Shown: piece by piece, positions 1 through 41,779 of the stretch | Position numbering within the stretch: position 1 is the stretch's first letter | Layout: the number at the start of each line of letters is the position of its first letter | Origin: Methanomethylovorans sp. | GTDB taxonomy: Archaea; Halobacteriota; Methanosarcinia; Methanosarcinales; Methanosarcinaceae | Direction: 5' to 3' | Assembly: GCA_014361205.1 (NCBI GenBank) | Contig: JACIVZ010000006.1 | Location: 1 to 41,779 of the forward strand | Length of the DNA: 41,779 bases | The notes under the pieces: generated by a model | What the model was told of the DNA's origin: nothing | The model's input: the letters and a program-made list of their open reading frames with translations, nothing else | The model's database searches: none | Made by a program: the position numbers and the translations under genes

Positions 1-287
1 TTATCCTTTATAAAAATTTCCTTTAGCATTATTTATGTTTAGCTTTAACATGAATAAAAATAGTAGACACCATATAATTAATCATCTGTAGTGTAATTAA
101 CCACATTTTTGAGAATATAATAGTCATTATTTAAAAGTAATATTTCGAACAGTTTTAAAATGTTGCAAAAATATAATATTCAGCACATCTTTGTGTTTTG
201 TAAAATAAGTCTTTGAAGCTTACAATTTCTCTCTCCTAAACATATTTATCCAATAGTGCCTTCTCTTATCTAAGAAGGTAGAAGAAC
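1..287. other. Intergenic region upstream of deoA
   Basis: This stretch is AT-rich and I see no coding frame in it. A TATA-like element lies at about 168-177 and would place a start site near 200. A second AT-rich element lies at about 111-118. A purine-rich ribosome-binding segment (AGAAGGTAGAAG) sits just before the ATG at 288. No RNA gene or repeat was recognised. The left edge of the window cuts whatever lies upstream. Confidence 0.5.
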
Positions 288-1829
288 ATGCAATTAAAAG
301 TACAACCCATTGATATTGAGGTAGGAAAATACAAGGTGGTATTAAACACTTCAGATGCCAAGGAACTTGGTGTAAATGCTGGTGACAGAGTTAGGATAAA
401 GAATCATACCACAATTACTGCTATTGTTGATTTTACGGAGGACATGATATCTCCGGGAATGATAGGACTCTATCATGAGGTTCAGGAGCAACTTCGCAGG
501 GAGTGGACAGAGGTAGTGGAAGTGGAACCTGCCGAGAAGCCGAAGTCTGCAGGTATAATCAGGAAGGTTATGGACAAACAGAAACTCACAAGGGAAGAGA
601 TAAATGAACTTGTTAAGGATATTGTGGAAGAAAACTTGACTGATGTAGAATTATCAGCATTCCTAACTGCTTCCTACATCAATGATATGAGTGAGGAAGA
701 GACCGAATGGTTAACCCGTGCTATGGTGGATTCCGGTGAAAAGATAGAATTCGATATTCATCCAATTATGGACAAACACTCCATCGGCGGAGTTCCTGGC
801 AATAAAATCACTTTACTCATTGTACCTATAGTGGCTGCCAATGGTTTATTTATACCAAAGACCAGTTCAAGAGCAATTACAGGAGCTGGAGGTACAGCAG
901 ACCTCATGGAAGTTTTAGCACCTGTGGAGTTCACAGCTTCCCAGATCAAGGAAATGACAGAGAAAGTTGGTGGTGTCATCGTATGGGGAGGAGCAACCAA
1001 CATAGCACCAGCTGACGATAAGCTCATCAAAGTGGAGTACCCTCTTTCCATAGATCCCCATTGCCAGTTGCTTGCATCCATCATGGCAAAGAAATGTGCA
1101 GTGGGAGCAGACAAAGTCGTTATCGATATACCTATGGGTTCAGGTACCAAAATACCTGATATGAAAACCGGGCGCAAGCTCGCCAGGGATCTCATCAGTC
1201 TCGGAGAACGGTTGGGTATGGAAGTAGACTGTGCTCTTACGTATGGTTCATCACCTGTAGGGAGGACCATCGGTCCGGCTCTTGAAGTCAGAGAAGCTCT
1301 ACAGGTTCTGGAAACTATGCAGGGTCCTAACAGCCTTATCGAAAAAAGTGTTGGACTTGCAGGAATGCTTCTGGAAATGGGAGGTGCAGCAGCTTCAGGC
1401 CAAGGTAGAGATCTGGCACTTGAAACTCTAAAAAATGGTAAAGCACTGGCAAAACTTAAGGAAATAATAGCTATCCAGGGCGGTAACCCCAATGTTACAA
1501 GCAACGATATCAAAATAGGTGAATTCAGTGCCAAAATTAATGCTCCGAGCAACGGATACATTATTGAGTTCCGTAACAAAAGGATAGTACAGATAGCTCG
1601 GCTTGCAGGTGCTCCTAACGATAAAGGTGCAGGTGTATACATTCATAAGAAAAGGGGTGAATCAGTACAACAAGGTGAACCCGTAATAACCATTTATGCA
1701 GAAAAAGAATCAAAACTGCAGGCAGCTATCAAAAGTGCAAGGCAAGATCCTCCATTGATCGTTGAAGGTATGCTCATTGAAAGAGTAACAGATATCCGTG
1801 AAGTAAAAACTGTACAGGAAACATCATGA
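288..1829 (+). CDS. deoA: AMP phosphorylase (archaeal DeoA family)
   Basis: The 513-residue product matches the archaeal nucleoside-phosphorylase family that releases adenine (or other bases) from NMPs to give ribose-1,5-bisphosphate, the entry step of the archaeal NMP degradation route (R15P isomerase, then form III RuBisCO). About 85 N-terminal residues form the archaea-specific extension. The glycosyltransferase-3 core follows, with MDKHSIGG at residues 161-168 and the pyrimidine-phosphorylase signature SSRAITGAGGTADLMEV at 193-209. Length is normal for the family (about 500). The next gene overlaps it by 4 bp (ATGA), so the two are probably co-translated. The partner enzymes of the pathway are not in this window. 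The family assignment is secure; AMP preference is inferred from characterised archaeal members. Confidence 0.93.
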   Translation: MQLKVQPIDIEVGKYKVVLNTSDAKELGVNAGDRVRIKNHTTITAIVDFTEDMISPGMIGLYHEVQEQLRREWTEVVEVEPAEKPKSAGIIRKVMDKQKLTREEINELVKDIVEENLTDVELSAFLTASYINDMSEEETEWLTRAMVDSGEKIEFDIHPIMDKHSIGGVPGNKITLLIVPIVAANGLFIPKTSSRAITGAGGTADLMEVLAPVEFTASQIKEMTEKVGGVIVWGGATNIAPADDKLIKVEYPLSIDPHCQLLASIMAKKCAVGADKVVIDIPMGSGTKIPDMKTGRKLARDLISLGERLGMEVDCALTYGSSPVGRTIGPALEVREALQVLETMQGPNSLIEKSVGLAGMLLEMGGAAASGQGRDLALETLKNGKALAKLKEIIAIQGGNPNVTSNDIKIGEFSAKINAPSNGYIIEFRNKRIVQIARLAGAPNDKGAGVYIHKKRGESVQQGEPVITIYAEKESKLQAAIKSARQDPPLIVEGMLIERVTDIREVKTVQETS

Positions 1830-2353
1830 AAAGAATTGTCATTTTACGTCTTGGACATCGAGTCTTCAGGGACAAACGCATCACTACTCACGTAGGTCTT
1901 ACAGCCCGTGCTCTGGGTGCGGAAGGCATGCTGCTCGCATCAGATGACCCCAGCATCAAGCAAAATATTGAAGATGTAGCCACCCGTTGGGGAGGCAATT
2001 TTTACGTTGTCAACGATGTAAACTGGAAGCAGGAAATAAGAAAATGGAAAGAAGAAGGTGGAAAAGTCTGTCATCTGTCCATGTATGGTATAAATCTTCC
2101 GGATGCAGTTGCTGAGATCAGGCAATGTGAAAAACTAATGCTGGTAGTGGGTGCAGAAAAAGTTCCATCTGAAATATATGACCTTGCTGATTGGAATATT
2201 GCAGTGGGTAATCAGCCTCATTCTGAAGTTGCAGCCGTTGCCATAACTCTGGATCGCATAGCCTTAAGCGACCCTCTCCAACAGTGTTTAAGTGGTGGAA
2301 AACTGTCCATCATACCTACAGAAAGAGGGAAAAAAGTCATAGAAAGGCAATGA
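1826..2353 (+). CDS. trm56: tRNA (cytidine(56)-2'-O)-methyltransferase, aTrm56
   Basis: This 175-residue protein belongs to the archaeal Trm56 family, which methylates the 2'-OH of C56 in the T-loop of tRNA. It begins with the family start MKRIVILRLGHR and has the conserved segment RITTHVGLTARALGA. The SPOUT trefoil-knot region is near residues 110-150, with VVGAEKVP and then WNIAVGNQPHSEVAA. The ATG overlaps the stop of the AMP phosphorylase gene (ATGA), which implies translational coupling. Length agrees with single-domain archaeal members. There is no obvious functional link to the upstream gene. The transcript ends before the hairpin at 2380-2421. Confidence 0.92.
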   Translation: MKRIVILRLGHRVFRDKRITTHVGLTARALGAEGMLLASDDPSIKQNIEDVATRWGGNFYVVNDVNWKQEIRKWKEEGGKVCHLSMYGINLPDAVAEIRQCEKLMLVVGAEKVPSEIYDLADWNIAVGNQPHSEVAAVAITLDRIALSDPLQQCLSGGKLSIIPTERGKKVIERQ

Positions 2354-2361
2354 GTCTTTTG

Positions 2362-2421
2362 TGCAAAAATAATTAAAAAAACAATAGAATGTAACATTTG
2401 TTAAACGTTACAGCTATTGTT
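2362..2421 (-). terminator. Hairpin plus T-tract, terminator of the small lipoprotein gene
   Basis: The arms AACAATAG (2380-2387) and CTATTGTT (2414-2421) pair. Inside them GTAAC (2391-2395) pairs with GTTAC (2407-2411). Read on the minus strand the stem is followed at once by a long T-rich run (2362-2379), so it works best as an intrinsic terminator for the minus-strand lipoprotein gene. It could also stop transcripts from trm56. Confidence 0.65.
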
Positions 2422-2461
2422 TGGCGTCTTATTAAAAACCACAACCACAAACTCTTAAATA

Positions 2462-2749
2462 TTATTGTAAACTTTCGTTCACAGTCTCATTCACTGCCTC
2501 TGCAGTCTCATTAAGAGCAGTCTCATTAAGAGTTGCGTTCATGGTTTCTGTTACTGTTTCCTCTACCTCGACAATTGCAGGATATGCAGTTTCATTCATT
2601 ACCTGTTCAGAAACATTCACAGCATCATTTACCGATTCAGTTACGGTTTCTTTTGCCTCTTCGGTACTTTTATCGGCACATCCGGAAATGGCCACCAGAC
2701 CCATTACCAAAAGTCCCATTAATAAAAAATTAAGCATTTTCTTCAACAT
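2462..2749 (-). CDS. Small sequon-rich lipoprotein, function unknown
   Basis: The product is about 95 residues. It has a basic start (MLKK), a hydrophobic segment and a lipobox (AISGC), so it should be a membrane-anchored lipoprotein facing outwards. The mature part is low complexity, rich in Glu, Thr, Val, Asn and Ala with repeated ETVTE/LNET units. It holds seven N-X-S/T sequons within about 62 residues and no recognisable domain. The longest frame starts at GTG 2755, but that codon lies inside the AGGTGAT ribosome-binding site, so ATG 2749 is preferred. The same AAAGGCTAGGTGAT leader precedes the binding-protein gene that starts at about 5938. Not recognised as a named family; possibly a structural or cell-surface spacer protein. 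Confidence 0.7.
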   Translation of the reverse strand: MLKKMLNFLLMGLLVMGLVAISGCADKSTEEAKETVTESVNDAVNVSEQVMNETAYPAIVEVEETVTETMNATLNETALNETAEAVNETVNESLQ

Positions 2750-3124
2750 TATCACCTAGCCTTTGTACACATATGTGAGCTCAGATTAATGACTCTAAGT
2801 TTATTAACAGTATTAAAACTGTTATTCAATATCTACGTCATTATTCCAAGCATTTTATTATTTATAACTATATAGCATATAATCTCTATATAGTGAACAA
2901 TAGCATACAATGTATATGGTATAAATCTTTCGGTTTAATCGCAACTCCTTAATAACGCTTTTCTATGGCCAAAAATACTATTTGACAGGTAAAAAAATAA
3001 AAATTTAATGAGCAACTGTGCATTTCATGATGATTTGATATAATCTAATTTTCTCAACTGTATCTTAGAAAAATTGATGTACACAAAGAGAAAGCTTAAT
3101 ATTGTGCCAGAAAAGTATAATTGT
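2750..3124. other. Divergent intergenic region with imperfect direct repeat
   Basis: No gene is visible. It separates the minus-strand lipoprotein from the plus-strand acetyltransferase. It holds a 10-bp palindrome CACATATGTG (2768-2777). An imperfect direct repeat has copies at 2872-2893 and 2900-2919, sharing ATAGCATA(T/C)AAT followed by a TATAT(A/G)G core. A TATA-like GATATAATC lies at about 3036-3044. The repeats probably belong to promoter or operator sequence. Confidence 0.4.
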
Positions 3125-3619
3125 ATGAAATCAGTTAAAGGTCTCCTTATTCGTAGTGCATATGTTGAAGATGTGCCTTTGTTATTGCAATTAATAAAGG
3201 GAATTGCAGAATATGAACATCTAAGTCATTTGGTTTCAGCTACAGAGGACTCACTTAAAAGATTTCTTTTTGGAGATAAACCTTTTGCTGAAGCTCTGAT
3301 AGCGGAATTTGATAATGTACCTGCTGGTTTCGTGGTTTTCTTCCATAATTTTTCTACATTTCTGGGAAAACCAGGTTTATATATAGAAGATATATATGTA
3401 CTGCCACAATTCCGGCACAAAGGAATTGGTGGCTCCCTGTTCATGAAATGCATCCAGATAGCTAAAGACCGCGATTGTGGGCGTATTGAATGGAGTGTTT
3501 TACACTGGAACCCTGCACGTAAGTTCTATGAAAAATTCGGTGCTCAGCCTATTCAAGACTGGATAATATATCGTCTGGATGAGGAAATGATTGAACAGAT
3601 CTCATTGAAAAAAAACTAA
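3125..3619 (+). CDS. GNAT acetyltransferase, spermidine/spermine-acetyltransferase-like
   Basis: This is a single-domain N-acetyltransferase of about 164 residues. It begins with an IR.A..ED motif, as in the SAT1/SAT2 (diamine acetyltransferase) branch. It has the branch-typical [18 protein letters not shown] segment, then the acetyl-CoA pyrophosphate loop [11 protein letters not shown], and then [13 protein letters not shown]. It should transfer acetyl from acetyl-CoA to an amine; the true substrate (polyamine, thialysine or other) cannot be read from sequence. An open frame extends upstream to a TTG at 3074 (ATG at 3077), and a TATA-like element near 3040 would suit that start. The ATG at 3125 matches normal family length better, so the start is uncertain. 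Its stop overlaps that of the convergent ABC ATPase gene by 4 bp. Confidence 0.82.
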
Positions 3620-4338
3620 AGAACTTTGCTCAAGAACGCAATGGTTCTATCGTTTTTTGGATGAACGAATATATCATGGGGTTTTCCTTCTTCAACAATC
3701 ATGCCGTCATCCATGAAAAGTACTCTGTGGCTTACTTCCCGAGCAAATCCCATTTCATGGGTGACTACTATCATTGTCATACCCATTTTTGCAAGGTTAT
3801 TCATTACATTTAACACCTCACCCACCATTTCTGGATCAAGGGCAGAGGTCGGTTCATCAAATAGCATGACCTTTGGATGCATAGCTAATGCACGTGCTAT
3901 CGCAACACGCTGTTTTTGCCCACCGGACAAAGCAGCAGGATAAACATGTGCTTTATCTTCAAGTCCAACTTTACGCAATAATTCCAATGCTTTTTTTTCT
4001 CCTTCCTCCTTTGAAAGCTTTCTCACTTTGATAGGAGCAAGAGAAACATTTTCAAGGACTGTTTTGTGCGGAAAGAGATTAAAATGCTGAAATACCATAC
4101 CAGCTTCTTCCCGAATCTTATTGATGTTAACATGAGTGTCTGTTATTTTTTCCCCGTCTATCCAGATATCTCCAGATGTCGGTTTTTCCAGAAGATTGAT
4201 ACAACGAAGAAAGGTGCTTTTTCCAGATCCGGAAGGTCCGATTACACAAACCACCTCACTTTCCTTTACTTTAACTGATATACCTTTGAGAACCTGAAGA
4301 TCTCCAAAGCTCTTGTAAAGATCCTTAATTTCTATCAC
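3616..4338 (-). CDS. Polar amino acid ABC transporter ATP-binding protein (GlnQ/HisP type)
   Basis: This cytoplasmic ATPase of about 240 residues would power import with the permease and binding protein upstream on the same strand. It has Walker A (GPSGSGKST), a Q-loop ([11 protein letters not shown]), the ABC signature (LSGGQKQRV), Walker B (VMLFDEP) and the H-loop (VVTHEMGFA), and is normal length for the family. The GTG at 4338 is preferred over the longer frame (4386) because it follows AAAGGAGG at normal spacing and starts the protein at [12 protein letters not shown]. The gene then overlaps the end of the permease gene by 14 bp, so translation is probably coupled. The amino acid transported cannot be decided. 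Confidence 0.93.
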
Positions 4339-5017
4339 TGACTCCAAGCCTCCTTTCAGAATATGCAACAAGTCTGGATATTGCAATAGTCATAATAAGG
4401 TACATCATTGCTACAGCAATGTACACAGGAAATGATGCAAAAGTCCTTGAAATGTAAAGCTGACCGTTTTTCAGAAGTTCATGTACACCGATGACAGCAA
4501 GCAGAGATGAATCTTTCAGAAGAGCTATAAATTCATTACCAAGCGGTGGTATTATTCGTCTAAATGCTTGAGGGAGAATTATTTCTTTCATAGCCATTCT
4601 TTCTGTCATCCCTAAAGAACGAGCAGCTTCCATCTGACCCTTGTCAATGGATTGAACACCGGCACGTACAATCTCTGCAATATACGCACCACTATTTATG
4701 CTGCAAACAATAACACCTGCAAAAATCGGGTCAAAAGATAAAGGTTTACCTGTAACATTTGAGAACAGACCTGGAATACCATAATAAAACAGTAGTATTT
4801 GTACTAAAAGAGGTGTTCCCCTTATGAAATCCACATAAACAATTGAAGGATAACGGTAGAATTTTTTTTGTGATAATTTTCCAAGTCCCGAGATTGTTCC
4901 AATTATAAGCCCAAAAAATACTCCTAAACTTGTTACTTCTATGGTTACCATTGAGCCCAGAAGAAGATCTGGAAATACCTGGATTATATGATTTATATAT
5001 GTATTCAATAGAGACAA
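4325..5017 (-). CDS. Polar amino acid ABC transporter permease (HisM/GlnP type)
   Basis: This integral membrane subunit has the His/Glu/Gln/Arg permease (HEQRo) architecture. Near the N-terminus is a [17 protein letters not shown] transmembrane segment. The coupling-helix EAA loop ([23 protein letters not shown]) is near residues 140-165, with more membrane segments after it. I chose TTG 5017 because GAGGTC sits six bases upstream; the longer frame to 5074 adds a tail rich in aromatic residues with no ribosome-binding site. It follows the binding-protein gene after 147 bp that contain a hairpin (5134-5156), and overlaps the ATPase gene downstream. The three genes form one importer operon. Confidence 0.9.
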
Positions 5018-5133
5018 CTTGAAGACCTCAATATCAATCAGAAAATAAAACTTTATATGTAAGTAATACTCCAAAAGGCGATAAACATAGCGATAATACG
5101 CTTTGTAAGAATGTACTTATTAAATAAAATATA

Positions 5134-5156
5134 TGATATGCAATTACTGCATATCA
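5134..5156 (-). terminator. Perfect 9-bp hairpin between binding-protein and permease genes
   Basis: TGATATGCA (5134-5142) and TGCATATCA (5148-5156) form a perfect 9-bp stem with a 5-nt loop. On the minus strand an AT-rich run (ATATATTTTATTTAA) follows. It lies just after the stop of the binding-protein gene and before the permease. This suggests partial termination or 3'-end protection that raises binding-protein dosage above the membrane subunits, a common arrangement in importer operons. Confidence 0.55.
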
Positions 5157-5164
5157 CTTAAACT

Positions 5165-5938
5165 TCAGAAGTATTTTGCCATTATCTCATCATATGTTCC
5201 GTCCTGTTTAACGTTTTCCAGACCTGTGTTAAGCATGTTGAGTAGTTCATTATTTCCACTTTTTACGGCAAATCCATAGGATTCACTTTGGAGCTTGTCG
5301 TCTACAATTTTTATTACACCGGGATGTTTACTTATATATGCATTTGTCACCGGTAGATCATTGATCATAAAATCAGCTCTGCCGTTTTGGATGTTCAGAA
5401 TAATGTCATTTACATGTGCAAGGTATATTATGTTCCCTATTTTACCTTCTGCTTTCAGTTTTTCAGCTGCTTGAGAACCAGTTGACCCTTGTTGTACAGC
5501 AGCAACTTTCCCTTTCAGATCATCAATACTTTTTATTTCTTCATTATCAGCAGCTACTGCAAGAGCCAGTCCAGCATTTATATAAGGTTCAGTAAAATCT
5601 ACTACCTTTTCATGTTCGTCTGTTATGGTCATGCCGGAAGCTATTATATCTATCTGACCTGATTGAAGAGCCGGAATAAGAGCATCGAATTCGAGGTCTT
5701 TCCATTGAACTCTGAATCCCTGGTCTGCAGCAATCGCATTGATAAGGTCTACATCAAAACCTACAATCTTATTACTGTTGTTTTCATCTGCATATTCAAA
5801 AGGAGGGAAATAAGGTTCTGTACCAACGATATATATTTTCCCTTGTCCTGCCTGTTCTGTAGTCTTGTCAGTGCAGCCTGAAAATGCTGTCAACGTGATA
5901 ATAAACAAGCTGATAAATAAAATTTTTACTATTTCCAC
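5165..5938 (-). CDS. Amino acid ABC transporter substrate-binding lipoprotein (family 3)
   Basis: The product is about 257 residues with a signal peptide and lipobox (FSGCTDK), so it is anchored outside the membrane. The mature part is a family 3 solute-binding protein: GTEPYFPPFEY near the start, then GFDVDLINAIA, then LIPALQSGQIDIIASGMTIT, and later a hinge region with a second lobe. It captures a polar amino acid and hands it to the permease. The start may be TTG 5941 or GTG 5938. AGGTGAT at about 5947-5953 favours GTG 5938 slightly. It is the first gene of the three-gene importer operon; regulation may involve the inverted repeat at 6129-6156. Confidence 0.92.
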   Translation of the reverse strand: MEIVKILFISLFIITLTAFSGCTDKTTEQAGQGKIYIVGTEPYFPPFEYADENNSNKIVGFDVDLINAIAADQGFRVQWKDLEFDALIPALQSGQIDIIASGMTITDEHEKVVDFTEPYINAGLALAVAADNEEIKSIDDLKGKVAAVQQGSTGSQAAEKLKAEGKIGNIIYLAHVNDIILNIQNGRADFMINDLPVTNAYISKHPGVIKIVDDKLQSESYGFAVKSGNNELLNMLNTGLENVKQDGTYDEIMAKYF

Positions 5939-5941
5939 CAA

Positions 5942-6263
5942 AATAGATCACCTAGCCTTTTTAGAATATAATAGCAGCATAAAATCCATGTCTTAATAAG
6001 GCTTTCGTTTTTATCATGAGCTATGCTTTTCAGGCATTAATAATGGTATTTCATTTTGCTTTCATTAATTTAAACCACTATTTTAGAAATCTGTTTTTGG
6101 GAGAGATTCAGAAAATTAAAAATCATCCGGAAAGTAACATATCTGTTATGCTTTCCTTTCAGTCTCCATGCATTATTTTTTAATATCAGAGAAATTAAAG
6201 GCGAAAGCTTTATTCATTTCTATCCTCAATAATACTAGCTGTAAGGTGCAAAGGAGTGTTAAA
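5942..6263. other. Divergent intergenic region with an inverted repeat
   Basis: It separates the importer operon (minus) from the cytochrome b5-like gene (plus). The clearest structure is an inverted repeat at 6129-6156: GGAAAG (6129-6134) pairs with CTTTCC (6151-6156), and TAACA (6135-6139) with TGTTA (6144-6148), around a TATC loop with a 2-nt bulge. It may be an operator or a transcribed leader hairpin. No small gene was recognised apart from the poorly supported extension of the downstream frame. Confidence 0.45.
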
Positions 6264-6500
6264 ATGCAAGAGTTCACAATGGAAGAAATTGCCCGCTACA
6301 ATGGTAAAAATGGTGAAAAAGCATATGTTGTGTACAAAGACAAGGTCTATGATGTTACAGACAGTGATTTCTGGTCAGATGGCGAACATATGGGATTGCA
6401 TGAAGCAGGCAATGATTTAACGGATTCTCTTGAATCTGAAGCTCCGCATGAATCCTCTGCTTTGGATGCTTATCCGGTTGTTGGTACTGTCAAAAAATAA
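6264..6500 (+). CDS. Cytochrome b5-like heme/steroid-binding domain protein
   Basis: This 78-residue soluble protein resembles the short cytochrome b5-like domains found in methanogens. It opens with FTMEEIARYNGKNGEKAYVV, followed by a VYDVTDS.FW motif. Next come two histidines in candidate heme-ligand positions (GEHMGLHEAGNDLT) and a late PHESSALDAYPVVGTV segment. It may bind heme or a hydrophobic ligand. Heme binding is inferred from the family and has not been shown for many short archaeal members. The frame is open back to 6168, but AAGGAGTG at about 6251 sets the start at ATG 6264. It stands alone, upstream of the suf genes. Confidence 0.82.
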   Translation: MQEFTMEEIARYNGKNGEKAYVVYKDKVYDVTDSDFWSDGEHMGLHEAGNDLTDSLESEAPHESSALDAYPVVGTVKK

Positions 6501-6614
6501 TATTTATAATTACTAAATATTTTTATATCATCTGCATTATTTTTTACAATTGGCATGTGGAAATCTATAAATAATGACCACAAGGATATAAAATGTTCTC
6601 TCAGGGGGAAATAT

Positions 6615-7361
6615 ATGCTGGAGATACAGAATCTTACGGTTGAAATCGGTGGCCGCCGGATATTAAATGATATCAGCCTCAATGTCGAGGATGGCTTTAA
6701 AACTGTACTTTTTGGACCTAACGGTGCGGGCAAATCAGCATTGTTAATGACCTTAATGGGATTTTCAGATTACAAAGTAGTTGCAGGAAAGATCATATTT
6801 AAAGGTGAAGATATCACAAATATGTCGGTATACGAAAGGGCACAAATGGGACTTGGGATTATGACCCAAAGACCACCAAATATGAGCGGGGTAAAACTGC
6901 GCACACTTTTAGATGCCATATCTAAAAATGGAAGCAGCTATTATGAGCTTGCTGAGAGATTGGACATGGTGCGTTTCCTGGACAGAGATATAAATGTGGG
7001 TTTTTCAGGAGGAGAAATCAAGAGGTCTGAACTGTTGCAGCTTTCAGTACAGAACCCTGATATGGTACTGCTTGATGAGCCTGAATCTGGTGTGGATCTC
7101 GTAAGCATCGAACAGCTGGGTATCACTATAAAGGATCTTCTGACAGGTAAAGGTAAATGCGCTGGAGAAAGGTGCAAACATGGCAAATCAGCTCTTATCA
7201 TAACCCATACAGGACAGGTGCTGGACTATGTGGAAGCAGATAGAGGTTATATACTCTGCAATGGAAGAGTAATGTGTTCAGGAAACCCACGTGAAATGCT
7301 TGAGGATATTAAGAGAGAGGGGTACCAGGAGTGTATCAAATGCAAGATGGACTATCACTGA
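6615..7361 (+). CDS. sufC: SufC-type Fe-S cluster assembly ATPase
   Basis: This ATPase of about 248 residues pairs with SufB/SufD in Fe-S cluster assembly on a scaffold complex in the cytoplasm. Visible motifs are Walker A (GPNGAGKSALL), the signature FSGGEIKR, Walker B (MVLLDEPESGVD) and the H-loop (ALIITHTGQVLDY), all typical of SufC. The start at ATG 6615 follows AGGGGG; the frame to 6555 is not supported. Between Walker B and the H-loop there is a cysteine-containing insert (GKCAGERCKHGKS), and the C-terminus carries CIKC. I do not recall these in bacterial SufC. It overlaps the sufB-like gene and forms the two-gene minimal SUF arrangement seen in archaea. Confidence 0.93.
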   Translation: MLEIQNLTVEIGGRRILNDISLNVEDGFKTVLFGPNGAGKSALLMTLMGFSDYKVVAGKIIFKGEDITNMSVYERAQMGLGIMTQRPPNMSGVKLRTLLDAISKNGSSYYELAERLDMVRFLDRDINVGFSGGEIKRSELLQLSVQNPDMVLLDEPESGVDLVSIEQLGITIKDLLTGKGKCAGERCKHGKSALIITHTGQVLDYVEADRGYILCNGRVMCSGNPREMLEDIKREGYQECIKCKMDYH

Positions 7362-8566
7362 GAAAAAAAGCAGAAGATGCTCTTAAGAAAACTCCTCCCT
7401 ATGGAGAGGATTTAAACCTTGATGATTATGAGGTAGCCGGTAAAGAGGAAAATTTTACACAGGATCTCATGGCTCTCAGTGAGGATGATAAGAAAACGCT
7501 CATTAATGTGGGAGTTATACCAACTGAAGAAAATCGTATTGGAACTTTCATAATGCTGAACAATGCAGTTTCCCATGCATCTGTCAAAAAGGAGGATGAA
7601 GTGGAGCTTCTCTCTTTGCAGAATGCATTGAAAAAGTATGACTGGTTGAAAGATTATTCCTGGAATCTTGTGAAGCCAGATACAGACAAATATACTGCAA
7701 TCAGCTATTTACAAAATGCAGACGGTTATTTTATCCGTGCTCCTGCAGGAAAGAAATCCAAAATGCCTGTACAGACATGTCTGCTCATAGGGTCTAAAAA
7801 TTCTTCACAAATGGTGCATAACCTTATAGTTGTCGAGGAAGGTGCACACCTTGATGTGATTACAGGCTGCTCTACCAGGAAGGATGTGGAAAGGGGATTA
7901 CACCTCGGTATTTCTGAAATGTATGTGAAAAAAGGTGCTACACTTAACTTTACCATGATACATAACTGGGCTGAACAGATTGGTGTTCGACCCCGCACTG
8001 TAGTCTATGTAGAAGAAGGCGGAACTTACATCAACAATTATGTTACTCTGAAACCTGTAAAATCTGTGCAGACCTATCCTACTGTTCTTCTGGAAGGAAA
8101 TGGTGCTTTTGCAAGGCTCAACAGTATAGGAGTGGCACATCCGGGATCAGAACTGGACTTGGGAAGCAGGGTCATATTCAACGCACCAAATACAAAAGCA
8201 GAACTTATCTCCAGAACCATCACCACTGGTGGCAAAGTCATTGCAAGAGGTGAGATGATAGGTAATGCTAATGGAGCAAAGGGTCATCTTGAATGTCATG
8301 GTCTTGTACTCTCTGATGTAGGTACTCAAAGAGCAATTCCTATTCTGGAAGCAAACGTTGAAGATATTGAATTATCTCATGAAGCTGCTGTTGGAAGAAT
8401 TGCCAGGGAACAGATAGAATACCTTATGGCACGCGGCCTCACGGAGGAAGAAGCAGTTGGAATGATTGTAAGAGGATTCCTTGATGTAGGTATTCAGGGA
8501 ATACCAGAGGAGCTGAAGGCAAGTATCGATGAGACTATTGCAAAGATTGGTGAAAAAGCCATTTGA
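7340..8566 (+). CDS. sufB: SufB/SufD-family Fe-S cluster assembly scaffold
   Basis: The product is about 408 residues and matches the SufB/SufD core: a long right-handed beta-helix region with VEEGAHLDVITGCST, then the EMYVKKGATLNFTMIHNW segment, and later LSHEAAVGRIAREQIEYLMARGLTEEEA, a near-signature of the family. It would form the cluster scaffold with SufC. A single SufB/D gene with one SufC is the minimal archaeal system. ATG 7340 follows AGGAG (7327-7331) at good spacing and lies within the end of sufC, so translation is coupled. There is no sufE or sufS nearby, as is usual in methanogens. Confidence 0.93.
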   Translation: MQDGLSLRKKAEDALKKTPPYGEDLNLDDYEVAGKEENFTQDLMALSEDDKKTLINVGVIPTEENRIGTFIMLNNAVSHASVKKEDEVELLSLQNALKKYDWLKDYSWNLVKPDTDKYTAISYLQNADGYFIRAPAGKKSKMPVQTCLLIGSKNSSQMVHNLIVVEEGAHLDVITGCSTRKDVERGLHLGISEMYVKKGATLNFTMIHNWAEQIGVRPRTVVYVEEGGTYINNYVTLKPVKSVQTYPTVLLEGNGAFARLNSIGVAHPGSELDLGSRVIFNAPNTKAELISRTITTGGKVIARGEMIGNANGAKGHLECHGLVLSDVGTQRAIPILEANVEDIELSHEAAVGRIAREQIEYLMARGLTEEEAVGMIVRGFLDVGIQGIPEELKASIDETIAKIGEKAI

Positions 8567-8697
8567 TCCAGATATTTAAGACATGGACAATCAATGCTGT
8601 CATTTTTTCAATAATAATTTAAATAATCATTTACCAATATTTTTAAGTAAAAGTTTTTATCATCCAATGTCATAGGATAAACCCGAGAGGATTATAA

Positions 8698-9561
8698 ATG
8701 GAAAAAAAGAGTGCAATTGCTATTTTTCTCGCAGTGATCATGGTAGGGTCAATTATCCCACTGATCTTCAGCGGTTCATCAAATAATAACAGTAATCAGA
8801 AAAAAGCAAATAGTGCCCAGGATATTAATACCATTCCTGGAAATAAAGTAAATTATCGGTTAAATTCCATTGCTGATGGAATATCCATGAGCCCCGAAGG
8901 CATTACATCTGCACAGTTTGTGGATTATGCAAAAATGCACAGGAGTCAATTAAAGGTATTTGTGCCAAATGAAACAGAACTATCAACATTATATAATGTT
9001 AATCTCACTAAAGAATTCTTTGCTGTTGATCTGAATGCATCCGATGAGAATTATATTGCTTTCAGGGCACACGAGATACGTCCATCAGTGGTGAATTTTA
9101 ACTACATGATTTCCGGTCAGCCATATAATGGATATTACTTACTTTCAAGAGGTAACGGTTATTACAATGTGGTAGGTTCACCAATGTTATTTGGCAGTAA
9201 AAATATGCTTGAGAAAGTGATCGATGTACTCAGTGGAAATGCATCAGGTGTACACGATTTCGATTACCTGCTGAGTAATGTTGAAGAGGGGGCGGAATTC
9301 CAGATAATCAGTTCTGAGAATAAAGAAGTGGCTGATCAGTATTATTTAGAGTTCAGGTCTCTGGAACAAGGAGGATATGCAAGGACAGCTATGTTCCTGA
9401 ATTTGAATGCAAGTATTTTCGAAAAGATCAATGCACTTGCCCAAAACAGTACAACTCGCGGACTTGAATATAACATTACAAGGAAAAATAATCTAACTAA
9501 GGTAACTGTGCAAGCTAATGAATCGAGTTTCTTTAATCTTGCTTTTGAGCCTTCAATATAA
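8698..9561 (+). CDS. Membrane-anchored, sequon-rich surface protein of unknown function
   Basis: The 287-residue product has a short basic start (MEKK), one hydrophobic segment (about residues 5-24), then an Asn/Ser/Lys-rich linker and an outward globular part. I count about nine N-X-S/T sequons, so glycosylation is likely. No catalytic motif was recognised. Phrases such as GNKVNYRLNSIADGI and FRSLEQGGYARTAMF probably belong to a methanogen-restricted conserved family of unknown role. ATG 8698 follows GAGAGGA at good spacing. It is a single gene between the suf pair and the ribosomal cluster, with about 130 bp upstream. Confidence 0.7.
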   Translation: MEKKSAIAIFLAVIMVGSIIPLIFSGSSNNNSNQKKANSAQDINTIPGNKVNYRLNSIADGISMSPEGITSAQFVDYAKMHRSQLKVFVPNETELSTLYNVNLTKEFFAVDLNASDENYIAFRAHEIRPSVVNFNYMISGQPYNGYYLLSRGNGYYNVVGSPMLFGSKNMLEKVIDVLSGNASGVHDFDYLLSNVEEGAEFQIISSENKEVADQYYLEFRSLEQGGYARTAMFLNLNASIFEKINALAQNSTTRGLEYNITRKNNLTKVTVQANESSFFNLAFEPSI

Positions 9562-9820
9562 GGCTCTACCTTTTCCATTTCAGCTGAATACCTTTTTAAA
9601 CACAATTTCTTCAGCAGGCAACGATTGTTTTTTGGCGCAAGATATATAAATAAAAGCAACGATTGATAGCCAACGCTTGATGTAAGTTCTTTCAAATAGC
9701 AACTAACACAAGCAGTTGAAGATCATTAAGCCAATATTTCTGGTCAGCATAGATCAGTAAGCTACAATGAATGATGAAAGACTATGAATTTCATTCATGG
9801 TTTTGAAGGAGACAAATAAT
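9562..9820 (+). promoter_or_regulatory. Promoter and leader of the L7Ae translation operon
   Basis: A strong TATA box (GATATATAAA, 9641-9650) predicts a start near 9670 and a leader of about 150 nt. Around it lie three related sites: GCAACGATTG at 9618-9627, the same 10-mer at 9656-9665, and CAACGCTTGAT at 9671-9681. The leader ends in a hairpin (9767-9774 with 9791-9798) whose 5' side includes ATGATGA (9771-9777), the box C consensus recognised by L7Ae in other RNAs. It is followed by GAAGGAG and the ATG at 9821. Confidence 0.55.
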
Positions 9821-10177
9821 ATGGCAAAAAAATTCGATATTCCAGTAGAGCTCGCTAACAAAGCCCTTGAGAGCGTTGAATTAGCAAGAGACACCGGTAA
9901 ACTCAAAAAAGGAACTAACGAAGTTACAAAAGCAATTGAAAGAGGCATTGTTAAACTTGCAGTTATCGCAGAGGATATTCAGCCTGCAGAGATCACCGCC
10001 CACATTCCTGCACTTTGTGAAGAAAAGAACGCTCCATATATTTTTGTAAAACAGCAGAAGGAACTTGGAGCTGCCTGCGGCATAGGGGTAAACTGTGCAA
10101 CAGTTGCTATTATCGATGCAGGAAAGGGTGGAGAACTTGTTGAAGACATTATCCAGAAGATTAACGCCCTTAAGTAA
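9821..10177 (+). CDS. rpl7ae: Ribosomal protein L7Ae
   Basis: This 118-residue RNA-binding protein binds kink-turns in 23S rRNA, box C/D and H/ACA guide RNAs and archaeal RNase P. It shows the family core [26 protein letters not shown] followed by [13 protein letters not shown] and [16 protein letters not shown]. Length is normal. The frame extends to 9797 but GAAGGAG (about 9805-9811) before ATG 9821 fixes the start, giving the usual [11 protein letters not shown] start. It is first in a run with S28e, L24e, Ndk and IF2, an arrangement conserved in euryarchaea. The leader may allow autoregulation (see findings). Confidence 0.97.
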
Positions 10178-10197
10178 CTCCTTTGGAGGCATAGAAA

Positions 10198-10413
10198 ATG
10201 GCAGATGATGAAACAGGATATGCGGCAGAAGTCATCGATGTAATCGGAAATACCGGTATGCACGGTGAAGCTAGCCAGATCCAGTGCAGAGTTCTGGAAG
10301 GCAGGGATAAGGGCCGTATAATTACCCGCAACAGCGTTGGACCCGTAAGGATCGGAGATATTCTCATCCTCATGGAAACTTCCAGAGAGGCAAAGAAGCT
10401 CACTACAAGGTGA
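10198..10413 (+). CDS. rps28e: Ribosomal protein S28e
   Basis: This 71-residue small-subunit protein near the mRNA exit channel has the typical core [31 protein letters not shown] followed by [21 protein letters not shown]. It is preceded by a GGAGG site 20 bp after L7Ae. Its stop lies within the AGGTGAT ribosome-binding site of the L24e gene, which suggests coupled translation. Confidence 0.97.
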
Positions 10414-10418
10414 TTTTG

Positions 10419-10607
10419 ATGGAACAGCGCAAATGTTCTTTCTGCGGTGGGTTTCTCGAACCAGGTACAGGGAAATTGTTCGCCAAGAAAGATGGATCCA
10501 CATATTATTTCTGTTCATCCAAGTGCGAGAACAATTTCATGCTTGGAAGGCTTCCAAGACGTACAATCTGGACAGAGCAGGGCAGGATATATCTCAAGAA
10601 AACCTGA
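10419..10607 (+). CDS. rpl24e: Ribosomal protein L24e (zinc finger)
   Basis: This 62-residue large-subunit protein has a four-cysteine zinc site: CSFC near the N-terminus and CSSKC near residue 30, flanked by FVEPGTG-like ([15 protein letters not shown]) and RLPRRTIWT segments. The frame to GTG 10410 is rejected because that codon sits inside AGGTGAT. ATG 10419 gives the expected [11 protein letters not shown] start. It lies between S28e and Ndk in the same run. Confidence 0.96.
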
Positions 10608-10619
10608 GCTGGTGTCAAA

Positions 10620-11069
10620 ATGGAACAGACTTATGTAATGATTAAACCAGACGCTGTGCAAAGAGGTCTTATAGGTGAGATTATCCTGAGGATAGAGCGA
10701 AAAGGGCTTAAGATCAAAGCCATGCGTATGAACGTAATGGACAAAACAATCGCAATGGAACATTATAGTGAACATTCTGAAAAGCCCTTTTTCAATTCTC
10801 TTATAGAATATGTTACTTCCGGCCCTTCAGTTTCTATGGTTGTTGAAGGTAAGAATGCCATCTCTATCATGAGAAGTATCAATGGAGCTACTAATCCAGT
10901 GAATGCCTTACCTGGTACTATACGTGGTGATTTTGCTGTAGAGACGGGGAGGAATATAGTGCACGCTTCTGATTCCCTCGAAGCTGCAAAGCGTGAGATA
11001 TCCATACATTTTAAGAACAGTGAGATAATAGAGTACAAGAAAGTAGATGAGGCATGGTTGTACGAGTAA
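10620..11069 (+). CDS. ndk: Nucleoside diphosphate kinase
   Basis: This 149-residue cytoplasmic enzyme transfers phosphate between NTPs and NDPs through a phosphohistidine. It shows YVMIKPDAVQRGLIGEI at the start, the NPVNALPGTIRGDFA region and the active-site histidine at about residue 115 (RNIVHASDS). Length is the family norm. It starts 12 bp after L24e. Its place between ribosomal genes and IF2 is conserved in many euryarchaea and fits supply of GTP for translation. Confidence 0.97.
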   Translation: MEQTYVMIKPDAVQRGLIGEIILRIERKGLKIKAMRMNVMDKTIAMEHYSEHSEKPFFNSLIEYVTSGPSVSMVVEGKNAISIMRSINGATNPVNALPGTIRGDFAVETGRNIVHASDSLEAAKREISIHFKNSEIIEYKKVDEAWLYE

Positions 11070-11185
11070 AGGGGGTTGAACGTTTAACATTCCTGGTCTT
11101 CATGAATCAATTTTGAAGCTGGGTATGGACTAAACAATCCCGTAATTCCACATATCTCAAGAAAGAGTAACAGAAGGGGTTTCTC

Positions 11186-12961
11186 ATGGTAGATAGGAAG
11201 AATTTGCGAACGCCGATAGTATCTGTAATGGGACATGTAGACCACGGGAAAACCACCCTGCTTGATAAAATAAGAGGTAGTTCGGTGGCTTCAGGTGAAG
11301 CTGGTGCAATCACACAGCATATAGGAGCTACAGAGGTACCAATAGATGTAATAGTTGAGAAATGCGGCAATCCCGCCTTAAGGGAAAAATTTTTCGTGCC
11401 TGGTCTCTTATTCATAGATACGCCCGGTCACCATGCTTTCACATCCCTGAGAAGTCGTGGTGGTGCACTTGCAGATCTTGCTATTGTGGTAGTTGATATC
11501 AATGAGGGTTTCAAACCACAGACTATAGAAAGCCTGCAGATCCTTAAACGCTTTAAAACACCCTTTGTGGTTGCTGCAAACAAGATAGACAGGATACATG
11601 GGTGGAATTCAGTACCAAATGCTCCCTTCCTTGTTAGCTACAACAAGCAGGCAGAGCATGTAAAAGTATATCTCGATAATAAGTTTTATGAGATCATAGG
11701 GGAGTTATTCAATGTCGGCTTCAATGCAGACCGCTATGATCGGATCAAAGATTTCCAGCGTACTGTTGGTGTGATCCCTATTAGTGGATATACTGGGGAA
11801 GGTATACCCGATGTATTGATGATATTGCTGGGATTGGCGCAAAAATTCCTGGAAGCTAATCTACGCTATGATGCAACAGGTCCTGGTGTGGGAACTGTGC
11901 TTGAAGTAAAAGAGGAACGTGGGCTTGGTACAACAGTTGATCTGATTCTTTATGATGGAATGATACAGAAAGGAGATACAATTGTTCTGGGAAGTCTTGG
12001 TGAACCTATCCAGACCAAAGTAAGAGCAATTCTTAAACCCAGGCCATTGTCTGAAATCAAGTCCGAAGAAAAGTTTCAACAGGTCGATAAAGTAATTGCA
12101 GCTGCTGGTATAAAGATCTCAGCCCCTAATCTTGACGGAGCCCTTGCAGGCACTCCTCTTAGAGTTGCCACCGCTGAAACAATTGACAGGATAGTCAAGG
12201 AGATTAAGCAGGAAGTAGAAGCAGTGCACATTGACACTGATATAATGGGGATCACCATCAAAGCCGATACAATAGGTTCACTTGAAGCTCTTGTCAATGA
12301 GCTTAAAAAAGAGAAAATTCCCATCAGGAAGGCAGATGTTGGTGATATAACTCATCGTGACATAGTTGAGGTCTCAGCAATAGAAGATCCTCAATATTCC
12401 GTACTTGTAGGATTTAATGTAAAGGTATTACCTGACGCCAGAGAAAAAGCTCAGTTATCTAACATCAAGTTATTTGTAAATGATGTTATTTACAGACTCA
12501 TTGATGATTACAAGCAATGGTTTGAAGAACAGAAAGAGCTATCTGAAAAAAGCATTTCTGAGACAATTGTCAAACCTGCAATTTTCCAGATAATGCGCGA
12601 TTGCGTTTTCAGACAAAGTAAACCTGCTGTTGTTGGAGTTAGGATCAAGGCAGGTATAGTAAGGACAAACGTCGAGGTTACAAACTCGGAGGGTGTAGTT
12701 GTCGGCAGGATCAAGGGGCTTCAGTCACAGGGTGAAAACATCGGCAGTGCAAGAACAGGCATGGAAGTAGCCATGGCAATTGAGGGACCCACAGTTGGAC
12801 GTCAAATAAAAGAGGAAGATATTCTTTATGTAAATATTCCTGAAAGACATGCAAAAATACTTGAGCATGAGATCTACAATTCTCTTTCAGCTGACGAACT
12901 GGAAGCTTTAGATGCATTCTTGGACGTTAAAAGAAAAGATAACCCCTTCTGGGCAAAATAA
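11186..12961 (+). CDS. infB: Translation initiation factor IF-2 / aIF5B
   Basis: The product is a 591-residue GTPase that helps subunit joining and initiator tRNA placement. It has G1 GHVDHGKT at residues 16-23, DTPGH (G3), NKID (G4) and then the long domain II-IV region with the archaeal/eukaryal C-terminus. It lacks the long N-terminal extension of bacterial IF2, as expected for aIF5B. I see no intein, which some archaeal homologues carry. AAGGGG lies upstream of ATG 11186. A 116-bp spacer separates it from ndk. S6e follows with its own AT-rich spacer. Confidence 0.97.
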
Positions 12962-13040
12962 TAGATATACCTTAATATTTACATTAATATATATTATATT
13001 AACGAATCGCAACAGTTTAAAACTATTCGGAGGAATAAAA

Positions 13041-13433
13041 TTGGCAGATTTTAAAGTAGTTGTTTCAGACCCAAAGACAAAGAGTTATCAGTTTGATGTT
13101 AAAGGCAATGAAGCAAATAAATTCATAGGAAAGACAATCGGACAGGAAATTGATGGTTCTGTAGTTGGTCTTGCCGGTTATAAACTAATAATCACGGGAG
13201 GAAGTGATAAAAGTGGAATGGTGATGAAACCAGACCTTCCCGGCCCGAGAAGAAAAAAGATCCTCGTTTCTAAAGGAGTTGGTTATTCACCAAAAGCAAG
13301 AGGCGTGCGCCGCAGAAAGACAATGCACGGCAAGGAAATTTCGCCGGATATCATTCAGATTAATACCAAAGTTGTGGAGTACGGTGAAAAATCCATTGAA
13401 GAGCTCATAGGTGGTAGCAAACCAGAAGAGTGA
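13041..13433 (+). CDS. rps6e: Ribosomal protein S6e
   Basis: This 130-residue protein shows the archaeal S6e core: [26 protein letters not shown], the [20 protein letters not shown] segment and [14 protein letters not shown]. The long open frame to 12912 overlaps infB and is not real. The start is TTG 13041, placed after CGGAGGA with normal spacing, giving the expected N-terminus. An AT-rich spacer (12962-13030) may hold its own promoter. The stop codon forms part of a terminator stem. Confidence 0.96.
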
Positions 13434-13465
13434 TCCAATGGATCATTCACATATTATTTTATTTC
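13431..13465 (+). terminator. Terminator hairpin overlapping the rps6e stop
   Basis: TGATCC (13431-13436) and GGATCA (13440-13445) form a 6-bp stem with an AAT loop, followed by a T-rich run to about 13465. The first three bases are the stop codon of rps6e. It ends the translation cluster before the convergent DUF3307 gene. Confidence 0.6.
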
Positions 13466-13502
13466 ATTGACTTCTTACCTTCATGATTTTATATTTCCTA
13501 AC

Positions 13503-14219
13503 TTAGCTCGGCATTTTCAGCAACCATAATGTTATAATACCCACTGCTACTGAAATTGTCAGGCTTGCTAGTGTACCAATAAGAATATATTCTCCTGCTT
13601 TTCTATCTGCATTAAATCTAAGGATAGATTTCGAGGCTATGAGTAGTCCTACCAGTGAATACTCCTGATTAAGTATGAATGTAAGTATCAGAAATCTTTC
13701 CATTCTTCCTATCCACAGTCCAGCTTTTTCAAGCCCTTCATAATTTGAAGGTTCAATCTCTTTTTTCCACCTTTGCGTTACTTTTCCGATGAACAATCCT
13801 GCAGGAAACAGTATCAAAAAATATGCTGTGACGAGGATCCATGCTTGTGAATTTGCAAATAGGTTTTTACCTAGTTCCTTGATTGAGAAAGGAATAAGCA
13901 TGTACCAAACTAATAATAATATCATTATGTGGGCTGTCTGATTAAGACAAAACCACAGTGGGGTTTCTTTTTGCATAGGCCTGACACTGACAATAGCCAC
14001 ATGACTCAAAGCTACTGCAAATAAAATCCACACTTTATCCCATTGTGCCACAAAGATATAGGCAAGCAAGCCTGCAATACAACCTTGAATGTAAAACAAA
14101 AGAAAAGACCAGTTCTTACTGATATATCTTCTTATTTTTTGATCTTTTTGGAAAAGGAAATCGGTAAGAAGATGGGAAAACAGCAGTTTAATCAGTAGGG
14201 TTATGTAATCACCGTTCAT
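13503..14219 (-). CDS. DUF3307 multi-pass membrane protein
   Basis: This 238-residue protein has about six to seven hydrophobic segments. It opens with LLIKLLFSHLLTDFLFQ, the DUF3307 signature with conserved His and Asp in the first membrane segment; later segments include LNQTAHIMILLLVWYML and LVTAYFLILFPAGLFIGK. Function is unknown. It begins 11 bp after the SatD-like gene, with GAGGGA before ATG 14219, so the two form an operon. SatD and DUF3307 genes are known to me as frequent neighbours in bacteria. The membrane protein may be the output or target of the SatD partner, but this is inference. Confidence 0.8.
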   Translation of the reverse strand: MNGDYITLLIKLLFSHLLTDFLFQKDQKIRRYISKNWSFLLFYIQGCIAGLLAYIFVAQWDKVWILFAVALSHVAIVSVRPMQKETPLWFCLNQTAHIMILLLVWYMLIPFSIKELGKNLFANSQAWILVTAYFLILFPAGLFIGKVTQRWKKEIEPSNYEGLEKAGLWIGRMERFLILTFILNQEYSLVGLLIASKSILRFNADRKAGEYILIGTLASLTISVAVGIITLWLLKMPS

Positions 14220-14230
14220 TTAATTTCCCT

Positions 14231-14935
14231 CTATCCCATTTTTATCATATCTGTTTTATCCATTTCTCCTGAGATCTTTTCTTCTATCCGTTTCTTCCAA
14301 TATTCCACAAAATATTCTACAGCTGTGCTACCTGCTAATTTCAGGCGCTGGCTTACTGCAGACTGTGATATCGAAAGTTGGGATGCTATTGTTTCCTGAT
14401 TCCATCCCCTCATCCTTCCAAGAACAGCCTGAGCCTGTTCACGCGACCACCTTTGAGAAAGAGCATCAAAAAGAATACACATAACCTCGAACTCTTTATT
14501 AATATGAGGCCATGGAGTTGTGATTTTTGTTTTTCTTTTCGATTTTTTCATACTTTCTATCATTAACCCTGAATTTCTGAAAGCTTCTCCATCACCCTCT
14601 GCACCTCTGCCTGAAGCAGGAAGGAAATCTATACTTCCTATACCTATAGATATTCTTGCATCCAGCCTGCTTTCAAAACTTTCTTGTGCAAGGAGGCAGC
14701 AACGCAGGGAAATCGCAGCCAAAAGACTATCTTGTGGAGAAGACAATACACACTGGAAACTATCACCTCTGTATATTTCAAAACCATAGACTAACGTTTG
14801 TGATGGGAGTAGTTTTTCAACAATATCAAAACAATCTTTAACTTTAGTCAGTAATTCATCCCTGTGTTTTCCTTTAAAACGAGAAGATCCTTCCAGATCT
14901 CCTGTAAGCACTGCAAATATATGTGGTTCAGTCAT
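14231..14935 (-). CDS. SatD-family cyclase-fold protein with C-terminal HTH
   Basis: The product is about 234 residues. Residues 1-150 fit the SatD family, which resembles class III nucleotide cyclase/GGDEF folds: AVLTGDLEGSSRF at the N-terminus, then RGDSFQCVL (like GD.FQ of SatD), then ARISIGIGSID, and later GRGAEGDGEAFRNSG. Residues about 165-220 form a helix-turn-helix of the sigma-region-4 kind (GWNQETIASQLSISQSAVSQRLK). So it may sense a nucleotide and bind DNA, or bind DNA only. Whether it makes a nucleotide product is unknown. ATG 14935 is preferred; a TATA box lies at about 14976-14985, leaving a very short leader. It is first in an operon with DUF3307. Confidence 0.78.
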   Translation of the reverse strand: MTEPHIFAVLTGDLEGSSRFKGKHRDELLTKVKDCFDIVEKLLPSQTLVYGFEIYRGDSFQCVLSSPQDSLLAAISLRCCLLAQESFESRLDARISIGIGSIDFLPASGRGAEGDGEAFRNSGLMIESMKKSKRKTKITTPWPHINKEFEVMCILFDALSQRWSREQAQAVLGRMRGWNQETIASQLSISQSAVSQRLKLAGSTAVEYFVEYWKKRIEEKISGEMDKTDMIKMG

Positions 14936-15432
14936 GCTCCAGCCCGAAAATATAAGTCTTAAAACCAATAATCAATTTATATAAGCTTTAAACTTATATT
15001 ATGTTTTTGTTTTAATCTTCTTTTCTAATCTTCTTTTGATACCTATCTTATAAAGCGTATTTATTTTCTCCGAATACCACATCTGCAAACACACCAGTTT
15101 TTAGAAGTTTCTCAAAATATTCTGCAGTGCTATTATCTTGCATTTCAAGATCTTTTGCAGCTTTTCATCGAATGGCGGGAGAGATCCATAAAAGGAGAGA
15201 TTTCAACTTTTTTATAAACAAGTATAAAACCTCATACACTCTCATAAACACTACTAATACCATACAGGATGGGTAATGCAGCCCTCTATTTAAAGTACTT
15301 ATAGAGTACTTGGATAACAATTTGTCATGATCTTTAGTTGTTATTAGAATAACAACAACATTGTAATTTTGAAAAAAATATAAATATTAGCCGTTTCTAT
15401 ATGCCCCTTATCCTTACGGGAAATCGGCACAG
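14936..15432. promoter_or_regulatory. Divergent control region of SatD/DUF3307 and RND operons
   Basis: About 0.5 kb without an intact gene. It holds the TATA box for the minus-strand SatD gene (about 14976-14985) and a degraded minus-strand frame (about 15048-15161). There is a repeated AAGTACTT (15293-15300, with AGTACTT at 15305-15311) and a perfect dyad GTTGTTATT-AG-AATAACAAC (15337-15356). The RND operon TATA box is at about 15376-15385, with a predicted start near 15405-15410. The dyad sits about 20 bp upstream of that TATA box, as expected for an operator or activator site. A related half-site, ATAACAA, lies at about 15314-15320. Confidence 0.6.
15048..15161 (-). pseudogene. Possible degraded gene remnant
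   Basis: On the minus strand, after a TGA, about 37 codons read KAAKDLEMQDNSTAEY and continue through FEKLLKTGVFADVVFGENKY to a stop. The composition is protein-like, yet there is no supported start and the same frame is blocked upstream. It may be the 3' end of a lost gene, or a very short gene starting at the internal ATG. I do not recognise the family. Confidence 0.25.
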
Positions 15433-17784
15433 TTGAGAGGTATTTTTATAAAAGGAATCTTTGAAAAACTTGGTGTTTTTATTGAAGACAACTCGGTGGC
15501 TATAGGTCTTATTACCTTACTTTTAATAATCCTTTCCCTGCAAGGAGCACAGCTCATTGAAATGAAATCAGGGACTGATACTTTCGTGGAAAAAACCTCC
15601 AAGCTCTATCAGGACTTTGACCACCTATATCTGAAACTTTTCAGTACCCAGTCCATAGTTGTGATCATAGAGGGAAATGATATCACAAATCCTGAACTTC
15701 TCAAAGCTTTGGACAGGGCTCAAGTGTCAGCTTTGGCCATACCAGGAGTTATTGAAGTAACTTCTCCTACCACAGTAATAAAAGAAGTAAATTATAAAAT
15801 AACAGGAAAATCTGAAATTCCAGATGATGAAGCTACAATAAAGAGTATAGTTGCTTCCCATATGCCTTCAGCTCTTATGCCTGATCAGACTCATGCTTTT
15901 ATGTCAGTTGTAATGGAAGGCAGTGCTACAGACCAAATGCAGGAAGAAATATTAAGGGAAACTGAAGCAGCTCTTGCTTTTGCTAAGTTTCCGCCGGGTT
16001 ATAAAATAATAATTACTGGAAATCCGGCCTTCAACATTGCTCTTAACTATGAAATGAACTCAAGTATGGGGCCTTTACTTGGAATATCAGCCTTACTGAT
16101 GATTGTAGTGCTATATTTGGTGTTCAGGCATGTCAGATGGAGATTACTTCCCCTTCCCATTGTGCTTCTTGGAATCATATTTACCTTCGGTGCAATGGGT
16201 TTTTTGAATATTCCATTGTCAATGGTCTCCATGGCGGCATTTCCCGTGCTTATAGGGCTTGGAATCGATTATGCAATTCAGTTTCACAACCGTATAGAAG
16301 AGGAACTTGGTAAAGGAGAGGATGCTGCAGAGGCTGTGATTCAAACAATCAGGCACATTGGCCCTGCAGTTCTGACAGCTTTGATCATCACTGCTTTGGG
16401 ATTTGTTTCTCTTTTCACATCTGCAGTGCCAATGGTACAGGATTTTGGAAAGCTTTTGCTCATAGGTATTGTTATGTGTTTTATGTCTTCTCTTTTTATG
16501 GGAGTGACAGTAATTTATTCGCTGCATCGGGTAGATGCTAAGAAGAAGTTGAATAATGAAAAATTCCGGAAAAAGAAAGAAAATGTAGACAATAACACCC
16601 GGAATGATATTTTGGACATACTGCTTGGACGTATGACTGCCTTCACACTGAGGTATCCATGGATTATTCTTATATTTGCAGTTATTTCCTGTTTAGGTGG
16701 CATGTATGTAGATACAATGGTCCCCCTACAGACAGATGTTCAGACCTTCGTTCCTCAGGATATGCCAGCTTTATTGAACCTGAAACTGTTAGGCAGTATA
16801 CTTGGAGGTAATGAGGAATTAAATCTCGTAATTAAGACAGATAATAATGCGGATCCAAATCTTCTGCAATGGATAGATGATTTTTCAAAACATGAAGTTG
16901 AAGGCAGGTCCCATATATACGGATCCAGCAGTATAGTGTCCATAGTAAAGGAAATGAACGCAGATGAAATTCCGGCAACATCAGAAGAAGTGAGACATCT
17001 GTATGCACAGATACCCGATGTCCAGAAAGAAAGATACATCCATGGAGGGAATATCATGGTACTCAATCTGAACATAGGCAATGCCATGAGTGAATTGGGC
17101 CTGATGGGTATATCTGAGCTATCTGATATAGTCTCTGAGGACATAAAATGGTTTCCTCCGCCCCCTGGCACAACTGTGACAATCACCGGCGGCACAGTAG
17201 TGTTTTTTGAGGTGATAGATGCACTTACTTCAGGACGTAGGTTAATGACACTTTTAGGGATAGTTTTTGTATTCGCAGGACTGCTGGTCATATACAGAGA
17301 CTACCTTAAAGCTCTCACTCCCGTCATCACGATGTTGATAGTTATAGGCTGGTCTGGAGGCATCATGTATTATATGGGTCTTGAGTATACTCCTATGACT
17401 GCAACGCTGGGTGCACTTATCCTTGGAGTTGGTTCAGAATATGCTATCTTAATGATGGAAAGATATTTTGAAGAAAAAGACAAGGGAGCCTCTTGCGAAG
17501 AAGCAATGCATGAGGCAAGCGTAAAGATGGGAAAGGCTATTGTAAGTTCAGGGCTTACCACAGTATTTGGTTTTTCTGCATTGATAGCTTCTCCCTTTAG
17601 TATGACAAGTAATTTTGGTTTCATTACAGTGATAGATGTAACACTGGCATTGTTAGCTACATTTGTTGTATTTCCACCTGTATTGGTATTGCTGGACAAA
17701 CACAGAGAACAGAGGATCTTGAGAAAGAGAATGAAGACCATGAGTAATGACCATGTCAGGGTAATGGAGGTTATCTCCACATGA
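15433..17784 (+). CDS. RND-superfamily exporter (HAE3/MMPL type)
   Basis: This 783-residue membrane protein is built as two similar halves, each with an N-terminal membrane helix, a large outward loop and a five-helix bundle. The first half has PVLIGLGIDYAIQFHNRIEEEL, with the Asp-Tyr pair of the proton relay. The second has the matching LGVGSEYAILMMERYFEE with Ser-Glu instead. HAE3 members in archaea are thought to move hydrophobic or lipid-like cargo; the cargo here is unknown. The start appears to be TTG 15433 with a short leader. The stop overlaps the ATG of the next gene (ATGA), tying it to the two COG1361-type proteins. This suggests an export machine with extracytoplasmic partners. Confidence 0.9.
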   Translation: MRGIFIKGIFEKLGVFIEDNSVAIGLITLLLIILSLQGAQLIEMKSGTDTFVEKTSKLYQDFDHLYLKLFSTQSIVVIIEGNDITNPELLKALDRAQVSALAIPGVIEVTSPTTVIKEVNYKITGKSEIPDDEATIKSIVASHMPSALMPDQTHAFMSVVMEGSATDQMQEEILRETEAALAFAKFPPGYKIIITGNPAFNIALNYEMNSSMGPLLGISALLMIVVLYLVFRHVRWRLLPLPIVLLGIIFTFGAMGFLNIPLSMVSMAAFPVLIGLGIDYAIQFHNRIEEELGKGEDAAEAVIQTIRHIGPAVLTALIITALGFVSLFTSAVPMVQDFGKLLLIGIVMCFMSSLFMGVTVIYSLHRVDAKKKLNNEKFRKKKENVDNNTRNDILDILLGRMTAFTLRYPWIILIFAVISCLGGMYVDTMVPLQTDVQTFVPQDMPALLNLKLLGSILGGNEELNLVIKTDNNADPNLLQWIDDFSKHEVEGRSHIYGSSSIVSIVKEMNADEIPATSEEVRHLYAQIPDVQKERYIHGGNIMVLNLNIGNAMSELGLMGISELSDIVSEDIKWFPPPPGTTVTITGGTVVFFEVIDALTSGRRLMTLLGIVFVFAGLLVIYRDYLKALTPVITMLIVIGWSGGIMYYMGLEYTPMTATLGALILGVGSEYAILMMERYFEEKDKGASCEEAMHEASVKMGKAIVSSGLTTVFGFSALIASPFSMTSNFGFITVIDVTLALLATFVVFPPVLVLLDKHREQRILRKRMKTMSNDHVRVMEVIST

Positions 17785-18896
17785 AAAATATACCAGGAAC
17801 AAAAAATTTCATACATGTTATTGTTATTCTGACAGTTGTAGTTTTTTTTATTATGTTTTTAGTTACAGGGGTATTTCCTGCTTCTGCAAAAGAGTTCTTA
17901 CCTCCTACATACGAGCACACGACTAACTTTTACACTGGTTACGGCGAACCGGATCTTTATGCTTCGGTGATAGGGGATATGGAACTGAAAAGAGGAGAAA
18001 CAAGAGATATAAAGATTGTAATTTCGAATAGAGGGGTACTGTATGGTGCAAAGAGTGCCCAAGGTGTTGGCACATCGAAGACTAAACAGGCTCTTGCCAT
18101 GAGGGAAATGGAATATGAATCCCTGCGTACCGTTGCTTATGGTGTGAAGGCTACCCTTGTGAGCAATTCTGAATATATAGATGTTGACCCAACAACAAAC
18201 AGTCAGACCATTGAGAAGATATTTCCGGGTCAATTACCTGATGATCCTCTTGTCTTTACACTAAAGGTTTCGGATAAAGCACCTGCTGGTGTATATATGC
18301 TATCTTTGCCTCTTGTATACGAGTACAAAAAAGACATACGCATGACTATGGGCAGCACAAACATCATGGGTCTGCCTGATGCAGATCATGCCACCTATTT
18401 CCAGACTGCCAACAAGACCCTTACAATACCATTAATCATAGAACCTGAACCCAGGTTATCTGTTACTAATGTTTCAGGGCAGATTCCAACAGGAGGTAAA
18501 GCTGTTATTAATGTCACATATACAAATATGGGTGAGCTTCCGGCAACTGATGCTGTTGCAAGGATCATTGCCATGAAACCGCTTTCTTGTGAGCGATCCA
18601 TCCAAACTCTTGGCACCATAGACCCGGGTTTCAGCAAAACGGCGTCTTTTGTGATATCTGCTGAACGTGAAGCTGTGGTAAAGACATATGGTCTTGACAG
18701 TGAGATCAAATATATTGATACAGACGGTGATATAGCATATTCACGCAATATGAAAGTAGATGTGACAGTCACGCTTGCTAAACAAAAATTAAACATAACC
18801 GCTATTGCAATTGCCGGGATAATCCTCACGTTAATTGTGCTGATATCTAAGAACATATTAAGGAGCATGAACCAAAAGAAAAGAGGGATAGAATGA
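17781..18896 (+). CDS. COG1361-like surface protein, first RND-linked paralogue
   Basis: The 371-residue product has a signal or anchor segment at about residues 12-35 (VIVILTVVVFFIMFLVTG). Its outward part has two or more beta-sandwich (CARDB/NEW3-like) domains, and a C-terminal membrane helix (ITAIAIAGIILTLIVLIS) ends in a basic tail. Motifs shared with the next protein are a GD.E..RG start, REMEYESLRTVAYGVKATL, KAPAGVYMLSLPL and a late SEIKY.DTDGD segment. Overlapping stop and start codons on both sides couple it to the RND gene and to its paralogue. It is probably an extracytoplasmic partner of the exporter. Function is not established. Confidence 0.78.
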   Translation: MKNIPGTKNFIHVIVILTVVVFFIMFLVTGVFPASAKEFLPPTYEHTTNFYTGYGEPDLYASVIGDMELKRGETRDIKIVISNRGVLYGAKSAQGVGTSKTKQALAMREMEYESLRTVAYGVKATLVSNSEYIDVDPTTNSQTIEKIFPGQLPDDPLVFTLKVSDKAPAGVYMLSLPLVYEYKKDIRMTMGSTNIMGLPDADHATYFQTANKTLTIPLIIEPEPRLSVTNVSGQIPTGGKAVINVTYTNMGELPATDAVARIIAMKPLSCERSIQTLGTIDPGFSKTASFVISAEREAVVKTYGLDSEIKYIDTDGDIAYSRNMKVDVTVTLAKQKLNITAIAIAGIILTLIVLISKNILRSMNQKKRGIE

Positions 18897-19978
18897 ACAG
18901 CCTGAAAAATGTTGTAAGTGTCATGACATTTCTGTTTCTGGTAATTTGTATTACATCACCTGCATATGCCCGATTGCCGGAATTCTTCAACTTTGATGAT
19001 AACTATTATGTGGTCTATGGAGGACCTAACGTAACTGCAACCCTAGTAGGTGATAATGAATATTATAGAGGGGACAAAGTTACCCTAAACCTAAATCTTA
19101 TGAACAAAGGTGTTATCACAGGATTCAAAGATAAAGCTGGCAGGAAGAATCTTAACAATCTGGAACAGAAGATCCAGATGACAGAAATGAAATACGAAGC
19201 CCAGAGGACAACTGCTATTGGCATTGTAGCTATCCTCAGTTCTGAAAGTCCTTATATAAAAGTAAAATCCGGACCTCAGGAAGCAGGTTCCCTTTTATCG
19301 GGAGAACAAACCGAAAAGCCTGTCAAATTCAACATTGAGATATCCAAGAATGCCCCGGCTGGTGTTTATCCCCTGGACTTGCAGCTGTATTATGGATATC
19401 AGCAGGACGTGCAACTCGGCGGTGATGATGAAACGGATCTGGGCATTACTAATATGGAAGTTGGATTGTGGTACTCGGTGGGCAGGCAAAATCAGACTAT
19501 CAACATAAAAGTAGGTAATGAAGCTTCTTTTGAAGTGGTGAACGTCACAGGTAAGCTGTATGCAGATGAAGAGGGACTTTTACGTGTTACTTACAAGAAC
19601 ACAGGCGAGATGACTGCCAAAGATGCCACTGTCAGAATAAGTGTGGATGATCCGTTCAGTACAACAGATGATCAGGCATTTTTGGGTACATTGGCACCAG
19701 GAGAGACTTCAGATGCTTTGTTTAGGCTCAAGGTTGATGAAATGGCAGTTGCCAAAGCCTATTCTATTAACAGTGAGATTAAGTATGAAGATGAGGACGG
19801 GCACAGTCGTGTATCAGATACAATAAAGATAAAGACTGAAACACTGCCTGCACGTTCTTTTGGCGAATCATTGTCAAATTATACTGGATTCTTTGCAATA
19901 ATTGTAATAGTAATCGTAGTTACAGGTGCTTTCCTTATCTATAAAAAACAGGAGGGAAGAAACAGAGGTAAGGAATAA
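18893..19978 (+). CDS. COG1361-like surface protein, second RND-linked paralogue
   Basis: This 361-residue paralogue of the preceding protein shows the same order: signal peptide (residues 1-25, ending near AYA), a GDNEYYRGDKVTLNLNLMNKG domain, TEMKYEAQRTTAIGIVAIL, NAPAGVYPLDLQLYYGY, a CARDB-like domain and a C-terminal membrane helix (FFAIIVIVIVVTGAFLIYK). Shared SEIKYEDEDG and SEIKYIDTDG segments support duplication. Its ATG overlaps the stop of its neighbour (ATGA). Both proteins should sit outside the membrane next to the RND pump. The role, for example as adaptor, cargo binder or envelope link, is inference. Confidence 0.78.
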   Translation: MNSLKNVVSVMTFLFLVICITSPAYARLPEFFNFDDNYYVVYGGPNVTATLVGDNEYYRGDKVTLNLNLMNKGVITGFKDKAGRKNLNNLEQKIQMTEMKYEAQRTTAIGIVAILSSESPYIKVKSGPQEAGSLLSGEQTEKPVKFNIEISKNAPAGVYPLDLQLYYGYQQDVQLGGDDETDLGITNMEVGLWYSVGRQNQTINIKVGNEASFEVVNVTGKLYADEEGLLRVTYKNTGEMTAKDATVRISVDDPFSTTDDQAFLGTLAPGETSDALFRLKVDEMAVAKAYSINSEIKYEDEDGHSRVSDTIKIKTETLPARSFGESLSNYTGFFAIIVIVIVVTGAFLIYKKQEGRNRGKE

Positions 19979-20240
19979 CTTTCCTTTTTTATACAGACAT
20001 CTGACACTGGTTCATGCATTCTTATTATGTGCTTCGAAAATTGAGGTCACTGAATTGAATATGAAGCAAAGGGTTTCATATTTCTTGCCAGACACAGTAT
20101 CGGTATATCTACTGACCAGCGTATGTTTTAAGTCTGCCACTCCATGATCCATATTAAAGAAAATTAACTATGAATTAGTTCTAAAATTTCCCACATGATA
20201 TTGAAGAGACTCTGCTATGTAACTAAAAAGGGGACTAAGG
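19979..20240. other. Intergenic region with a possible 46-codon frame
   Basis: After the RND operon there is a short T-rich run (about 19980-19990). On the minus strand an ATG at 20152 opens a 46-codon frame ending at 20012, with no clear ribosome-binding site and no recognisable family. It may be a small gene, a remnant or chance. I see no strong hairpin. Confidence 0.3.
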
Positions 20241-20648
20241 TCAGAGCAGTTTTTTGCCTGCATCTGGTCCAGATTTACACTCATATACCTCTGTAATTTT
20301 CATGATGATAAGACTTCGGGCAGGAAAACGGTCTCCCATGGATTTGACCATTCTATACATTTTTTCATATTCTTCACCACTTGTTTTGATTTCAATATTT
20401 CCTTTTATCTGGAAACATCCCTGTGTTTCCGGACCCCAGACATACATTGCAGCTCTGGGATTTTCCCTGAGGTTTTCAAGTGTTTTTAGAAAATAATTAT
20501 CAGCAATCCAGATGGTTTCATCGTCCTCTTGCAATTTACAAAAACCAATTGGTATGACATTAGGAATACCATCTTTTGAAGCTGTTGCCAGTGGAAATAC
20601 TCTCATCTTGGAAAATGCATCTTTCATATCTGAATTAAGTTTTACCAT
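20241..20648 (-). CDS. Pyridoxamine 5'-phosphate oxidase-family FMN-binding protein
   Basis: The 135-residue product has the split-barrel flavin-binding fold. It starts with MRVFPLATASKDGIPNVIPIGF, continues with WIADNYFLKTLENLRENPRAAMYVW and later has GCFQIKGNIEI. Archaeal members bind FMN or F420 and are mostly uncharacterised, so a role in PLP synthesis should not be assumed even though pdxS/pdxT are close by. It has GGTGAT just before ATG 20648 and a TATA-like element near 20690. It is a single gene. Confidence 0.85.
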   Translation of the reverse strand: MVKLNSDMKDAFSKMRVFPLATASKDGIPNVIPIGFCKLQEDDETIWIADNYFLKTLENLRENPRAAMYVWGPETQGCFQIKGNIEIKTSGEEYEKMYRMVKSMGDRFPARSLIIMKITEVYECKSGPDAGKKLL

Positions 20649-20758
20649 TATATCACCGGTTAATATTTAGATTTACACAACATAGTATAAAAGATAACCT
20701 TCAGAGATTTGGACAGAAATATGCAAAGTATTTTTCACAAAAATAAACTAAACCAGCA

Positions 20759-21574
20759 TTATGCATCCATATACACTCCTATCCCCGTGATAATTTCACC
20801 ATGCGCAGATACCCAACTGTGCTGAGGTCCCGACAATCTGATATTAATAAAATCAGTAAAGCTGTTTGACTGCCATCCTCCGACCCACCATTCATTAAAT
20901 GCATCCATTCTTATATCAATAATTACCTGTGCATCAGGAGATGTTTCATATTGAGCATATACTTTGCTCTGATAGGTGTACACTTCTGGTTGCTCAGCCA
21001 TCCATAAATGGCTTTCATTAGCGGTGAAATTTTGAATCAGGTTATATTTTGGCATAAGCACCATTTCATGACCAAGGGGATTCTTTGTAGATATACTCCG
21101 GTTACATACCACCAATGTTGAAAAATCCAGAGTATCTGGATATGGTGTTTCCTCTGAATATTGATCAGAAGTAATACGTATTATCTCCACCTCCTGAGGG
21201 TCAGTGTCTGGTATAATTCTTTCGGTGGCCTCAGAATAAAATACAGGTTTTAACATATCTTTTTTCATGGAAAGCATAAGCCCGTGTTCAGTTTCCACAA
21301 GCGCATATTCCCAGGAAGAATTGATTTCATTGAACTGATTCTCTACAATGTTTTTACCTACTGCAGATGTATTGTTTAATACCGGTATTGGCAAGTAAAA
21401 AATTACATTACTCAGTGTCTGGTTTGTTAAAATGGAAATACTGTAGGAATAACTGCTCTGATAACTATCTTCATACATCTTTTGTTTTTGTCCTATCCAC
21501 CAGAAAGACAGTAAGCCTGCAGAAAAAATCAATATCAATGCCATGCAGCCTATTATTTTTAAAATCATTCGCAT
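20759..21574 (-). CDS. Membrane-anchored protein of unknown function
   Basis: The preferred product is about 271 residues with an N-terminal membrane helix (ILKIIGCMALILIFSAGLL) and an outward part of about 240 residues. That part includes SNVIFYLPIPVLNNTSAVG, a TEHGLMLSMKKDM segment and a C-terminal WWVGGWQSN...IRLSGPQHSWV stretch rich in aromatic residues. I do not recognise the family. The open frame runs to 21697, but AGGTGGGAT just before ATG 21574 decides the start. A perfect dyad (21657-21679) lies beside its TATA box, so it is probably tightly regulated. Confidence 0.72.
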   Translation of the reverse strand: MRMILKIIGCMALILIFSAGLLSFWWIGQKQKMYEDSYQSSYSYSISILTNQTLSNVIFYLPIPVLNNTSAVGKNIVENQFNEINSSWEYALVETEHGLMLSMKKDMLKPVFYSEATERIIPDTDPQEVEIIRITSDQYSEETPYPDTLDFSTLVVCNRSISTKNPLGHEMVLMPKYNLIQNFTANESHLWMAEQPEVYTYQSKVYAQYETSPDAQVIIDIRMDAFNEWWVGGWQSNSFTDFINIRLSGPQHSWVSAHGEIITGIGVYMDA

Positions 21575-21656
21575 TTCATCCCACCTGCAGTACTTCCAAA
21601 CAAGCACTACAAGAATATATGTATTCTTATTAAAGCTCAGGTAAAATAAAACCAAC

Positions 21657-21692
21657 GTATACATTGTACAAATGTATACATTATATATATCA
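21657..21692 (-). promoter_or_regulatory. Operator-like dyad next to a TATA box
   Basis: GTATACATT (21657-21665) and AATGTATAC (21671-21679) form a perfect 9-bp inverted repeat with a GTACA spacer. On the minus strand a TATA box (about 21681-21692) comes just before it, so the dyad fills the space between TATA box and predicted start (about 21658). A protein bound there would block transcription of the membrane-anchored protein gene. Confidence 0.6.
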
Positions 21693-21731
21693 GACAAAGT
21701 TCATAATCGGAACTCAAAAATTATTTATAAG

Positions 21732-22328
21732 TTACCGAAAGACTTTGTCTAGGAAATACTGATGTATACGGCTGTCCGAAGTAAGTTCCGGATGAAATGC
21801 CAAAGCTAAAAGGTTTCCCTGTTCTGCAGCAACTATCATGTTATCAAGGGTTCCCAAAACCTTTACATCCTTGCCTGCATACGTTATTGCAGGAGCTCTT
21901 ATGAAGACGGCATTATAAGGAGTTTCAAGGAAAAACAGATCAATTTTAGTCTCAAATGATTCACGCTGTCTTCCGAAGGCATTTCTGTTCACATGAATAT
22001 CCATAAGTCCCAGTAAGTGCTGATGAGTTTTTCTTACCTGCTCATCGCCTTCTTTAGCCAACAGGATAAGACCAGCACAAGTACCCATTATAGGCATACC
22101 TGCTGCATGCATAGCTTTTATCTCATCGCTGATCCCTTCTTTTACCAGCAGTTTTCCAAGAGTTGTGCTTTCTCCTCCTGGAAGCACAAGAGCATCGCAT
22201 GTGGGAACCTGACCCTTGTGCTTTATAGTAACAATTTCTGCCTGCTCATTTCTTTCGAAAAGAGCACGTTTGAGAGCATCAACATGCTCCGACACATTAC
22301 CCTGTATACCAATGACACCTATACGCAC
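21732..22328 (-). CDS. pdxT: PLP synthase glutaminase subunit PdxT
   Basis: This class I glutaminase of about 198 residues supplies ammonia to PdxS in the DXP-independent route to pyridoxal 5'-phosphate. It shows RIGVIGIQGNVSEHVDAL, the oxyanion PGGESTTLGKLL segment, the nucleophile in MGTCAGLILLA and the catalytic His-Glu pair in AFHPELTSD. The longer frame starts at GTG 22337, which lies inside AAGGTG; GTG 22328 is better spaced and gives the usual MRIGVIG start. It lies 21 bp after pdxS in one operon. Confidence 0.95.
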   Translation of the reverse strand: MRIGVIGIQGNVSEHVDALKRALFERNEQAEIVTIKHKGQVPTCDALVLPGGESTTLGKLLVKEGISDEIKAMHAAGMPIMGTCAGLILLAKEGDEQVRKTHQHLLGLMDIHVNRNAFGRQRESFETKIDLFFLETPYNAVFIRAPAITYAGKDVKVLGTLDNMIVAAEQGNLLALAFHPELTSDSRIHQYFLDKVFR

Positions 22329-22349
22329 TGCATACACCTTAAAAAAACT

Positions 22350-23249
22350 TTACCATCCTCTGGTCTGCAGAGCCTGCTCAGGAGGGATAGTATCCGTGCT
22401 TATACCCTTCATACCGGCACCAATTCCTTTTGATATCTCAGCAAGCTTCTGAGGATCATCATAATTGTTGACCGCCTCCACTATAGCTGATGCCATTAGC
22501 TCCGGTTTTTCTGCCTTAAAAATACCTGAACCTACAAATACACCATCCGCACCCAGCCGCATCATCAGTGCCGCATCTGCAGGTGTAGCTACACCTCCTG
22601 CAGCAAAGTTTACAACAGGTAACCTCTGCAACTTTGCTGTTTCTATCACAAGTTCAACAGGGGCTTCGATCTCACGAGCAGTAAGCATAATTTCTTCTTT
22701 TGTTTTTCCTGCAAGAGCCCGGATTTCTCCTGTTATCTGTTTCATATGACGCACAGCTTCTCTTACATCTCCTGTTCCAGCTTCGCCTTTGGTGCGTATC
22801 ATTGCCGCTCCTTCATTGATCCTGCGCAGAGCTTCTCCAAGATTACGGGCTCCGCATACAAAAGGAACTGTGAACCGGGTCTTGTCTATATGGAACTTGT
22901 CATCAGCAGGGGTAAGCACTTCCGACTCATCAATCATATCAACACCAAGAGCCTGCAGAATTTCAGCTTCCACGAAATGTCCGATACGCGCCTTTGCCAT
23001 CACTGGAATGGTTACGCTTTCAATAATTTCAGTTATAATCTGTGGGTCAGCCATTCTTGCCACACCCCCTGCTTTTCGTATATCGGCAGGCACTGCCTGA
23101 AGAGCCATAACCGCAACAGCTCCCGCTTCTTCTGCTATCCGTGCCTGCTCAGGATTTGTCACATCCATTATGACACCTCCTTTCTGCATACTGGCAAACC
23201 CACGCTTTATCAGTTCAGTACCATGTCTTAGTTTCTCAAGTTCCATCAT
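22350..23249 (-). CDS. pdxS: PLP synthase lyase subunit PdxS
   Basis: The product is about 299 residues with the (beta/alpha)8 PdxS fold that makes PLP from ribose 5-phosphate, glyceraldehyde 3-phosphate and ammonia. Typical segments are [16 protein letters not shown], then [20 protein letters not shown] (with an active-site lysine region), then [14 protein letters not shown] and the C-terminal phosphate site [13 protein letters not shown] followed by [12 protein letters not shown]. The frame has three ATGs (23255, 23249, 23246); AGGA next to the first favours 23249 or 23246. It is first in the pdxS-pdxT operon, with a TATA-like ATTTATTTATA about 50 bp upstream. Confidence 0.96.
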
Positions 23250-23327
23250 TATCATCCTGTTATTCTATCATGGACATCCTACGCTTTCACCTATAAATAA
23301 ATGTTCCTAATGAAGATAATGCTCAAG

Positions 23328-25826
23328 TTATGAATAATTTTCCTCCCTGTTCTCAGATTCTATCCTTGCTACTCCCACTACCTTATCTCCCTGATGCACA
23401 TCCATTATCTTAACACCCTGTGTATTTCTGCCTTGAACCCTTATATCCTTCACAGGCACACGAATAATTATACCATCTGATGTGGTAATCATCACTTCAT
23501 CTTCTTCACGCACAGCCTTGACATTGACCACTGAGCCATTGCGCAGGCTTGTAGCTATTGTAATGACACCCTTGCCTCCTCTATGCAATGTACGATATTC
23601 TGCAAATTCAGTACGTTTACCAAATCCATTTTCTGTTATTGTTAATAAGCTTGCATTTTCATCTACCACGTCCAGACTTACCACTTTATCACCCTGTTCC
23701 AATTTAATACCGTGCACTCCATATGCATTTCTTCCCATTGGACGCACATCATTTTCAGAAAAACGGATGGCTTTACCATGTTTTGATACCAAGACCACAT
23801 CTTTTGATCCATCTGTCAGTGCCACATTAACGAGTTCGTCATCATCTGGTAGGTTAATAGCTATAATACCAGCTTTACGTGGATTGCTAAAATCTGAAAG
23901 CCGGGATTTTTTCACAATCCCTGACTGGGTAGCCATGAAGAGATATTTATCTGCTGAGAATTCTTTTACAGGTATCATAGTTGTAACATATTCTCCATCA
24001 CCCAGCTCCAGAAGATTTATTATGGCCTTACCCCTGGATTGCCTGCTCCCTTCAGGAATCTCATAGACCTTCTGCCAGTGAGCCCTTCCCTTATTGGTAA
24101 AGAAGAGTATATAATCATGAGTTGAAGCAACAAAGATATTCTCCACAAAATCTTCTTCCTTTGTTTCCATACCAATAACACCTTTTCCTCCACGGCGCTG
24201 TTGGGAATATGTATTGACCGGCAGGCGTTTGATATATCCGCTATTGGTGATGGTAACAACTACATCCTCTTGTGGAATGAGGTCTTCAAGATCAATTTCC
24301 ACATGTGATGCTTTGATTTGTGTTCTGCGTGCATCATTATATTTTTCTTTGAGCTCTGTAAGTTCTGTTTTTATGATATCATATTTCTTTTCATCACTTT
24401 GCATTATGGACATATATTCGGAAATAAGTCGCATAAGCTCTTCGTACTCATCATCTATTTTCTCCCTTTCAAGAGTCGTAAGCTTCTGCAGGCGCATGTC
24501 TAGAATTGCTTTTGCCTGTATCTCATCCAGACTGAAATTTGAGATTAAACCAATGCGTGCCTCCTCAACCGTTCTGGAAGCACGAATAAGGGAAATTACA
24601 GCATCTAAATGGTTAAGTGCAATCTTTAGCCCTCTGAGTATATGAGCCCGTTCTTCAGATTTTTTTAACTGGAACTGAGTACGTTTCTGGATTATATCCA
24701 TCCTGTGTTCCAGATAAATCTGCAGTATTCTTTTCAGGTTAAGTTCAAGAGGCACATTATCCACAAGTGCCAGGTTGATTATGCCAAAGGTGGTCTGCAT
24801 TTGGGTATGTTTGTATAACTGATTAAGTACTACATTCGGATCAATACCCCTGCTAAGTTCTATAACTATGCGGATACCATCACGGTCGGATTCATCTCTC
24901 AGGTCAGAGATACCTGTAATCTTTTTCTCCCTGACAAGTAATGCAATATCTTCGATAAGTTTGGACTTGTTTACCTGATATGGAATTTCGGTTACAATGA
25001 TTGCATTTTTATCTTTCCTGATCTCTTCTATTGTAGCCACAGCCCGTAGCTGTATTTTACCTCTTCCAGTTTCATAGGCTTCTTTTATACCTTGAATGCC
25101 CAGGATAATTCCACCTGTTGGAAAATCTGGTCCCTTGAGTACTGTCATAAGATCGTGTAACGTTGCAGAAGGATTATCAATGAGCATGACTGTAGCATCT
25201 ACTACTTCTCCAAGGTTATGAGGTGCCATATTAGTGGCCATACCCACAGCAATACCAGTTGACCCGTTAATCAGCAGGTTCGGCAGTTTTGCCGGCAGTA
25301 CAACAGGCTCTACAAGGGAACCATCATAGTTTGGATTCATCTGGACTGTTTCTTTATCCAGATCCTGAAGCATTTCATCAGCTACCTTGCTCATACGTGC
25401 TTCAGTATAACGCATTGCAGCAGCAGAATCACCATCAATGGAACCAAAATTACCCTGACCATCTATTAACGGATAACGCAGAGAGAAATCCTGCACCATT
25501 CTTACAAGACTTTCATAAACTGCAGAATCACCATGGGGGTGGTATTTACCCAGTACATCTCCTACTACACGGGCAGATTTCTTATAAGGTTTATCATAAG
25601 TAATGCCTGATTCATACATAGAGTACAGTATTCTTCTATGTACAGGTTTCAGCCCGTCTCTTGCATCAGGCAGAGCACGTCCGACAATTACGCTCATGGC
25701 ATAATCTATATAGGAGTTTTTCATTTCATCTTCTATTAGGACAGGAATTACCTTTTCACCTGTTTCTGTGGGCTGGATTCCTACAGGATTTATATCAGTT
25801 TCATTATCTTTTTTATTATCTGCCAT
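23328..25826 (-). CDS. gyrA: DNA gyrase subunit A
   Basis: The 832-residue product is the breakage-reunion subunit. It begins with a standard [24 protein letters not shown] segment, has the catalytic tyrosine at about residue 140 ([12 protein letters not shown]), and carries the GyrA box QRRGGKG near residue 540, which marks true gyrase able to wrap DNA and introduce negative supercoils. The C-terminal pinwheel repeats follow. It begins 10 bp after gyrB, with GAGGTG just upstream. Bacterial-type gyrase is known in Methanosarcinales and is regarded as an ancient transfer from bacteria. Confidence 0.97.
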
Positions 25827-25836
25827 CTGCTACACC

Positions 25837-28073
<2,237 letters not shown>

Positions 28074-28367
28074 CTAAAAGTATAGTGCTTTATGCACGGC
28101 ATCCATAGGATCAGCATAGAAGGAGAGCTGGAATTTGCTTAAAAGATCAGAAGGCACTGTGCTAAGTTTTGATGAGGATGAAGCTGGTATCAGCACTCTC
28201 CGGGCTCCTGCATCAAGGGAGACTTGCAAGAGTTCTGACAAGTTATCTATATTCAATATTGAACCACCTATGGTCATTGTTCCGAGGATCAGATATTTTT
28301 CACAAAATAAAATGAATAAGCTTCCATCGTATATCGATCTATTCCAAGTCTTATACCTTTTGTGAAT
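28074..28367 (-). pseudogene. brxL: Remnant of BREX Lon-like protein BrxL, C-terminal end only
   Basis: An open stretch of about 97 codons on the minus strand holds what matches the C-terminus of the COG4930/BrxL Lon-like proteins: ILGTMTIGGSI, then NIDNLSELLQVSLDAGARRV, then VPSDLLSKFQLSFYADP and DAVHKAL just before the stop. The normal protein is about 700 residues with an AAA+ domain; everything before the protease end is missing. Upstream residues (HKRYKTWNRSIYDGS) do not resemble the family and a stop precedes them. A different frame (28351-28453) also looks coding-like. No other BREX gene is present. It is best read as the scar of a lost defence or stress gene. ATP-dependent archaeal Lon is a less likely source. 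Confidence 0.7.
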
Positions 28368-28453
28368 TTAAGAATCGAAGCATATAATCAATTTCATTAA
28401 ACTCATCTAATTGCTGCTTTGACCATAAACTGATTATATTACATTGAGGACGT

Positions 28454-29434
28454 TTAAAAAATCCTTATATTCTGACCCACACCTTGTTCCTGAGCTTTCT
28501 TATATATCATGTTGGCTGTGGCTATATCCTGTACCGCAAGTCCGGTGGAGTCAAAAATGGTAATCTCCTCATCAGATTGTCTGCCAGGATAAATACCTGC
28601 CACAATCTCACCTAGCTCACAGCAGATATCTTTTTCAGTAATAATACCCTTTGAAAAAGGCACATTTATTTCACCCGAATGCAAAGCCTGTTCAACATCA
28701 TCCACCACCACAGTAGCACGTAGCAGAAGCTGGGGATCAAGTTCTTCCTTACCTTTTGCATCTGCACCTATAGCGTTGATATGAGTACCTTCCTTTATCC
28801 ATTCTGACTTCACAATTGGTGCTCTTACAGGAGTGGTTGTTACTAATATATCGCAGTCACATACATCCTTTATGTTATCTTCCTTCACAAAATCACAGTT
28901 TATCATATGACTCATATCTTTTTCGAAGCGGTCACAATGGCTTAAGTTCCTGCATGTCATTTTCACTTCGTGGATATCCATTACCAGAGATAGAGCAAGC
29001 AACTGTGTGTGAGCCTGATCTCCTACTCCTATCATGCCCACTGTATGTGAATCTTTTCTTGCAAGGTATTTGGACGCCACACCACCGGCAGCACCTGTAC
29101 GCATATCTGTAAGAAATGACCCATCCATGACAGCCAACGGTGCACCAGTTGAAGTAGAATTAAGTAACACTATTGCCATAACTGTAGGTAAGCCTTTCTG
29201 AGGGTTATCCGGATGCACATTCACAATCTTCACACCTGCAATATCTTCTTCTGGCATATAGACAGGCATTGTGCGCAGATCACCGTTATACTTTTCAAAG
29301 TACAGATACGATTTGGAAGGCATCTGTACTTTGTTAAGACCATGCTGTTTAAACCCATTCTCAACAGCTTCAAGCGTTGAAGGCATATCCAGCAAGCTTT
29401 GCACATCTGATTGATCAAGCCATAGCACATCCAT
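28454..29434 (-). CDS. ala: Alanine dehydrogenase / ornithine cyclodeaminase family protein
   Basis: This NAD(P)-dependent enzyme of about 326 residues belongs to the mu-crystallin/OCD family. It has the N-terminal substrate-binding half with MPSKSYLYF and the DLRTMPVYMPEED region, FLTDMRTGAAGGVASKYLA, and the Rossmann loop GMIGVGDQAHTQLLAL. Euryarchaeal members are alanine dehydrogenases that interconvert pyruvate, ammonia and alanine. Ornithine cyclodeaminase or a related imine reductase is an alternative. GGTGAT before ATG 29434 sets the start, seven codons inside the longest frame. It lies just upstream of the BrxL remnant. Confidence 0.85.
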   Translation of the reverse strand: MDVLWLDQSDVQSLLDMPSTLEAVENGFKQHGLNKVQMPSKSYLYFEKYNGDLRTMPVYMPEEDIAGVKIVNVHPDNPQKGLPTVMAIVLLNSTSTGAPLAVMDGSFLTDMRTGAAGGVASKYLARKDSHTVGMIGVGDQAHTQLLALSLVMDIHEVKMTCRNLSHCDRFEKDMSHMINCDFVKEDNIKDVCDCDILVTTTPVRAPIVKSEWIKEGTHINAIGADAKGKEELDPQLLLRATVVVDDVEQALHSGEINVPFSKGIITEKDICCELGEIVAGIYPGRQSDEEITIFDSTGLAVQDIATANMIYKKAQEQGVGQNIRIF

Positions 29435-29527
29435 AGAATCACCACTTACAGACATATTGCTTTCTTCATGACAACTGTAAATATTCTGGTTTTGTACAGG
29501 AAGTAATAATCTACTTCACATCAATTT

Positions 29528-30319
29528 TTATTCATTTCCCAGATTTATCTTCTCTGCTTTCTCTTTGTATTGCTGGAATAATTCATGGCTCCATTTCAAG
29601 GCCCTTGGGTCAAAGCTCATAATGATACGGTGGTCATAATGACCATTTTTGTTAAAAAAGCATAAAAATAAGAAACGGTCAGTGGTTACTATAGTCGCCA
29701 CTCCGGAAATATCATCATTGACAAGGATTTCTGTACTTTCCGAAATAGTTAATTTTTTCATTTGATCTGCATAATCCTTCTGGAATCTCTCTAAAACAGT
29801 AGATGTAAGAACAAGAGATACATTTATACCTTGTTCTGCGAGCTTTGAATAAATAGCGGGAAATTCAGGATGGAAATAAGCAGTGAATGCATTGACAAAA
29901 TTAGATTTGAAAATATTTTCCTTGAATTCCATAGGAAATTCAAAAAGATAATTTAGATTTGGTTCGATGATAATGTAATTTCCAAGCTCACCGAGTCTTT
30001 TTAACATAGGGGAAGGTATACCGCTAAGATCATGATTAAGCCAGTATTCCTCATTTTCCTCAAAAACTTCTACAATATTCAGGAAGGGCAACAGATTCTC
30101 AACTAATATCTCTCCCATCTTGGAAAGGTAATAAAGGTCATCCTCCTGAATTACAAGTCCACAATCTTTTAATTTTTTTATCTGAGGTATTATAGCTGTG
30201 GAAGTCACATTAAGTGCTGTTTTGATCTCGTCACGGTTTTTCTTTCCTCCCATCAGCAGAAGCAAAAGATTCTTTCTTTTTTCCGAATCCAGCATAGTGT
30301 CTATTAAGGAAGTTTTCAT
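29528..30319 (-). CDS. FilR1/Msr-type winged-helix regulator (DUF1724)
   Basis: The 263-residue product has an N-terminal winged helix at about residues 10-75 (ILVEN ends it; NRDEIKTALNVTSTAIIPQIKKLKDCGLV is the recognition part). It is followed by the FilR1 middle domain/DUF1724, with NYLFEFPMEFKENI, FHPEFPAIYSKLAEQGINVSLVLT and a C-terminal FDPRALKWSHELFQQYKEKAE. In Methanosarcina the Msr proteins of this family regulate methyltransferase genes for methylated substrates. Here it is in the same orientation as a response regulator and kinase, all divergent from mtbCB, so control of dimethylamine use is a reasonable inference. It probably has its own TATA element near 30360-30370. Confidence 0.85.
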   Translation of the reverse strand: MKTSLIDTMLDSEKRKNLLLLLMGGKKNRDEIKTALNVTSTAIIPQIKKLKDCGLVIQEDDLYYLSKMGEILVENLLPFLNIVEVFEENEEYWLNHDLSGIPSPMLKRLGELGNYIIIEPNLNYLFEFPMEFKENIFKSNFVNAFTAYFHPEFPAIYSKLAEQGINVSLVLTSTVLERFQKDYADQMKKLTISESTEILVNDDISGVATIVTTDRFLFLCFFNKNGHYDHRIIMSFDPRALKWSHELFQQYKEKAEKINLGNE

Positions 30320-30414
30320 GTAGCACTCACAAATCCTTTGATGACTATTATCTTTTATGAGTATATAGGTTGTATGAAAAATGAAACATAGGTCTGCATA
30401 CTGTGCATAGATAC

Positions 30415-30825
30415 TTAAACTGTAGATTTTTTATTGTTTATTTCCTTTTCTACACTATGTCTGTACAGTGCCATCTCTATATTGGAATGCAGGTCATTGG
30501 CTTTGAAAGGTTTTACAATATATGCATATGGCTCTGTTATCTTTGCCTTTTCCAGAATTTTATCATCTGAATAAGCGGTAAGATAGATGATTGGAATATC
30601 AAAGCGTTTCCTGATTTGTTCCGCAGCTTCCACCCCGTTCATTTCTCCTTTAAGCATGATATCCATAAGGATAAGGTCGGGTAAAATTATCTCAGTCAGC
30701 TTGAGTGCTTCTTCTCCAGTAGATGCAATGGCAGGAATTGAATAACCAAAACTCTTCAGTTTTTTCTTTATATTAAGAGCAATTATATTTTCATCCTCTA
30801 CTATTAATATCTTTATGTCTTCCAC
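30415..30825 (-). CDS. Receiver-only response regulator
   Basis: This single CheY-like receiver domain of about 136 residues has the acidic pair in ILIVEDENIIALN, the phospho-acceptor Asp in LILMDIMLKGEMNG, the Thr/Ser position (IIYLTAYSDD) and the lysine in YIVKPFKAN. There is no output domain, so it must act through a partner. The frame is open to GTG 30834, but that codon lies in AAGGTGG; GTG 30825 is better spaced. It lies close behind the sensor kinase (gap of a few to 16 bp), so the two are one operon. The next gene downstream is the FilR1/Msr regulator, a possible partner. Confidence 0.88.
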   Translation of the reverse strand: MEDIKILIVEDENIIALNIKKKLKSFGYSIPAIASTGEEALKLTEIILPDLILMDIMLKGEMNGVEAAEQIRKRFDIPIIYLTAYSDDKILEKAKITEPYAYIVKPFKANDLHSNIEMALYRHSVEKEINNKKSTV

Positions 30826-30841
30826 AAATTCCACCTTTTCT

Positions 30842-32881
30842 TTATTTGAATGTTATTATGAATCTTGTTCCATGATTTCTTTCAAGTTCTATAGTTCCGT
30901 CTATCTGATCAACCAATGTGGTCACAAGCTGCAATCCTAAAGATTCAGTCTGCCTAAAATCCATATTTTCGGGAAATCCTCTGCCATTGTCACTTACTAT
31001 GAGTATAAACTTCTCTGCCTCATAGTTCATATCAATAATAATACTGCCCTCATCACCTGATCTAAAAGCATGTTTAAAAGAATTTGAAACTAGCTCATTT
31101 ACTATCATCCCCAGCGGTATGGCCACATCCATATCTAAGAAAACAGTAGCAATGTGCACTTTGACATCTATATTATTATTCATCATGTAGGAACGGGACA
31201 GGTCATTGACAAGTTTTGTGATATAATCAGCAAAATCAATGCTTTCCATATCTTCTGATCTGTATAATTCTTCATGCACTAAAGCCATGGATATTACACG
31301 ACTCTGGCTGTTCCTGAAAGCTTCAATGACCTTGGGATCCTTAAATTTATCAGATTCAAGGTCAAGTAAACTTGAAATAACCTGAAGGTTGTTTTTTATT
31401 CTGTGATGGATTTCTTTCTTGCGAATTTGTTCGATTTGCCTACGTTCAGTCATCATATGATCTAATGTTTTACGTGTTCTTTCAATCCCCTCTGTAAGTA
31501 TCCTGAAATCCCCTTCACCATGTACCTGTATACTACGTGAAAAATCATTGTTCTGCACTGCAGTCAGTACAGAATTTGAGTCTTTTATCATTGTATCCAG
31601 AGATTCAGCAAAATTATCAAGAGTAGTTGCAAGCTGTTTAAACTCACCATGTACATCCAGTTTAGAACGTGCATCAAGTTGCCCCTTGGCAAGCGCATTT
31701 GTAACCCTTATCGTATCTCTTATTGGTGTGATTACTGCATCTAATATTTCGTTAAGACCCTGTGGAATTTCCCTGAAATCGATTTCCACATCAGTACTTG
31801 CTCTTGTATCAAGTTTACCTCTCACGGCATCATTTGATATTTTTTTAAAGCCTGCAACAATTTGATTAATGGGTCTTGTCACAAACAGAGCTATAAGATA
31901 TGCAATAGCAGCCATAAATATAATAGCTGCCATAGATATGTGCAGAAGTTTTGTTCTGAGAGCTATTACTCCTGCGAACATCTCATCTTTTGGAACTACA
32001 AGTACAAAAGAAAAATTACCTGTCCTTATAGGTTCATAGAACATGACAACTTTCTTGCCGGTATTAATGTCAATAGTTTCAACATGACCGCTTTTACCCT
32101 CTTTTATATCATCAGCAGCTTGTGAAATCTCCTCCGTTCCGAAATCGTATAATGTTCGATTCCCTATCCATTGTTTATTATAAGGATGGGATAAAAGCAT
32201 GCCTCTGTTACTGGTCATGAAAGCATAACCAGTATCAAAAGCTTTCACATTGCTAAGGATTTCATCGAGGTAATATAGGGAAACGTCAACACCACCGATA
32301 CCTATGAATTCATCATCCTTCATTATAGGATAAACATAACTTACCATGAAAACACCTTCATAGTAATAAGGTTCAGTAAGTACATTACTTTTCAATTTTT
32401 TTGGTAACTGATAATAATCAGAAGTCTCATAATAAAGAAGCGGATCAAGCTTGATCGGACCGTTCATTTTGTTCCAATAAGGTATAAACCGACCTGTTGC
32501 ATCATGTCCCACAGCATTTATATATAAATTGTCTTTCCCGTCAAAAGCATTGGGCTCATATGCAACATATGTACCTAATAATGAAGGATGGCTGACAAGT
32601 ATGCCATACAGCATATTGTTTACCTCATCCCTGTTGGCTGACTCATAATTACTCATGGATGTAGCTATTATTTTTGCAATTGCTTGGTTTGTGTTCATAT
32701 CTCCATTGAACTCATTTGCATAACTTTTTGCCATTTCAATTGCCTGCTGATAAGCAAGTGCTTCTTCCTGAGTAGTAACTGTAGAAATAATCATTGCTGT
32801 TGTGCTGGCAAGTACAATTATCACACTCACAACTATGAATAAGATGAGTTTTACTTTGAGTGAAATATTTTTCCATCTCAT
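30842..32881 (-). CDS. Sensor histidine kinase, extracytoplasmic Cache and HAMP, HisKA_2
   Basis: The product is about 679 residues. A first membrane helix (about residues 10-32) is followed by an outward Cache-type sensor region to about residue 310 (FMVSYVYPIMKDDEFIGIGG, then AFMTSNRGMLLSHP). A second helix, HAMP and a further HAMP-like linker come next. The HisKA_2 phospho-histidine is near residue 490 (EIHHRIKNNLQVISSLLDL), and the ATPase has N-box LGMIVNELVSNSFKHAF and G-box SDNGRGFPEN. It should autophosphorylate and pass phosphate to the receiver protein downstream. The ligand is unknown; a small amine or acid is plausible for Cache domains. AGGTG before ATG 32881 supports the inner start. 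Confidence 0.88.
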   Translation of the reverse strand: MRWKNISLKVKLILFIVVSVIIVLASTTAMIISTVTTQEEALAYQQAIEMAKSYANEFNGDMNTNQAIAKIIATSMSNYESANRDEVNNMLYGILVSHPSLLGTYVAYEPNAFDGKDNLYINAVGHDATGRFIPYWNKMNGPIKLDPLLYYETSDYYQLPKKLKSNVLTEPYYYEGVFMVSYVYPIMKDDEFIGIGGVDVSLYYLDEILSNVKAFDTGYAFMTSNRGMLLSHPYNKQWIGNRTLYDFGTEEISQAADDIKEGKSGHVETIDINTGKKVVMFYEPIRTGNFSFVLVVPKDEMFAGVIALRTKLLHISMAAIIFMAAIAYLIALFVTRPINQIVAGFKKISNDAVRGKLDTRASTDVEIDFREIPQGLNEILDAVITPIRDTIRVTNALAKGQLDARSKLDVHGEFKQLATTLDNFAESLDTMIKDSNSVLTAVQNNDFSRSIQVHGEGDFRILTEGIERTRKTLDHMMTERRQIEQIRKKEIHHRIKNNLQVISSLLDLESDKFKDPKVIEAFRNSQSRVISMALVHEELYRSEDMESIDFADYITKLVNDLSRSYMMNNNIDVKVHIATVFLDMDVAIPLGMIVNELVSNSFKHAFRSGDEGSIIIDMNYEAEKFILIVSDNGRGFPENMDFRQTESLGLQLVTTLVDQIDGTIELERNHGTRFIITFK

Positions 32882-33200
32882 GAAAGGTAGCACCTGCTTT
32901 CGTTTGCTCCGGAACAATTATTCAAAAGTGTTTCATATGTTAATTATTGAATATGTATTCTTGATTTTTCTTATAATAATCTAAGCTAAAACTTACAATA
33001 GCATTGTAATATTACAATGTAAAAACAATATTTTACTTGCTGACAGGATATTATTCTGTCTATTAATATTACAATACTGAAGACATATTTTGCTGAATTT
33101 ATGATATATAGCGCCTCTTTGAATAAATAAACATATAAAAGCTTGTTGATACAGTTTCCCTTTTCAATAGGCTATAATGGGTTTAAAAAGGAGGTAAACT
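32882..33200. promoter_or_regulatory. Divergent control region between sensor kinase and mtbC
   Basis: It holds a perfect 18-bp palindrome CATTGTAATATTACAATG at 33002-33019. A second copy of the 11-mer AATATTACAAT is at 33065-33075 (first copy at 33008-33018), and a further TTACAATA is at 32993-33000. The mtbC TATA box (ACATATAAAAGC, about 33131-33142) predicts a start near 33160, and AAGGAGGT (33188-33195) precedes the ATG. A small GACAG/CTGTC hairpin lies near 33042-33060. A TATA-like element for the kinase lies on the minus strand near 32970-32980. The spacing puts the TTACAAT sites upstream of both promoters. Confidence 0.6.
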
Positions 33201-33845
33201 ATGAGCAAAGAAGAGATGTTTAAGGAACTTGCAGATGCGATAATTTCCTGTAAAAAAGATGCGGTTATCGCAGCTGTAAACAAGGCCAGAAGCCAGGGTA
33301 TTGCGCCGGCCGAGATTATAGAAAAAGGTCTGGCAGCAGGTATGAACGAAGTAGGAGTAATGTTTGAACGAGGTAAATTGTTCTTACCCCATGTCATGAT
33401 GGCGGCAGGTGCCATGCAGGAAGGAGTAAAGATCTTGGAAGCTGACATGCCCAAGGAAGCCACTTCCAAGAAATTAGGAGTAATTGTCAACGGTACTGTA
33501 GAAGGTGATGTTCACGACATTGGCAAATCCATAGTCTCCACAATGCTACAGTCTGCAGGTTTTGAAGTCCACGATATCGGCAGGGACGTCCCTCTGCAGA
33601 ATTTCATTGACAAAGCCAGGGAAACCAATGCACAGATGATTGGTCTTTCTGCCCTGATGACAACTACAATGGTCGGTCAGAAGGAAGTAATTGAGATGCT
33701 CAAGGAACAGGGTATGAGAGATAAGGTCAAGGTCATGGTAGGCGGTGCACCTGCAACTCAGGCATGGGCTGATAAGATCGGTGCAGATTGCTATGCTGAG
33801 AATGCAAGTGAAGCTGTTGCAAAGGCAAAGGAGCTTTTGCTTTAA
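33201..33845 (+). CDS. mtbC: Dimethylamine corrinoid protein MtbC
   Basis: This 214-residue methyl-carrier protein has an N-terminal helical cap (residues 1-90) and a B12-binding domain with the base-off motif DVHDIG at residues 103-108 (His105 ligates cobalt), then GLSALMTTTM and GGAPATQAWADKIGAD. It accepts a methyl group from dimethylamine via MtbB and passes it to coenzyme M via MtbA (not in this window). AAGGAGGT before the ATG is a near-perfect ribosome-binding site, as expected for high expression. Homologues MtmC and MttC are similar; its pairing with mtbB supports the dimethylamine assignment. Confidence 0.95.
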   Translation: MSKEEMFKELADAIISCKKDAVIAAVNKARSQGIAPAEIIEKGLAAGMNEVGVMFERGKLFLPHVMMAAGAMQEGVKILEADMPKEATSKKLGVIVNGTVEGDVHDIGKSIVSTMLQSAGFEVHDIGRDVPLQNFIDKARETNAQMIGLSALMTTTMVGQKEVIEMLKEQGMRDKVKVMVGGAPATQAWADKIGADCYAENASEAVAKAKELLL

Positions 33846-33857
33846 GGAGTGATCAAC

Positions 33858-35258
33858 ATGACAGAATATGCATTGAGAATGGGAGACGGTAAAAGAATCT
33901 TCCTTACAAGGGAGCAGATCCGTGCAGATCTGGAAGCAGGCACAGCCGATGCTGCAGACCTTGGAAGTATTCCTGCACTTACTGGTAATGAACTTGACAA
34001 GCTTGCTGAGATTCTGATGATGCCTGCCAGGATGGTAGGTGTCGAACCAGGTAAAGAAGTGCCTGTAACTCATGATATAGGCACTATACGTCTTGATGGT
34101 GATCAGGGAAATAGTGGTGTGGGTATTCCTACAAGCAGACTTGCGGGCTGTATGATTCACGAACGAGCCATGGGTGCTGACACCATGGAACTTGGTCATA
34201 TAGATTACAGTTTCAAGCCAGTGAAACCTGTAATAGCTCAGGAACAGCAGGCAATGGAAGTATGTCAGCAGAATATGATAGTTCCGCTATTCTACGGTGC
34301 AATGCCAAACATGGGTCTGTACTATACTCCAGACGGTCCCTTTGAGAACCCTGGCGATCTTATGAAGGCATTCAAGATAGCTGAGGCTCAGGCATCCATG
34401 GAGCATGCTGCTGATCACCTGACCAGAGATATGATATGGATTATGCAGAAGTTGATGTTTGCGGGTGCAGATGGTGTCAACTTCGATACAACTGGTGCAG
34501 CCGGTGATGGTGATATGTTTGCGACCTTGCGTGCTGTGGAATCTCTGAGAAAACAGTATCCTGACATGTATATTGAAGTAGGGATGGCAGGTGAGCTTGT
34601 GCTGGGTATGCATGGTGAACTGCAGTATGACAATACTACACTTGCAGGTCTGTGGCCTCACCAGCAGGCTCCTCTGGTAGCAAAGGCAGGTGCCAATGTA
34701 TTCGGCCCCGTGGTTAACACCAATACCAGCAAATCCTCTGCCTGGAACCTGGCAAGAGCAGTAACTTTCGTGAAAGCGGCAGTAAAGGCATCACCTATAC
34801 CATGTCATGTGAATATGGGTATGGGTGTGGGAGGTATACCCATGTTTGAAACTCCAACCATTGATGCAGTTTCACGAGCCAGTAAGGCAATGGTGGAAAT
34901 TGCCGGCGTGGATGGTATATAGATAGGGGTCGGCGACCCGATGGGTATGCCGATCACTCACATCATGACATCCGGTATGAGCGGTATCAGAGCAGCTGGT
35001 GACCTGGTGGCAAGAATGCAGTTTGCACGCAACATGAGACTTAAAGATGCAAAGGAATATGTGGCAAAGAAACTGGGAGTTTCTACAATGGATCTCTCTG
35101 ATGAGTATGTCATGAGGGAATTAAGGGAAGAACTCGGTATCGGTGTTGTAACATCCGTTGCGGGTAGCCCGAAGGGAATTGCTGCTAAGATGAACATCGA
35201 AAAGCTGCTTGATATAAAAATCAACTGCTGTGAGAAGTTCAGAGGTAAACTCAAGTAA
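33858..35258 (+). CDS. mtbB: Dimethylamine methyltransferase MtbB with in-frame pyrrolysine codon
   Basis: Two adjoining frames in the same phase are joined through TAG at 34920-34922. Read as pyrrolysine at residue 355 they give a 466-residue protein, the usual MtbB length. The sequence around the codon, GVDGI[16 protein letters not shown], matches the family. It transfers a methyl group from dimethylamine to the corrinoid of MtbC. ATG 33858 follows AAGGAGTG 12 bp after mtbC. The amber codon would be read by the pyl system, which must be elsewhere in the genome. Both parts are intact and normal in composition, so this is recoding, not a pseudogene. An RNA element downstream of the codon cannot be judged by eye. 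Confidence 0.96.
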
Positions 35259-35276
35259 TACAGTTTAAGTCGCAAT

Positions 35277-35320
35277 GGTCGGGATTTTGCAGTGCAAAGT
35301 GCCGACCTCTATTTTATTTC
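35277..35320 (+). terminator. Structured hairpin between mtbB and the permease gene
   Basis: GGTCGG (35277-35282) pairs with CCGACC (35302-35307), and inside it TTTG (35286-35289) pairs with CAAA (35295-35298). A T-rich run (TCTATTTTATTTC) follows. It may cause partial termination so that mtbCB outweigh the permease, or stabilise the 3' end of the methyltransferase message. Confidence 0.5.
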
Positions 35321-35369
35321 AATTGTAGGGTTAACTCAGCAACATAATTATAAAATAAAGAGTGATAAC

Positions 35370-36827
35370 ATGACTAAAGAAGAAGGAATCGATTGGGAAC
35401 ATGCACCACAATGTGCGAAGGTCGTGTGTGAAACTAGTGGCCTGGAAAGGACCATTGACTGGAAGCAAGGTCTTGCTATTGCAATTGGTGTACCTCTTCT
35501 TATATTACCATCCATCGGTTATTTTGCAAGTTATTTGTGGTCATTTGCAATTATAGTGTGGGGTCTTTCTGTGTTTCAGGGGTTCATGCAAAACCTCGCC
35601 TACGGTGAATTAGCTACAACCTTTCCCAATGCATCCGGATTACCAGGATTTGCCCAGAATGTTTTTAAAGGCGATGGCAATGAAAAATATGACAAAGGTA
35701 AGCTCATAGGTGGTTTCAGTGCATGGAGTTACTGGTTTGCATGGAATCCGGTACTTGCTATTTTTGCCATACTTGTGGGCAGTTATCTTCAGGGTTTAAT
35801 CCCGGCACTTGCTGACTATTCAGCATATAGTTTATCTCTTGCTTCGGGCGTCGTCATTTTTGGCGGACTTATGATAATCAATGCTCGAGGACTTTCGAGT
35901 GGAGCAACGATGGGATATATACTTGCTTTCCTTTCCCTTGCACCTCTGGCAATCATCACATTTTCTCCTTTTGTAACTGGTGATTTTGTACTGTCTAATA
36001 TTACCAGTGCATGGTTACCTGTGGACTGGACATGGGATTTGCATCATATTCTCATTTTGCTGGGTATTTTTGCAATGGCACAGTGGAGTGCCTGTGCATG
36101 GGAAACAGCGGCTATATATGGTCCAGAATACAAAAACCCCCATTCAGATGTTCCAAAAGCTCTGTTTAGCTGTGGTTTTGTCTGCCTCTTTACTTACATA
36201 CTTGTCCAGGCAGCAGTTACTGGAACACTGGGAGTAGAAGGAACTATTGCACAGCCCATTTCTCCCATGCTTCCTCTTGCTCAGGCAGCATTGGGTCCGA
36301 TTGGCACATATATATCTATAATCATGCTTGTAGCTGCAATGATATTGATTATTCAGACAGCTTTTCTGGGATCTTCAAGAGCTATGCATTCCATGGCAAC
36401 TGAAGGAAACTTACCCTCCATATTTGCTAAAATTAATTCCAATGGAACTCCTATCATTGCCATGGTTGTTATAGCTGTGTTTAACCTGGCACTTATATCT
36501 TTGGGCACACCTACTGCTATTCTGGCGGCATCTGCCATAGGATATGTATGTGCCAATGGTATCAGCCTTTTTGCATATGTGAAGGCTAAATCTGATCCTA
36601 AACTTGCAGCTATGGAAAGACCGTTTAAGGCACCAGCCGGCTGGAAGAATGTTGCATTGCTCTTTGGTCTTTTCAATCTGCCATTGTGCTTAATCGGTAT
36701 TATCTATCTCAATAGCCTTGAGATAGGTTGGACTTCAACAATTGTGGGTTTCATTGTGCTAGCTCTATATATACCTCTTTGGTTCTATTCCCAGCATGAA
36801 AACAATATAGCTAAAGAAAGAGCTTAA
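35370..36827 (+). CDS. APC-superfamily permease, probable dimethylamine transporter
   Basis: This protein of about 485 residues has around twelve hydrophobic segments and the amino acid-polyamine-organocation fold. Visible parts are a short charged N-terminus, LAIAIGVPLLILPSIGYFASYLW, FSAWSYWFAWNPVLAIFAIL, and a re-entrant-like AMAQWSACAWETAAIYGPEYKNP. In Methanosarcina, permeases of this family next to methylamine methyltransferase genes are taken to import the amine. The substrate is inferred from the operon with mtbC-mtbB. The frame is open upstream to 35292, but that part overlaps the hairpin; ATG 35370 with GAGTGAT upstream is preferred. Confidence 0.85.
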   Translation: MTKEEGIDWEHAPQCAKVVCETSGLERTIDWKQGLAIAIGVPLLILPSIGYFASYLWSFAIIVWGLSVFQGFMQNLAYGELATTFPNASGLPGFAQNVFKGDGNEKYDKGKLIGGFSAWSYWFAWNPVLAIFAILVGSYLQGLIPALADYSAYSLSLASGVVIFGGLMIINARGLSSGATMGYILAFLSLAPLAIITFSPFVTGDFVLSNITSAWLPVDWTWDLHHILILLGIFAMAQWSACAWETAAIYGPEYKNPHSDVPKALFSCGFVCLFTYILVQAAVTGTLGVEGTIAQPISPMLPLAQAALGPIGTYISIIMLVAAMILIIQTAFLGSSRAMHSMATEGNLPSIFAKINSNGTPIIAMVVIAVFNLALISLGTPTAILAASAIGYVCANGISLFAYVKAKSDPKLAAMERPFKAPAGWKNVALLFGLFNLPLCLIGIIYLNSLEIGWTSTIVGFIVLALYIPLWFYSQHENNIAKERA

Positions 36828-36845
36828 TTTGCAATTTGAATTTTG

Positions 36846-36881
36846 AAATGCACTCTTATTAGAGTTGCATTTATTTTTTTA
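36846..36881 (+). terminator. Strong terminator of the dimethylamine operon
   Basis: AAATGCA (36846-36852) pairs with TGCATTT (36866-36872) and CTCT (36853-36856) with AGAG (36861-36864), leaving a one-base bulge and a TATT loop. The stem is followed by TATTTTTTTAATTT. It lies 19 bp after the permease stop. Confidence 0.7.
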
Positions 36882-36963
36882 ATTTGATTCAGCTGATTTG
36901 TATCTACATTTTCATGAGGATTATTCTAAAATAGTACTACCTCATAAAAGAAATAGGGGAAAT

Positions 36964-37605
36964 ATGAACGTACTATATATTTATGCACATCAGGAACCTG
37001 CATCTTTTAACGCCGCTTTAAAGACAGTTGCTATCGAAACCTTTGAAAATGCAGGTCATAATGTCAGGGTGAGCGATCTGTATGCCATGAACTTTAAGCC
37101 AGTGCTCGATGCAAGTGATTTTCTGCAAAGGAAAAAAAAGGATTTTTTGTCTCTTTTCCCGGAACAGATAAATGCAAGCAAGACAGGTACTTTCGCGCGG
37201 GATATAATGGAAGAGATGGAGAAAGTAAAATGGGCAGATTTGCTCATATTTCAGTTTCCTGTTTACTTTACTGGTATGCCTGCCATAATGAAAGGCTGGA
37301 TTGACAGAGTATTTGCAGCTGGATTTGCGTTTAATCCCATCAGTCAGGAATTTTATGAGAAAGGATTGTTGAAAGGAAAAAGGGTGATGATGACTATTAC
37401 CACCGGAGCAGATGAGAGTATGTATTCGAAAGGAGGAGCCCATGGAGATATAAACGAGCTCTTAAAATATATCACACATTGCATATTTGAATATACGGGG
37501 TTTGAAGTCCTGCCTTCATACATAATGTTTTCTGTAAACAGCCAGTCAAGAGAAAAAGGACAGAAGCATCTGGACGAATATAGACATATATTGAATAAAC
37601 TTTAA
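36964..37605 (+). CDS. NAD(P)H-dependent flavodoxin-fold oxidoreductase (quinone reductase family)
   Basis: The 213-residue product has the flavodoxin-like fold of NAD(P)H:quinone oxidoreductases (NQO1/KefF/MdaB relatives). It begins MNVLYIYAHQEPASFNAAL (FMN phosphate loop region). It then has DLYAMNFKPVLDASDF, VKWADLLIFQFPVYFTGMPAIMKGWIDRVF and a GKRVMMTITTGADESMY segment. It should use a flavin to reduce quinone-like or other acceptors; the natural acceptor is unknown. GGGGAAAT before ATG 36964 sets the start, 22 codons inside the longest frame. It is a single gene convergent with the LVIVD protein. Confidence 0.88.
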   Translation: MNVLYIYAHQEPASFNAALKTVAIETFENAGHNVRVSDLYAMNFKPVLDASDFLQRKKKDFLSLFPEQINASKTGTFARDIMEEMEKVKWADLLIFQFPVYFTGMPAIMKGWIDRVFAAGFAFNPISQEFYEKGLLKGKRVMMTITTGADESMYSKGGAHGDINELLKYITHCIFEYTGFEVLPSYIMFSVNSQSREKGQKHLDEYRHILNKL

Positions 37606-37634
37606 ACTATTGTTTGAACTATGTTAATAATTTA

Positions 37635-37657
37635 TTTTCTCTTCTTTTTAGAGAAAA
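37635..37657. terminator. Hairpin between convergent genes
   Basis: TTTTCTCT (37635-37642) and AGAGAAAA (37650-37657) form a perfect 8-bp stem with a T-rich loop between the oxidoreductase gene and the minus-strand LVIVD gene. It could act in both directions, though neither side has a long T-run after it. Confidence 0.5.
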
Positions 37658-37663
37658 ACTGGA

Positions 37664-40447
37664 TTAGTCTTTTTCTTTTTTGAGAAACAGATATCCTGCT
37701 CCAATAGCTGTAATCAAGAATATAGAGACTATTGTTGTCCACGGATTAGATGTTTGAGGCCGGGATTCTATATTGTCAGATTTTGTTTGTATAGGCATAT
37801 CATCTTCCAATGTTGATTTTAATGTAGTTTGGGCTGTTATTGCAAATGTAGAGAAGCCAAATGGATAGGCTTCAAAAAATATGTAGCTGTCATCGCTTCC
37901 TTTCACAGTAGTTGGCATTACTTCCCATGTAACTCCGTTATACATCTGAAGCTTTACGTTTTCAGGACTTACTCTCATCTGCTGAAGCCATGACCGATCT
38001 ACTTTGAAATTAATTTTAGGATCAGCAATGTTTGCAGGTGAAGAAAAGCCCTGATCTCCTACCCAGATATTAAAATATTTGTATACTACCCCTTCGGGAT
38101 TGATTTTTACAAGTTTTGACCTATCTTTAAGTATTTCTATAGTGGATTTAATCCTTCCTGTATTCCTGAGGGAAAAGAAACTAACTGAATCTATAAAATC
38201 TCCAGCTCTTGTGAATTCATAAGTAACAAAAGAATTAATGCCCAGATATTGAGTATCTACATCTTTTAATTCTAAGTTGGCAATGTCTTCTAAAGTTTCT
38301 ATACGACCGCTTCCTCCAGTATTTATAGAATATGTAGTAGCAGAGTTATTAATCCATGTAGTGTTAATGTTACCTGAAAAGTCAACACTTTTGGTACTTA
38401 TCGTATGTGTGGATCTTTCAGATATCCCGGTTAAGTTGTAAAATACATCAGATGTATTTGTAATGAAAGTTCCATCAATGTATATCATAACATGACTGAA
38501 ATCTGCATCATCCGGATTATTCCATGTCCAATTGATCCATGTTGGACCTATACTATTTCCTTTTAGATCTGTTACAGATGCTGGCGGTATTCTGTCAGGC
38601 TCTGTCTGCATGCAGATTATGACAAGACCGTTGTTCATGTCCGCTATATATACATAATTCCCTGATGTAGCAATACTTTTTATACCTCCGCCAGTTTTAT
38701 ACATGCCAGCAATTATTGGTGATGAAGGATTGGTAATGTCTAAAGTTACAACACCTTTTTCAGTATCTATAACATAGGCGTAATTGCCTTCTATTGTAAC
38801 ATCTGATGCAAAATCAGTGGAATAAATGTTCATGAGTTTCGGCGAAGAAGGATTGCTGATATTCAAGATAGCAAGACCTTTTTCACCACTTGCAAGATAG
38901 GCATAATCACCTGCTACAGCAATACCATAAACAGAACCAGGCGTCATATAAATATTTTCGAAAACAGGCGACGAAGGGACACTTATATTTAAAATTTCAA
39001 TACTGTTATTATTCTCATGGGATATATAGGCATAGTTGCCTGCTACAGCAACATTTTTTGTGTAATCACTACTTTTATAATTGCTTATAAGTGAAGGCGA
39101 TGACGGGACACTGATGTCTAAAATAGCAAGTCCAGTGTTCTTATCCATGACATAAGCATAATTGCCTGCTATCACAACATCTGATATATTAGCAGAAATG
39201 TTTAAAGTGCTAACGATTTCAGGCTCATGTGGATCAGTGATATTTACAAGTGCCAAACCATTTTCATATGTTGCATAGGCATAATTGTCCACGAGATATA
39301 CATTGTATATATAATTATCAAAATCACAGATGTGAGCAATTTTTGGCACGGATAAGTCATTAAGATCCACAATTAAAAGTCCTTCATCTCCCTTCGCAAG
39401 GTAAGCATAGTTATCTTTTACAGAAACACTGTCAACTTTTCCGACACTATCATACCTGCCTCCAATTATAGGATATGAAGGTTCAGTAATATCAACAATC
39501 ATAAGACTATTATCACTGATTAAATAAGCATAATTATCTTCAATATCAATTCTCTTAGCTCCTTGGCTATTGTAAATTCCTTTAAGGGCAGGTGAGGATG
39601 GATCATTTATGTCCACAATAAACAGACCACTCAAAGAGGTTACATATGCATACTTTTCTTCTACGGTAAAACTATAAGGAAGAATACCAACATCATAACT
39701 ACCTGCAAGAGCTATATTGAATGGATCCGAGATATCCAAAATCTCTAAAAAACCAGATTCATTGATTAAATAGGCATAGTTACCCCATACACCAAGATCT
39801 TTGCTTTTATTTACATTATCATACATATTAATAAGCTTCTTGTAGCGTGGATTTGTTATATCCACGATAAAAAGCCCATTATTTCTATCCAGCAGATAAG
39901 TGTAATTACCTGCAACATCAAGATCACTTATGGACGTTATATAAGGGTTACTATAAACTTCCACCAGTGCCGGTGAACGGGGATCGCTGATATCTACCAT
40001 AAGAAGACTATTGTTTTCTTTAACAATATAGGCATAATTACCAGTTACCGCAAGATTGGTTAAATTACCAGTTAAGTTAAAACGGCTTTCAAGTGTTGGT
40101 GAAGAAGGATGAGTAATATTCACAATCAGCAAACTGTTTTCGAAATCTGTTAAATACGCATAATTACCTGATATTTCAATTTCCTTTATTAATGAAAAAG
40201 TATTGAGTCTTCCTGCAGGTGATGGATCAGTAATATTACTTGTATTCAGTACAACAAAATCCTGTCCTTGTCCTATATAGGTATAATTTTCAGCAACCAC
40301 TACATCAGATATCAGTCCACCGAAGTGACTGACAAATTCAAAATTAATATTCAAAGATGAGCCTGTTTCCGATGTTATCATCAATAATGAGAATACTATT
40401 ACCAGATAGATTAATTTGTTCGATGTGAAATGCATATTTATTCTCAC
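37664..40447 (-). CDS. Large LVIVD-repeat surface protein with fibronectin III-like and PGF-pre-PGF domains
   Basis: The 927-residue product has a signal peptide (hydrophobic residues about 12-30). It then has about fourteen LVIVD-type repeats of roughly 42 residues (each with GNYAY[LV]...G[LA].I[LV][DN]I..PSSP) to about residue 600. A fibronectin III-like domain (starting RIPPASVTDLKGN) follows, then a PGF-pre-PGF-like domain (about residues 710-880), a linker and a C-terminal membrane helix with a basic end. LVIVD repeats are predicted to build beta-propellers; fourteen would suit two seven-bladed rings. There are many N-X-S/T sequons. It probably stands on the cell surface; binding partner unknown. 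There is no clear PGF-CTERM sorting motif at the end. Confidence 0.85.
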   Translation of the reverse strand: MRINMHFTSNKLIYLVIVFSLLMITSETGSSLNINFEFVSHFGGLISDVVVAENYTYIGQGQDFVVLNTSNITDPSPAGRLNTFSLIKEIEISGNYAYLTDFENSLLIVNITHPSSPTLESRFNLTGNLTNLAVTGNYAYIVKENNSLLMVDISDPRSPALVEVYSNPYITSISDLDVAGNYTYLLDRNNGLFIVDITNPRYKKLINMYDNVNKSKDLGVWGNYAYLINESGFLEILDISDPFNIALAGSYDVGILPYSFTVEEKYAYVTSLSGLFIVDINDPSSPALKGIYNSQGAKRIDIEDNYAYLISDNSLMIVDITEPSYPIIGGRYDSVGKVDSVSVKDNYAYLAKGDEGLLIVDLNDLSVPKIAHICDFDNYIYNVYLVDNYAYATYENGLALVNITDPHEPEIVSTLNISANISDVVIAGNYAYVMDKNTGLAILDISVPSSPSLISNYKSSDYTKNVAVAGNYAYISHENNNSIEILNISVPSSPVFENIYMTPGSVYGIAVAGDYAYLASGEKGLAILNISNPSSPKLMNIYSTDFASDVTIEGNYAYVIDTEKGVVTLDITNPSSPIIAGMYKTGGGIKSIATSGNYVYIADMNNGLVIICMQTEPDRIPPASVTDLKGNSIGPTWINWTWNNPDDADFSHVMIYIDGTFITNTSDVFYNLTGISERSTHTISTKSVDFSGNINTTWINNSATTYSINTGGSGRIETLEDIANLELKDVDTQYLGINSFVTYEFTRAGDFIDSVSFFSLRNTGRIKSTIEILKDRSKLVKINPEGVVYKYFNIWVGDQGFSSPANIADPKINFKVDRSWLQQMRVSPENVKLQMYNGVTWEVMPTTVKGSDDSYIFFEAYPFGFSTFAITAQTTLKSTLEDDMPIQTKSDNIESRPQTSNPWTTIVSIFLITAIGAGYLFLKKEKD

Positions 40448-40676
40448 TCATGAACTCTCATAGATATGAATTTTGTGTTTTTTTTGTTTGATACTTTTAA
40501 ACATTGAATATATAGTGAATCTGTACAATCATACCAAAAATTACATATATTTTTTTACTAAGGATATGTAGTAGAGTCTATATAGATTATTTGGATGTAT
40601 AGCTATCATAAAATGGGATAGCAGAGAATTTTTGTATAATTAATTGTACTAAATACATAATTGTGACAGGAAGAAC
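40448..40676. promoter_or_regulatory. Divergent promoter region of LVIVD gene and wHTH gene
   Basis: TATA-like elements are visible for both directions: CTATATATTC on the minus strand near 40504-40516, and GTCTATATAGATT on the plus strand near 40576-40588. There is no gene. The small winged-helix protein encoded to the right could act here. Confidence 0.4.
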
Positions 40677-40955
40677 ATGACAGAGCAAACAATGGATGAA
40701 CTGCTGAAATGGATAATAAGTGTTGACAGACGTCTTATTCTCATGAAATATATGTATGGTCACACAGTTGCAAATGCTTCTGATATTGCACATGAGAATA
40801 ACAGGTCTACCCAGAATATCAGCCGTGCTTTGAAAGAATTGGAGTCGATGGGTTTAATAGAGTGTGTGACTCCTACGAAAACTACATGGAAGAAGTATGT
40901 TCTTACTGATAAAGGAAAAAGTTTAATGAAGAAAATGGAAGGGAAATATATCTGA
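40677..40955 (+). CDS. Small winged-helix transcriptional regulator
   Basis: This single DNA-binding domain of 92 residues has a helix-turn-helix near residues 38-68 (ANASDIAHENNRSTQNISRALKELESMGLIE), followed by a wing (KTTWKKYVLTDKGKSLMKK). The pattern is of the MarR/ArsR-like archaeal wHTH kind and there is no ligand domain. CAGGAAG lies just upstream of ATG 40677. It is divergent from the LVIVD gene, so it may control that gene or itself; target unknown. Confidence 0.82.
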   Translation: MTEQTMDELLKWIISVDRRLILMKYMYGHTVANASDIAHENNRSTQNISRALKELESMGLIECVTPTKTTWKKYVLTDKGKSLMKKMEGKYI

Positions 40956-41056
40956 AGTTTTATTCTCCTTGCCGTTTGTAGCTGAGAAGTTCGAAATCTT
41001 ATTCACTGAACTCCATTAAAGATTCAAAAATCATGTATTGTCAATAAAATATACAC

Positions 41057-41076
41057 TGATAGAATATAAACTATCA
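41057..41076 (-). terminator. Terminator hairpin after the carbonic anhydrase-like gene
   Basis: TGATAG (41057-41062) and CTATCA (41071-41076) form a 6-bp stem with an 8-nt loop. On the minus strand it follows the stop codon at 41082 and leads into GTGTATATTTTATT. Confidence 0.5.
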
Positions 41077-41081
41077 ATCTT

Positions 41082-41633
41082 CTAGTTTTCTGTTTCTATT
41101 TCCAGAGAGCGGTAACCATGTGCCAGCTCAATATTTGTCCTTATCACCGAGTTTTTGAATTCTATCAGTTCAGAGGTAATGTTATCTAAATATTCCACTT
41201 CATTCTGTTTATTAATGGCTGCACCATCAGGTATCACTTTTCCAGGAGGGATTATTACTTGCCGCACAGTGGAATTATGCATTACCAGGCTATCATCTCC
41301 TATCTTGCAATCAAATACCACTGACCCGAATCCAACAAAGCATCCTTTTCCAATTTCACAGGGTCCATGTACTATACAGCCGTGGGCAAGAGATGTATTG
41401 GAGTCGATGAAAACCTCTGAATGAGAAAGAGCATGTACAATTACATTATCCTGTACATTACATCCGTCATTGATTATAATGGAAGAACCTGGTTCATCTG
41501 CTCTGAGAATAGCATTATGCGCCACGTATACATTGTCTTTGATACTGACATTGCCTATGATGACAGCTGTTTCAGAGATCCATGCTTTTTCACTGATTTT
41601 TGGTCGTTGTTTATGAGGATTTTGTAATTGCAT
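41082..41633 (-). CDS. Gamma-class carbonic anhydrase-like protein (CamH type)
   Basis: This 183-residue left-handed beta-helix protein of the Cam/CamH family has candidate metal histidines in NVIVHALSHSE and in SLAHGCIVHGP, and the arrangement GFGSVVFDCKIGDDS, IPPGKVIPDGA and ELAHGYRSLE seen in Methanosarcina Cam. It lacks a signal peptide and the acidic loop, with its catalytic Glu, found in classical Cam, so it fits CamH. Hydration of CO2 is likely but not certain, since many family members have little activity. The start is ATG 41633. It ends before a small terminator. Confidence 0.86.
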   Translation of the reverse strand: MQLQNPHKQRPKISEKAWISETAVIIGNVSIKDNVYVAHNAILRADEPGSSIIINDGCNVQDNVIVHALSHSEVFIDSNTSLAHGCIVHGPCEIGKGCFVGFGSVVFDCKIGDDSLVMHNSTVRQVIIPPGKVIPDGAAINKQNEVEYLDNITSELIEFKNSVIRTNIELAHGYRSLEIETEN

Positions 41634-41779
41634 ATTCTCAACTCTTCTCTTTCAGAATTGTATGGTATCTGACATATGTATTTAAGATTGAAAAAGATAT
41701 ATGATAATTTATGAGAAATTATTTAAATCTATTGCTCTCAAGAAATAATTCTTAAAGAAATTAATTTTCATCTTGATCT
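41634..41779. other. Upstream region of the carbonic anhydrase-like gene
   Basis: AT-rich sequence with TATA-like elements on the minus strand near 41690-41730. There is no gene or repeat that I can support; the window ends here. Confidence 0.35.

Follow-up and report, generated by a model that had tools for sequence, protein, structure and literature searches.

A satD-like gene, its membrane partner and a 29-bp dyad array: a candidate autoregulated module of archaea and bacteria

The satD-like gene and its membrane partner

The window, which here means the whole stretch of 41,779 nucleotides from Methanomethylovorans sp. that was analysed, carries two open reading frames at 13503-14935. Both were recovered on the minus strand at the coordinates that the first-pass annotation had assigned to them, and the gap from satD to the partner gene is 11 bp (Table 1). 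The host genome assembly amounts to 2.15 Mb in 170 contigs. Methanolobus and ANME-2/Methanoperedens are among the related genomes, which points to a methanogen-type archaeon of the Methanosarcinales. On the plus strand at 9797-13433 are genes which, judged by eye from their translations, code for L7Ae, S28e, L24e, nucleoside diphosphate kinase, an IF-2-like factor and S6e, and resemble an archaeal ribosomal/translation cluster. At 15433-19978 an RND/MMPL-like transporter gene and the two genes after it are divergent from satD, and the start codons of satD and of the transporter gene are about 500 bp apart.

Table 1. Positions of the genes, protein domains, codons and putative operator dyads of the satD locus
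Feature	Position	Strand	Remarks
satD-like gene, 234 aa	14231..14935	minus	ATG at 14935, stop 14231-14233; ORF list, Pfam, AlphaFold2, Foldseek
Nucleotide-cyclase/GGDEF-fold domain of SatD (N-terminal, ~residues 1-142)	14510..14935	minus	AlphaFold2, Foldseek, alignment
D13 codon	14897-14899	minus	Residue ends beta1 of SatD
D58 codon	14762-14764	minus	Residue in beta2-beta3 hairpin of SatD (RGDSFQ)
Sigma-70-region-4-like HTH of SatD (C-terminal, ~residues 160-222)	14270..14458	minus	Q196 in recognition helix
Partner gene, multi-pass membrane protein, 238 aa	13503..14219	minus	ORF list, Pfam
DUF3307 domain of partner	13887..14198	minus	D77, D93 and H45 lost compared with relatives
C-terminal membrane domain of partner (~residues 123-238)	13506..13853	minus	Constant part of the pair
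Putative operator dyad 1, TATAAG-N7-CTTATA	14980..14998		Spacer one base below the family form
Putative operator dyad 2, TATTGG-N8-CTTATA	14951..14970		Degenerate, two mismatches, 28 bp from dyad 1

SatD of the window resembles the SatD family (PF16264) over its whole length, including the HTH region, and differs from it in scoring below the curated cut-off (20.1 bits against 29, residues 12-202), which many of its close homologues exceed in Pfam. The sigma-region-4-like HTH that had been read in the C-terminal half was confirmed by a Pfam match to sigma-70 region 4 (E 8e-4, residues 175-200), and sigma-70 region 4 is also matched by 26 of 28 homologues with a best E of 1.9e-5. Since the PF16264 model itself extends into the HTH region, the HTH is not an additional domain. 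The listed Pfam matches of SatD do not include the PucR HTH (PF13556); the HTH matches sigma-70 region 4 models.

A sequence search of the PDB with SatD returned weak HTH matches only, and the cyclase fold emerged from structure comparison. The AlphaFold2 model (window protein plus 27 homologues) has a mean pLDDT of 90.7, and its elements follow each other in the order E6-15, H23-42, E48-56, E59-64, H67-82, E92-104, H117-132 and E136-139. Foldseek gave 67 PDB matches to this model at E <= 0.001, and the 50 that were listed are GGDEF proteins and nucleotidyl cyclases. The best is the GGDEF protein DgcB (E 7.7e-6), and soluble guanylate cyclase (1e-4), photoactivated adenylyl cyclase (1e-4) and uridylate cyclase (3e-4) were also matched. 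The cyclase-like fold that had been suspected was thus borne out against both class III cyclases and GGDEF proteins, with target-normalised TM-scores of up to 0.62 and therefore with a likeness at the level of the superfamily.

Class III and GGDEF enzymes bind their metal in two places, where strand 1 ends and within the hairpin of strands 2 and 3. In the alignment and in the AlphaFold2 model these places are taken by D13 and D58 of SatD. The GD.FQ and GDG.A motifs of the first-pass annotation are present as GDSFQ (residues 57-61) and GDGEA (114-118), and the candidates for the metal-binding acids that it had raised are D13 and D58, which lie at the putative metal positions and are invariant in 28 aligned archaeal SatD. 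The other residues invariant in this alignment are T11, G12, R56, G57, S59, F60, Q61, R94, I97, G98, G100, E113, G116, A118, F119, S122, G123, K130, R162 and W163. The aspartates and the hairpin motif are also found in the SatD of plasmid pEC34A and in canonical SatD sequences. Because D13 and D58 occupy the metal places of class III and GGDEF enzymes, the model makes binding of a metal or a nucleotide by the N-terminal domain likely. The transition-state Asn/Arg of class III enzymes and the phosphate-binding Lys of GGDEF enzymes are not evident in SatD, since a hand alignment puts A118/S122 at the former and S122 at the latter, and the GG[DE]EF hairpin motif is absent, the window SatD having RGDSFQ and canonical SatD LGDEFQ in this place.

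Methanosarcinales also have a second class of SatD (L065-L070) with the hairpin KGIDEIEG in place of GDEFQG, and several of these loci show dyads with TTGTT/AACAA-like half-sites at a 28- or 29-bp period. SatD-HTH proteins were seen by eye to be fused to TPR-like repeats in a Methanofollis MAG (L096, 461-2062) and to HEAT-like repeats in a methanogen (L045, 2071-3396), which suggests further protein partners.

The partner matches DUF3307 (PF11750) at 45.8 bits against a curated cut-off of 23, and 28 of 28 relatives match this family too. H45, D77 and D93, which are near-invariant in the relatives, are Q, V and N in the partner of the window, which retains H16, D20, H73 and H97; the partner of a sister species retains D77 and D93. 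Compared with this sister protein, residues 71-122 are 46% identical and residues 123-238 are 89% identical, with a dN of 0.07. Some satD genes of related archaea are followed by a gene for a shorter membrane protein, whose match to the partner is confined to the C-terminal half. The constant part is therefore the C-terminal membrane domain, and the DUF3307 domain is optional. The partner model (pLDDT 77.6) found no meaningful structural match in the PDB. Pfam gave no second family for the partner, only weak single matches such as HlyIII and VIT1, and no match to any known nucleotide-sensing domain.

Full-length satD was found in 31 relatives (>90 bits, among 200 related genomes) and a DUF3307 gene directly adjoins it in 30 of them. 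A scan of 84,980 species genomes gave 295 relatives, and at 74 of the best 80 loci among these the partner is adjacent. These two counts place the pairing of satD and its partner beyond chance, and the membrane partner proposed earlier is thus near-constant; it is also the sole neighbour of satD that recurs across phyla. The label "archaeal" given to the module did not hold, as it is present in many bacterial phyla: the best 80 loci include pairs from Methanosarcinales, Methanomicrobiales, Methanomassiliicoccus, Bacteroidota, anammox Planctomycetota, Omnitrophota, Bipolaricaulota, Zixibacteria, Eisenbacteria and others. Methanoculleus and its relatives have the two genes in inverted order. Canonical satD genes of haloarchaea, one methanogen and Fusobacterium likewise have a DUF3307 partner, and at three canonical satD loci (L062-L064) no DUF3307-type partner was found within the 1.5-kb flanks.

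A dyad array of fixed period before satD genes

Alignment of the upstream regions revealed one conserved block in DNA that was otherwise unalignable. In the discovery group this predicted operator block is made up of TATAAG-N8-CTTATA dyads of about 20 bp, in two to three copies that form an exact 29-bp repeat. In the 200 bp upstream of satD, 46 of 105 loci have at least one dyad with no more than one mismatch, and 1.5 loci are expected from dinucleotide shuffles. The double dyad, with 24 fixed bases and at most three mismatches allowed, was then used to search 27 whole genomes with the reversed pattern as the control. It was present in 25 of the 27 and the control in none, and every double-dyad match in these genomes falls at the satD locus. 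The placement of the array differs between lineages. Methanosarcinales have one array ahead of satD, and many of them have a second one that ends 1 bp before the ATG of the partner gene. Among Bacteroidales satD follows another gene within a different operon, and a TATAAC-N8-GTTATA array stands before the partner gene. The array of Flavobacteriia ends 16-21 bp ahead of the satD start codon.

A period scan that is independent of the half-site sequence was carried out over 113 loci. The best period was 29 bp at 77 loci and 28 bp at 12, where about 6.6 are expected for each period. Half-sites vary widely and include GTTCGC in haloarchaea, where canonical satD also has the 29-bp array, TACAACC in Natronosalvus, TTTGAG in Methanothrix, TATCGT in Pseudarcicella, TCAACC on an Enterobacter plasmid (E. 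kobei) and TTAGCC in Vibrio. The period of 28/29 bp is constant across lineages while the letters of the half-sites differ. No clear array was found at some loci, such as those on the P. fragi, Arthrobacter and S. insulae plasmids. That the TATAAG arrays are mere archaeal TATA boxes was considered and rejected because the 29-bp geometry recurs with GC-rich haloarchaeal half-sites and with other, bacterial ones.

The half-site is associated with residue 196 in the recognition helix of SatD (window numbering). This residue is K at all 13 TATAAC loci and Q at 32 of the 35 TATAAG loci. In a tree built from the N-terminal domain only, residue 196 and the half-site switch together on four branches, just one of which is well supported, which puts the independent switches at one to four. 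This association ties the array to the HTH of SatD and speaks against a role at the RNA level or an unrelated role. The array had been missed in the first-pass annotation, and it argues that SatD is foremost a DNA-binding regulator of its own locus.

Apparent decay of the window copy and the genomic setting of the pair

Dyad 1 of the window is expected 0.01 times per window and is the only exact match in the host genome. Since the reversed control pattern also matches, twice per strand, the genome-wide count of dyads says little by itself, and the support for dyad 1 comes from its position and from the family. No array was found before the partner gene in the window. In a second congener both genes are reduced to disrupted remnants. 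These remnants, together with the lost DUF3307 residues and the low identity of residues 71-122, indicate that the module is accessory and that the DUF3307 domain of the window may be decaying. The window copy of the module thus looks partly decayed, and from the sequence comparisons the decay appears to hit the DUF3307 domain, with the C-terminal domain of the partner and SatD still under constraint.

In Flavobacteriia (L127, L133, L137 and related loci) the pair has a fixed site, close to which lie, as judged by eye, a gyrA-like gene and a gene for a large membrane protein similar to 7TM-HD (PgpH-like) phosphodiesterases. On a Sphingomonas insulae plasmid (L166, 7180-18455) Gabija GajA/GajB, a Thoeris-type TIR gene, the pair, and a Pycsar effector and cyclase stand in a row. 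The mobilizable E. coli plasmid pEC34A (L151, NC_019077.1; 3,770 bp) carries the pair at 1792-3481 and otherwise Rop, MobA and one short hypothetical gene, and there are records of the same size in Klebsiella. The pair is the sole evident cargo of enterobacterial plasmids of 3,770 bp and 4,424 bp. Complete RefSeq E. coli genomes lack the pEC34A pair. No homologue was found in phage records by tblastn, and one DUF3307 PHROG exists.

The first-pass annotation had looked to defence islands, and on chromosomes this was not substantiated. PADLOC detected two families (MzaA and mad3, two members each) in the 136 proteins nearest to 20 chromosomal pairs. In 140 matched controls taken from the same contigs it detected 35 families, mostly from one CRISPR locus included by chance; there is hence no chromosomal enrichment of defence genes. 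Neither SatD nor its partner matched any PADLOC model up to E = 1, the Pycsar and CBASS models included. The PADLOC release used (2023) predates Panoptes and is silent on membership in that system.

Proposed role of SatD and the alternatives

Based on these comparisons we think it likely that SatD is a one-component regulator of its own two-gene module that binds an operator and probably senses a nucleotide. The sigma-4-like HTH would bind the two to three dyads (about 20 bp each, 29 bp apart) as an array of dimers, before satD and/or before the partner gene. Binding would control, and most likely repress, the expression of the partner membrane protein, whose C-terminal membrane domain would be the core effector, with the DUF3307 domain as an optional addition. 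The N-terminal domain keeps the cyclase/GGDEF fold and both metal-position aspartates and therefore probably binds a nucleotide with metal, which would alter DNA binding. The fold, the linkage, the array, its specificity for the locus and the association of residue 196 with the half-site are well supported by comparative evidence. Nucleotide binding is suggested by the modelled fold and the conserved aspartates, and we infer repression rather than activation because the arrays lie near promoters and start codons. The partner may be harmful when it is unregulated. In S. pyogenes satD is essential wherever tested and yet is absent from 29% of genomes (PMC11323703). This essentiality would be consistent with restraint of the partner, presuming by analogy that streptococcal satD has a DUF3307-type neighbour.

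No description of the SatD-DUF3307 pair, of the cyclase fold of SatD or of the array was found in a literature search that lacked most subscription journals, and the one role of SatD that it brought up is a link to acid tolerance in S. mutans. Several known systems resemble the module in part. Pycsar (PycC and PycTM) also sets a class III cyclase-fold protein beside a membrane effector, and PycC is an active cyclase found in defence islands. Panoptes optSE is likewise a two-gene operon of a GGDEF/Cas10-like palm-domain (mCpol) protein and a membrane protein; OptS differs from SatD in its proven catalysis and, in the accessible part of the source (PMC12657218), in having no DNA-binding role described, and OptE has a nucleotide-binding beta-barrel, whereas the partner of SatD matches no known nucleotide-binding domain. 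DUF2652 proteins are uncharacterised and have, like SatD, the fold of class III cyclases with a pair of metal aspartates; they belong to another family, and the accessible text on them (PMC4886424) describes mostly single-domain proteins and reports no fused HTH or membrane partner. Regulators of the PucR/CdaR type combine a GGDEF fold and a C-terminal HTH in one protein, and MabR, which is of the PucR type and joins a GGDEF-like domain without the catalytic motif to an HTH (PMC11617747), is the precedent for this combination. MabR no longer has the catalytic motif and carries an additional sensor domain, and SatD differs from the PucR/CdaR type in keeping both metal-position aspartates and in its sigma-4-like HTH, its array and its fixed membrane partner.

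Other explanations of the module have to be weighed against autoregulation. The patchy presence of the module, the pseudogenes in relatives and a satD that is essential yet accessory in S. pyogenes (PMC11323703) would also fit a toxin-antitoxin or anti-phage module, in which SatD restrains a growth-inhibiting membrane protein that is freed by infection or by loss of the module. The plasmids point the same way, as two enterobacterial ones (3.77 and 4.4 kb) have no other obvious cargo than the pair, which adjoins Gabija, TIR and Pycsar genes on that of Sphingomonas and lies near Gabija on an Enterobacter plasmid. However, these plasmid cases are few and hand-picked and do not amount to a statistical test, the chromosomal pairs show no enrichment of defence genes over the matched controls in PADLOC, no PADLOC model matches either protein, and the context in Flavobacteriia is fixed and housekeeping. 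We regard a toxin-antitoxin or defence function as possible but doubtful. It is unlikely, in our estimate, that a (cyclic) nucleotide made by SatD directly restrains or activates the partner and that the HTH and the array set expression only. Such a pair would have the fold with both metal aspartates and the two-gene layout with a membrane partner that are found here, and in Panoptes OptE is toxic unless OptS is catalytically active (PMC12657218), a kind of toxicity that would by analogy fit the essentiality of satD in S. pyogenes (PMC11323703). But alanine and serine (A118/S122) stand by hand alignment where a class III enzyme would have Asn/Arg, and S122 where GGDEF enzymes have Lys, the partner matched no known nucleotide-sensing domain, and SatD has an array of DNA sites that a pure synthase would not need.

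The opposite view, that the cyclase fold is dead and is a scaffold for dimerisation alone, with SatD sensing something else or nothing, draws on the same lack of evident transition-state residues and on the GGDEF-like domain of MabR, which has no catalytic motif (PMC11617747); a role in dimerisation only seems likely for the PucR-type GGDEF-like domain. Unlike MabR, all 28 archaeal SatD of the alignment keep the hairpin motif and the two aspartates at the metal positions, as do pEC34A and canonical SatD, and we hold a dead fold to be rather improbable. The dyads could fold into short hairpins, the end of one array abuts the start codon of the partner, and a DNA-binding protein together with a membrane protein could tether DNA, so the array might act as leader RNA hairpins or as a site of partition or membrane tethering and not as an operator. 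Yet letter 6 of the half-site tracks HTH residue 196, the inner 8 bases of the dyads are not consistently complementary, the arrays are at promoter-distance from start codons and most copies are chromosomal, which leaves this explanation extremely unlikely. A bolder version of the proposed regulator is that SatD is both an enzyme and a repressor, and forms a filament on the 29-bp array in which paired cyclase-fold domains would make or hydrolyse a nucleotide that reports the state of the cell and sets both operator occupancy and partner activity. We consider this very unlikely; if true, it would be a second-messenger system common to archaea and bacteria in which the synthase itself is the transcription factor.

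What is new here is the 29-bp dyad array before satD genes, which is portable across lineages. We rate SatD as a probable one-component autoregulator with a membrane partner, in which the sensor fold is unusual and the operator geometry unusually portable. The regulator, the operator geometry and the membrane partner occur together in archaea, in several bacterial phyla and on small plasmids, and an unstudied SatD/DUF3307 family thereby gains a function that can be tested. Restraint of the partner by SatD would suggest why streptococcal satD is essential where it is present. The fixed 29-bp spacing leads to direct predictions on how the protein assembles along DNA, and the module offers a case in which a fold of the cyclase/GGDEF type that has retained its metal site may serve as the sensor of a transcription factor.
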